From Hyperoplus lanceolatus (Eukaryota > Chordata > Actinopteri > Uranoscopiformes > Ammodytidae), in contig CM049403.1 in NCBI GenBank assembly GCA_026929865.2, positions 26,659,001 through 26,723,000 of the forward strand: a DNA stretch of 64,000 bases, read 5' to 3'. The notes under the pieces are model-generated. The model was not told the DNA's origin and did no database searches. It saw nothing but the letters and a program-made list of their open reading frames with translations. Positions 1 through 64,000 of this stretch are shown here, piece by piece (position 1 is the first letter of the stretch; every line of letters starts with the position of its first letter). A program made the translations under genes and the position numbers.

Positions 1-2032
1 TTAAGTACAATGGTCTGGTTGGACCAGGCTAGTCCAGTAGTTCCCAAGCTAGGGTTTATTTGATTATTGCCACTAAATGCTTAGTGACAGTCGTCATTGC
101 AGGTGTTGGCTTATGAAACCGAAAGAAAATCTGTCACTGTTAGCACTGCAAACTGCATGTGTGTTGTGAGAGACTGAGCATGGTTTAAGCATAAGGTTAA
201 TTTGCTGCTGTATATTTAGCATTTTAGTTATTTGCTGACCAGACTGCTCATATAATCTGGTTAATGAAACCATTTACATGTAAAGTCTTTATTTGACTTG
301 AGAAGTAACCTGGCCTTTGCCATCAAGACAGAGTTTAATGAGACTGACCTCTGAGAATGAAGAATCAAACTCATCCTCTGCCTATAAATAGCCACAAACT
401 CTGACCTGAGACTGAAAACGCCATCAAGTCTCGTCAGCACTTTCCCCCTCCTCCTCTATGACTCACCCATCTTCAAGGAGGCCATCTATCTGCTTGACAT
501 GACGACAACACATGCTATCAGGCTGAGTACATATAAAGTAGTGAAGTCCGACTCCCAGGAGGTTTGCGGCGGCTTTTAGTGTTTGATGCAGCAGCAGATC
601 AATGGAACTAGGACTCGCATATACAGCACACTATGTGAGATGTTGCTGTTCCTACCTATTTTCTGTCTTGACAGAGTTTTTCACCACTTAGTAAAGGGGA
701 ACACACAAATCTGTAAATCGGTGACGAGAGTCACTGAGGTTTGGTCTGTCATGTTCCTGTGCGTCAGTATTCACGTCCAACGATGAAGATCATAACCCCA
801 GGATCATTTCTGCATTCACGCCTGGAGGTCCCTCACAGCCTGTTCAGATGTCAGTGAGTGTGTGAGGTACAAGAGGATGAGCGTGTGCACTGCATAATAT
901 AATATTTCTTTTTAAGAAGGTGCGAGTTTGTTTATGGTCGTCGAAAAAAAAACCCTCCAGGAAGATTTCAGTCTGAAGTCAAAAGAACTAGTCGTACAAG
1001 AACACACTCCCTCAGGTATGCTGGGTTTCTTCACAGTGCAATACCTGTTACTCTCTTACTCACCATCTCCAGCATATTTTAGCATTTTCCATTTCTTGTG
1101 CAACCTCAAAGTTGTGCAGCATTTGTATGAATGCCACTGACAAGATGTGGAAGTTGCAAACTTTCAGATTAATATACTCACTGATTTGCTCTGTGACACT
1201 GACGATTAGTTTCACTCCCTCAATTTAAGGTTTCGGTTTTACATTCATTGTTCTGAAAATGCAAATCCCTTTAGTCAGATTTGCAAATCTTGTGAAAGCC
1301 TCCCTCCCTGCAAGAATGGAGGCTGTCATAGCAGTATTTAAAGAGCACTGGTTTTGTAATTACTGGTTCTCTGAACACAGGTACGTACATAAGCTCACAG
1401 AATACAGTATTTTAAGTTGTGTTGATGAATTTTGTTTCTAGTATCTGGCCTTAAACAACTATGATAAAAATGTGCCCTATATATTGTATTTTAGTAGGTG
1501 ATGCATTTCATCATACAATCCTGTATTGTATAATAACAATAAAGCTGAAGAATACACCAACAACATATTGCAGGTTCTTGATCTGTTGTTGTCGACAATA
1601 TGTCCTGCCGACTGCAACAATATTAACCCTGACTTAAGGGGCATGTCCTATTTTACTTTTTGTTTATGTTGCAACAATGACATACACTTCAAGGAAGAGA
1701 GAGTAGAAAATACATATTTACCTGTTAAACCTAACTGCCTTTGTCAGTGTGTTTCACCATTGCTGTTAGTGATCCATTTCCTCCTGTTTGTTACTTTCAA
1801 AGAAAATCATTAAACTGGATATAATTTGTTGAAGAAACTATTTTGGAGTTCTTTGATGGTATTTATGTCAAAATGTGAGAGCGGTGTTTCCAAATAAAAC
1901 CGAATATTCTAAATAAAATAACATTTTCTTTCTTTTTTAAATGGTGACTGAATTGTGTTGATAACAGATTGTTGTCATGAATTGATTTCCAGTTGGAAAT
2001 ATTTTTTTGATATTGTTATAGAGAATTTACAT
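1..2032. other. Non-coding stretch, no gene recognised
   Basis: AT-rich DNA with only short chance open frames (60-95 codons), none with recognisable domains, splice context or family similarity. I see no RNA gene and no clear transposon termini. It could be intergenic or intronic. Confidence 0.6.
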
Positions 2033-2460
2033 GGGTCACAAAGAGAATTGTTGATTGATGGATTGTACTTAGGTAATCCTTATTCAGCACTATTTTGCAT
2101 TTATTAAGTGTAGCAAGTGATAAACGGTTCCCACTTTACAATAAGGGTCACAAATAACATTAAGAAATGGTTAATTATGCTTAAGTGATGCTTAATCAGC
2201 ACTAGTATGCCTTTATTAGGTGTTAATTCATGAGAAATGGTTCTCACTTTACAATAAGGGTCACAAAGTCCATTAATAAATGGTTAATTACACTTAAGTA
2301 ATGCCTATTATGGTTAATTATGCTTCAGTAATGCCTATTCAGCACTAGTGTGCATTTATTAAGTGTTACTTAATGGATAAATGGTTCCCACTTTACAATA
2401 AGGGTCACAAAGAGCATTAATAAATGGTTAATTATGCTTAAGTAATGTTACAAAAATGAC
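2033..2460. repeat. Degenerate tandem units in a TTAA-rich element
   Basis: Three successive units begin with a GGTTCYCACTTTACAATAAGG-like motif at 2126, 2239 and 2383 and continue with a related body (GGTTAATTATGCTTAAGTAATG, then CAGCACTAGT, then TTTATTAAGTGTTA). The body of a fourth, headless unit lies at 2033-2125. Units are about 113 and 144 bp; the longer one contains an extra internal duplication near 2308-2340. The unit head equals the terminal repeat of the element at 2126-2714, so the array looks like repeated duplication of the element's own left end. Confidence 0.75.
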
Positions 2461-2714
2461 ATTTGTTAACAGTTAATTAATGCTAATTATTATATTAATC
2501 AACTGTTGGTTCATGCTCAATTAATGGGTTAACTAAGGTTAATAAAGGATATTTATAAACATTACATAATGTAGTAATTAATACCTTAGTTAACATGAAC
2601 ACCATTAGTAAAGGCTTACTAGACACATTAGTTAACAGTTAACTAATGGTTAGTTAAACCTTATTAAGCATTAACTAACCATTAATTAATGTACCCTTAT
2701 TGTAAAGTGTTACC
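2126..2714. mobile_element. Non-autonomous inverted-repeat element (MITE-like)
   Basis: The left end (GGTTCCCACTTTACAATAAG) and the reverse complement of the right end (GGTAACACTTTACAATAAGG) match over roughly 20 bp with two or three differences. The interior is rich in TTAA and GTTAAC and contains a shorter inverted pair near 2528-2593. There is no coding capacity. Termini of this type are very common in fish genomes; I do not assign a superfamily because no clear target duplication is visible. Confidence 0.65.
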
Positions 2715-5700
2715 AAATTTATTGTAGCAATGTATGGGCTTCCAAGACATTTAAACAAACATTAATAAATGTCTGGACAATAATAAAGAAGTGATCTATG
2801 CCTATGGTGTAGAGATGTGTAGGTGTTGGGGCAGAACAACACATTTCTTCGCTGCGGAGTTTCTAATTGAAGCGATGCAGCGCAGCGAGGCATGGACCTC
2901 TAGAGACCTACTAGCAGTAATCAGGACGTGTCTGGTTCAGATCCCATGCGGATCGGGGCAGAGTGGCCAAAAGTGAAGAACCATTATCCGCCCTCTCTTC
3001 AACAGATGCTCCTAAAAAATGATGGCTGATGGGTGAAACTAGCACTGTGGGTGAATGCACCATCCTGCAAGGGAAATAATGAATCTCCTCTCTGTGACGG
3101 TGACAACTTGATGCACTGCTATTTGTCTGCAAGAGGTGACAAATAGGACAAGGGCCAGTCGTGTGGTTACATGTTCTCCAGGACAAGGGGGACACACTGG
3201 TGGTACTTAAAGACCACTGGAGGCTGGTTGATAGAGAAAGGCAGGTGGGAGTGCCATGTAATGACACCTCTCAGCAACCAGTCTTTTTCTCTCTCTCTTT
3301 ATCTTTATTTGCATTTATATCTCTGGATGTTTTCGCTCCTTGCCTCTGTTTGTATCCAAGTTGCCTCCTTCATTCTCCGTCTCATAGATACCATGTTCCA
3401 AAGCCTTTCAGGAAGACAAGAAGACTTTTTTTTTCAGACAACATTAATTACATAGATTATGGGTGTTGCCACAGAGATGGTGCATTTGTACATCAATATA
3501 GTACTACTTTCACCGTATGAATTATTCTTTATCCGGCAACATTTATTCAAGTGATGGAGGTGCTACATTTTAAAAACTGCACAAAAGCGTTGAGGAGGTT
3601 GCGGGTTAAATAATCTTTCACATGATTACTTGGAATTTAAAGAGTCAATATGGTAATTTTTTCCTAGCCGTTCTATTATTGCAGAGGGGGATTTTACTTT
3701 ATTGTGTGAAAATGTAATTTTCCACAGTGTCAAAACAGGAACCGTGTGTCAATATTTGACCATAGAGAGCTGCATTTTCTGTCTGCATAGCATTCTCTTT
3801 GATAGATGGAGAGGAGGGGAAAGTATTAACTTAAGAGACCTCAAGTTGTGACTCGCATAATGGCATGAGCACATCTTACAAATAGGCATATGCAGTCGGT
3901 TTATTGAGATTCATAAAGCGTACATATCTACCCAATTTAAACTTGTGTGAAGTCTGGATGGAGGTGAGAGAAGTGTTTGTGTGTGAGTGTGAATATAGTT
4001 CAGCTCTACTTGCAAGGTCCTGATGTCCTTATATCCTTGTTAAAGGGCTGCTGGGACTGTGAAGGGTGAAACAGATCCAGACTCTGTGCAATCTCATAGC
4101 AAATTTGCATCAGTGAAATATGAGAAGCATGGTGCGCATTCTCAATGCTTTTTCAGTGATAAACGATGGAGCTTTATGGTAGCCGGACTTGGGTATACCG
4201 ATGCTGAGAAAGTTGGGGGTACTTTTCCTTGTTTCATGGATCAAAGTAAACAAATGACTCAAACATAGATGCACAGGAGACACGCAAAAAACAGATATTA
4301 CAAAAGAATGGTCAAAATTGAATAACACTGTATTTTAATCCCTAATCTGGCATTATATATAATACAACGCCATACATCTTCTATTAGACCTTCTCCGATC
4401 GGCAAAGGCCCACATCGATCAAACTCAACAAACATTTTGTTTTGTAATGTTATATAATGGTATAAACTTCAAATCCTAAGCCTTATGACATCAGTCTTTT
4501 TTCACTATTACCCCTCAAGGCCGGTAAATAAATTTTCATGTTAGATTGGTGGCATGTTCCTTAAATTATTAAATGAAATGTTTAAAGTTATGGTGCCTGT
4601 TTTTTCCTCGAGATGAACATTATAATGTATACTACTCTGAGGTCTGTCGTTCTGAGCTGGGTGTTATTATCTGACTACTGTCTCTCTGAAACACAAGGCC
4701 TGTGATTAGTGTCCTGGCTGCCAAGGAGAAATTCCACTCTAGAGGGTTCATTTGCTCCTCAACACCCACAGCCTCCAGTAAAGCCATTATTCAGCGATAA
4801 AGTTTTAATTGTGCCAATGTCTGAGAAAAAATAGTGGCAGCTGGATAATTAGCAGCCCTGGGGAGAGGACAGAGGAACAGGACGGCAACAACAATGTGTC
4901 TCTAAAACAAGTGTCACAATCAAGAAGAAAAACTTAAAAAGGACATATCATACTCATACTCATGGCTGACATGCTAAAACAATGAAAGTTGTAAACAGTG
5001 AAACAAAGCACAACTTCTGAGGTAGAGAGGGGTGAGCACGGACAGCACTATTAGTGGAGCGGCTAAGTGCTACAATCTTTCAATTTGTGATACAAGCGTG
5101 TAAATTGGCATGAGCAGCAAGAAAATATGAAAAAATAAAAAATAAATTTCTATGAGAAATTTTCATATTCACAATTTCAAATGTCTCAGACAATTTTCAC
5201 GCATGTATCATCAACTGAAAGATTCTGACGAAAATAAGCACGGCTTCGCTATATACTGTACATGGAATGACATGACCATATACACCGGTCCGACTACCGA
5301 CCGTCGTCAGAAAATGGAGTCTGCCGATTCAGGTCATTACTTGACATTCATTTAACTGTACAGTAACAAAGTGTTGTTTATCGTTGTGTTCTAATGATAT
5401 GATAAATTAGATCATGGTAATACTAATAGGCTGTCTTATTTTCTGTCATCACCTCAGTTGGGAAGATGTTTTATTTATGTTGTGTTTTCCACTTTGTTAT
5501 GCAAATGTTGTGGGCCACTGGGAAACTATATATAGCAGGCAGAGTTTTTTCACTTTACTTTTTTGTTATATGTGTTTGTTAGCCTGTGTTCTTTAACTTC
5601 TGGTGGTTATACTTGAGTGTGAGCTGCAACTGTGGGTGCTGCCAAGCGGACACACTGGCACTGTAGATGTAAAAACAAATGGTTTAAAGTTTGTCATGGG

Positions 5701-5969
5701 CGTTCAAACCAGTCAAATCCAAACGGATTGAGTCAAGAGGGCGGGTAATCACAAAATAGCAAGGACAACGGCATAAGTCTGTCAGACAGGAAAAATATTA
5801 TAGAAAAGTGGCTGCTGAAAACTAGCCTCTAAATATAAACTGAGGCTGATTGTGAATGAAGAGCAGCTGGGCAGCAGGTGGTTAGCTCAGATGATTATAG
5901 AGAAGAAACGAAAACGCAGTGGAAACAAACACTGGGAGTCAAAGCAGGTAAATGAAAATTACAGTACAA
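2715..5969. other. Non-coding stretch, no gene recognised
   Basis: Overlapping open frames on both strands at 2911-3520 (up to 119 codons) are low-complexity, Ser/Leu-rich and mutually antisense, and do not resemble a known protein. No transposon termini recognised. The last eight bases (5962-5969, CAGTACAA) are the left target duplication of the hAT element that follows. Confidence 0.55.
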
Positions 5970-6567
5970 CAGGGGCGGATCTAGAAAATTTTACATGGGG
6001 GGGCAAAGGGGTGGCAAGAGGTCTTGGCAGGGGGTCATGGGACAACAGTACGTGGGAAGAATCCCAATACGTAAATACAAAACAAGAACACGAAAATACA
6101 TACATATATTTTACTATTTATAGTTGCACTATATCATAACATAACACAAACACACTACAAGTGTTCTTAATGCACAGCAAAAAGGAACACTTTTTGTTTT
6201 AAACCGATAACTTTCAGCTCCTAAAGGCTGATAACGATATCCGATAACACACACATATACTGTATACATATATATGATCATGACATTAATACTATGAACA
6301 AACCCAAAAACACTTTTGACTCTTCAAATGTATATATTTATTTTTTCGGATGAAATACTCGGAGGCCTCTCAAAACAAAATAAAGGCCCCTTGAATTGAT
6401 ACAAATACATGCATCGGGATTACAAACTGAACAAGTGCATCTCAGCAACACGATCTGAAATTAATGCACTGACATGTGAGATTCAACATTCCTATATAAA
6501 CAATCTGACATGTTAGATTCAACCGTCCTACATAAACACAATCTGAAAATAATGCACTCAAATAGCC

Positions 6568-6625
6568 TTTTTGCTGCTCCATGCTGTGTTTTCGGGAATG
6601 TCTTTACATCAGGCTGCTCTGGTGC
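6568..6625. repeat. 58-bp copy of transposase exon sequence
   Basis: Identical by eye over 58 bases to 9515-9572, in the same orientation and inside the same hAT element. The 9515-9572 copy encodes the residues just before the zinc finger (EQPDVKTFPKTQHGAA on the minus strand); this copy is in non-coding DNA near the other end. Confidence 0.9.
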
Positions 6626-7344
6626 GTCGCCTTTGTTTAGATTTAAACATTCCTATGCAAACACAATCTGAAAAAGAAAAGAAAATGCATCTCTTAAATG
6701 TAGAAGTAGCCAATCAATAGCAATATTAAAATATACAATATATGCCTCCAAGATGTAGTGGAGTAGAGGTAGAAAATGCCACACAATACTACAGTAAAGT
6801 AAAAGTAGGCAATGACGTCAGCTATCTTTTTCAAGAGAGCTTTAGGCGACTGTTGTTGTGCTTTGAAGCAAAACGTTTCACAAACATATCCAGATCTAGT
6901 GCTACTAGTGACTAAGTGGACAGAGGGAGGAAGAGATAGCTTTATTTTATAATTTAGCTTTTTGATTTGTGAGTGTGATCCTCGCTGACTTTAGACTGAC
7001 TCGCGCTGTCTGCTCCGTGAGGCTCGAGCCCTTCAGCTGAGCGAACAGCTGTCCAACATGGAGATGAAAAACGAAACTGAAACTTAACTATCCTGTCCTG
7101 CCTGGGCTGACTTAAGGTGGAGGAACCAAATATAAATTAATAAATATTGTAGCCTACTAAACTGTAACACAAGTAATGAGTTGTGGAATTTGGATCAGTA
7201 GCCTACAGTAGTGCACAATCTTCGCTCATGTGAACGTTATTGTAGTTTTTCCGAGGCATTCACGAGTTCCTAACGTTATTATTAACCTCTAGTCATTGTC
7301 ACCACACAGCAGCATATTAACTTTATATGAAAACTACAACTCCA

Positions 7345-9600
7345 TTAGCCCTGCTCTTTTCTCATTATTGTAATTTTTTCATAGATAGACAGTTGATCAG
7401 TAATACCTGGAGAGTGTAGTCTCTCCTGTGCTGCTTGCTTCGTTAGTCTAGAGAGGTTTGGATCCGTCTCTCGCACGCCTTCCTTGTATTCAAAATCAGT
7501 GCCGTTAGAAGCGATTAGGAGTCTCGGGAGTGGGTCGCAGTGCTTTTGCACGCTGTTTTTCTATACTGAGAACAGCTAGACTACTCAGACGGTCGTCTGC
7601 CATGGTTGAGCGCAGGTGATTTTTAACAAGCTTTAAAGTTGAAAAACTTTGCTCACACCCTGCAGTACTCACTGGCAACACAATAGCAATCTTGCACAGG
7701 CGAAAAAGTTCAAAGAACACATCCTTAAAAGGTGCCAAGAATTTCACTAGTTCAGTCAGACTGGTTGGGGTTTCTTTGCCATTTGCTCTGTTTCTTTCAA
7801 GAAGTCTTTTTGTCTGGTGTATCTCTGTTTTTAAGTCTTGCAAGTCAGAGCCATATGCCTCAGCCACTAACAAAACTGATTCTTCCTTTAAGAAGTCCCG
7901 GTTTGAAGGGTTTAAAGCTTGTATGCCCCTCATGATCTTGCTGCTGGAGTTTGAAAAGCGCCTGTCCATCTCACTGATCATCGAGTCTATGATGGGAATG
8001 AATATACCTAGTCTAAAGGAATCTTTGCTGTCCAATTGAAGATGTAACAACACTATCAAGCAGTCTGCTAGATGTCTGTTTTGTTCTTTTTGATTTGACA
8101 GTTGTAGAAATATTGCAACTATTGCATGTCTCAACTGCTATTCTCCACATCTCATTGAAGCTCTCTTCTCTGCGATAGTCTTCAAATGTCTGTCTAAGTG
8201 TTTATGTGAGGTCAGCTGCTTTTGTTAGGTCCACATTTTTTGACTGGAGCATGTCTGATAAAAACTTTGTTTCCCCTAGCACCTTTCTAAAAACTACAAG
8301 GAGCCCTATGAAATTAAAGTCTATTTGAGAAAGTAGTCCTCTTGCATCTAGAGCTCTGTGTGGATTTGGCTCGTCGGAAATTTCCTCTAGCACCCTTATA
8401 ACTGCAGTCAGTCTGTCCATTAGGTTCTTACATGCATCATAGCGACAGGCCCATCGAGTGTCACTCAGTCTTTGTAGTTCCCGTGGTGCCCCACTGAACA
8501 TGTCTCTCTGTACTTCAAGCCACTTATTGTGCACATACGACCCTGACAAGAATGTATACAGTCTTTCCAGCAGCTTCTGGGACATGTTTAACACTATCAA
8601 CAATAACCAGATTCAAACAATGTGCGCTGCAGCGTACATACAATGCATATTTCGCAACTTCCTTTACTCTAGTTTGGACTCCAGAGAACCTGCCACTCAT
8701 GACTGCAGCCCTGTCGTAGCCTTGGCCCACCAGATTTGTTTTGTATTCAAGCCCATATTTTTCAAGACATGAAATTATTTTGTCTGTTAAGATGGCTGCA
8801 TCCAAGTGCTCTGCTTTTTGATACTCAAAGAAGCTCTCCTGAACCACACCGTCATAATAATACCTGACAACCAAAGACATCTGCTCCTTCTTTTGTCCTT
8901 GGTCTCATCTGCTAAAATAGAAAAGTGCTCACTTTCTTTGACCTCTTTTATAATGTTCTCTCTCACCATTTCGGCTAAACATTCTAAAATCTCGTTTTGA
9001 GTGTTTTTGCATGTGTATTTAGCATTTCTGGGAACCTCTGTCAGCCGTCTTTTAATTAAGGCATCATGTTCACTCACAAGATCTAAAATCTCTAGGAAAT
9101 TTCCCCTGTTGTTTGAGGTTTTTGATTTGTCATGGCCACGTTGGGAAATATTCTGAGTGGCTGTCAAAAGCAAAGTTTCAGCCAAAGTTTTAAGGTACTT
9201 TTGATTTTCAGTTATTTGTTTTTTATTTTCATCTCCCATCATTCCCAAGACAGAGGTATTTGACCTGGCCATTCTTTTGTACTCTCTCCATGCAATCATG
9301 GCATTCACATGTGTGTCTGATTTGGCATGTACACAGAACCCACAGTCTTTGGAAGTGGCCTTCTTCCAATTGGAATAGCCATTTTCTGTGGTGAATACAC
9401 TGGGTTTTGATGCAAAATGTGCAAAATGTCTGCATGCAAAGCAGTATGCTGCATCTTTAGACAGGGAATATTCAAGCCATTGCCAAGAATTGTACCACTC
9501 TTTGCGGAAGCTTCTTTTTGCTGCTCCATGCTGTGTTTTCGGGAATGTCTTTACATCAGGCTGCTCTGGTGCTTTACTGTTGTTGTTGGCCCCACAAAGG
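7345..9600 (-). pseudogene. hAT transposase (TTF/ZMYM1-like zinc finger type), broken
   Basis: The enzyme would cut and paste the surrounding element. Reading 5' to 3' on the minus strand: a TTF-type zinc finger at about 9500-9310 (AAYCFACRHF, then GYSNWKKA and a CGFC..H..SDTH segment); the RNase-H core begins with ILADETKD at about 8915 (first catalytic Asp), continues through VGQGYDRAAVMSG and RCSAHCLNLV at about 8640-8710, and ends in the hAT C-terminal dimerisation block STAGCEQSFSTLKLVKNH at about 7620-7680. The reading frame changes near 8900 (just after the DETKD motif), near 8590 and between 8202 and 8134, where a stop also falls, and the tail shifts again near 7550. No initiator Met precedes the zinc finger in frame, so the start is unknown. 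Proteins of this type are often annotated 'zinc finger MYM-type protein 1-like' in fish. This is a relic. Confidence 0.88.
9515..9572. repeat. 58-bp repeat, coding copy
   Basis: Partner of 6568-6625, within the N-terminal part of the hAT transposase on the minus strand. Confidence 0.9.
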
Positions 9601-10850
9601 ACGTGCCGCCTAGCTTAATATTTAGCCAGGTCATTGTTATCGGCGCCCGCAATCTTGAAGACGAGTTTGTCCAGAACAATATAACCCATTCAAAACTTAA
9701 TGGATGTGCTATTGCAGATGCTCACAATCGCCTTTAGCATAGGCCTAAATTCAATTAATAAAAAAGGGAATTTGAAGTTGAATCTGTCTGTGTGCTTGAA
9801 CATTACCAGGGGAAACTGACATTACAATGATACATACCTTCGGATGTTCAGGATAGGCGAGTCGTTCCACTCTTTGCCGGGCTGCTGCTGCACAGGAGCA
9901 CATGCCATGCACTTCTTCTTCATGTCAACATTACATTCCACAACAAACAAAGGGAGGCGCCACTGCGCCACAGTGCCAGCTAGTGGCGCTACATGTTAAA
10001 CTGACAGTTACAATGTGTTCCAGAGACGGTATATGCTGTGACGCGTCTAATGCATGGCCGTGGTTGAATTTTGAAGGGGCCTAAGATTAAATTTGAAATT
10101 ATACAAATTTGGTTAATTTATTGTTTGTTTCAGTGCTTTGAGAGGCTGGTGGACAAAGTGGATTTTTTTTTTTTTTTACAACAACATTTTTAAGGACACA
10201 CCAGTTAGGGGGGCAGCTGGGGGGGCAAGGCCCTCAAGTGGGGGGGGCGGCTGCCCCCCCGTAGATCCGCCCCTGCAGTACAAGCAATCCTTAGAAAACA
10301 AATAGAATCAAAGGCTAAAGAGTCAGATGATTGTATTAAGTGGAAGTTATGTCCACAGGTACACAATATTAAAGCTCCCATATTATACACTTTTTGGTTC
10401 TATTATACACCATATTATATGGTCTTAGTGGTCCCTAATACGTTTTTCTTTAATTGTTTGCTAAAAAAAACTTTCAGATAATTTATTGTACTATGCTGAT
10501 GTTCAGCTAATCTCACAATGGCCTATTTTTTAAAAAGAGCTGCAGCTCCCCTCGTAAATATACAATCTTTGAGCTGCCCCCGTCCCCTGTCCGGAAGCGA
10601 AGCCAGATATGCCTCGCCCTCTGTCTGTTTGTAAACAATGATGACGTATTTGCTTGGCCCGTTAGCGCAGTTAGCCTACCCATGAGAAGAACCAAGTCTA
10701 GTGCTAGTAACGCACTTTGAACAGTTTGACATGACCTATTCTTGTCTACATGAAAGACTATGTTCATACAGATGCACTGACTTGCCGTTTCCAAGCTAAT
10801 GGAAACGGCATGTTCACAATAAAAATGCTGCAAAAGATGGTGGCTACTGC

Positions 10851-11386
10851 GAAGCTAGCTCGGGAGCGACCGGCTAAAAATACCACTAAAATCAGTGAAA
10901 AAATCTTCAAAGTTGACTTCTACACTAAGTTAAGTTCCAATCCTTTGTCCTGTTAAAAACGAGGCATTTCCAGACTGGTGTGGGTAATAGAATTATGTTT
11001 TTATGAGCAAAAGCTGAATGCTTTTCTCGAAGCTAGCTCGGAAGCTACCGGCTAAAAATACCACTAAAATCAGTAAAAAAAATATCTTCAAAGTTGACTT
11101 CTACACTATTAAGTTCCAATCCTTTGTCCTGTTAAAAACGAGGCATTTCCAGACTGGTGTGGGTAATAGAATTATGTTTTTATGAGCAAAAGCTGAATGC
11201 TAGTCTCAAAGCTAGCTCAGAAGCTACCGGCTAAAAATACCACTAAAATCAGTGAAAAAAATATCTTCAAAGTTGACTTCTACACTATTAAGTTCCAATC
11301 CTTTGTCCTGTTAAAAACGAGGTATTTCCAGACTGGTGTGGGTAATAGAATTATGTTTTTATGAGCAAAAGCTGAATGCTTGTCCC
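10851..11386 (+). repeat. 178-179-bp tandem array, three units plus a fourth
   Basis: Units start at 10851, 11029 and 11208, each opening RAAGCTAGCTC and running through ACCGGCTAAAAATACCACTA, GTTGACTTCTACACTA, CCTGTTAAAAACGAGG and ATGAGCAAAAGCTGAATGC. A fourth unit opens at 11387, is interrupted by the 893-bp insertion at 11395-12287, and resumes, more diverged, to about 12455. The three complete units differ by only a few bases. Confidence 0.9.
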
Positions 11387-11394
11387 AAAGCTAA

Positions 11395-12287
11395 TGCCGC
11401 TTTTCCACCGCACATGTAGCTCGACTCGACTCGACTCAACTCGGTTTGGTAGCAGCACGGGTCGTTTTCCACCGCAAATAGTACCTGCTGAACGTGGGCG
11501 GGGTCGTCGTAAAGGGCTGAAAGCCTACTCCGGAGCAAAGTAGCAAAGCAGAAATTGCGAGCAGTTGTTGCACTATTAACTGAACCAACCGCCAAAAACA
11601 CGGATGAAAAATGTTTAAGAAATATCCCCCTTGTATCTGTTTGCTAAAAGAAGTAGAAGAATATTGCTACGGGCCATTAAAAGGGATGGTGTTGTCCCGA
11701 TGTGTGACTCTGCCACACAGTCAGCTGTAGGGATGCGTCACGTACATCTCTGCACGTAAACACGGGCATGATAAAGTTGACTGTTTAGTGCTTGTTTCAG
11801 GATACGTGTTTTCAAATGCAAGCCGTGTCTCAGCCTGAATATTTTATTGAGGTAATCAGTTCAGTCCGAGGCTTGTAATGTAATCGCTCGCTATCATGTC
11901 TGTCCTAGAAGGCTACTATTTAGCCTAGCTGCTAGCTGCCCTACATGTCTCCTCTCGTATGTAAGTAACTTCCCCAACAACCAACACTGGGTGAGCTTAG
12001 CGAATATATGGAAAATAAATTTGGATCTGTGATGCAAATCAAATGAAAGAGAGCCAGATAAGGCTGCACGCGGCGTAAATACACTCAAAAGTCCCGGAGA
12101 GTTGGGGAGAATAAACAACAGAATGAAGCCGGTAACCTTTTAGCATCGGCTCAGCTCGCTTGGAACCTAGAGCGAGGCGATACCAAAAAAGCAGCCGCTA
12201 CGTGGTACCAGGTACCATGAAATTGCGGTGGAAAAGCCAAAAAATGCGAGTTGAGTCGAGCTGATACCATGCGGTGGAAAAGCGCCA
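11395..12287. mobile_element. PIF/Harbinger-like MITE (TAA target duplication)
   Basis: The left end TGCCGCTTTTCCACCGCA and the reverse complement of the right end TGGCGCTTTTCCACCGCA differ at one position. The element is flanked by TAA on both sides (11392-11394 and 12288-12290), the 3-bp T(A/T)A target typical of PIF/Harbinger. Further GTCGAGCTRA/CTCGACTCGACT-type inverted segments lie inside the ends. No transposase is present. It sits inside the fourth unit of the 178-bp tandem array, which resumes directly after it. Confidence 0.8.
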
Positions 12288-12865
12288 TAATAGCTATACA
12301 CAAGTCAGGCAAAAATACCAATAAAAACATTTCTTTCAGTTTCACTGTTTGAAAAACCCACAAGTAGCTTACTATCCGTTGTGTTATTAAAAACGAGGCA
12401 TAGACTGCTGTGGTTAAGATAAATTAGTGGAGTATGAGCAAAAGCATTCTGTGTTGGTGTGTGTAACATTCAGGCTGTACTATGGGCATCTTGTCGCTTA
12501 GTGGGGAAAGCAACATGGCTGTCGCTCGGAAAATTTTCGAGAGGATCTCGGGGCCATAGACCAATAAGAAATGGGGGGGTGGGGTTATCATAGACTACTG
12601 CACGGTGGAAGTTTCTGGCTATTAATGTGGGGGGGAAGCATGGACATATAAAGAAAATATGGGGATGTGGCTGTGCAGTTTATGACGTCATAAACCGCGA
12701 GAATTCTGAACAGAGTATATTGGGGGGGAGGGGTGGGGGTTTCAGAAAGGGGGAGAGTGAGAAAAGGAGAGATTGTTATTTTTTTGGATATTTTGGCAGT
12801 CTCTAGGCACACCGTGGACCCATGGATATGTTGGAACACATTTAAAAAGTGCATTTAGGATAATA

Positions 12866-13143
12866 CACTCAACAAAAATATAAACGCAACACTTTTGTTT
12901 TTGCTCCCATTTTTCATGAGATGGACTTAAAGATCTAAAATTCATTCCAGATACACAATATTACCATTTCTCTCAAACATTGTTCACAAATCTATCTAAA
13001 TGTGTGATAGTGAGCACTTCTGCTTTGCTGAGATAATCCATCCCACCTCACAGGTGTGCCACATCAAGATGCTGATCTGACATCATGATTAGTGCACAAG
13101 TGTGCCTTAGACTGTCCACAATAAAAGGCCACCCTGAAATGTG
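12866..13143 (+). repeat. Left terminal inverted repeat of the Tc1 element
   Basis: Inverse of 14190-14472 with only scattered differences. It contains the outer block (ACTCAACAAAAATATAAACG) and an inner block (CAATAAAAGGCCACCCTGAA) that abuts the transposase leader. Confidence 0.9.
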
Positions 13144-13163
13144 CAGTTTTGTCTCAAAGCAAA

Positions 13164-14158
13164 ATGCCACAGATGCCACAAGCATTGAGGGAGCGTGCAA
13201 TTGGCATGCTGACAGCAGGAATGTCAACCAGATCTGTTGCTCGTGCATTGAATGTTCATTTCTCCACCATAAGCCGTCTCCAAAGGCATTTCAGAGAATA
13301 TGGCAGTACATCCAACCGGCCTCACGTGTAAGACCAGACCACGTGTAACCACACCAGCCCAGGACCTCCACATCCAGCAGGTTCACCTCCAAGATCGTCT
13401 AAGACCAGCCACTGAGACAGCTGCTGAAACAATTGGTTTGCATAACCAAACAATTTCTGCACAAACTGTCAGAAACTGTCTCAGGGAAGCTCAACTGCAT
13501 GCTCGTCGTCCTCATTGGGGTCTTGACCTGACTCCAGCTCGTCGCCGTAACAGACTTGAGTGGGCAAATGCTCACATTCGATGGTGTCTGGCACGTTGGA
13601 GAGGTGCTCTCTTCACGGATGAATCTCGGTTTACATTGTTCAGGGCAGATGGCAGACAGTGTGTGTGGCGTCGTGTGGGTGAGCGCTTTGCTGATGTCAA
13701 TGTTGTGGATCGAGTGGCCCATGGTGGTGGGGGGGTTATGGTATGGGCAGGCATCTGTTATGGACGAAGAACACAGGTGCATTTTATTGATGGCATTTTG
13801 AATGCACATTGTTGTGCCATACATCCATGAACATCACCTCACGTTTCAGCAAGATAATGCACGGCCCCATGTTGCAAGGATCTGTACACAATTCTTGGAA
13901 GCTGAAAATGTCCCAGTTCTTGCATGGCCAGCATACTCACCGGACATGTCACCCATTGAGCATGTTTGGGATGTGCTTGACCGGCGTATATGACAGCGTG
14001 CACCACTTCCCACTAATATCCAGCAACTTTGCACAGCCATTGAAGAGGAGTGGACCAACATTCCACAGGCCACAATTGACAATCTGATAAACTCTATGCG
14101 AAGAAGATGTGTTGCACTGCATGAGGCAAATGGTGGTCACACCAGATACTGGTTCTGA
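13164..14158 (+). pseudogene. Tc1-type DD34E transposase, broken
   Basis: Cut-and-paste transposase of the enclosing element. The start at 13164 (MPQMPQALRERAIGM) fits the family. An N-terminal paired-type helix-turn-helix follows (MSTRSVARALNVHFSTISRL). The catalytic triad is visible: Asp in LFTDESRFTL (about 13618), Asp in QQDNARPHVA (about 13855) and Glu in SPIEHVWD (about 13955), with 34 residues between the second Asp and the Glu. The protein would end at 14158 (GGHTRYWF). Disruptions: a frameshift near 13330 just after the DNA-binding region, a small deletion with frame change near 13808 that removes about ten residues after DGILNA, and an in-frame TGA near 13993 after LDRRI. The copy is non-functional, but most of it is still readable. 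Confidence 0.92.
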
Positions 14159-14189
14159 GTCCCCAGACCCCCAATAAAGCAAATAAATG

Positions 14190-14472
14190 CACATTTCAGA
14201 GTGGCCTTTTATTGTGGACAGTCTAAGGCACACCTGTGCACTAATCATGATGTCAGATCAGCGTCTCATCTTGATGTGGCACACCTGTGAGGTGGGATAG
14301 ATTATCTCAGCAAAGCAGAAGTGCTCACTATCACACATTTAGATAGATTTGTGAACAATGTTTGAGAGAAATGGTAATATTGTGTATCTGGAATGAATTT
14401 TAGATCTTTAAGTCCATCTCATGAAAAATGGGAGCAAAAACAAAAGTGTTGCGTTTATATTTTTGTTGAGTG
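14190..14472 (-). repeat. Right terminal inverted repeat of the Tc1 element
   Basis: Inverse partner of the left arm. An AATAAA signal just inside it (near 14172) may serve as the polyadenylation site of the transposase transcript. Confidence 0.9.
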
Positions 14473-14486
14473 TATATGACCTTTAA

Positions 14487-15947
14487 ATACTTTTAAATGG
14501 TGACGTAATCATGCCTGACCAGTAGGTGGTGATAATGTGTCATGTCAAACACCAAAGAAGAACATTTATGAGCATGCTCATTGAGCATTTTCTTGAGCCA
14601 GCGACAAAAAGAAAACTAAACTGGAAATCTCAAAAGCCAATGTGGATTCATATGTTTGTCCGCAATATGTTTATTCTCCTCGGTGCTCAGTGTGGTAATG
14701 TTGTAGCAAATATGGGTTGCTTTGTCAACACAAAAATAAAGCCTAACAGCATCAACAGACAAACTGGTAACCTGCCATCCTTGGTTCATGGCGCATGCTA
14801 GGTAAATGAGTTGAGGCAGAGGTTCCAAAAAGGTCCTGTTATAGTGTCCGTTTGTGATGTTTGCGTGTACAAATCAAATACTGTATGTTTGAAAGCAGTT
14901 TAAAGACACCAATTCAAAACTTTAAATTTTCTTGATTTATTCATCAAAACTCAAAATTGACAGATCGATGCATAATGAAAAGTAATCTAGATAAAATGTT
15001 GCATCTGAGACATGCTACTGTTTTGAAACGTTAAGACCTGGCACAACATTGTGAGATTCTAACTCAATCCGAAGCCCGGCGTAAAGAATAATCCACGAGT
15101 ATCTTTCTCTCTGAATACTAATCTTCTTTATCCTTTCATCTTAAGCAAGACTGAAATGGCCTTCTCAACCCCTCGACCCAGCAGACATATATAAAACTTA
15201 ACAGGCACTCTGATCAGATTCCCTTTGAACTGAGGTCGTTTGGTGATACTGTTGGCAATCCTTTATATAATTACATCCAAACCTAAGACAGATTTCACAC
15301 GTTTTAGTTCAATGGGGTGAACTTTTTATGCACTCTGCTTTACAAGGCTCCCATAACACCTGCACAGGAATTATAAAGAGGCATCACTGTTTAATCTGAT
15401 CACTTAATTTAACCCTAAAATAAGTTATGTGTGCCATTCATCAGGGTTGTTTGCTTTGTTTGCCCAATCACCAATTGACAGTGCTCCAAATTGTGGGGAG
15501 ATCTTACCTCCTGCGAGCCATATTGACACCCTCATTATCTTGCACTGCGTGATCCCACTCCACACATAGTTTATTTGCCTTCTACCCCCTGCCTGTACAC
15601 CCTTTATGCCTCTCTCCGAAATTCTCATATTATTTAAAAGGGATGTGAGTAGCTTCTGCACTGGCACACACGTGGCATTGGCATCTCTCAATGGTTTATT
15701 TTAAATCAACTTAGAAAATAATTCATAAAGCTCCCAGTAGGGATTCAGCATTTTGGCAAATATTGTGTAAATATTGTGTTTTCCTTTTTGGTTATGAAAG
15801 AAGGTTTCACAGATCACTAAACAGCAGGAAAATGGTATGACTTTTCAACTACTATGAACCCCTCTAACGTTAGATCTTCGTGTTTGGCTCAAGCTCACAT
15901 AGACTTTTTTCGCACATCAAAAGGGAGGGGGACATGTTTTTTTTTGT
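14487..15947. other. Non-coding stretch, no gene recognised
   Basis: AT-rich DNA with short chance open frames only (longest about 91 codons at 14526-14801). No repeat termini or RNA gene recognised. Confidence 0.55.
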
Positions 15948-16223
15948 TTTGTTTTTTAACCTTTATTTATACCGGTAAATCCCATTGAGACCGGAGACTC
16001 TTTTATAAGGGAGACCTGTTTTCCTTTCCCACGTTACCATTCACACACACAGTCACACACCGATAGCAGCAGGCTAACTATCGACATTCACACGAGGCAA
16101 GGTGGGTGAAGTGTCTTCGCCCAAGGACACAACAACCATGACACAGGTGGCAGGGCGGGCATCGAACCTCCAACCCTTTGATCATCAGCCGACCCGCTCT
16201 ACCAACTGAGCCACAGTCGCCCC
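15948..16223 (-). mobile_element. tRNA-derived SINE
   Basis: On the minus strand the element starts at 16223 with a tRNA-like head: GGGGCGACTGTGGCTCAGTT contains an A box (TGGCTCAGTTGG), and GGTTCGATGCC further on is a B box, together an internal RNA polymerase III promoter. The body contains GTGTCCTTGGGCGAAGACAC, common in fish SINEs. The 3' part (CCGGTATAAATAAAGGTTAA) ends in a mixed T-rich run on the plus strand. The whole length is about 276 bp. Target duplications are not obvious. Confidence 0.8.
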
Positions 16224-19200
16224 ATGTACAAGCAAGAGAATCATTACAAATGCAAACCTTATAAGGATGACCATGAACAGTATAGGTACACCATCAGACA
16301 TGACTTAAATCCAGCATGAAAAGGTTGGATCTGGATCTGGTTTATTGAAATCATTGTACCTTGAATAAGAGTTCATCCAGTGGCTGCAAAATATTAAATT
16401 GCAGAGATCCTAAGTCAGAAGAAGCCCTGTGTCATTTTGTGTAATGTCAGTGGAGTCATTACCGGTCTACTGTGTCTCGACCTGTCTCAAGTTGTTAGGA
16501 TTCATCCTCTAAAGGACATATATATATTTGTACCGAAATGCATGGCAATCCATCCAGCATTTCAGTCTTGGCCAAAGTGGAACAGCCCAACAAACTGAAG
16601 GCTGACTGATACCCCTTTTCAAACTAAAAGCAAAAGAGCTGGCATTTGGCCAGGAAAACTGCTTCTAGAGCAGCACCAATTCGTTGCTGGTCTAGAATCG
16701 AGAACTACTTTACCCACAGGGACGGGGGCTGGATTAAAGTGACCAAACAGACCAAGTGTTTGGATGCCAATGCCCAATGCAAAGCTAGGATCAACACTTT
16801 TAACAGTGCTGTGTAGTCTGCCTATAATTTTGTTGTAATTGTTAGCGCTAGCGTCAGCTGGGAGAGTAGAAGAATAGACACACATATGTATATTGAGAAA
16901 AGTGAAAAGTAAAACGGTTCTTAGAAGGTTCACAAATTGAACCAACTTTGAAACTGCACTACCACTACCACCAACCTGGAACCAGGTTTGCGTGGGTGAA
17001 GGGGGTATGACATTTCATGCATAAAGCAGCGTTAAAAAAACTGTAAATGTAACATATCCTATAGGCTACCTTAAAGGTTGCTTGCAAGACATTAAAGAAG
17101 TTTAATATGACATTCAAAGCAAAGCCACTGGTTTGACCAGTATGTCTCAGTGTGAAAGCTTATCTGACACGTTTACAGTTTACTGGCCGATTTTGTCATT
17201 ATTGCCTATTATTTCTGCGAAAAACAAGGATGTTTTATTGACATTCTACAGTCTGGCTCCCAGAGGATATTAAATAATCAGCTGTTTAGTATGAGAAGCT
17301 GTTCCGATATCTGCACTGCAGTGTGCACCATTTGAACATGTAATATCAACACAAACATGTTTAAACAGACTGATGTGTATTGCAGATTCCATCCTAATCG
17401 TTTCTCTGCTGAAGCCCTCTGACTGCTAATTTCACTTCTATCAATATACCCCTACACCACACTGTACTCCCTGGAGAAATTAACAGTGATTGATCTCTAA
17501 AACCAAATTTATTTTTTGCAAAAAAATTAAAAATAAAAAGGTCTTGGCTCCTCAATTTTCTACACACTAATGAGCAACATGCATTATGCCCCCGGTCCTA
17601 CCTCCAGGTGAAAAAACCGTGTGCGATTTTAATTTGGGAAATTCATTTTCAAGTAGGCAGGTTCGGCTTGCCTCTTGACGTGGCAGGGGTTTGATAACCT
17701 GTTATTGACCTTGTTGTATCATGCTTCTAGGTAAGGGGTCAATTCAAGTGGGCTGAAGTGTCGCCATGCAGCACGTACAGCACTGTCGTCCAAAGGCAAT
17801 TTAATGAAAGAGTCTGCTGGCATTTGCAAAGGATTTGTCGCTTTCAAATTAAGTGCTTGTGTTTGTGCCACAGGCCCTTAAAGTAGAAAGAAAATCCAAC
17901 TACACACTTGTAAAACATAAATTTATCTTTGAAAATAACATCCATCTCTGACCTTTTCAGAAATGTTATTCTATCTTCTGATAATCCTAATGTGTGGCCT
18001 CAAGGAGTAAGACTGATGATGAGATAGAACCAATTTCTGATTGATACAGCGATAGTATTGATATGAAGTAGGTTAATCCTGGCTTTGAATTATCAGCAGT
18101 TCCGTGTTCTCATACATAATACATTATGGAAATGGTTGTGATATAAATAAATTAATCATGTATGTGCTAAGTAATGTGTTGCTGAGGGCTTCAAAGCAGC
18201 TACCTCTTAATTGCATGCAAGATATCCCTGCAACTATTTAGCACATGGACTGAATGTCTTCCTTAAGCTCACCTGGATAAATGAGGTGAATTCAGAACTT
18301 CAGAACTTCAATTATTTGTATTTATACGTATTGAATGTGTTTCCTGGGAAGCATGATGTAACTTTTGTTTTTGAAAGTGCAATAAAAATACATTATTACT
18401 AACGTTCTCCCTTTCTGTAGTTACAACATGCCCAAACCACTTTCTCTCACCATGTTTATCAAATACCAAGGTAAATCCCATATGTGAAAACCCTACTTTG
18501 CAAAAAAATATAGTTTTGTATTGGATGCGGCAGCACAATATTCATTGTTTGTGGCCACCTGAAGAATATAAGTTTAGTATTCCTTTTTTTAGCTCTTTTT
18601 TTGGTCTCCACCAACTCCTGAAAGAACTATTAGCCTTTTTTGATGCTAAATGCTCCAATATGTTCACCATCGAATCTCCATCTGTGGCTGTCTTCTGTTT
18701 TGTGCTGAGCAGGTGGTGTACAGTGTGTTTTATAGGTTTTCTTTTGTTGTTGTTGTTGCATAAAACAGCTGCCTAATGTGGCAGTGTGGACAACAATCCC
18801 ACTAAAGGAGTGATTAAAGTGAAGCAGAACGGTAAAGTTGTGAATGTGCAGCTCAACAATAAGCTGAAAATCACTATAATGCTGAGTGACCCCTTTGTCC
18901 ATTGTATGTTTCAGACTTTTAAAAATAGCAATAATATCCATCTAATGTAAGCAAAAGCACCAACACAAATGACTAAAAGTACTCCATTAGAAGTAAAAGA
19001 TGTCCATTCAATAATGCCCTTAACCAAATGTACATGTAGTATCAAAGTGGACCACCACTCCTGAAAAATGGTCCCATTGACTGATATTTTTTACAATACA
19101 TTATTATGTTACTGGTGCCTCAATGATAAAGCAGCATGTGTTGTAGTTGTCTGAGGTGTATCAAGTTTTAATGACTTTATACTGTGTCGGGTATTTTAGT

Positions 19201-19990
19201 CTTGTATAACCCATCCGATGGGTCGCACTGTGTGGGCTTTTTGGATGAATCTGCATAACAAATGCTTTATCTTCAGCAGGAATGACCTTGTTGAGTTTGG
19301 GCATTGATCAGCAAATCGACTCATCCACTCCGATAACTCTGAAACCCATTTATCAAAGGCAAGGTTTCAGCCTGCCACGGCTACATTCACTGGCATAAAA
19401 TCAATCTATTCTTATCAGTTAATACACCGACGGGTCATGGCAGGAATATGTGAACATGTACAGTACAAGCCCAAACTGTGATTAGGAACGATGGAATTGG
19501 TTCAGTAATGTGGAAAGGTGAAAGAAATTTGAGTTGAGATAGGTCAAATCAGAAAGACAAAGATGCGGCACAATCCAGCACTAATTTGCCATCATCATTC
19601 TTATATAGCATTGATGAGTGGAAGAAATGTTGAAGAAATGTTAAAAATCTCAGCACGAGTTTCATGTGCTGCCTTCCACTTCCTCCTTTCTCCAAATACT
19701 CATGAGAGACATGTGTGGAAATGCATAGGAACCTCTCAGTGCGCACATACGGTACAAAGCAGGACTTACATACAATGGGTACATGTGTATGTGAGGGATT
19801 TGTTTTGATTTGCATACTGTAATTCAGTCCCAGCCAGTGTCTGAGCCGAGTACACAAACACAAAGATTCGGACAACAAATGTTGCCATAGGAGGTAAATT
19901 GGTGCTAACTAAGAATTTCCCACAAGGTTTGCACATTTATATAGTATAATGAAGCAGCCCCTTAATGGGTAAACCGAGTGTTTGCAGGTG

Positions 19991-19993
<3 letters not shown>

Positions 19994-20030
<37 letters not shown>
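19994..20030. repeat. (TG)n microsatellite
   Basis: Uninterrupted TG dinucleotide run of about 18 units. Confidence 0.95.
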
Positions 20031-20034
<4 letters not shown>

Positions 20035-23000
20035 GTGCTTTGTTCAATATAAACAGGCAGGAGAGAGGGAGGTGGCTTTGTTTTGTCCATCTTGTGGATG
20101 TATCGGGTTTTGGCTGGATTAAGTAGTCATTTAATTACATGGTCTGTTTGTTGTGTGGGGAATAAATAGCATGCCGAAGAATTGCGCTTGGCACCTTGGA
20201 ACAAATACCACGCAACATTGTGTCATTTGCAATCACAGTTTACAGCACTCAAAGAGACAAAGTCAATACCTCCTAATGGACACCGGAAATCTGTAACCAG
20301 TCCTGCTGTGTGGAGCGAAATGCCTATCCGGTCTGACTGTGAGGGCACTATTTATTAACTGAAGCTCATCAACTTCATTATGACTTTCATGCAGAGGTTT
20401 TGGTGAGCTGTATAGTGCCAGTCAGTACTTGAGTGAGTGTAAGTAATTGACAATCTTTGTTAGCACTGAGAATCCATTCACCATTACCACAAAAAAACAT
20501 GTTTTTTCTCTGTCACTGCTGTTTTATGTGTTGCGGTTTATTTCCAACTCCTGAAAGTCAGGCTGCTGTCAATATTCAATGGGGATGACTTAAATTGTGT
20601 TAAACAGGTTTGATGGGAATATAACTTTGTAAGATGAAGAATGTATCTAATGTCTAACAATCACAATGGCTGCCACTGTGGCAAGATGCTTGGGTGCTGC
20701 TGAGAGTGCGATTTTGGATGAATTGACCATTTAACACGTAGGCCTACATCATGTAGGATGTATGATATAATTCTGACCACACGAATTATGGCAAATTGCC
20801 CATTAACTCCCACAGACAGAAAAAACTGTCTTGGCAACAAGTCTTCTAACTAAACAACACAATAGTTGAATCAAGTGATTTGCTCCTAATCAGTAAGACA
20901 AAGCAGCTTACTTTATGCATCTATAACTATCAGGATATATGTATTTGAAATAGTTATTTATTTATTTAGCGAATGCAAAGTCCTTTAGCCAAACAGTTGA
21001 CTCTTGCTCTGCTGTATGAAGGGTGACAAGTCCTCCTTTAAGTATTTGTAGAGAGCATGCTTCAATGAAAGTTAAAAGTTATTTAAAATGTGTTTCAAAT
21101 GTGTGTTTGCAAAATAGGAAAAAGTTGAAGTCATATGCCAGGAGCCTTTTGGTAATCACACCCAATTGTTTCATCATCATTGTATTGAGGTAGTCAAAGC
21201 CGAGCCTACAGGAATACCAAACCAATGGTGGTCTGATAGGGATGCTGAAGGGGTCAAAAAAAACAGCCTTTAGCTGAAGGATCTGGATGAATGTGACGTG
21301 GTAACACATGTTTGATGTGCTCAGTAAAAGGACCAAATGGACATCTGGTTCCTGTGAAAACTGGGGGTGGAGGTCAATCGGACACTAAAGTGACAGCTGA
21401 CAGCAGCAGAGAAAATAAGGGATTTTAAAGTCTGACAGATTGACTCAAATAGAGCGTAGAGAAATATGACTAGTTGAAGTGAAAATTGCGAACACCAAAG
21501 ATATAAGGTTCCCCGAAAATGGTCATGAAAATACTATACTGAAATTAAACTTGGCTTGCTGAGTGGTATTTGTATGCAACAGAGATAATTTTTTGGGAAA
21601 GAGAAAGAAAGCGTGAATGACAGGTGAAAGAACGAGCAGGAGACAGAAGCTTCTAGTTTATGAATAAGACTGTTCTACTACTGTGCTATGAAAGGGTCAG
21701 GAGATGCATCATATTGTTCAATGATTGAAAAAATAAAGGCAGGCCTGGGAACAACAAGTATGGGAACTAAATTGATGACAAAAAAAATTACATGTTAAAT
21801 ATGAAAACATGAACGTAAAAAAAAATCAAGCTAAATAAAGATGTTTGAATTCTGACATATCTTCATTAAGTTTATTAAATCCCCTTCCTAAGGCAGCAGA
21901 AGAGAGATGCAGTGCCACCCTGACAAGGCCTTCTAGTGTCTTCAACTGCATGAAAACATGTGCAAATGACACCAGGCTGATCCAGAATAACTAAACATTG
22001 ACCGGATGTCCGATTACAAGAGTCAAGTTTACTCAAGCTTATTAAAACCAAGCATCTTTAACTCCTTTCCAGTTTTTTTCAGTGTTTCCTGTTCTGTTGT
22101 TGACATGTTTTCAGCTGCAAACAATGCTGTGTCGCAATGTGTAATATGACAAAAATAAAGTAGAAGTAATTTATTTTCAATTTTTTTATTTTATTTATCC
22201 TCGAGAGACCAATTGAGGGGTGACCCTCATTTACGATGACGTCGAGATCAAACAAATTCAAAGGAAAAACAACAATACATAAACAATATTCAATGCAAAT
22301 ACATCAAATACACAACAACAGGTGAAGAGAAAAACAATTGAAACATTTACACAGTGGTGAAGAGTGGCAGCAATTAAAATGAAATGGGTGAAAGTACAAT
22401 ATAGCCTAATTAAAACAGTTACAGGTAGAGTTTGGCAGATTTAAGATAGTTTGTTTAAATTGGTTAAAGTAAGACTGTCCAGAACAGTGCAATCCTATTT
22501 AATTTTTTAATTCTGTTTTGATTCCACTAATTAACTGTTATAAATGTGTTTTTGTGTGTGTTCACATCGTGTCGCACTGCACCATCCAGAAACAAAAAAA
22601 AAAATCATGAAGAAACACTCTTCATGTGGAGCTGTTGCTGTCAAGCTGAGTGAATTTTACTTATCTAGCCCATATCACAAATTGCCTCAAGCAGCTTTAA
22701 TTTCTGTACAGCATACATCATGCTGTCAGATAACTAACTAACCGTATGTAACTGCCAGAAAAATATTTTGAAGCAAATTGAATTGAAGTGTAAAAATGCT
22801 GGGTTTTTTTCTTCTTATTTCTGTCATCTTCACCCACAGCATTAAAGGTTCCTTTTGAAATTAACACAAAACAGGAAGGCAGGAAGTGCTTGTCGATCAT
22901 TTGGATCAATTTATTTTCCCATGTGTGGATAAGTTAAAAAAGCAAAGTAGAACATTCTCTTGATTGGTTTATTCATGGCGAAAAGGAAGCTCAATCTCGC

Positions 23001-23336
23001 GGTATCGCAGGTTCATGTAAACAGTTTAACCCCACTGCAATCTGAGCGTGACCATCCGCCCTCGTCCCCAAAGTAAACACAATGGGTGTGATCAGCCTTC
23101 AACCGAAAAGCCAACCGAAAATATCCCCCATTTATCTTGTGGTCTGTGACTAATGAATAACAGAGGTGGAAATTTACTGAAGCCAAGAGTTGTGGAGATG
23201 CGATCATCCACCCTGAACACATCACGCCGCTCTCCACTAGTGTAATAATGGATGGTATGGCTGCCATTACGACCCTCCCTCTGCACGGCGGAGCACTGCA
23301 AGCCACATGAAATCAAATTACAGCTCAAGAGGAGGT

Positions 23337-23420
23337 GCTCTCTCTCTCTCTCCCTCTCACTCTCTCGCTCACGTTATCTCGCTCTATATATACGTGTATC
23401 TCTCTCTCTCTCTTTGTCCC
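23337..23420. repeat. (TC)n-rich microsatellite
   Basis: Two TC dinucleotide runs separated by a short AT-rich piece (TATATATACGTGTA). Confidence 0.9.
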
Positions 23421-23579
23421 CTCATCTCCCCTCATTTCCTTTTCCTCTTGGCCTCTTATTGCTGGCTTTCTATCAGGGAACATTTTCAAAGGGTAAATGA
23501 ATCCAGAATTCTCCAAATAGCTTTCATGCCTGGACATCCTACCGCTGTCTTTGTTGTAATGTTGGGTTGGTTTAGGTCA

Positions 23580-23835
23580 TTGTGCACCCCTTTTTGGTAA
23601 TATTTTGTTTCTTTTTGATCACTTTGCATCTCTTTATGGTCATTTACATCTCTGTTTGGTCAATTTGCATCCTTTTCTGATGGTTTTGTGTTTCTTTTTG
23701 GCAATGCTGTGTCTCTTTGCGGACATTTTGCGCGCTTTGGCATCTCTTCTTTTCCATCTTGCATTATTATGTCTCTTTTTGGTGATTTTGCATCTCCTTC
23801 TGATCTTATTGTGTCTCTTTTTGATCATTTAGTTT
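23580..23835. repeat. Degenerate short tandem repeat, TTTTTGGTCATTTTGCATCTC type
   Basis: About ten imperfect repetitions of a roughly 20-26-bp motif of the form CTCTTTTTGGTCATTTTGCAT. The overlapping plus-strand open frame at 23605-23832 (repeating LFLVILHLCL-like) and its antisense partner are artefacts of this repeat. Confidence 0.7.
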
Positions 23836-25947
23836 AATTTTTCGTTCATTTCTGTGAAATTTTGCACATAAAGCTATCATACAGTCGGTTCCATGGGCCT
23901 GGCTGCTTGTACCCAGTAGGCCTGTACAGTAATCCATCTACGATAACAACCAGCCAGCTACCTATGACTTTCTGACTCTGTTAGAGTGGGGGCACCCTCA
24001 GGCCTTCCCCTTTTGGCTGCACCCTTGTCCATCTCTCCTCCAATCTTTTCTCTCTTCCTTGCTGTCTTCTCTTCCTTGACTCTGGTGGAGGAGGAGAAAG
24101 TGTAGGAAAAAAGAGAGAGAGTGCAGCGATCCTTTGAGATCTCATAAATCTAATGTATTCATTCACATTGCCTCGACTTCCTAAAAGTGCTTGGGAGTGC
24201 ATTTGGTGAGTCCATAAGTCACAACATTGTCAGAGAGGCTATGGTGATGCATGAGAACTCTGGAGCTCAGTTCATTCCAGAGCAGGTACTCTCCGTCAGA
24301 TAAGAGCAACCTTAATTCCTTCCGCTGGCCTAATGTGTTTTTAATGCAGCCCTGTGACTTATGTTGCTGTCAGTGGGCCCGGCCTCATAGGGGATGCCAG
24401 GATGCTAGTGGGCGGCAGACTGGGACCAGGAAAAGGTGGCAAAGATTAATCGGAGCAGCAAAGGCACCACACATTTGATCAAATTCGTATTGACTCAGAC
24501 TATGGAGAGGGCTGCATCTGTGGAGGTAAAAAAGAGAAAAAAATAAGAAAACGGCATGCTCGGCTTGTCTCGGCAGCAGGATAAATGAGCCCGGTTTGTT
24601 TCGAACGTGGATTTGATGAAACAATACGAATTGACCTCGGAGGCAATTCATGTCGTCAATGCCATGCTGAGGCAGGTGAATTTCTCATCGCAATGTGTTT
24701 TGTCGCAACCATTATTAATTGTCTGCGTGTTTTTCGAGCTATGGGAGACTTATTGTAGGATCAGCGCAACAGCGATACATCATAAGGCTTGTGTCATTTT
24801 GTGATCAACAGACACTTCATTTAAAGCCAGAGGGAATTTCCAATGTATGGGTTCGCCCTCTAAAACGTCCCAGGGGAAATCTACAGGCCGACAGAGTTAC
24901 ATTTAAAACTATTATAAGAAGATTTATTTGTTGCGGGTTTTTTTTTTTTTTTTTTACTTTTTCTCCCAATAGTGAGCCAACAGAGGAATTGCATGTGAAT
25001 AGGGACTTGTGCATTGCAATAGGGCAACCGTTTTCACCTAAGTTTTTATTTCATAAAACACAGTACAGCATTAGTAGGCATTGTCGTAATCGTTTGTTCT
25101 GATATTATTTTTTAATTGTAAATCCTTGGGTGCTGTGGTTGACAGTGAGCCCTAGAGGAGATCCAATCAACATGCTGTTTATTGAGCCTCCCTCCAGACA
25201 GTCTTTAAAGATACTCCGCTTGGAATAAGTTTTTGTGTATGATAGAATTTTTCCACAAAAGTATGCAAATATTTTTCACATTGAAAGTGTATTTTCTGGA
25301 CATGAGAAGTATCCTTTGCTTTCTTAGCAGAACAATCAACATGTTTCTTAATTCAGCATTGCAGCATTAATAGATGGAAATGCTTTAAATAACAATATTT
25401 TAATTTGGCATGAAAGGACCCTTGTCAATACCCTATAGAATAGAGACAATGCTCTTTTGGAGTTGTTTCTTTATTTGTTTCCAGAGCTGTATTTAAATGT
25501 GTAAAATGTTGAACTGTCACAATTGTAAGGCAAACTATACAACATTTAAATGTTAATTATTCATGTGTATGAAGTTATGCAGTACACAGCAGTAACATAA
25601 TGCAATGAATTCTAAATAAATGAGCACAAACACACTCTGCTGCAGTAAATTCAGTATCCTGTAGTGTGTGAGTCACCACATGTTTTTTTCTGCAACTATG
25701 AGTCTGTGGCCAAAGGTTTGGCTGCAGGGCCTTGAACATGCATGTCCCCAGCTGCACACGCTTATCAAAATGTTCAAAAGGGATAAGGGAAAAACCCCTC
25801 TTTTAAAACACCACCATGTTCCTGTTATTTTTATTTTCTTGTCCCCCGGCTCCGATAATCCGCAACATCCTTGGCTAATCAGCGAGAAAGGAATAGGGCA
25901 GCAGCGTGCTCAGGGTTGAGTTTTAAAAATGCATGTTCTTCCTCTGA

Positions 25948-25949
<2 letters not shown>

Positions 25950-25978
<29 letters not shown>
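25950..25978. repeat. (CA)n microsatellite
   Basis: Uninterrupted CA run of about 14 units. Confidence 0.95.
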
Positions 25979-25979
<1 letters not shown>

Positions 25980-26633
25980 GGGACCAGGCTTTCTCCCCAT
26001 GTGGAGGAAGAGAACCACAGGCAGATACAAACTCAGCACAGGGTAATGACATGCATGGCTGATGATACCACCGTCATTCACATACGCTGATCACGATCAG
26101 TGATGAAGATGAGGACATTTTCCTGAGATAAACAGAGAGAGGTCCATGGCTATGCAGGTGTTGGGGGGGTGTACTTTATTTCTGTGCAGAAATGAGGGCT
26201 TGTTCCAGGCTGGGAGCTAATTGTGTTTCCCCGAGCTTGTGCCCTGCCAATAAATTGGCCCTGTGGGGCCTCTATGACTGGCCTGGCTGCCACAGAAAGG
26301 TCACAAGTGCTTCGGGGAAACAGTGCTACAGTACTGCATTCTGCATGAGGTGCTGTCTATATTATTTGACACCAAAAGATGAATATGAGACAACACAACG
26401 GAGAAGATAGCATTATTTGAAAAGGAACACCACATTTTTAGGCAAGCAAAAGTATTGGAACAGATAGACTTTAAATAAATTAAGGGGAATAAAACATAAT
26501 ATTTTGTCCCAAATCCTTTGCTTGCAATACCTGCATCAAGCCTGTGACCCATTGACATCACCAAACTTTTGCATTCTTCTTTTGTGATGCTTTTCCAGGC
26601 TTTCACCGCAGCCTCTTTCAGTTGCTGTTTGTG

Positions 26634-27058
26634 TTAGGGGGTTACTCTCTTAAGTCTCCTCTTTAGCAGGCAAAATGCATGCTCTAAAGGGTTTAAGTTT
26701 GGAGATTGACTTAGCCAGTCTAAGACCTTCCACTTCTTGCCCCTGATTAACTCCATTGTTGTGTTTTGGGTCATTATCTTGCTGCATGATGGAGGATCTT
26801 CCAATCAGTTTGGTTGCATCTTTCCTTAAATTGGAGGACAAAATGTTTCTTTAGAGTAGAGTTAATTTTGCTGTTGCCATCATGTGTTACATCATCAATG
26901 AAGATTAATGAGCCCATCCGAGAAGAAGCCATGCAAGCCCAAGCCATGACTTTGCCTCCACCGTGTTTCACAGATGAGCTTGTATGTTTGGGGTCATGAG
27001 CAGATCCTTTCTTTCTCCAAACTTTAGCCTTTCCTTCACTTAAAGTTTCATCTTGACA
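26634..27058 (-). pseudogene. Tc1-like transposase, C-terminal part (left half)
   Basis: Minus-strand remnants: GKAKVWRKKGSAHDPKHTS, then SVKHGGGKVMAWACMASS, a hallmark of Tc1 transposases just after the first catalytic Asp, then FIDDVTHDG, FKERCNQTDWKILHHA and QQDNDPKHN, which contains the second catalytic Asp. The N-terminal DNA-binding domain and the first Asp are missing, because the copy is truncated at about 27058 where the inverted right half begins. Frames shift and stop several times before the end near 26634. Confidence 0.8.
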
Positions 27059-27066
27059 ACAACACA

Positions 27067-27327
27067 GTAACACATGATGGCAGCAGTAAAATAAGTCTAC
27101 AGAAACATTCTGTCTGCCAATTTAAAGAAAGATGCAACCAAACTGATTGGAAGATCCTTCATCATGCAGCAAGATAATGATCCAAAAAAACTGCAAAAAC
27201 AACAAAGGAGTTCATCAGGGGCAAGAAGTGGAAGGTTATAGACTGGCCAAGTCAATCTCCAGACTTAAACCCTATAGAGGATGCATTTTACCTGCTAAAG
27301 AGGAGACTTAAGAGAGTAAACCCCTAA
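27067..27327 (+). pseudogene. Tc1-like transposase, C-terminal part (right half)
   Basis: Plus-strand copy of the same region: starts at the THDGSS segment, then FKERCNQTDWKILHHAAR, an altered second Asp block (NDPKK), WKVIDWPSQSPDLNPIED with the third acidic position, and LLKRRLKRVNP before a stop at 27325-27327. Everything upstream of THDGSS is absent. It is joined head-on to the left half at a stretch both halves share (GTAACACATGATGG). Confidence 0.8.
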
Positions 27328-27654
27328 CACAAACAGCAACTGAATGAGGCTGGGGTGAAAGCGTAGAAAAGCATCACAAAAGAAGAATGCAAAAGTCTGG
27401 TGATATCAAGGGGTCACAGGCTTTATGCAAGTATTGCAAGCAAAGGATTTGCGACAAAATATTACGTTTTATTCACTTTAATTTATTTATCTTCTCCGTT
27501 GTGTATCAGATCCAGATGTAAATACCTGGAAATTAAAGCTGAAATGTTGAGCTATTGTCTCATCACCTTTTGGTGTCAAACCCAAATGTTTCCAGTCTAC
27601 AGCAAAAATAAAGGAATTGGCCTCACTGTTCCGATACTTTTGGAGGGGACTGTA

Positions 27655-29891
27655 AATGTAATCTATTATTATTGAATAGTCTTATTTCAATATCCCCCCT
27701 TTGTATTTCTAGCAGGGATCTATATGCGTAATTGTTTCCCCAAACAGGGTCATAGCAGAAACATATTCAGTGAGAGCCCCTGTGCCTGTGCTGTTGAACT
27801 TTTCCATGATGTTGGTGAGGCTAAAATGATCCTTCACATTTTAACACATATTCACTGTCTCACGGATCAAACTGCTAAAGAATGATACAGTTTTATGATC
27901 GTGATCAATTTAAACAACAAAAAAATATTTTTACACATAATTTTGTTATTAAACACATTAAAAAATTAGTATTGAGCTTAAATACATCCTTGAATAGATG
28001 ATTACAGCGGATCAACCTGGGAGGAAGACAAATGAGATCCCTCTAGACAATATATCAAAACTAATTTAAATTAATGTATACCGTACATCAGCAGGGGACT
28101 ACAACTTTACTAGTTAGAATTGAAGAAAATAGTGCATCCTGACCAATTAATCTGACACCTGGCTGTATCTCTGTGTATCTGCTGGAACTTTCTAGAAATA
28201 CTGCTCCTGAGGCAACACCGGAGGGAAACATGCATTTCTGTTACTGGGAGTCTTGTTTACGCCTTGGAGTCCCAGCTGATGGATGATGCCCCCTCTATAA
28301 TTGTCCCTGTAAGTTATTGATTCCATCGCATACCACAGTCACGATGAGTGACAGCTGTTGGGAGAAAGATTTAAAGGTTAAATATTTTTTTTCCGTATGC
28401 AGCATCTTAGTAAGATTAAAACTTAAAAGAGCCAGCTGGAAATTAGATAATAGTCTTTAATTACACATTTAGATGGCTGTGCAGTCATTTATTACCACAC
28501 TATCTGTTTGTTTGTTCACACGTGTGTGTGTGTGTGTGTGTGTTTGTTTGCATGTGTGCGTGTGGGGTATGTGTGTGTCTGTGCTAATTTCCAAGCATGA
28601 CATTCATTTGTATTTGCTCATGTATTGCCTACCCTACCCCCATATTGTTTTGTTGTTACACCTCAGAATTTTCATGGCTCTGAGCCGATGTAGTGCTCCA
28701 GGGCTAAGCTGCGGACAAATAGCTACATTATTTATCTCATTAGTGATAAATATAACCCATTGCACTGCTACATTTTCAGGTAACAACACTAATAATGGCG
28801 CCTCGGAAATTGCTAGGTATTTTCTTGTCTGTCCTTTTTCCTTCTCCCTGCCTCATTGTTGTGGCGAGAGCCATTTCTGTGAACAACAGGCACACCGTTT
28901 TATCTCCAGGCCATTTGGATTTTTTCTCATTTTTTCCAAACCTCATTTCATCTTTGTTGAATGGTGCTCTCTTAGGCTGCAGGCTACGGGCTGTGACTGC
29001 CTTCTAGAGTGGCTCCACAGCAGCTCCATGTACACACTGAATAACAATCACGTGTTGCTTTGATTGGACGATTCATTAGCGACTGACGTCACCACTGTTG
29101 CTGGTTGTCCGTCAGCGTGATGGAAAGGAACAAAAGCATCATATTGGGATGATATCTATGTTGCCTCCATTTGCTGGATGATATGAATTAGAAGAAAACT
29201 ATTTTGTATCGATTTCTCTCCTATTGATTTCTCCTTCTTATGGGCCCGAAGCGAGCGAATAAGCTGCCGTGATTGGCTACATGGGCCCTGGCTGTGTTTA
29301 CGTTGTTACGAAGGTGTCTGGGTTAAAGAACACCCCGCTCTGTCATCCTCTCGGCACAGCTAACATACAGTTAACCCTAGTGTTCTGCCTCGGCTCCTGG
29401 AGACCCGCGGGCCCGGTTTTACAGCCGAAAACAATGTTTAACAATGTTTTATTACCCTGATACTTTACGATGTCTGGTAATTTGATGAGAATTGCTTGTA
29501 AACATGATTTTGAACCTGTGACATGTTACACAATCTTTTATTTGAGAACTCAGCTATAATGTGGTCAAATACAATGGATTTCCCATCCTTCTATTTTGCT
29601 TTGCCTCGCATAAGCACCATATAAACATTTAACAAATGCGTTATAATACACTATAGTATATTTGTGAGCAGATATGGGTATGTTGTTAGTGTTTATTAAT
29701 GCATAATTTCTGTTATCTTGTTAACAGGGAGTCAGACTTATCTACGGTCTAACACAATAATTAAAAGATATCACTTTGTAGAACTGTTTAACTTACCATG
29801 CTTTCCCATGTTTATGAATGACTTTTGGCAAACAAAATGATTCCATATTTGTTCATGAGTAACACATATTACACACTGTGCAAAAACAGTT
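27655..29891. other. Non-coding stretch, no gene recognised
   Basis: Contains a (GT)n run at 28521-28543. The 196-codon frame at 28473-29063 begins in that GT repeat (poly Cys/Val) and overlaps a second frame. I see no exon-like boundaries. 28660-28830 is balanced in composition and free of repeats. Confidence 0.5.
28521..28543. repeat. (GT)n microsatellite
   Basis: GT run of about 11 units, followed by related imperfect TGTG sequence to about 28580. Confidence 0.9.
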
Positions 29892-30859
29892 TGTGGCATG
29901 GTCCGTCTTGTCCTGTCTTGGTTTTTGTGGTTTCCTGTTTTATTTTGGTATGTCTGTCTTGTTTCCTCCCCATGTCCTGTCTAGCTTCCCTCTTGTTGAT
30001 TGCTGTTCCCTTCCCTGATGTGTTTCACCTGTGCCTCGTTATGTCTTGTATATATAGGGTGTATTCACACTGGGAAAGTAAGATATCAGCTGGGTCGGCG
30101 CAGTTCAGCTCCAAACTGACAGGGGGATAGTATTGACGTACATGGAAAGCAAAATAAAAACACACACTTATTGCGCAGCGTGAACCTGTTGGCACTGTGC
30201 GGGAGACGCTCCCCTCTACTTCATCTGATCGCTGAACACATTCAGCATGTTTACGCGTCCTCTCGATCAAATGTAATGTTCTGGGCTCCCGGTCAAACCA
30301 CAACGTATCGTCCTAATAATGGCGACAACAACACTTTCCCATAATGTGAAGCTGACGGCTATTTATTAAGAAAGATAAGACACAGTGCCTCCTGCATTTG
30401 GGTCGGATCGAGTCGGGACAAATTCACACCACAAACGAACTGCAGCAGAGTGCGTTTGGAAACGCACCGAGACTACCTCTTCAGCTGGGTCGAGTGCGAT
30501 TGCTGTATTCACACCTGCCTGAAAGATGCGCACCGAAGGCAGAAGTGCATCTGAGTTCGTTTCAACCGAACTAAACACGGCATGTGTGAATAGACCCATA
30601 CTCTTTGTGTTCCTTTGTTCCTTGTCGGTTCATTATGGTGTTTGGTGAGTCTTGTCTCCTGTGTTACCTGTGTCTCTGCGTCTCTGCCTTTTTGCCTTTT
30701 TGCCTTTTTTGGCTTTTTGCCTTGTGGCCTTGTGGCCTATTTTGCCATCTGGAGATTTTGTGTTAATGCCTGTTTTTTGGAGCTGAATAAATGATCTATC
30801 ACTTAACGTCTGCATTTGGATCTGCTTGCCTGCCTGCCTGCCTGCCACACACCGTAACA
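29892..30859. mobile_element. Probable solo LTR (Ty3/gypsy-like), with a MITE inside
   Basis: A segment opening TGTGGCATGGTCC and closing CACCGTAACA, with TG...CA borders and pyrimidine-rich CCTGTCTTG / CACCTGTGCCTCGTTATGTC text characteristic of a common fish LTR. An AATAAA-like signal lies at about 30787. No internal retroelement sequence adjoins it on either side, so it looks like a solo LTR. It is interrupted by the MITE at 30057-30597; without that it is about 430 bp. No convincing target duplication is seen. An old, inactive fossil. Confidence 0.45.
30057..30597. mobile_element. Harbinger-like MITE, GGGTSTATTCACA termini
   Basis: The left end GGGTGTATTCACACTGGG and the reverse complement of the right end GGGTCTATTCACACATGC form an imperfect inverted repeat, flanked by ATA on both sides (30054-30056 and 30598-30600), suggesting a 3-bp target duplication. 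There is no coding capacity. The flanking sequence on the two sides belongs to one LTR-like segment, supporting a simple insertion. Confidence 0.65.
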
Positions 30860-32112
30860 AAGTCTTAACTATTAAACACTTCTCTACTTATTGGTTTTTA
30901 CTAAGGTCAACATTTTAAGTGGAAAGTGGTTGATATTGCAATTATCAAATTGTATCATTTTCATCACACACAATGAAGGAGTAATGCTAACAACAGCGTG
31001 GCAGAAAGGCTAAACCAGTGTAAGGCCACAGTGAGGTATTGATGTGGGAAGAATAACAGAGCATAACATCCATCCTCCATTGGTTTGTGAGCGGAGGATT
31101 TCTGCAAGTGCACGTCTGTGAATGACATAATGCAGTTATGGTCGCACATTCTCCAGACTTGCCAAACTACTTGCACACTAATGTAGTTTAGTTTGAAATG
31201 AAATATCTGCAGCTTCCCTTTACTGCTCCCCAGTCTCTGCTCTCTCTATCTCTCTCTCTCCTTCTTCTTCTTCTGCAGCTCAATCTTACACACTCACTAT
31301 ACTATATCTCTCACCCTCCATGTATCAGTTTCCAAAGGGTAATGCACTGAAGCAGATAATTATACACCCCACACCCCACCCTACTTCCATACTGGCTTTT
31401 CAGACAACATCCCTCTCCACCGTGTTTGTGCACAGTGAGCCTGCATTGATGCAAAAGACAAATTCACATATTCAGCGTACGGTGATAAATGAGGACACAT
31501 ATGCAGCAAACAAGCTGTCGTTGTGACATTGCCGGGGGGCATTTCATCCCATTACCAAAATAGAACCAATGCTTTTGTGTGTTTTCCAATCAAATCACAT
31601 TGTGGGATGCTCGGCGAAAGAATAGCCCCAGACATCATTTAAACTCAGAGCATTATAAAGACAGAGTGTGGGGTTCTTGTTCTCTTAGGAAGTTAGGGAA
31701 ATGACAGCATTTCCTCTAACAGGCAGGACTAATGGTCATATTTTAAGGTTTAGCACCACGCCTGAATGGAGTGGAGTGAAGGTCAGTGAGGTAACGCAAA
31801 CCTAAAATGAAAGCCTTTTCAATATGCACAGTCTCGTTCCGAAGGTTTTTTCAAACTCTATTAAATTATCCGGACATAGTGCCCAAAAATAGGAAATGTT
31901 GAATGCCATACTTTATCTTGTCTTAACTAAAGCATGAAAAAGATGCCATTGTCTTCTTTTTTAATTTCCTCCTAGTTTCCCTAATGTTTTGCCAAATTTA
32001 GTTCACAGTCCTGTGACAAATGAATCTTGTCTGGGACATTCAAGGTATATCTATTATCTACTCAAATAAAAGTGAGTTTCTTGAGTCATCTGAGAATGGA
32101 CCATCAACGCAA
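30860..32112. other. Non-coding stretch, no gene recognised
   Basis: Pyrimidine-rich patch with short CT and CTT runs at 31235-31275; otherwise no recognisable repeats. Open frames are under 80 codons. Confidence 0.5.
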
Positions 32113-32583
32113 AAGATGTTGCAGTGGTTAAGGACGCCACCTGGAAACGTGGGATGTAATCCCGGCGCTGGAAACCTTAGTTTCCCCTGGTGGAGACGAG
32201 ACGGTGTGGATCCTCTGGCAGCATCTGAAGTCTTCCTGCATCCACACTATTCGCACTTTACTTAGTATTACCATGTAATCACCTGGTCAATGATCAAATT
32301 CCTTTGTGATTTTCTCTACTTATGACATCTATTGCAGTATGTCCGTCCTTGGAGAGGGATCCCTTACTCTGTCGACTCTCCCTGAGATTTCTTAAATTTT
32401 TTTTATTCCCGGTAAAGGGTTTTTACTGGGAGTTTTTTCTCAGCCGAGCTAAGGGTGTAAGGGCAGGGTGTCATATTGTATCATATTGTATCATATATCA
32501 TATTGTATGAAATGTAAAGCCCACTGAGACAAATGTATTTGTGATTTTGGGCTATACAAATAAAACTGATTTGATTTGATTTG
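32113..32583 (+). mobile_element. SINE-like element with L2-type 3' tail
   Basis: The head, TTGCAGTGGTTAAGGACGCC, resembles a tRNA A box, and GTGGGATGTAATCCC a degenerate B box. The 3' part, TCCTTGGAGAGGGATCCCTT ... AAAGGGTTTTTACTGGGAG ... TGTAAAGCCCACTGAG ... GGGCTATACAAATAAAACTG, is the tail shared by fish L2-type LINEs and their SINE partners, ending in (ATTTG)n-like repeats. A short TCATATTGTA tandem lies at 32470-32508. It is probably a LINE-dependent SINE; a 5'-truncated LINE remains possible. Confidence 0.7.
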
Positions 32584-32934
32584 AGTTTGAGGTCCAGTTG
32601 ACTTTTTCCCAAAGAACTTTCATTAGCATAACATGATGTGTGTGGGCATATATGTGTCCAAAACGAATGTGACATTGTGTTACAGGTGCTAACGCATGTG
32701 CATGCCACATTCATTTTTGTTAACCTCATGGTGCAGGAGAGATGAGTCACAGGTGTTGGCAGTGTCAGAAGATGTTTTATAATAAAGGGGTAAAGTGACC
32801 ATGAGTTAATTTGGTCCTTTGATCCTTATTTTGAGCTAAGGGAAATTTTAAAGGTGACATATTTACTGTATGATAGACATTGTCTCATCGTGAAGGGTTC
32901 ACAAGTCGACAAGGCTGGGGGAACCACTAATGTA

Positions 32935-33025
32935 GAAGAACTATAGACTGACCTGCATCCAGCCCCCGATCTAAACGCTTTCCAACACCTTTGGGCTAAA
33001 TTGGAAAGGCGACTGGAACCTCGAA
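32935..33025 (+). repeat. Possible Tc1 transposase relic
   Basis: The text CTGACCTGCATCCAGCCCCC followed by CAACACCTTTGGGCTAAATT and GGAAAGGCGACTGGAACC resembles the region around the last catalytic Glu of Tc1 elements (a '...SIEHLW.ELERRLEP'-type peptide). Less than 100 bp remains and no termini are seen. Confidence 0.4.
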
Positions 33026-35354
33026 AGGATTGGAAAGGACTGGCAATATTCTATGTATTTGTTATTGTCAACAAAACTCATGAAAAGACCATTACCAATG
33101 ATGCGTGAGTCCATCTATCAATACTTTCTCACTTCCACAGTCTGTCCGAGGCTCTCAGACACAATCCTCGAACACATAAATCTTTAAAAATGGCTACAAA
33201 TGCAGTATAGTTCTTACCCTTTTTTTAGACCATTTTCTAAAACAACTTGGCATTTATGATTGACGAAAAAGCTACTCAAACAGTGCAATAGTGTACACTT
33301 TTTTCTCTGAAAACATTGGTGCTCTTCGAGGATTCGGATACCTGACCTTGACTACCCATACTGTAGGTTGATACTGTAGTTTCATTTTCTTTTCTAAATG
33401 GGATTCATTGACTTGTCCTTTAACATTCAACATCGTGGCTCGCTTCACTAATTCTCTTGTGGCTGAATGGGAGCAAATCCCTGTAGCCAGGGTTGAAAAT
33501 CTGCTGGAAAGCCTGAAACCCAAAGAGTGGAGAACTGTTACATACTGTATTACTGCCCGTGGCTTTGGTATATGCTGTAAGTGGTCTACCGTGTGTATAA
33601 GTCCACATTCTTTTCGGTCATGCAGTGAACCGTTTTGTGAGTATTTTATTGAAGTGTGTCTGTGTATGTGCACTCTTGCACGTGTGGCTTCTTTTAGCCT
33701 GGATCACCACAGGTGAAGAGTTACACAGATCAGCGCAGCATTCAGGAAATCCAGCCTGAACCATCAAGGTGCAAGGTGACTTACAAGACGTATGTGTGAG
33801 TAGTCATAGATACCATCGCTTGATACCATCTCAGACCTGCCTGCTCTGCTGCTGAATAGCCCCTCTCATGCATGCCCACGGCCAGGGGAAATAGATTGCT
33901 GGACTGGTTTGAGAGGTCTGCGACACAAAGTGCTTTGATCCCTAAAAATCCACCTGGAGGAGGGCAGATGAAGAGCTGATTACAAAGGACATGTGCATGA
34001 TTAGGAAGAATGAGAAGAAGGAGTGGTAAGATGGAAGTTTGGATCAATATTGTGTGCGAGCAATCATTATGACCCATATGTGTCCATACTGAAGTCTTCT
34101 TTAGTTTCCTTCTTTTTATAAGAGGGAGAACAATCTCTCTTCTGGCTTTAAAGTGATAGACCCAAACACATAGGAGCAAATCCAACTGACATGACAAATA
34201 GTGATTAAGAGATATTACATTGAAAGAAGTATTTTTTTGGAAGAATAAGTGATGCTTCAGCAGAAACAGTGACATCTTTGGAAGAAAGATTATATTTTTC
34301 TTCTAAAGATTTCTTCCAAGTGATTTGGCAGTTAGCCTGCAATCAAGGACAAAAAAAAGAAATGGGAAACTCTGGAAGCTCTGGGAAACATAAATACTCT
34401 GGCAAGAGCCAAACACGAAACGTCTTAATCTGCATTCAAATAGCAGAAGGAAACTGTTATGGCTGTAACTATTGCAGCTGTTATGAAGGTTCATGTACTT
34501 TTGCATATACAAGGAATGTGTTGCTAGTTGGAAATGTTTCACTAACATGTTAGCCATTACAACTTGATGAGCAAAAATAAAATATAATTGGAGAACCTTA
34601 AACAAATAGATCTTTAGTAAATGAGCTTATGCACTTTCATGCTTACTGTAAAAAATAAATTGATAGGCCTACCCCTCATGTCTGTTCGGTACCTTTTGGG
34701 CCACTGTAATGAGGCGATTAGCTTAGCTTAGCATAAAGACTGGTAGCACAATGACACAGAAAACCAGTGTATTGTGTAGCAGTGTGTTCATAGGGATGTA
34801 CTGTGTTCAAACTCTACACCTGTCACCTTTAAATATACTTATTTGGCCTTCCTCACAATAGTGACACTAGTCTGCACACACAAATACATGTTGGTAAGGA
34901 AAAATAAATTAATGAGCAGGTACCTTTCTTCTTTACCAGCAAAACAAAATGTTGCTCCATCTCAGAGTTACCTTGCAACTTGTTATCTCCCAAACACCCT
35001 TATTTTTATTAAAGCGCAGTTTATTCTGCCGGTGGCAAAAACGGCAGAAATATGATATTGAGTCTTTAATTGGCTAGTTTGGAATGTAGAAAATGAAAGT
35101 AATGTCATCTTCAAATAAAAGAGAGAAAAATGCATGTGTTTCAGCAGAAGGAAAGGTTATTATGCAGAGGAGAATGCAAATGTTGTGTACTACCCGACAA
35201 AACGTGTCATAATGAGCCCTGCAAATAAAAAAGGCACACAAAGCGTGGTACAGATTAGTATTGGGCCGTTTTTTTTATTATCCGCTGTGGTGGGTGGTCA
35301 GATTGCGGCGATTACCCTACAGAGAAAAGGTAGCACTATTCACCATGTGTGTTT

Positions 35355-35356
<2 letters not shown>

Positions 35357-35391
<35 letters not shown>

Positions 35392-35398
35392 TGTGTGT
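35357..35398. repeat. (GT)n microsatellite
   Basis: GT run of about 16 units followed by TTTGTGTGTGT. Confidence 0.95.
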
Positions 35399-36952
35399 CT
35401 TCAAGGTTAGATGGAGAGAAGCAGATGGATCATTTGTGTATTGAGTTACTAACTGAAAACCTCAAGCAGTTAAGTTCATCAAAGGTTGACAGCTCGTATC
35501 TGAAATGGGAATTGCATTTCAGGTCATTCTTTTACAACCTTTTGTATGTCTCTTAAGAGCTGATGCGAACTACAATTAAACATTATTTTATTAAGGATAT
35601 TTAAAATGTACGTAAATGTTTCTCTAGAGTACAGGAGCCTGTTTTTTTAGTTGTGTTATTGATGGAGCTGCTGGTATCGTCCCAAAGCTCTCGGTTATAT
35701 AAGCGTATAGCCTATTTATTATTTAGTTCTTGTGAAAGTGAATAGTAATTAGCCATGACCCTGTTTGATGCTGCAACTGGGGCCTGTTAAATTGATGCTG
35801 TGGAATAACTCTGGGTCCAAAATGAACTCAGTTCAAACCTGTTCATTTATTTATGTCAGGCTCAATGGTGGTGTACTTACATCAAACTGTGCCTCTTCTT
35901 TGCCAGGGTTGCTCAGTTCTTTTTCATTTTCATGTATATGTGTGCCTGCTTGAATGAAAAACTTTGATGCTGCTATTGGTAATGGAGGGATAAAAATTGT
36001 GAGATACTATCAGAATTATCCACAGTACAAGATTACAACTTGTAATGTTTTCATTTACACAAGATTCTTAACAATGCGTCTATGGAGGTCTATTACTGCA
36101 AAACAACCCAGAACTGAAAATGAGGCTGATGTGATCCTGTAGAGGGCAATTTAAACAATGGCACAGGGCGGTAAATAGCATTACATTATGTGTCTCGTTA
36201 TTTTCCACAACACATTAGCTGTTACTTTTCATTAGCAAGCACAAAAGTCTAACAGGGTGTAGAAAGTGCTGGTAAAGGAAAAACAGAGCAACGTTAAATA
36301 CGAATCCTTGCCTTTGATGTCAAATCTTCATTCTCGAGAGCCAGTGCTGATGATCTCATGTACAGTTGTTTTGCATTGCCCGGGGTATACTATTGTCATA
36401 CTTTAATTATTTTCCGTAAAACATGCACACAAGGGTAGCGAAGGTTATGAAAAAGGCAATCAACTATGCCAAAAGAATATACTCTGTGCAACTGCTCCGG
36501 GGGATAATACACACTATATGTATTCAAACTCCTTCATGTTTATGAGCCACAAAGATTTTCATGACTTTCAGAGTGGAAGAAGACACACATTATTTATGCA
36601 TTTTAATATTCCATTGTGGATACGAAATCTTAGATAGTTCAAGTATTAGCTGCCTGCCAGTTTAAATATTGGCAAAACTATGCAGACCGCAGGGGTTTTG
36701 CAAAGAGGCAGAGCACTTTCTAAGGACTGGCATTAATGAGAAACTATTAACAAACTCAACATGTAATGACCTTTAGATTGTTATAAAAGCTTCAACCCCA
36801 CCGGGTCAGAGGTGGGTCAGCTATTTAACATCAATAAGCGCTCATTAATTTAAAATGCATAAACAGACCAGTTTTAATGTGTGGCTTTTCCAATTATGCT
36901 CCAGCAAAGGATTGTGTCATCTAGATGGAAGAACCTCACATTGAATTTTATG

Positions 36953-37303
36953 TTAAAGGAACACTGTGTAACATTGTAAGTGATTTATTAGCTAAAATCA
37001 ATATCCTCATTCATAAATATGTCCTCATTGGTGTAAAATCACCTCTGCCAATAATCTGAATTGTCCTCCTGAGCGGAGAATTACAAATAATAATATTACA
37101 TTTTGTACATTGAGCAGGCAAGTCTTATGGAGGCATCCATGTTGGTTGGAATGTCATCAGGTGCATTGTTTAGAATTTAGAATTGTTCTTGTCCTTGAAG
37201 GCCACTGTAGCTTCTGTTATTATTCAAAAGGGGAGGGGTTACCCAGGGAGCGTTGCATTCTAGAACTTTCTAGATGATGTCATATTACACACTGCACCTT
37301 TAA
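36953..37303. mobile_element. TTAA-target MITE
   Basis: The left end TTAAAGGAACACTGTGTAAC and the reverse complement of the right end TTAAAGGTGCAGTGTGTAAT form a 20-bp imperfect inverted repeat with TTAA at both ends. About 350 bp with no coding capacity. The family is piggyBac- or Kolobok-like by target site; I cannot decide which. Confidence 0.85.
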
Positions 37304-40300
37304 GGTTTTTTTAACATCCAATGCCAACGCATTTACAATTATTGCTCCATTCTACTGCATAGGACCCCCCCCCCCCCTCCACTCGCATAACAATGCAAAT
37401 CAAATGTAAAACACAGATACTGCGGGGTATTAAAGCACAACAATGCCCAATCCTGTACAATTCATCCACCTAGTTTTATGTTGCAGAATCATAAATCAAA
37501 GCCTACACCATACGCATCTACATGGGGGCTCCCATTAACCTCCTGCGTCAACCATAAATTGATGGCGAAGGTGATAAGATGCAAACTCCTGCCTCCTGTC
37601 ACTCACACCCCATCCAACACCCACGAACAAGCACACTCTCGCTTTCCGCTTCGCTATAATACAAAAAAAAAGGCTCCAGACGTAAATAACCAGCTTGAGA
37701 TTTATGAGTCTCATGATTGGTCTGTATCCCTGTCCTTCTCTTCTCCTTTGACTCCCTGCTGCTTGTCACATTTGATTTGGTAACATATATTTTAAAGTGT
37801 GTGAGCCTCAGCTACACTCTGTGAGTTGTGCATAGGAATATTTTGCATTTCGGCCTTGACATTCTGTTGATCCTCACAACAAGCGAAAGAACAAGCACAA
37901 GAATAGCCAGAGGGAGATCAGAGGTCAGGTAGAGCTGCAGACCCTCAACCCCGGAGCTGTAGAGTACTTGCTGTAGTTTGGTCTGACTTTGCGAGACTAG
38001 TAACTTGCTAAACGGCACTTCAGTAAGGAGGATGATTGTCCCCATGGCCGACTAAACCATTTCCTTCCGTAGAGTTCTGATGCCTCTCACAACTCTACTG
38101 ACTGCTACAACTTCAGAAATCTATTAAAGGTTGCACGAACAAAAACACAACCTACTTAATTAAGTGTATTCTTAAATCAAGTAAAACCAATAATTTGTTC
38201 GTAATATTGTACGGACCATATAATACATCAAGTGTTATTTTGTTAGGCAGCAATTAATATGTAGCTTTTTTTCTTATTTATCAGATTATTGAATTGACTT
38301 CCAGCGTTATTTAATTCCAAAAATGTGAACAAAAACTGATCTCTCTGATGCACAGAAAATAAAGGGAAAAAAAGAAGAGTGATCAACATTTAGTTCTATA
38401 GCCCTTAACAGCAACTGGCAGGTGTGGCCAAAGGCCCTGTCTATCAGAAAACAATCAAACGTAGCATACAGTCAAATCAAAAGGCTTACATACTGTGCAT
38501 CTAAATAAACAGGTTTTGGTTTTACGATTTGAACTGGCTGTATCTCATGATGGTGTGAATGTTAGGGAATGCAACATGTCCCAGAGCTTCGGGCAAAGTA
38601 AAAAAGTTAAATAATAATTTAAAAAATTGCAGCCACCACATGGGTAAACAGCCCCAGCAGGCCTTGAAGCCTTGCTGCAGAAACCGCATCATGTCATGCT
38701 TCTCATACTAATGAGAGACAATTAGTCCTGAGAAACAGTGAGACGATCCTCCATGTGTCAAACACAACATTCTCTGTTTAACGTGGACTCATTTGTTATG
38801 CACCCGGGGCTTATTACTGGATGGATGGCTATGGTCATGATTGTTGACTCAGCACCGCGGTATGATAATTTGATTGCAAAACTTTGTCTGCATCACGTGG
38901 CTGCCCAACCGCGCTAGCCCCCCTAATGTATTATCAATGAGGTTACATCAGATTTAGGGAGTGTGATTTTTAAAAAGCGAACTTCCTCAAAGTCAAGATG
39001 TTTTTGTCATTTGTCCTGACAGGCATGCATACGTTATGAGGCCTCTTTGAAACATAGTTTGTCAGATGTTTTCTTGAAATCTAAAGCAGAGACATAGTAA
39101 AAAATTAAAAAATATATCTTTCGACGCTGTACATCTTCCATCTCTCCCTTCCGCTTGTGTAAGAATGAGTTTCTTCAGTTTGGGATACAGAACATACAAA
39201 GCAAATCCCAAAGCAAGCATCCCCACTGTCATGCCAGCGAGATGTAATAAAAAATAAATAAAAAAAATGTTGCACCCTCCAGTCAAGCCTTTAAATGTCA
39301 TGGTGCATTGAAGCTGTTCTGTTGTCTGAGAGCACATTGCAAAGACACTCTTGGAAATGTTCTTTCATCCGTAGTTCAATGTTATTTTAAAAAGTAAATA
39401 AATAAACATGCATCCACATTGACGCTGTATATAATAGCTTGTTAACGAGTTGTTGCAGCGGAAGGTTTTTGAAACACCCACAGCCAGACAAACATCTTAG
39501 AACACTAGCAACATCTGCGGAGGCTGCACACAAACTGGTCTCATTCTGTCTCTGTCGGGAACCTTTATGCCCTGCTGTTTCACTCTATGGTGATGGCCCA
39601 ACAACGCTGCATTTTTAAAATCGAGTTTTTGCTGATGACTGCAGACTGTAAGTGTGAAATGTATCACATGCAGTACATACCTCACCACCCCCATCGTGCA
39701 TTTGGCGCATTTGCATCTGTTGATTTGCTATACGTTGCGATCATGAGAAAAGTGCCAAGACGGATCAGTGTGAGATATGCTTCTGTGGGACAGTATGTGT
39801 CACCAAGACACAGTCACAGCTACGAACGGCGAGCTCGCTGGTGAATAACGTGATTCCATCTGACAGCTTTCACATAATCTCCACATCATCCACAAATAGA
39901 ATGAAAAAAGGATGCTGTGAAAACGGAGGCTGTGAATGTATCAAAAGCAGTCTACAGTTTTTTTCGGGCTGCTGTGCATTGTGGAAGTCATACCACAAAT
40001 TTAAGTGTAACATAAAACTCCCTTTGTTTCCTGGGGGTAACCTTATTCGATTAATGACATTCTAAAATGTTCTATTGTTCTTTGAATTTCGAACGGCATG
40101 ATTTATGTTCCAATTTCACTGTAAATCAATATCATTCTATTGCAAATGTAAAATTCAGTATATTGCAATGCTTCAAGATCATACTAGTGCCTTTCAGATG
40201 AATGTGTTTTTGGTATGTCCAGCACTTGGTTTAAGGTTTTGGGAAAAGTCCTGATCTTGGTTAAATATTTAAAAACTGATGGTGAAAATGCAGCGTTGTT

Positions 40301-40729
40301 GGGCCAGACATATTTGTGTTAGCTAAAACCGTTTTTTTTATTCATAACCTTGAACAAAGTGCTGTTAATTTGTTATAACCCAACCAACCACACCTTGGAC
40401 TTCGATTGATGCAAACCTTGGTCTCTGTTGACAGTCCTGCACAAATGACTAGTATATAAAATCTTTTTTCTAGGGGAGGTAGTTTGAAATGATCCTCCAC
40501 AGTTGAATCGACTTCACCCTGCTTTTAAGTCATTTTCCTTTTTCTTATAAATGAAACCTTCACTGAGAATATTTCTTGTGAGAAAGTGCTTTCAATGTGG
40601 CTGACAAAAAAGAGGCAAAGACATAAAAAAGGCAATGAAAGCATGGCCTTAAACGTCTCAAAACCACTCCCGCATCATTGTCCACTTCATCAGAGTGAAA
40701 TATTTTTGCCTTGGCTCTAGGTCACCATT
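37304..40729. other. Non-coding stretch with two weak small-ORF candidates
   Basis: Contains a poly-C tract at about 37366-37378 and no recognisable repeats. Two minus-strand frames were considered: 37812-38045 (77 codons, strong Kozak context) and 39062-39337 (91 codons, hydrophobic). Neither resembles a protein I know. Confidence 0.45.
37812..38045 (-). CDS. Candidate small membrane-protein ORF (uncertain)
   Basis: 77 codons from an ATG in GGCCATGGGG context, a strong vertebrate initiation match, with an in-frame TAG three codons upstream. The N-terminal half has hydrophobic and Gln/Ser-rich parts. The segment LPLAILVLVLSLVVRI near residues 45-60 could span a membrane, followed by a basic stretch (INRMSRPKCK). 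I do not recognise the protein. No splice sites, polyadenylation signal or family evidence tie it to a transcript, and a frame this short arises readily by chance. Confidence 0.15.
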   Translation of the reverse strand: MGTIILLTEVPFSKLLVSQSQTKLQQVLYSSGVEGLQLYLTSDLPLAILVLVLSLVVRINRMSRPKCKIFLCTTHRV

Positions 40730-40746
40730 CACTCAAAAAAAAAAAT
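40730..40746 (+). repeat. Left terminal inverted repeat of the EnSpm element
   Basis: CACTC followed by a poly-A run; pairs with TTTTTTTGAGTG at 56149-56160. Preceded by TT. Confidence 0.8.
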
Positions 40747-41092
40747 CATTGGATCTATTTGATTTTATCACGACACCTATATTGCACGTAAACAAATCAT
40801 GTTATGTCAGCTGACCTTTATCATGTTATTTGAACACATTGTACATGTGTAGGTTGAACATAATGTGAATATTTAAATCCAACTAAATTGCATTGTGTTG
40901 AATCTATTTGTTTGTACTTCATTGGACCTACATGATTTTATCATGACACCTATATTGCGTAAACAAATCATGTTATGTCAGCTAATCTTAATCATGTTAT
41001 TTGAACACATTGTACATGTGTAGGTTGAACATGATCTCACGAATATTTAAATCCAACTAAATTGTATCGTTGAATTCAAATGTTTGTACTAG
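40747..41092 (+). repeat. Two tandem 173-bp subterminal units
   Basis: Unit 1 starts at 40747 (CATTGGATCTATTTGATTTT) and unit 2 at 40920 (CATTGGACCTACATGATTTT). They share ACACCTATATTGC, GTAAACAAATCATGTTATGT, GAACACATTGTACATGTGTA and AATCCAACTAAATTG. The motif GTTGAACA/T recurs at about 40853, 41024, 41144 and 41192. Subterminal repeats of this sort bind the transposase in characterised CACTA elements; here that role is inferred. Confidence 0.85.
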
Positions 41093-41494
41093 GTTATTTT
41101 GATCAAATCAATTTTAAAGTATTCTACATTGGCCAAACACTTTAGTTGAACATAATTTCACCTTGTTGTATCAATTTATATAGGGTGTGTCAGTTGAACT
41201 AATGTCAATCTAGCTGATTTAATTAGTGGTTCTCTCATCCCTTGTACAAGGGTGTATACGACCATAATAGTAGCATGCAAATACATTTTTTACATTTTAT
41301 TCAACATTTGGCAACAAACATTTTGGCTGCATCACTGCTATTTGTTAAGTGCACTGCTACTTCTGGAGCCCCAAAAGTCTTATATGTTTTTTCCCACATA
41401 TGCAAATACACGTTAATTTTTTAGCAAAATTGGTACGGTATACCACCATCGAAATGCATGTAACATTTAACACCATTTTCAAACACTCACAAAA

Positions 41495-41803
41495 TTATCT
41501 TGGCCCATTGTAAAAGGCAATGCTCACCCAACCAGACCAATACTGGGAAATGCATTGTTTTAACCAGACACAGGCTCTACTTGGGCGGCCCACAGGTAGA
41601 TAAATAAAATATTCCATTGATTTAAAACTCAGTAATAGTACATGGTGAAGCCCTTGTGTGCGGCCCATGGCAAAGTGTTTTTGTTGTATGTTGGCGTTAA
41701 AAGTGAATCGTGCACCCAGTTTAAGTCTACAGTAAAGCCACGTGGTGATGTGTTCCAAGTGCTGTTGGTTAAAATGAGAATTTGGGGAAGGTAATGTCAT
41801 CAA
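41495..41803 (-). CDS. Uncharacterised 102-codon ORF inside the EnSpm element
   Basis: Open frame starting MMTLPSPNSHFNQQHLEHIT and ending WSGWVSIAFYNGPR, downstream of the SAMD3-like gene and on the same strand. Unlike both recognisable genes of this element it has no interruption. It has aromatic- and Cys-containing stretches but no domain I can name. It may be chance, a remnant of 3' sequence, or a third element gene. No splice signals were found. Confidence 0.2.
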   Translation of the reverse strand: MMTLPSPNSHFNQQHLEHITTWLYCRLKLGARFTFNANIQQKHFAMGRTQGLHHVLLLSFKSMEYFIYLPVGRPSRACVWLKQCISQYWSGWVSIAFYNGPR

Positions 41804-42343
41804 TGTGATCCTGTGAAATATACTTTTAGGGGAGAAACTAAAACAAAAAGGCTACAGCTGCTGCTGAAGTATTTAAACATCCAAATGTAGTTTAATATGT
41901 AAAGTAAACAGTAGTTTATTTATTTTGACCTGTCTATAGTCAGGTTTGATTAATGAGTAAATTGTGTTCCCTTCTAAATTATTTAACATCATTGAATCAT
42001 TATCAGTAAATGGTTCATAAACCCTGTTTGACTAATCTATTACCAAACCCAGCGATCACACGCTGCACCGTCACACTCAGTGCCACACACAAGTAAATGC
42101 TCAACCTATTGGTTATACAGTCATAAAATTGTCCAAATCTACTGTTAAAAAAACAAACAAAAAAAACACACAATTTTAGGTCACTTCAACACCCAAACAA
42201 CAATGCTAGTGTTCTTATACATTTACACCTGAGACAACATTCTTGGTCTCTGTCTGTTGAACAAACATGCAAGTCCCTCTGAACTAATTTTAAACCAAAA
42301 AAAAAAAAAACTCCATTGGAGACTTTCTCTACCTGGAGAAAAT

Positions 42344-42657
42344 TTACCCCATCAGCTTGTTTTTCAGGAACTGCGCCTTCGAGGACAGCCTTTGCCCATC
42401 CAGATTAAGAAGGATTTTTTGGGACACTTCGAAAGTACACCTGAGGTCTGCTGGGTAGGTTAAGTTAAGGCAGTAAATCAGTCCAAATAAAAGCGCAAAG
42501 GCCATCCCAATGTTGCCAAGGTAGCTATCACCTCCTCTCCCTCGATGAGGATGCCGACGTCCTCTAGTTCGTCTCCAGGCGCCGCACCTTCCTTTTTGAT
42601 CGCATAGATTCCCAGCACAGTTTCTGCCTTGCAGGCGCCGACCTCAGTGTCTGTGTC
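42344..42657 (-). other. SAMD3-like pseudogene, exon 4 (last)
   Basis: Acceptor ATATCCCACAG. Encodes DTDTEVGACKAETVLGIYAI and DELEDVGILIEGEEVIATLA; after a frame change near 42470 it continues YCLNLTYPADLRCTFEVSQK to NKLMG and a stop at 42344-42346. Confidence 0.75.
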
Positions 42658-43313
42658 CTGTGGGATATAATACGAACATTGCTTTATTTGTGCTTGAATT
42701 TATGAGTTCAAACCAGCTGTGCACAAAATAGATACTATCAGTATTGTTAGTGTTGTATTAAAAAGAACTACATGTGTCTTTCATAAAATAAGCGCAATTT
42801 GTATTAGTTGTACAAGGTTTCAAATGTATGTTTTGCCACTTAAAAAGATGCAGTGTGTTGTAATAATAGAGGTCAACGCCCCCTTGCTAACCCCCAACTT
42901 CTGGAGAAATTACAGAAGCTACGGTGGCCTTCAAACTAGTCTTGGGAATATCAAGTGATGTGAAGATGTATTTAGTCATTTACTCAGCATACTTTCTTTC
43001 CAACGAGTGCATTTCCCCAGGACGCCCACATATAAAAATGTGTAAGGCCTCTAACATGGTGGCATTCCCCGTTCTATGTAGATATATAGAAGGCTCATTC
43101 TAACGTCATACAAATAAAACATTTTATTTTCAAGAGATTATATACTCATTAAAAATTAATTTAAACCATGTCTTTTTCAGGAAAAATCAATGCACCCTTA
43201 ATACATATCTATCACACTTGCTTTCTCATAAGAATTGATCATATAAAGCAAATAAATATTGTTTCTTTCCAACTTGTTTACTTGTTTACAGCCTCTCAAC
43301 ATTGTGTACTCAC

Positions 43314-43406
43314 CATATAAACCTTGAATAGTTTATCTGGGTCTTCGTTCAGGTAGATGCACAAGGACTTGAGGACACATGCACGTTTTGCTTCAATTGT
43401 GTCGTC
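43314..43406 (-). other. SAMD3-like pseudogene, exon 3
   Basis: Acceptor TTTTTCTTCCCTCAG, donor ATG|GTGAGT. 93 bp (31 codons), frame intact: DDTIEAKRACVLKSLCIYLN and onwards. Exons 2, 3 and 4 are separated by introns of 412 and 656 bp. Confidence 0.75.
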
Positions 43407-43818
43407 CTGAGGGAAGAAAAAGACACTTGTTGAGATAATATTCCATCTTTTTGTCAAAAGTTTGAAAACAGATTTGTACTGTTGATTTTCTGGTGCAGAC
43501 AACATTGCATACTTCACATATAATTATTCATAAACTTTAAGCTCCAATAGAATAAAACTAGCCAGGTACAAAAAAATTCACCCCCCTCAGTGTTGCAATG
43601 GAGATATGACCTTAACATACAGTGTACCAGGCCTTAAATAGGTTTAATAATGCTGTGAAAGTAGCCTATTTAACATTGGAGTCAATGAGAAATTGCTGTG
43701 TTTTAAAACCTGCCCTTACTGGCCACTCGGTGAAATGCAATTGTTGTCACTTCTGCATTGGATGCTAATAATCTGATAGCACAGGGACAACAAGCATAAT
43801 CAACTCTTTAATACAAAC

Positions 43819-43973
43819 CTTGGAAATGTCCCACGATGACATGTCTTAATCTTCTTCCTTGTGCTCCACCCTTGCCCTGAAATAACTCCATCAGGCAGAG
43901 TGTACCGGTCAAGGGCAGCAAAGAATGTTGAGATAAGAAGTGCAGTTGATATGCGATGGAACTCCTTCTCGAT
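43819..43973 (-). other. SAMD3-like pseudogene, exon 2
   Basis: Acceptor TTTTTGTTTTCCAG, donor AAG|GTTTGT. Encodes IEKEFHRISTALLISTFFAA and, after a frame change, GKGGAQGRRLRHVIVGHFQ. Confidence 0.7.
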
Positions 43974-44117
43974 CTGGAAAACAAAAATGCATGTCACTTA
44001 CCCTGTCAGAACATCACAACACAAGAATGAACAATGACCCATTAGTTGTTTAATCACCATCAGTGGAGAGAAAAAGAACGGGTATTAATAAAACCTAAGC
44101 ACACATAGGACAAGCAC

Positions 44118-45140
44118 CTCTTTCGCTTTGAACAGAGCTGGCCATCTGCTCTTGACATCTGTAACCAAGGGCTCTCCTTCAAGGGATTTCCTGCCTCCTG
44201 TATGAGGAAAGTCTTCTCCATTTTCCAACGTCACAATATGGTCATTGTTCCTCTTCTTATTTTCTGAAAGCAGTGCGACTCTTTCCTTCTCAAGACTCTC
44301 AGTGGTTTCTCCTGTTGGATGCTGCGGAAGGTAATTAACCTCAGCCCTTCTGGGCTTTTTCACATTTGAAGCTGCCGGAGAGCAGCAGCCGTGTTCCTTG
44401 TTGGTCAGTGAATTTATTGTCACCTCAGAGCATCCAATGCCTCTAAGTTTGGACCCGGTAGTTGGCCATTTTAAACCTCAGGCTTAACTTCCAGCCGTAG
44501 CATCCATTGAAGGATCCTTGTTCCCTCAAACAAGAGGTGCTTTTTATAGTGCTTCTGCAACATCATTCCAATCCATGTCAGTTGGATAGGCTTTATATTT
44601 GAGAATTTCTTCAGCCAAGCATTCGGATGTTAGATTTCAGCTTTGGTGGCACGTTCAGGTGAGATCCTTTTGCGCTGTATTCAGCATCAGCTTTTTCGAG
44701 CTGTAGATGTGACTCATAACTGAAACGAGGGATAGTAAAAACACTCGGCCAAGACCAGTGCCGTGCAGAGGGTGAAGACGATGTTGATGAAGCAGGCTCT
44801 GTATTGTCTGTCTCAACAGAGGAGACCGATGAGGCATCAAGTGGCTCAACAGGTAATAACTGGAGCAAAATTGAGTCTTCTGCAGAAGAGTTCTGCAAAT
44901 AGACAACCTTTAAGGTTGCTTTGTTGTCAATTTCAGCGATCACTGAAAGATTGACAAATTCCATGCCAAAATCAGCATCCTGATATTGCAGACGAAAGTC
45001 TTGCCCCAATCCAAAATGTAGCTTTAATGTCTGTATCAATTCCTCGATGAGTCTGGTCTTCCTGCTGGCAGAATGATTTTGCAGGCATCTTCGTCACCCA
45101 GGATGACCCTCAGTATCATAGGCTGGGTCATTATGGAGAC
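44118..45140 (-). other. SAMD3-like pseudogene, exon 1 (main exon)
   Basis: Acceptor TTTGTGTTTTCAG just upstream of the exon start on the minus strand; GT donor after ...LFKAKE. It carries the PB1-like domain and the KKPRRAEVNYLP region. The acceptor shows that an upstream exon should exist, either a private leader or one shared with the transposase gene. Confidence 0.7.
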
Positions 45141-46565
45141 CTGAAAACACAAACAAAAGGTTGAATTTGGCACAATACACAGTAAAATAGGCACTTTATG
45201 TACAAACTGTGGTTTGTGTTGTTTATTGGACAGGTACAATGCACAGGTCCTTAGCAGTACCAGAGTTAGCTTCTATAAGCACATTTCCCTCTGTAGTCCC
45301 TCAGCAGGAAAGAAAATATGACAAAAGGGAAACCTCACACTGTAGTATAAAAACACTAACACAAGATTTCACAACTGTGAAACACACTATCAATAAAATC
45401 CCATCATTAGGACACCACTAAACCAGACTTCACAAAATTAAAGTTTAAGTTGGCGATTCTGGAGGAGGCTCGTCTTTGTTTGGCAAATACAGGGAAGGTG
45501 AGAAGAAATGTACTTTGTACTATTTTGACTTCCCCTTGAAGATAACAGTCTATGATGAGAACATGATTGGGTTGATTGTGGGTGTGAATACTTACAAACA
45601 TTACTTGCATTATCCGTTTAAGGTAATGTGTCTCTTCAGAGAAACCAGACGCAGGCATCCCACTGAATAGGCAGCTAACGGGTAGTCATCAAGTAGTTCC
45701 CCATGCTCAATCAGAGCCACCTCTCGCACATGTGACGTGTCCAGTTCAAAAGCTCGAAAATGCTCTCTATACCAACTAGAGAACTTTTTTACAATAAAAT
45801 GTATCTTGCCTTGCAAAATACCGTCTGTGTAACTCCGGGTGGGGGCTGGATGAAAGGGTCATTCCTTTGTTGTAATTCATTCCATTGTATGAAGCAACGT
45901 TTGTAATGTGGACATCAGTCTCATCTGGTAATCTTTGTAATAGCAGCTGCAATGTCACTTTGCAAAACATCCACAGGTACTGATGAGACACTTGTTACAG
46001 ACAGGTGTCCTATGGTCAAGACAGTGCAAGTCAGAGGCAATTGCAAGTGATGTTTTCTTGCTAGTGTGAGAAGCGATATGTTTTTAAAACAGTTGGTATG
46101 GCGAGCAATCTGTTTGAAGACACTATGTTTTGCCTCAAATCTCATAGTCCATGCATGGACAAGAGGGCCAAATTGGCGAATCAGAACAGGATAGTGCTCC
46201 AAAAAATGATGTTTAGGGAGAAGACGGCTGTTGGGAAAAAGGTCTTGGTATCTCAGGCGATGTTCATCAATTTTGAACTCGAGGTAAGCTATTGACTCAT
46301 CAGAGTGGACAGGGGCTACAACAAGCTCCACTATATCCTTTAGATCCAAAACAACATGCCATACAGGTTCATCCTCCGGAACAAGTGGACCAATGATCAG
46401 AGGCAACAATCGAAGCAGAGCCCAATTCTCGTGTGCATTTCCACCAATGCTTTTTTTTACCGAGAAAGTCTGTGGTATTGCAGCAGGACGATTTGTTTTA
46501 TCTGCCCATTTATATTCGAAAGTTTTGATCAAATTGTTAAGTTTTTCTAAAGTGAAATACTTTTT

Positions 46566-49500
46566 CACCCTATGGAAAATCACCAAAGAGGAGGAGAGAC
46601 CCTGCCCGGAGGAAGCCCGGGGCCCCCGTCTGGAGCCAGGCCCAAGAAGGGGCCCGCCTACCAGCGTCTGGTGGCGGGTCTGCCCGCAGGGGCCCGGCCG
46701 GGCACAGCCAGAGAAGCTACGTGGCACCCTTCCCTGACCCGATGGGCCCACCACTCGTCGGAGGAACCGCTGAGGTCGGGTGCGCTGCCTAAAGGGTGGC
46801 AGTGAGGCGGGGACTGCGGACCAGACCCGGGCGGCAGAGGCTGGCTTTGGGAGCGTGGAGCGTCACCTCGCTGTGGGGGAAGGAGCTGGAACTGGTGCGG
46901 GAGGTGGAGCGCTACCAATTAGACCTGGTGGGGCTTACCTCCACGCACAGTCTTGGCTCTGGAACCGTACTTCTGGACAGGGGTTGGACTCTATTCTTCT
47001 CTGGAGTTGCCCAAGGTGTGAGGCGCCGGGCCGGTGTGGGGATACTCACGAGCCCCCGGCTGGGCGCTACTACGTGGGAGTTTACCCGGTGGACGAGAGG
47101 GTCGCCTCCCTACGCCTCCGGGTTGTGGGGGGGAAGACTCTGACTGTTGTTTGTGCGTACGCACCCGAACAGCAGTTCGGAGTATTCGGCCTTCTTAAGG
47201 AGACCCTGAACGATGTCCTGCATGGGGCTCCGGTAGGGGACTCCATAGTTCTGCTGGGAGACTTTAACGCGCACGTGGGCAATGATGGAGACACCTGGAA
47301 AGGCGTGATTGGGAGGAACGGCCTCCCCGATCTGAACCCGAGTGGTCGTTTGTTGTTAGACTTCTGTGCTGGTCATGGTTTGTCTATAACGAACACCATG
47401 TTCGAACATAAGGATGCTCATAAGTGTACATGGTACCAGAGCACCCTAGGCCGAAGGTCGATGATCGATTTCGTGATCGTATCATCTGATCTGAGGCCGC
47501 ATGTTCGGTTGCTCGGGTGAAGGAGGGCGAGCCTGTCAACTGATCACCATCTGGTTGTGAGTTGGGTCAAGGGTGGGGGAAGACTCTGGACAGACCTGGT
47601 AAGCCCAAACGGGTAGTGCGGGTGAACTGGGAACGTCTGGCGGAGGCCCTGTTCAAGAAGATCTTTAATTCGCACCTCCTGCAGAGCTTTTCTAGCATCC
47701 CTGTGGAGGTTGGGGGCATTGAACCAGTGGTCGATGTTCAAAACTTCCATTGCTGAAGCCGCGACCGAACAGCTGGTCTCAAGGTCTTAGGTGCCTCAGG
47801 GGCGGTAACCTCGAACGCCGTGGTGGACCTCGGTGGTCAGGGAAGCCGTCCGACTGAAGAAGGTGCTTCCGGGATATGTTATCTCGGGGGACTCCTGAGG
47901 CAGTGCAGAGTACCGACAGGCCCGAAGGGCTGCAGCTTCTGCCGTGACCGAGGCAAAGCAGCGGGGGTGGGAGAAGTTCGGAGAAACCATGGAGAAGGAC
48001 TTTCGGTCGGCACCAAAGTGTTTCTGGAAGACCGTCCGGCACCTCAGGAGGGGGAAGCGGGGAACCATCCAAGCTGTGTACAGTCAGGATGGGACGGCTG
48101 TTGACCTCAACTGAGGAGGTAGTCGATAGGTGGAAAGAGCACTTTGAACTCCTGAATCCGACTAACACGCCCTCTATGTTGGAGGCAGAGCTGGAGGCTG
48201 ATGGGGGATCATCGTCAATTTCCCTGGTGGAAGTCACTGAGGTAGTCAAACAACTCCACAGTGGCAAAGCCCCGGGGGTTGATGAGATCCGTCCAGAAAT
48301 GCTGAAAGCAATGGGTGTGGAGGGGCTGTCATGGATGACACGCCTCTTCAACATTGCGTGGAAGTGGTGCAGTGCGAAGGAGTGGCAGACCGGGGTGGTG
48401 GTTCCTATTTTCAAAAAGGGGGACCAGAGAGTGTGTTCCAACTACCGGGGTATCACACTTCTCAGCCTTCCCGGCAAAGTCTACTCCAAGGTGCTGGAAA
48501 GGAGGGTTCGGCCGATAGTCGAACCTCAGATTGAAGAAGGAACATGCGGATTCCGTCCTGGCCGTGGAACAACGGACCAGCTCTTCACTCTCGCAAGGAT
48601 CCTAGAGGAGCTTGGGGTTGCTCATCCAGTCTACATGTGTTTTGTAGATCTGGAGAAGGCTTATGACCGGGTTCCCCGGGAGATACTGTGGGGGTGCTGC
48701 GGGAGTATGGGGTAGGGTGTCTCTTCTGAGGGCCATCAATCTCTGTACACTCAAGCGAGAGCTGTGTACGCGGGTTCTCGGTAGTAAGTCAGACCTGTTT
48801 CCGGTGGGGGTTGGCCTCCGCCAGGGCTCACGCTTTATCACCAATCCTGTTTGTGATATTCACATGGACAGGATATCAAGGCGTAGTCGTGGTGGGGAGG
48901 GGTTGCAGTTTGGTGGGCTGAGATCTCATCTCTGCTGTTTGCGGATGATGTGGTTCTGATGGCATCATCGGCCTGTGACTGGCTCTCATTGGATCGGTTT
49001 GCAGCCGAGTGTGAAGCGGTTGGGATGAGGATCAGTACCTCTAAATCCTGAGGCCATGGTGCTCAGCAGGAAACCGATGGATTGTCGACTACAGGTAGGG
49101 GCAGTCCTTACCCCCAAGTGAAGGAGTTTAAGTACCTCGGGGTCTTGTTTGCGAGTGAGGGGAACAATGGACGTGAGATTGGCCGTAGAATCGGAGCAGC
49201 AGGGGCGGTTTTGCACTCGCTTTACCGCACTGTTGTGACGAAAAGAGAGCTGAGTCGTAAAGCTTTCGATCTACCGGGCGATCTTTGTTCCTACCCTCAC
49301 CTATGGTCATGAAGGCTGGGTAATGACCGAAAGAGCAGGAATCGCGGTACAAGCGGCCGAAATGGGCTTTCTCAGGAGAGTGGCTGGCGTCTCCTTAGAG
49401 ATAGGGTGAAGCTCAGTCATTCGTGAGGAACTCGGGGCAAGAGCCGCTTCTCCTTGCGTCGAAAGGAGCCAGTTGAGGTGGTTCGGGCATCTGGTAAGGG

Positions 49501-49708
49501 AGGTGTTTCAGGAGCATCCAGCTGGAAGGAGGCCTTGTGGAAGACAAGGGGAGAGATTATATCTACACACTGACCTAGGAACACGTCGGGATCCCCCAGT
49601 CAGAGCTGGTCAATGTGGCGCGGGAAAGAGAAGTTTGGGGTTCCCTGCTCAAGCTGCTGCCCCCGCGACCCGATTTAGGATAAGCGGTTGATGATGATGA
49701 TGATGATG
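46566..49708 (+). mobile_element. LINE (non-LTR retrotransposon), coding-dead
   Basis: Plus-strand element, opposite to the gene it interrupts. A target duplication AATACTTTTT lies at 46556-46565 and 49709-49718. It is GC-rich compared with its surroundings and ends in GGATAAGCGGTTGATGATGA, that is, a (GAT)n tail. It encodes an endonuclease and a reverse transcriptase in one broken frame. At 3.14 kb it looks near full length or modestly 5'-truncated. Clade: fish elements with this protein and a GATAAGCGGT-type tail; I/Nimb-like or RTE-like, not settled by eye. Confidence 0.92.
46796..49680 (+). pseudogene. LINE endonuclease-reverse transcriptase, broken
   Basis: Apurinic-type endonuclease at about 46850-47520: [20 protein letters not shown] and [10 protein letters not shown] in one frame, then after a shift near 47080 [29 protein letters not shown] with the catalytic Asp-Asn pair, and [16 protein letters not shown] with the late Asp. 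Reverse transcriptase from about 48240: GKAPGVDEIRPEML, WQTGVVVPIFKKGDQRVCSN, YRGITLLSLPGKVYSKVLER, GFRPGRGTTDQLF, FVDLEKAYDRVP with the first catalytic Asp, and FADD at 48938-48949 (LLFADDVVL). C-terminal part: FKYLGVLFASEG and, near 49480, WFGHLV. Many frameshifts and stops separate these pieces, and several stretches (for example 47520-48090) show only fragments. The active-site FADD is still present. Confidence 0.9.
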
Positions 49709-51844
49709 AATACTTTTTTGAAATCAAAAGAAAAAAACAATGAGCTAGCTCTACAGGTATAATGCCCTCAAATAAATCATGGGCAAGATCTGGAGGGTAA
49801 CCTGCAGTAAGATGAAAATGTGATAGAGCCTTGCTCAGAACACATTCACGTTTAACGCCACAGTATGCACTTGTTTTTTCCAGTGCACACTTCAAATGTG
49901 CATCATGAAGTTCCAGCGTTCTGCGCTCAAAGCGACTAGCTGTCAATGACTGAATTTCTGTTTTCTTAGCTGTACAGAATCTACAGATGTATTCCCCGGA
50001 GAAACTTTCTACAAAACCTGCCAGGCCATGGGCACCTAGGTTATCAGCTATTACACAACTCACAGTGCCTTTGATACACTCATTCAATTGAGTGATGAAC
50101 AAACCATGCTCCTCCAAAATTACCAGATCTTTCAAAAGTGGATCCAACACTTCTTTGAAACCGAATTTTCTCAAATCGTCACTTTTACAAAGAACAGCTA
50201 AATAAATTGACGAGAGAGCAGAATGAGAGCCAGGCGGCAAATTGTCCAAAAACCAATATACCCCACAAAGCTTGTGCTTTTTGCGAGAGGTCCCAAGAGG
50301 ATTACAAACCTCAAATTCGTCGATGTAAAGTTTTATGGAAATTCTCAACTCATCAACAGCTAGAAAGCTATTTGTTTTGTAATTTTCACCATCTCGAAAA
50401 GACCTGTAAACTTGTTGATCACCATGCAAAGCTTCTCTATTTTTTTGAGCTGTGTGTTCTTCAATCACTTTATCCAGTATTTTATTGTGACTCAGTACCT
50501 CCTGCAATAACTGTAATAATGGGACATATTGAAATGTCCTCCTTTGTTCTACAGATAAAATATACTCGGTTGCTTCAACAACTCTAAAATGAACCTTGTA
50601 ATACTGTTTTCTTTTATAGGATGTGGCAAGAGGGCCAGACCTTTCAAAACTTTTAGAGACAGGGTTAGAGACGCATACAGAATTAGCAAGTTCTTCGAGA
50701 ACTGCCGGACCAATATTGAGTTTATGGCTCTTGAAAATTTCTGTAATTGTATGCTTTCTTGACAGGTACACTAGCTGAACTTAGAAAATGCAACTCTTCC
50801 AATAACTCATCCAAACCTTTTGCAGGAATATGAAATATATGTTCTAATTTTAACAATATTGCTGCTATTTTCCTCTCAATAACTTGTGGCAAATTTTCCA
50901 CAGGTCCACTTTCCTTTTCTGTCACCGTCTCAACTTCAACATCAAATGACACATCAGCTGGATAGTCAGCCCCAACGCCGCCAGAGGCAACCGGTCCTAC
51001 AACGGTGTTCACAAAGTTAACTACACTGGTTTTAAAATCGTTCAGTGTGTGTGGATGATGCTTTCTCCTTTTGTGACTGTTAAACGAATTATAAATATTG
51101 GACTGGAAAGAGCATCCAAGAAATACACAACCAACAGTCTCAAAATTTTGCAGATGTGTCCCCAAGTGAGAAAAATAATCACTCTCAGTAGAGAGGTCAC
51201 TACGTCCACATACCTCACATTTAAATGTTACTGTATTTAAAGCAGTCTGTGAAGGCTGATATGAATGCGCTCTATAAACATGCGTTCGGAGGGTAGTCCA
51301 CGTCCTGAATGTGCAAGGACAATTTACATAAATGCATTGATATTGTTGGCCTCTCCCATAATGATGATGTAGTTTATAATGTTTCAGTAATTTGTACCTG
51401 CTAATCTCTCTGGTGACACAATGTCTGCACTGCCACATACAGGTCACTGTAACAAAAAAGAAAAGAAAAAGGATTAGCAAATAATTCATATACAACATTT
51501 CAAAAGGGTGTGCGATCTTGAAAAATAGAAAATAAGCAGGGTATTTATTATGACGAAAAAGGACAGTTCTTCGCATCCTTCAAAAGGAAACTGATAAATG
51601 AAGAGAAAAAAAAAACTGTTAATGTATTTTTTTAGCCTGCTCTTGTAAATAGAAATTTTTATTTTAGAGTTTTAGTCAGCGATTGTTGACAAATCACTGT
51701 CAAAATCTTATATATAATCTTAATATTGATCTGCAACTAAAGTCAGTACTGTGTGCACTGAAAAAAAAACAATGTTATGACATTTTCAATGCCTTTGACA
51801 AAAACCTTCTCCAGCATTCTCTAGAATCGCTGACTCAACCTTAA

Positions 51845-52404
51845 AGAGGACCTATTATGCTACTTTTCTGGTCTTAATTTCTTGTTTTACACTGCTATAG
51901 AGCAACCTGACACGAATCACATCACAAAAAACTATGTAGATTTTCGGGAAGCTTTTTCTCTTATTTTGGCGATCCAGCACATCCTGTCAACACTTGAGTG
52001 TGTGTGCTTGGCTCCCTCCCCCCCTCCTGCAAGCCCCACTCCGTTGTGATTGGTTACCTTCCTTCCGAGGAACACTTTCAGTGAGCGGGAGCGCGAGCAT
52101 GGACCTATAAGGGGCGCGAGGCAGACGAACAAGGAAGTGACAGACCACCATACATGGAAACATCCGCGTGGTGACGTCACACATTTTTATGCAACGTCAC
52201 AAATTATGAAAGGCTAGCCCGCTTTGAACACGTGACTTCTCCACTGTGTTTAGTGGTCTGCGCAGACACCCCAGACGGTCAGCAGGGAATACGTCGAAAT
52301 GCATGTAAGTCATTATTTGATAATTTAGTATGGTTAAGCATGACTATGAATCATCATAACAACGTTTATAGGTCATAAAAGTCAAAAAGCATCATAGGTC
52401 CTCT
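51845..52404. mobile_element. TTAA-target MITE in the 5' intron of the EnSpm transposase gene
   Basis: Flanked by TTAA at 51841-51844 and 52405-52408. The left end AGAGGACCTATTATGCT and the reverse complement of the right end AGAGGACCTATGATGCT differ at one position. It has a fairly GC-rich interior, no coding capacity, and is about 560 bp. The family is piggyBac- or Kolobok-like by target. Confidence 0.85.
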
Positions 52405-52435
52405 TTAAATAAATAAAAATTAATTTAAAAAACAT

Positions 52436-52540
52436 TTATAGGGGCGAGGGGGCGCTAAGGCCTCGCAGCAGACCCGGGTAAGAATCCAGCCCGAGTCGCT
52501 CTCTGCATGTCATTCCCCTCTCTGATACATTTCCACTCTG

Positions 52541-52543
<3 letters not shown>
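52436..52543 (+). mobile_element. tRNA-derived SINE fragment
   Basis: GCCTCGCAGCAGACCCGGGT and AAGAATCCAGCC contain a degenerate B box, followed by TGCATGTCATTCCCCTCTCT and TTTCCACTCTGTCTAATATA. It corresponds to the 3' half of the SINE at 56666-56820. It is followed directly by the long (AT)n run. Confidence 0.65.

Positions 52544-52598
<55 letters not shown>
52544..52598. repeat. (AT)n microsatellite
   Basis: AT run of about 27 units between a SINE tail and the hAT-type MITE; it appears to have been the insertion target of the latter, since AT repeats also follow its right end. Confidence 0.95.
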
Positions 52599-52601
<3 letters not shown>

Positions 52602-53591
52602 TGCTGTCAAACGACTAAAATATTTAATCGCGATTAATCGCATCAATGTCATAGTTAACTCGCGATTAATCGCATTTGTATTACTTCTAGCCTGTCCCTT
52701 GATTTCTTTATGCTCTTATCACACCCATTCTGATTATGATATTAAAGAAGAAATACACTGAATTACAATGATGTCTACACCGTTGTAATTCAGTGTAGCC
52801 TATTTCTTCTACAATATCACAACTTGCAATTCAGTGCAAATAACAATAGGCTATATAACCCCCCCTGCACCCCACCCCTAGAACAGCATTCACAAACATA
52901 TTGGAACTTATTTTTTTTATTTAAAAACCAAACCATAAAACAACATAGGGTATATAAAACAAATAAGTATTAAAGCTAAATTAAACTGGTTGTTGTAGGC
53001 CTAAATGTTTTGGGAGTCTTTCATCCACGGCTTATTTCAGACTGTGTGGAGTGGACACGCTATGCCTGCGTGCAGGTGGTTGCCATGGTGCTGCTGCGGC
53101 CGAGGCTTCGTAGCGAAAATTAAAGTGAAAATGAATGACTGGCGGCTGCCACTAACATTCATGGAGGTTTTGGTGTGCGTGCAGGGTTATAAGTAGGACT
53201 TTTGATAATTACAGGCTTTTCCGCGAGGTCCCAGACTCACACACGGAAGACTAGTGAAGGTACGCGTAGCTGAGCTAGGAAGTGCTAGGTTCCGGTTTCT
53301 GCTTCAAAATAAAAGTCAGAATTGACTTGACGTTTCGCTGTTTTGCCAGTTAAATTATTTTATTGTGAAATTACGCTGTGGGACATGTTCCGTTTGAATT
53401 GACAGTAACTTACCTTCGAGCCATATGCATAGTTTGTAGTGTTTCAGTTGTTCTAACATTACTAATTGATACAACAGCATGTGAAACCACAACCACAACA
53501 TTTCCTAGGCCATGACGAGCGTTAATCGATAAAAAAAATTGACGCCGTTAAAATGGGTTTGCATTAACATCGCGTTAAACTGACAGCACTA
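52599..53591. mobile_element. hAT-type MITE (TAGTGCTGTCA termini)
   Basis: The left end TAGTGCTGTCAAACGACTAA and the reverse complement of the right end TAGTGCTGTCAGTTTAACGC share the first 11 bases. Subterminal blocks carry CGATTAATCGC repeats on the left and GTTAATCGAT / GCGTTAAAC on the right. Both flanks are ATATATAT, compatible with an 8-bp hAT duplication but uninformative in an AT tract. It is 993 bp without a transposase. Confidence 0.75.
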
Positions 53592-53817
53592 ATATATATA
53601 TCAGCTAAATGTAGTATCAAATGTTGAACAGATAAAACTGAAGAAACTCTAGTTAACAGCAAGGCTTGATAAAAAAATAAAGTGAACAAATACTCATGAG
53701 GCAACCTCAGGAATGGGTAAATTCAGTTTTCAAAAATAATTTAACACTGATATCAGCTTAATGTTATGTTTATACATATGGCACTAGATAAACAATGTGA
53801 TACAAATATTAACTTAC

Positions 53818-53869
53818 CATGTGAGGCTAAAGGCAAATCTGAGCAGGGGGACAGCTATTTTTCTGATTT
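53818..53869 (-). other. Predicted 52-bp non-coding exon 2 of the EnSpm transposase gene
   Basis: On the minus strand the segment is bounded by a strong acceptor (TTTTTTTTCCCCACCAG) and a strong donor (ACATG|GTAAGTT). It contains one terminal ATG that would run into TGA after splicing to the main exon, so the main start is expected at 51438. Inferred from splice signals only. Confidence 0.5.
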
Positions 53870-54554
53870 CTGGTGGGGAAAAAAAAAGATTAATAGTTTT
53901 AAAATGCTATAAACACAAGCAATTTTTATATTGTGAATACTCATTTCAGTATCTGTAGTTATACACAGACGGTTCAACTTAATGTAGAGGAGCATTCATT
54001 TTACTAAAAAAATAAAATGCAATAATCAGTGGAAATCTAATATAAAGGAAGCGATCATACTCGTGGTCTAATGTTAGGGCTGTACAGTGCGACAGTTTTA
54101 TCACATTTTGCTATTAAAATTGATGACATGCGATGATGAATACAATGCTACTCGCAGTGCAACAGGTTAGTAATGAGGAGATGCTGTTTTTGAGACACGG
54201 GAGTGATGCACAACACTGCTTAGAAGGCTCTAAATTAACACTCGTCAAATGCGGGTAAATGTATTCTTATGCGAGTAAGTCCACCCGCCACTTTTGCTAG
54301 TGAAAGAATGTGTGCTCGTCCGTCACCAAAGGTAATCAACAGGGAGGACACGGCTCTCTTTACTTTAACGCAGTCAAGTTACCGCGTGTGCAAACATAAC
54401 ATTTCCTGTGCGCCTTCACATTAAAAGTCTGTTAAAGCCAAACGTGAGTTGACTTTTATTTTGAAGCAGGTAAGAACAGGGAGTTAACGCATCCCAGCCC
54501 CGCAGTGCTAGCTTGAAAGGCAACTGATCCTTCAGCTGCATTGAAATAAGCCAC
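53870..54554. other. EnSpm 5' intron sequence
   Basis: No gene. 54082-54130 (TTAGGGCTGTACAGTGCGAC) resembles the end of a common fish hAT-type repeat, and 54220-54530 reads like an old repeat, but no matching second terminus was found. Confidence 0.4.
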
Positions 54555-54691
54555 GATTAAATTAACTTCTCATTGGATTGATATATACTGTATGTTGACC
54601 TGACTTTTCTTTAAATTAGCTATTATGAACAAGAGTGAATCATGTAATGACGAAAAACATGTTTCAATCATTGTATGTCAACATATTCTTA
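54555..54691 (+). repeat. 137-bp direct repeat, inner copy
   Basis: Nearly identical to 55981-56118, in the same orientation, sharing CTTCTCATTGGATTGATATA, TTGACCTGACTTTTCTTTAA, ATTAGCTATTATGAACAAGA, GTGAATCATGTAATGACGAA and AAACATGTTTCAATCATT. The copies differ mainly in a short piece after GATATATA. Confidence 0.92.
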
Positions 54692-55319
54692 GATAAAGAG
54701 AATAATCAACACAATTAATGTTGTACTGTGAGCTATTGTAGAAAATGAATTTGGTTGAACCGATTGCATTGTAGACAAGTCTAACCTGCCAATAGAATTT
54801 TTTTTGCTGATTCAGAATGATTTCCCCCCATAGAACTATACAAATATCTATATATGTTTTACAATTATTATTACTGCACACTAGAATATAATATGGATTG
54901 AGAATCTCAAATGAGACCAAGATAAAATGCTCACCGTAATTAGATGCTACCAAAATTATTGTACTACTGAATTGTTTTGATTGCTAGCACCAGTGCTACC
55001 ACTTGATACAGCCCAATAGAGAAAAGAAAAATCACAAGGAATCGATTCAACTTGCTTGTCATGGCTGCGAGAAACTCGCTGTCCTCCGATGTTTATCATT
55101 AGACATGTGTGCTGTGCATGCGTTGTTTCGCAGGCCCCTAACTGAAAAACCACGTTAACATACACGCGGCCAAAGAACGCCGATAGTCACGAACTAGTCT
55201 GCTGGTTGAAGCCAATAAGTTTGAGTGTCTCCCAGGTTCATCCTGATATTAAAATAATTAAAATAATACCCACGTTACAGCCACGCTACGTCAACGGCTC
55301 GTAACACATAGGACTGTGG

Positions 55320-55566
55320 CTACAACTATACTCTGGCACCATGGCTATAACCATGTGCTAGCACTACACTGCTGCACGTGCACACGTGAGCTAGCAACAT
55401 GGCTATGACTGTGCCAGCACTGCCCCATTACCCATGCACACGTGTGCTAGTAACATGGACATGGCTATGACTGTGCCAGCACTCCCCCATTACACATGCA
55501 CTGTGCGCTAGCAACATGGCTATGACTATGTGCTGGCACTCCCCGCAACCAATGCACACGTGTCTC
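55320..55566. repeat. Minisatellite, about 60-65-bp units
   Basis: Four imperfect units built on AACATGGCTATGACT, GTGCCAGCACT, CCCCATTAC and CATGCACACGTGTGCTAG. The second and third full units are closest. It lies between the first exon and the rest of the EnSpm transposase gene. Confidence 0.85.
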
Positions 55567-55841
55567 TCGAATGAGTACTTACAAACCTGGTTGTATACAC
55601 ATACATTGCCATTTATTTCAACACGAAGCACGAAAATCCACTTTGAGAATACTCGGGTGGTCCATGGGTGTAAATTATAGAAACCTAGCAAGGCGGAGTT
55701 GAGCTACTTTGCGCTAACACGAGTGACAAGAGAAGACTTGAGAAATGTTCTCAGAAATGTATCATAAGGACCAATAGGTACAATTTAACACTCACACGGT
55801 TAAATAAAATACATTCATGATTATAGATATGAATTACTTAC

Positions 55842-55950
55842 CGTAAGATGAAGGATGCTAAACGATAAAGCTGGTATCAGTCCGTGTCTGTCTGTCTGTA
55901 CTCTGTAAATGACTGCATCCGGTCGGTCAAGGGCGTGCACGAGCATGCGC
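55842..55950 (-). promoter_or_regulatory. Predicted first exon and promoter-proximal region of the EnSpm transposase
   Basis: A consensus splice donor on the minus strand (TTACG|GTAAGTAATT, exon end at 55842) follows a segment with no long open frame. About 100 bp upstream is a GC-rich patch containing TGCGCATGC, a partial NRF1-like site, then the right subterminal repeat and terminus. Transcription from the terminus inward fits CACTA-type elements. The transcription start is not known, so the outer boundary is approximate. Confidence 0.45.
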
Positions 55951-55980
55951 AATAGCTCACAGTACAACATTCATTGTCTT

Positions 55981-56118
55981 GATTAATCCACTTCTCATTG
56001 GATTGATATATATCTTTCTAATTGACCTGACTTTTCTTTAAATTAGCTATTATGAACAAGAGTGAATCATGTAATGACGAAAAACATGTTTCAATCATTT
56101 TATGTCAACATATTCTTA
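55981..56118 (+). repeat. 137-bp direct repeat, subterminal copy
   Basis: Outer partner of 54555-54691, ending 42 bp before the right terminus of the EnSpm element. Confidence 0.92.
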
Positions 56119-56148
56119 TCTTGTTAATCAAACACATGCCCAAGTTCA

Positions 56149-56160
56149 TTTTTTTGAGTG
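56149..56160 (-). repeat. Right terminal inverted repeat of the EnSpm element
   Basis: TTTTTTTGAGTG, inverse of the left end; followed by TT. Confidence 0.8.
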
Positions 56161-56665
56161 TTGGCATGCATTGTGAGTGCGATTAATCCAAACTGACAAA
56201 AGCTGCAGTCCTCCCATGAAGGAGCAAGACACAAAGGCTTTAGGAAGCTCATCCATTCACACCCAGAGAAAATTACTGTATTTGTAATGGAATACTTCAC
56301 ACATTTTCTTTAAATTTCCTTTGAAATTAACAACATCTCCTCAAGGGAGACAGTAGGACTGTTCCTTTAATGACCCAAATGTCTTTGCTTGAGTGAGCAG
56401 AGCTGCCTCTGATTCAGGGACTGCAAATGAAGAGCCAACAGACGAGAATTGGGTTTAATGACTATATGACCGTATGTCACATCATCTGAATCATGTATGT
56501 CTTTCACTCATCATTGTGACAGCCACTACTGCTATGAAGTGAAACACATTTGTAAGTAAGTACATTCTTGTATTTATACAGCACTTTTTACAGACCGTTA
56601 CAAAGTGCATTACATGGTCCACAGGCAAATTAAAATGAATGTGTACCTAAAAGAATGATAAAAAC
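56161..56665. other. Non-coding stretch
   Basis: Flank to the right of the EnSpm element; no gene or repeat recognised. Confidence 0.5.
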
Positions 56666-56820
56666 GAGGCACTCTGGTGGCGTAGTGGATAAGCCCGTAA
56701 CATATAGGCTCAGTCCTTGTTGCAGTGGTCGCGGGTTCGAATCCGCCCCCTGGACCTCATGTCATCCCCCTCTCTCTCCCCACTTCCACTCTGTCGCTAT
56801 CTACTTCAAACTATAAAACA
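56666..56820 (+). mobile_element. tRNA-derived SINE
   Basis: Head GGCACTCTGGTGGCGTAGTG with A box (TGGCGTAGTGG) and a clear B box in GCGGGTTCGAATCCGCC, about 55 bp apart, then the body TCATGTCATCCCCCTCTCTC and CCACTTCCACTCTGTC, typical of a common fish SINE. The 3' end is short and ill defined. The piece at 52436 belongs to the same family. Confidence 0.8.
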
Positions 56821-59800
56821 GTGAAGATTGTAGTAGGAGGAGGGACCTGAGAGTTCCTTTGGAGGGCAGGAATTATACAGCTCACACCAATGAAAGAGAT
56901 CCCCTGGACAGGGAGATTAAAGATCATCCCCCTTGTGATGAGGACAAATGTCGCAGAATAATGAGTGGATATCAAAGACAGACGGATAACACCCCTAAGA
57001 TTGTGTTTTTCATCATCCCTCGTTAGTACCTACACCTTACACTATTTCAGTCCTCAGACTCACAATTTGACCAAGTCGGTCAGAGGAAGATCTAATTGGG
57101 TGTTTTTTATTAATGCTCTGAAACCACTCGCTGAATATCTCTTGCCAATATGATGCTATTTAGGAAGTCAGGGCATTGTGGTCTGTTCCCTTTGAGTGCG
57201 GTTGCCGTTATTTTTTAGGTAATTAAATTTCTTTCTCCAAGCGCTTCATCAGCTGCTCTGGTATTTGCGGTTTATCTGCCACTCTAATGAGCCTGTTTTT
57301 TTTTAACGTCCCTCGGGGTGTATGAAAGAATTTAAATCTATCAAATTATGGAATCCTACTGAACAGGGAAAATTGATGACAACAAGGCAGATGGAAATTA
57401 ATTTGAAAGTGATTTGAAAGCCAACGTCTGCACGGGGAAAGTCACAGGCAAAGTGGGAGTACAGCCTCATTCAGTGTGAAGAAACATAACAGAGCCCTTA
57501 TAGAAAAATCCTTGAAACGCTCGTCTCTCTGGAATGGCTGCAAGTTTCACCCAGCTGTGCGATAAAAGGTTGAATTTGAATACTGAAATCATGTGCTTCT
57601 GGGGATCAGTGGTCATGTGAAGACTGAAGGGATGCAGACAGGCCTTATTGCCCACTGTTCACCAATTTAAATCCCCCTTTAATAATATGCATAGATCAGA
57701 TCTATGCACTCTTCTGAGACCGAGGCTTCTGACAGGTATCAGAAGGTTTTTTTTTTTAACAGTAATTCCCGACATGTTATAAAGTCTCTCTGATCTCCTC
57801 AAGCACTGCCTAGAAAGGCATCTATAGAGTATGTGCTGTTTTCAGAAAAGAAGATAAAAGACATTACTACTCTCTTCATGGCGGTTTAGACCTCCATCGC
57901 ATCAGTCAAAAGGCCAGATATCTGAATTCATCATGATCATCATTATAATTTCCAACACCACTGTTCACCATATCCAGTTCCATATACTGTACATCTCAGA
58001 CCAGTATGTGCAGTAATGTCCGCATTTCTTTTTCCTATGTGGCTATTTTGATTCTCAAAATGGTGAGAAATGTAAAGGACCTTTGATGTTCTGGGTAGAT
58101 AAAATTCTCTTCTGTCTCTCCGCCACCAGTGCAATCCACAATCTTCCCTCATATTCCTGTAGAAATCACTCATTACCGGAGTGTGCAGTGACCTATTTTC
58201 AAAATACTTCATTTTCACACAGAAGTATGTGTTCTTAATTACTTGGCAAGGGAATGTTTCTTCCTTCATAAATAGGTCTGACTGCAGTATGTCTGTCCTA
58301 CTTTATCAGAGGGGAAACAAAGAAAAAAAGCTTAACAAGTTTGAGAAGCTATTAAACATTCTCTGTATGGAGGCTGAATTCATAACGTAGTAGCGCAACA
58401 TTTCTTTCTACTGTGAACATTTCCAGGTGGATGGCCATTGCTGTCAACTGAAGAGGTATGTTTGCATAAAATTACCCCAAGCTCAAGGCATTTCCTCTAA
58501 CTTTATACTTTGGTTAATGGTTAATATAAAGTCACATACAATACATTTTAAAGGCCATGCACAAAGTCAGTATGTATTTTGTCATAACACATTTTTTTTT
58601 GCCTTTGCATTGAAATCTATTTTGAATTAATTTTTATCGATTAATTCTCATTACAGTATGAGCATCACCAAGGGCAGTGAAAGTTATTTTCTCAAGTCGT
58701 GTCCTTACATAGAACTCTATGATGCTCATGGTTCATATGCAATTCAACTTTATCTTAATTAAATCAATGATATCACCTTCATTATGTCTGGTTTAATTGC
58801 ATGCTCATATATCCACTGGGACTTTTTTTACTTCTGTTTTTGTTTCTTTCTCTCATTTAGTCGACCTTGAGTGTGAAATCCCTGTGTGTCCTTCATTAGT
58901 AATTAACAGCTGTGTGCTCTCCTCCAGAGATGTATAGATGTCTGTTGCCTTTGTCGGCTTCCCTGTGCTGATGGTCTACAATTCTCTGCAAATCATCAGA
59001 ACCTTTTGAACTTCCAGGACCCCCCCCCCCCCCACAGGAGTTTAATATCTAGCCTGAAATTATGCTTCCAAATTATGGTTGAGCTCTTTCTGGAAAGGCG
59101 GCAGATGCCACTCAAAATAATCGTCTACCAGAAAGTCTCCTGGCTTTCGCTCCACTGGGGTTTCCTGTCAAATATTGAATTCCTAATAATCTCAAATACT
59201 GGAAGGATATTCTAAGGGCAGCTTGCATTGTCGTGAGTATTAGCCTCCAGCTCTGGCTCGTGTTGAAGTACAGGCTGGTATTAAATTACAGTCATCTGTT
59301 GTGATTTAAATGAACATCAGTCTCCATTAGTGATGGCAAAGCTGTTGTTTGTGAGGCGTGCACTCACACGGTGTATCTGTGTCTTTGTTCTGATATTTAT
59401 GAAGTTACGAGGATCAAATGACAGCAGAAATCTCACTGGGCTAGTTGGGAAGTGAGTTTAGCTTTGAGTTGAGTTTAGTTTTCAACATTGCTATCGTTGT
59501 CCCTCAACTTAAAGGATTTTAAATTGATTAAAACATTTGCTTATTTTCCACCACATCATTATGTAAATACATTCACCAGCAATGTGTAAAAAGAGTTCCC
59601 AAGGCCTGACAATGAATATTTAAAAGAGCTGATAAAAATATATACAGTATAAAGTAGAAGGACACGGAGCTCTTCATGTTGGAAAAAACTCAAATACCCA
59701 CTTGAAAATACAAGGACATTGCTCGGGGATGGGATTGTAAACTGCAGCTGCCATTGAAACATAATAAAAAGATCCTATGGATTAATGTCTCTTAAATTAT

Positions 59801-60048
59801 TAATTTGTGTTTCATTTATAGATTTGAAAGAAATGTCACATTAAATTAACATTACACAATATACACCCTACTCAAACTGATGAATAGAGAAAACATAAAG
59901 GCCAATAAATAATTTAAAGCAGAACAGAAGGGGGAAAAGCTGCTGGCCATCAAGTTACACAGGACCGGCAATGCATTAGTGGAGGTTCAGTACCTTGGAC
60001 AGCGACATCCGCACAGGACACAACCAGGAGAAGACATCAGTGATGTTA
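56821..60048. other. Non-coding stretch, no gene recognised
   Basis: Open frames below about 110 codons without features. A poly-C tract lies at about 59021-59033. No transposon termini recognised. The part around 57150-57480 is repeat-free and balanced in composition. Confidence 0.5.
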
Positions 60049-60801
60049 CAGTTTTTTTCGATTGCTAAACCACAGTTGGCACAACTGGAGCGACATGTGC
60101 AAAACTCTAACAACAGTATGCAGAGCAGCGGTTCATTCAGACCAAACTGTAGCTCGTTTTTCATTGCTTAAACACAATTTTCAAAACTCTACACACCTAT
60201 CTCATGGCTTAACCACAGCCTGCACAACACTGTGGATTTCCAGCACTTTTTTCAAATGCTAACACACTGCTGCCACAACTGTAAACCACACATTCAAAAC
60301 AGAATGAATGCCTAGTGCATTTCAAACACTGCGGATTGCAATTTCAACTGAAACACTAAGAAGGTGTCTTGTTTTAGACTTGTTAGTGAACATATATACA
60401 GTATAAAGGGAAAGTTCAAACATCTGTATATTTTTTGGGAAATGGACCAAGGAAGACAGGTTATTGGAGGGAGAAGAGTGGCAGTGAGAGTGTGGATGTG
60501 TGGAGGAAGACCTAGAAGACATAGAGCTGTAATGTCTGATGAAATACAGTAAATTCTACACTGATATACGCTGTTGTGGGTTGTCTCTCATTGAGAGAGG
60601 CAGGGTTGAGAGTGCAACCCAATCTGCAAAAATCTAAAGTTGCATCTGTAATACGAATTTTCCAGCAAACAAACAGCTTAGTGTTGCATCCTTACAGTAA
60701 ATGACAACATTACAGGAATTGATTTCTGTATTACAATTATAGAATATTTACACAGATAAATAGCTACTACATTTGGAAATGTTTTCAATCGAAAAAAACT
60801 G
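60049..60801 (+). mobile_element. Internally deleted Tc1/mariner-superfamily element
   Basis: CAGTTTTTTTCGATTG at 60049-60064 and its exact inverse at 60786-60801 form 16-bp inverted repeats. The left region (AACCACAG, CACAACTG, AAAACTCTA, AACACAAT) carries recurring short motifs seen in a common fish IS630/Tc1-mariner-type element. The interior keeps only the start of a transposase, so most of the coding region is deleted. A TA duplication is not clear at these borders, so true ends may lie slightly outside. Confidence 0.6.
60442..60665 (+). pseudogene. N-terminal transposase remnant (helix-turn-helix)
   Basis: Starts MDQGRQVIGGRRVAVRVWMC and runs through an Arg/Gly-rich stretch to RRHRAVMSDEIQ and a stop. 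In another frame it resumes at about 60585 with LSLREAGLRVQPNLQKSKVA and SVIRIFQQTN, a helix-turn-helix DNA-binding segment as in fish IS630/mariner-type transposases. The catalytic domain is absent. Non-functional. Confidence 0.7.
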
Positions 60802-61329
60802 AAATGGGCAGACCAGCACACAGCCTGCGAACCACAAACAAGAGCAGCATTAATGCAGGCTGCCTCACCTTGACCTGCCTCCTACGCTCCACCATTGTTG
60901 CATGTTACGACACTCAGACCCTGACGATGTTCAGGTCAACTGTGCCGCCTGTCGCTCATCCTTTTGTACACTGCTGAGGGACTTTCATTTTTCGTTGGTG
61001 TTGCATAAGTTCTCTTTGTTTTCTTCTTTTTCAAAGTGCATGGAGATTATGGTGAGGGATTCCTGTTTATGTAAAATACAGACAATTAGCACTCTTTCAT
61101 CTCTGTAAACACAACAATGGCCTCTTGGCAGCAAGTCCAACAGCTGTTTGTTTATTGTGCTCTATATTGTGTATGCTTTAATATCTGGTTCATTCCACTT
61201 GTTGTTCTGCAGTTCTCTCCTACAATGGCCCAATGTACAGTAATGGCCGTCTGTGCCTGTCTCTCAACTTCTACTACCACCACCAATTGTACTACCAATA
61301 CTACTTCATAAGAACTTAAATGTCTTCAA

Positions 61330-61600
61330 TTATCTTCAACGCCTTTCACTTTTTAGCAATTCCTTTGACATTTATGTGTTCTCAGCTTTGTTTTTCAGTT
61401 CATTTGACATTTCTGCATTTTCAGCACTTTTTTGCAGTTCCCTTTGCGCGTCTACATTTTCAGCACTATTTTGCAGTAACGTAGAAATCTATGCATTTTC
61501 AGCACTTTTTTGCAGTTGCACTGACATTTCTGCATGGTCAGCACTATTTTGCAGTTAAATTGACATTTCGGCAATTTCAGCATAATTTTATTTTCAAACT
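61330..61600. repeat. 48-bp tandem repeat, about five units
   Basis: Imperfect units of the form TTGACATTTCTGCATTTTCAGC followed by ACTTTTTTGCAGT. The plus-strand frame across it (61253-61558) translates to a 16-residue repeat (FSALFCSS.DI.A), an expected by-product because 48 is a multiple of three. Confidence 0.85.
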
Positions 61601-62480
61601 GTTTCATCTGATTCAGCATTAACACATTTTTTCTTCCGGAAATGCTTTTTTAGTTATAATTATTCCTTTGATCTTCAACTCTCTGGTCCCCCCTCCCTCC
61701 TGACCCTCTTCCACTTCATACACTCCCAATCTTACAAAAAAAGCTGTTTTAAAATGTGGTTCTTCATGTCCCAGTCAAATATTCTCTCAAAGTAAAACCT
61801 TGATCTAACATGGAATGATCCACCCTGGCACCTTGGGTTAAATTGGATGAAATAGTGACTGGCACATTCAATAAATTGGACGAAATATTGCCTTCTTGTA
61901 AAACTAGGAATCTCTTAAAAACTTCTAAAATCCAGAATGCAGGAGGCTGGTTGAATGAATGCTAAGTGTGACACAATACTTCAAAAGCAAATGAACAGAG
62001 TACTTTTTAAAATAAAAAACGTCAATACTGATGTTACGGACGTTTGATGTCAGTGCAACAAGCTATAAAAACAAAAGGGATGTGTTATCACATCGCAAGG
62101 TTTACGGTGTATGGCAAACGTGTTGCAAACAGTCGTGACTGTACTGCACTTCAACTAAACTTAGCGTCTAATCGCACAATAGCAGCTCTTTCAGGCTGGT
62201 CTTTGGTACAATGTGTTTGTTCTGAAATCTCTTTTTTTTCTCAATGAATTTCTCGTGTGTAGAAGGAGAGTGGCTCCAAAGGAACAGGGGACTGGAGCAG
62301 ATTTGAGGTGTCAAGTAATTGTGAAAGACTGAAAAGCAAGTGCAACCCAGTAAGACCTGAGAGGAAAACTATGTTATCGGTATCATACAAATCCACTTGT
62401 TTGCTGATGCAACTTTAGCCTGGAGAACATCCAGTAAATCTGAGAAAATCTTCCCGTTTTGTCCAGTTGTGTCTCACTTT

Positions 62481-62484
<4 letters not shown>

Positions 62485-62522
<38 letters not shown>
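62485..62522. repeat. (CA)n microsatellite
   Basis: Uninterrupted CA run of about 19 units. Confidence 0.95.
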
Positions 62523-62524
<2 letters not shown>

Positions 62525-63074
62525 CTCAAACCTTCCCATGGCTCTCTGTTAGTAGATTGTCTGGACCTATCCTATGTCATGGATTAGTTGCAGGAGGGAC
62601 ACTTCAAATAATTTCTTAGCAAGTGTTTTTGGAGGGAACCTTTGTATAACCTTGCAGCTCCCACACTGTCTGGCAGACTTAGGCTCATATTCTGTGTAAT
62701 AAAGGAGGACGCAAAAGAATACCCTTGCTCCTGCCCTGTACTATGTGAATGCTGAGCTCCTTTCCTTTTGTCCATCACAGACTCTTTTGGCTTTGCTATT
62801 CAAGAGGCATATTTCAGCAAAATATCTAACTTAGTATTGTGGAAACTTTGAAGAGGACTGTTACTGACAGGAATACATTATTCGCCATGGTTTCTTAAAT
62901 GGACCTAATGAATCCCACAAAGCTGAAAAGGGAAAAGGTAATGTAATGCAATGTAAAATTAAATGTCCGAATGCTGAAGAAGTGCTTGATAACTTCCTGA
63001 GAATGTGAGGTGAAAAATCCAATTTTTAGGACACAGGTTAAAATCTCCAGAAATGTGTATGCAGCTCTCATTTA

Positions 63075-63365
63075 TACTCAACAAAAATATAAACGCAACA
63101 CTTTTGTTTTTGCTCCCATTTTTCATGAGATGGACTTAAAGATCTAAAATTCATTCCAGATACACAATATAACCATTTCTCTCAAACATTGTTCACAAAT
63201 CTGTCTAAATGTGTGAGAGTGAGCACTTCTGCTTTGCTGAGATAATCCATCCCACCTCACAGGTGTGCCACATCAAGATGCTGATCTGACATCATGATTA
63301 GTGCACAGGTGTACCTTAGACTGTCCACAATAAAAGGCCACCCTGAAATGTGTAATTTCAGGGTG
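63075..63365 (+). mobile_element. Left arm of a Tc1 element (same family as 12866-14472)
   Basis: TACTCAACAAAAATATAAAC, preceded by TA, matches the left arm at 12866-13143 almost base for base, to CAATAAAAGGCCACCCTGAA at about 63347. Directly afterwards ATTTCAGGGTG (63355-63365) forms an 11-bp inverted repeat with CACCCTGAAAT and resembles the inner edge of the opposite arm. No transposase and no complete second arm follow. Confidence 0.92.
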
Positions 63366-63722
63366 TAATGAGTAATTGTTGAGTTTGTCACATTCAACAC
63401 TTTTTCTCATATTCTGAATGTTCTCTTATGTACGGCTCAACACTCATAACAGGCCGTCAGTTTTTATTGTGTACTAAAAGCCCTTAAAAGTACATTGTGT
63501 TTTTGTTCAGTTTTCACTCTTGGGTGACATTTCTGTGAATGAAATTTGACAACAAATGGAGCAGAACAGGTACCCGTATTAAGCCCTAGTAATTCAGGAT
63601 ATATTTGCCAAATTAGACTGAAACACTTGATACAGGAATAAAAGTATTGAGCTTGACTCTGTCAGTCCCTACTAACAAAGTGATTGATTCAGCTAAATGC
63701 TAACATCAGCATGCTCACTGTG
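63366..63722. other. Non-coding stretch
   Basis: AT-rich, no gene or clear repeat. Confidence 0.5.
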
Positions 63723-64000
63723 ACTACGGTGTTTAGTTTAGTTTAGTTTATTACTTTATAATTTCATGGACCATCCTCTTTAATTAACGGTACATAACAG
63801 TAAAGGGAAAGGAGCTGCTCTGGCTTTCATGGCTTATTTACAGCTTTAGTACCCGGCCAGCTGACAAAAGGCTCGCTTAAAATACAATAGTTAAAACAAT
63901 AAATAGATTAGATTACATCTATAATTACAGCAACCCTAAGCACAATGGACGATCATATCGCACACAATGTGAGCAAGCACAAACAAGCATGCACATATGA
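63723..64000 (-). mobile_element. Possible non-LTR retroelement 3' end, running off the window
   Basis: Starts with a short tandem GTTTAGTTTAGTTTAGTTTA (a CTAAA-type tail if read on the minus strand) followed by CATGGACCATCCTCTTTAAT, TTATTTACAGCTTTAGTACC and AAAGGCTCGCTTAAAATAC, text I associate with a common fish repeat 3' end. No coding part lies within the window. Confidence 0.35.

Follow-up and report, generated by a model that had tools for sequence, protein, structure and literature searches.

A Probable Decayed Copy of a Two-Gene EnSpm/CACTA (CMC) Clade DNA Transposon in the Genome of Hyperoplus lanceolatus

Introduction

Plant CACTA (En/Spm) elements have subterminal repeats, give rise to deletion derivatives, and express tnpA and tnpD through splicing. 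According to PMC4158355, they have a two-ORF layout and produce a 3-bp target duplication. The CMC/CMCT clade is defined in PMC12730594 by a DDE transposase with C(2)C and H(3-4)H motifs between the second D and the last E, the order D, D, C(2)C, H(3)H, E being given there for EnSpm and its kin. The same source defines KDZ (Zisupton) elements by an 8-bp target duplication and describes, in its section 16, the fungal ESTA elements, which are EnSpm-like, have TA duplications, carry a TET/JBP dioxygenase gene, and form a distinct lineage in its tree. Among fish, DNA transposons such as EnSpm-N6_DR of zebrafish are filed as EnSpm in Repbase, with non-autonomous derivatives (PMC3485254).

A preliminary description of a 64-kb stretch of the genome of H. 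lanceolatus (hereafter, the window) had proposed that such an element encloses a TNP2-like transposase and a second, SAMD3-like gene. Two sterile alpha motif domain-containing protein 3-like names occur in an RNA-seq table of PMC6771007, and no paper linking the two genes was found in the titles and abstract openings searched. PMC10706053 turned out to deal with SAMD9L.

Results

The features recognized in the window are reported in Table 1. The CACTC termini proposed for the element were confirmed: the inverted ends are perfect over 12 bp, with CACTCAAAAAAA and its reverse complement each occurring once in the 64-kb window, and there is no clear inverted likeness between the two ends beyond ~12 bp. 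When regions outside genes were resampled under a first-order null (300 rounds per element), an equally long contiguous perfect end match together with equal 2-bp flanks was obtained in 1 round out of 300. The flanks read ...CACCATT, element, TTGGC..., that is, with TT duplicated over 2 bp, and a query made of the joined flanks aligned to the window locus as 1-160 and 159-297, with 2 bp in common. No empty site corresponding to this insertion turned up when the joined flanks were searched in the same genome, as expected from the uniqueness of the window flanks. The subterminal regions are repeat-rich, as described, with ~172-bp units on the left and, on the right, a 97-bp block present at both 54595 and 56022 (99% identity) and, at 55354-55563, tandem units of ~60 bp.

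Table 1. Features of the element and of its flanks (positions in the window).
Feature	Position	Strand	Remarks
Left TT of the 2-bp target duplication	40728..40729	.	Flank reading
Whole element	40730..56160	-	15,431 bp; gene order runs from the right end to the left; basis: termini, flanks, other copies
Left terminal inverted repeat CACTCAAAAAAA	40730..40741	+	CACTC start also in L019, L022, L023, L029, L032
Left subterminal direct repeats	40746..41090	+	Period ~172 bp
ORF2	42350..45131	-	Multi-exon; interrupted by frameshifts and stop codons; N-terminus PB1-like (E 0.032); match to the C-terminal exon at 42350-42511
ORF1, second part, past the LINE	45921..46565	-	KHHFLEHYP...MRFEAKH (H3H and last E)
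LINE (endonuclease and reverse transcriptase) inside ORF1	46566..49709	+	Domain matches; copy in L030
ORF1, first part	49710..51438	-	C2H2-like fingers, D1 (LYIDEFE), D2 (ADNLGAH), CRFC; AG acceptor just upstream of ATG
Candidate 5' splice donor GTAAGT	55836..55841	-	320 nt inward of the gene-side end; picked by eye
Right subterminal repeat unit	55981..56118	+	Second copy 54555-54691; 97-bp core 99% identical
Right terminal inverted repeat, + strand TTTTTTTGAGTG	56149..56160	-	Basis: terminal match; recurrence in relatives
Right TT of the 2-bp target duplication	56161..56162	.	Flank reading

The transposase gene (ORF1) is split by a LINE. Window positions 46587-49709 of this LINE match another copy, in L030, at 92.9% identity, and its initial ~20 bases were placed by the transposase frame. 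In every readable transposase stretch, including that of the window, the motifs follow the order D, D, C(2)C, H(3)H, E with constant spacing (20 residues from D2 to C2C, KHHxxEHYP, and 20 residues from the second H to E), so that C(2)C and H(3)H lie between the second D and the last E, as in the CMC/CMCT clade; the residues presumed to be catalytic are those suggested by these motifs. The Pfam tnp2 model matched none of the three transposase pieces of the window, nor the full-length transposase of L039. Matches in the transposase pieces of three relatives out of six were weak (E 4.9e-4, 0.0016, and 0.062), all being under the curated cut-off for Transposase_21 (best score 19.8 bits vs 28.6), and a whole-genome tnp2 scan matched a single place, outside the transposase loci studied here. 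The family is too divergent for the tnp2 model, and its clade membership therefore rests on motif spacing and ends. Profile searches against the PDB revealed no transposase relative, the weak matches being mostly zinc fingers. With its transposase interrupted by the LINE and its ORF2 disrupted as well, the window copy is dead.

The second gene (ORF2) lies on the strand of the transposase, as had been proposed, running from 45131 to 42350 on the minus strand. Its SAMD3-like label was not confirmed: SAM_1, the domain that characterizes the SAMD3 family, was absent from the ORF2 exons scanned (the first exons of five lineages, one last exon, and the window pieces), and of the 85 SAM_1 places listed, not one is situated on the same strand as an ORF2 place and up to 60 kb upstream of it. 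ORF2 shares with the fish SAMD3-like genes the name that it was first given. No domain was found above cut-off in profile scans of these exons; a weak forkhead-like match (E 0.015 over 44 residues, PDB profile search) was kept as a lead, and the ORF2 fragment of the window, modelled with AlphaFold, gave a mean pLDDT of 48. The ORF2 frames are open across lineages at 33-46% amino-acid identity, and pN/pS values of 0.43-0.57, with pS of 0.79-0.86, in 10/10 lineage pairs disclose constraint. As for splicing, four donor-like sites, GTAAGT at 55836..55841 among them, are located in the first kb from the gene-side end, and an AG acceptor was recognized by eye at most about 25 nt from the start codon in all the genes inspected (4/4 for ORF1 and 5/5 for ORF2).

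The check for other copies sharing the ends of the window element was successful in the same genome. The right end recurs in L017, L018, L019, L024, L025, L027, L028, L031, and L034, and reads GATTG in L026. L017 is a deletion copy, in which window positions 40737-44290 (96.9% identity) are joined to 53892-56160 (99.5%), its own left terminus being degraded; L019 and L023 have TA on each side, the right end of L023 being GAGCG, and a 27-kb C2 copy (L029/L031) has unequal flanks (TT/CA). In 9 of the 17 right-end places of this close family no left end was detected, eight of these nine having been examined for ~9 kb inward. No transposase besides that of the window was found in the close family, in the 20 regions fetched.

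Copies with both genes inside the ends were found among divergent elements of the same genome. The C22 element (L037) is 10.0 kb long, with CACTC ends and CA/CA flanks; the C19 element (L038) is 9.4 kb long, with CACTG ends and TA/TA flanks. In each, the transposase is followed by ORF2 on one strand, and none of 300 resamplings reached the observed end match. The two genes are present in the window, L037, L038, L039, and L040, and their identities group alike: for ORF1, 0.51 between L037 and L038, 0.56 between L039 and L040, and 0.41-0.43 across; for ORF2, 0.46, 0.44, and 0.35-0.41, respectively.

The analysis of the whole genome revealed that ORF2 lies downstream of the transposase, and on its strand, at each of the 16 best-scoring transposase places, of which the window is one, without any opposite-strand case. 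The other 15 places share 39-55% identity with the window; under random placement, such same-strand downstream pairing is expected at a mean of 0.02 loci. These places, together with the C22 and C19 elements, support the proposal of a single mobile unit in which both genes are held between the ends. In 36 of the 56 transposase loci, mostly distant or fragmentary, no ORF2 was detected within 12 kb downstream, even if open frames of 812-816 aa are among them (C14:28302509, C15:15746458, and C11:23307905, 37-39% identical). Likewise, no transposase was detected within 12 kb of 90 of the 111 ORF2 loci.

Some of these ORF2 genes belong to elements of their own. An ORF2-only element of 5.66 kb has CACTGAAAAAAA ends (CACTG in L044) and equal 2-bp flanks in the three copies out of three read at both ends (L044, a C8 copy, and a C1 copy); its amplified copies are near-identical and spread over several chromosomes. 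ORF2 copies lacking a transposase also form several distinct sets of identical score; ORF2-only sets lie on C19/C24/C8 and C3/C6/C9, and some count eight copies. In a C3/C6 ORF2-only group the gene-side boundary is not CACT. The preliminary description had regarded the two genes being consistently apart and without CACTC termini as fatal to its proposal. This situation is seen in part, ORF2 being mostly without transposase and the C3/C6 group lacking CACT, but the 5.66-kb family keeps CACTG ends, and the reading as one mobile unit is not overturned.

Discussion

The window very probably contains the decayed remains of a DNA transposon that had two genes and belonged to the EnSpm/CACTA (CMC) clade. 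The CACTC/CACTG ends and the target duplications of its family agree with the CA..TG termini and the 2-5 bp duplications of the CMC/CMCT clade. Nine copies were read at both ends (the window, L019, L023, L037, L038, L044, the C8 and C1 copies, and L029/L031), leaving out L017, L018, L020, and L021, whose left ends are degraded, and L039, whose ends are uncertain; the flanks are equal over 2 bp in eight of the nine, L029/L031 being the exception, and the equal CA flanks of L037 and L044 are weak evidence, since these copies sit in CA repeats. The equality extends over 2 bp only, unlike the 8 bp of KDZ (Zisupton). With plant CACTA (En/Spm), the family shares the CACT-type terminal repeats and the combination of a DDE transposase gene with an ORF2. 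However, the duplication is of 2 bp (TA, CA, TT) and not of 3 bp, none of the nine copies agreeing over 3 bp; the fifth base of the ends is C (window family and L037) or G (L038 and L044), not the A of CACTA...TAGTG; the transposase, with C2H2-like fingers, scores under the tnp2 cut-off; and ORF2, which corresponds to the second plant gene by layout, has a PB1-like N-terminus. The likeness to the animal EnSpm of Repbase, which are also fish DNA transposons with non-autonomous derivatives, is by description, and a fish EnSpm family already described there may include the element of the window. ESTA, again by description, share the CMCT motif set, the TA duplication, and an extra gene aboard, but they are fungal and form a distinct lineage, and the extra gene encodes a TET/JBP dioxygenase (PMC12730594).

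Cut-and-paste would be the way in which working relatives move, with ORF1 cutting at the CACTC/CACTG ends and joining them at TA, CA, or TT sites, which would leave the 2-bp duplication; the ends, the equal flanks, and the catalytic motif set as read from the sequence suggest this scheme, its chemistry being presumed. The positions of donors and acceptors suggest that a short 5' exon, with a promoter by the gene-side end and its donor about 320-413 nt from that end, would be spliced to either ORF1 or ORF2. The latter, with its PB1-like N-terminus and weakly forkhead-like stretch, might be a TnpA-like helper binding the subterminal repeats, a role for which we consider the chances to be even. 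Copies that lost ORF1 and kept ORF2 and the ends would have been moved in trans and thus multiplied.

Other roles can be envisaged for ORF2. VANC is an anti-silencing or copy-number factor of VANDAL elements, and it is possible, although rather improbable, that ORF2 is a factor of this kind and not a transposition cofactor: its retention in transposase-less elements fits a factor keeping its own copy expressed, and the weak forkhead-like stretch could bind DNA, but no domain match is above cut-off. It is unlikely that ORF2 is a passenger of no use to transposition, kept because recent deletions chanced to take ORF1 first. A passenger is not expected to stay open across lineages, whereas ORF2 is open and constrained at 33-46% amino-acid identity, and several distinct sets of ORF2 copies lack the transposase, even if the near-identical copies may stem from few deletion events and the helper function is itself a proposal.

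We consider it very improbable that ORF2 is a host gene of a SAMD3-like family which transposons have captured, or come to lie next to, time and again. Although its conserved frames, the loci at which either gene was detected alone (90/111 and 36/56), and the C3/C6 group without CACT on the gene side might suggest so, gene order and strand are the same, and the spacing is close, throughout the 16 best-scoring transposase places, the ORF1 and ORF2 groupings agree, and no listed SAM_1 place (0/85) lies within 60 kb upstream of ORF2; a further strain on this idea comes from the ORF2-only copies, which, on several chromosomes, lie between CACTG ends and have equal 2-bp flanks. Finally, that two unrelated elements lie side by side between CACTC ends matching by chance, as one resampling in 300 did, is in effect refuted, since other copies with homologous interiors have the same ends, among them the interior-deleted L017 and the TA-flanked L019 and L023.

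A further scenario, tentative and somewhat doubtful, is that selection acts most on ORF2, with transposase-less CACT-ended ORF2 elements arising repeatedly and outnumbering the complete ones, so that ORF2 would serve its own copy (e.g., by protecting it from silencing or loading transposase on it), and that the SAMD3-like genes of vertebrates, perhaps SAMD3 itself, descend from ORF2. Since relatives carry ORF2 without transposase, some apparent host genes may be parts of transposons. Should this be general, the zinc-finger transposase and SAMD3-like gene models of fish would be two halves of one transposon, to be masked before host genes are counted or differential expression is interpreted. 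The excess of ORF2 over transposase also makes the role of the CACTA second protein, and an action on its own copy, testable in a vertebrate.

A third two-gene element with such ends is tentatively recognized on C9 (L039). Its ends, which 29 of 300 resamplings equalled by chance alone, were proposed from one locus, and the search with the left end gave a full-length match only at that locus, for which reason they stay tentative; in L040, no ends were seen in 10 kb. As a separate observation, a 61-bp stretch of L039, lying 180-240 bp in, is present at eight further loci; at five of them, the C-terminal exon of ORF2 follows on the same strand after 2.9-3.8 kb.

Ends and Contents of the Window Element

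The window element (40730-56160) had been taken, in a preliminary description, for a unit bounded by CACTC termini and a TT target duplication, and the analysis of its ends bears this out. The flanks (CACCATT before, TTGGC after) leave a 2-bp TT duplication, the joined-flank query aligns to the locus in two pieces overlapping by two bases, and a perfect end match of this length together with equal 2-bp flanks came up in 1/300 resamplings, in which the regions outside genes were redrawn from their own base-to-base steps (300 trials per element). The subterminal regions, described as repeat-rich, contain direct repeats on either side, and the transposase gene (ORF1) and the second gene (ORF2) lie on one strand within the ends, as had been proposed.

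Features of the window element and of related elements and loci
Feature	Location	Size	Strand	Ends	Flanks	Remarks
Left terminus	window 40730			CACTCAAAAAAA		single occurrence in the 64-kb window
Right terminus	window 56149-56160			reverse complement of CACTCAAAAAAA		single occurrence in the window
Candidate GTAAGT donor	window element, 320 nt in from right end		-
Inserted repeat (presumably hAT-like)	window 52598-53597			TAGTGCTGTCAAACGACTAAAATATTTAATCGCGATTAATCGC ... CTGACAGCACTA		inverted ends, by eye
Short repeat	window 51843-52409			TTAAAGAGGACCTATTATGCTAC ... CATAGGTCCTCTTTAA		inverted ends, by eye; upstream of transposase
Transposase, first part	window 51438 to 49710		-			AG acceptor ahead of start at 51438
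LINE	window 46566-49709		+			endonuclease and RT domains; interrupts transposase
Transposase, remainder	window from 46565		-
ORF2	window 45131 to 42350		-			downstream of transposase
C22 element	L037 with L041	10.0 kb		CACTCAAAAAA	CA/CA	inside CA repeats
C19 element	L038	9.4 kb		CACTGAAAAAAA	TA/TA	both genes, transposase broken
C9:22.47 Mb	L042, L039, L043			CACTGTAAA (proposed)	TA/TA	transposase 894 aa, ORF2 ~60 bp downstream
C10 ORF2-only element	L044, 411-6072	5.66 kb		CACTGAAAAAAAT	CA/CA	both ends start with the same 13 bases
61-bp stretch	C400:9240-9300, C22:10776392-10776452, C13:11587607-11587667, C12:20522622-20522682, C9:20716842-20716902, C8:1079002-1079062, C4:34167280-34167340, C2:35515293-35515353	61 bp

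The LINE, 92.9% identical over 46587-49709 to a copy in another fetched region (L030), is apparently flanked (by eye) by a short AATACTTTTT-like duplication, suggesting insertion into a continuous transposase frame. ORF2 is broken as well, an open relative used as query aligning in two overlapping pieces with four stops each; thus, neither protein can be made whole by the window copy. Two further repeats lie within the element (see table).

Two-Gene Elements in the Genome

When the 807-Mb genome, in which the window spans C9:26659001-26723000, was searched with a window transposase query (357 aa), 70 places, corresponding to 56 loci, were found among the best-scoring candidates listed for this single query. 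Four divergent loci were fetched, two of them being extended. The C22 and C19 elements carry both genes between matching ends with equal 2-bp flanks, in agreement with the idea that the two genes form one mobile unit; in both, the end match was reached in 0/300 resamplings, and the C22 element has an open transposase of 900 aa and an ORF2 exon of 338 aa. The ends at C9:22.47 Mb are tentative, because 29/300 resamplings equal them and the left one is single copy; on C5 (L040) both genes are present, and no ends were found in 10 kb.

With one ORF2 query, 19 of the 56 transposase loci have ORF2 no more than 8 kb downstream in the same orientation, versus a mean of 0.02 under random placement, and no locus has it in the opposite orientation within 20 kb. 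Once an ORF2 C-terminal exon query (91 places) was added, ORF2 was found within 12 kb at 20/56 loci, and at all of the best-scoring 16 transposase places, window included; at the other 36 loci, mostly distant or fragmentary, none was detected within 12 kb. Three transposases lacking a detected ORF2 (C14:28302509, C15:15746458, C11:23307905) are open, with 812-816 aa and 37-39% identity to that of the window, so ORF2 may be missing from some lineages or have diverged beyond detection; these three sequences may represent another lineage or be domesticated. The groupings of ORF1 and ORF2, judged from pairwise identities rather than a tree, agree (L037 with L038, L039 with L040).

Copies Sharing the Ends of the Window Element

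The left and right 221 bp have at least 30 and at least 36 genome matches, respectively, and 20 regions were fetched. Among the matches listed, 17 places reach or almost reach the right (gene-side) terminus; the left end is present in the same orientation at eight (C9, i.e., the window, C13, C15, C8, C16, C2, C231, and C6) and was not detected at nine, eight of which were fetched and examined over roughly 9 kb inward from each terminus. Both ends, with TA on either side, are found in L019 (7.1 kb) and L023 (1.1 kb, right end GAGCG). In L017 (C13), window 40737-44290 (96.9%) is joined to 53892-56160 (99.5%), an internal deletion that removed the transposase together with the beginning of ORF2. 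At ~6880-7200 of L017, the left end runs into a homopolymer-rich, low-complexity stretch resembling an assembly artefact, which makes its terminus and flank unreadable. The left ends of L018, L020, and L021 are degraded, and a 27-kb copy on C2 is bounded by CACTC ends whose flanks differ (TT vs. CA).

ORF2 exon remnants (70-77% DNA identity) are kept in L019, L020, L021, L022, and L029. Since no transposase was found by tblastn across the 20 regions, the window is the only copy of this close family read with both genes; as to the suggested check for other full copies, the ends recur, and the gene pair was read in no other fetched member of this family. The right ends of L025 (947-1600) and L026 (965-1683) are 95-99% identical to the window, with no match beyond ~0.7 kb and no left end within the 10 kb fetched.

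ORF2 Loci Without a Detected Transposase

One first-exon and one last-exon query yielded 111 ORF2 loci, many of them fragments: a same-strand transposase lies within 12 kb at 21 and was not detected at 90, some of which may have a divergent one, the transposase list deriving from the best candidates of one query. The C10 element (L044), whose flanks adjoin CA repeats, contains ORF2 with an open exon of 374 aa plus others; read whole, it yielded no transposase, and its end match was reached in 0/300 resamplings. Its right end occurs at nine places (seven full length, 99-100% identity), at seven of which the distance between the end of the match and the ORF2 start is 1.51-1.58 kb, leaving too little room for a ~2.7-kb transposase gene. 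Seven further right ends and four presumed left ends were read, two of the left stretches being usable; with flanks CA/CA on C8 and TA/TA on C1, the 2-bp flanks agree in all three ORF2-only copies for which both ends were read, counting L044. L048 (C4:3383292) and L051 (C11:31569479), both right ends of the L044 family, have a similar outer flank, with inner ends 100% and 89% identical to L044, respectively; either a block was duplicated here or one repeat received two insertions.

A second ORF2-only group (C3, C6), 97% alike across 1.5 kb upstream of ORF2, retains what looks by eye like part of the transposase C-terminus and starts, on the gene side, at non-CACT sequence. The consistent occurrence of the genes apart and without CACTC termini, named beforehand as evidence against a single unit, is partly seen in this group, which does not overturn the single-unit reading; the L044 family keeps its CACTGAAAAAAAT ends. 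A 61-bp stretch of the L039 element (180-240 bp in) recurs with 100% identity at eight other loci (see table); at five of them the ORF2 C-terminal exon follows in the same orientation after 2.9-3.8 kb, and no listed transposase lies within 8 kb of any. From this arrangement, these loci are possibly a second ORF2-only family.

Proteins, Classification, and Possible Role of ORF2

In the transposase, two acidic stretches occur together with CRFC (20 residues past the second D), KHHxxEHYP, and, 20 residues past the last H, a final E, the spacing being constant across the window and all readable copies; in EnSpm and its kin, D, D, C(2)C, H(3)H, and E are given in that order (PMC12730594). Its Pfam matches to tnp2, DUF4218, and Plavaka are all below cut-off, and no tnp2 match was obtained with the window pieces or the full-length L039 transposase. 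Plant CACTA elements are described as having 3-bp duplications and two genes, of which ORF2 is said to aid both excision and transposition in particular families (PMC4158355), and En/Spm as usually having one or two ORFs (PMC6431247). The window element would work in the same way; unlike plant CACTA, however, it lacks a 3-bp duplication, a CACTA pentamer, and a tnp2 match above cut-off, and it is therefore classed as an EnSpm-like element within the CMC clade.

According to the proposed mechanism, ORF1 would move the element by cut-and-paste, and one 5' exon would be spliced to either ORF1 or ORF2. A donor-like site lies 320-413 nt in (1-based) in 5/5 elements (GTAAGT in four, GTATGT in L044), chosen by eye from one to four candidates per element in the first kb, and an AG is found near the gene start at 9/9 starts. 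The sequence itself shows the ends, the equal 2-bp flanks, the linked gene pair, the deletion derivatives, the ORF2-only element, and the constraint on ORF2 (pN/pS 0.43-0.57, synonymous sites close to saturation). ORF2 might act as a TnpA-like helper, a reading with about even chances. That ORF2 is instead an anti-silencing factor appears rather unlikely, and that it is a mere passenger, the null case, slightly more so. The tendency of ORF2 to persist after transposase loss is the most interesting and least explained result.

The name SAMD3-like had been applied to ORF2; a SAM domain did not turn up in the scanned exons, nor, among the 85 SAM_1 places listed, within 60 kb upstream of ORF2. ORF2 shows a PB1 match just under cut-off in one lineage (E 2.7e-4; 0.032 in the window) and a forkhead-like stretch (E 0.015). 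An RNA-seq table (PMC6771007) lists two SAMD3-like genes, and its relevance would follow if that label denotes the same protein as ORF2.
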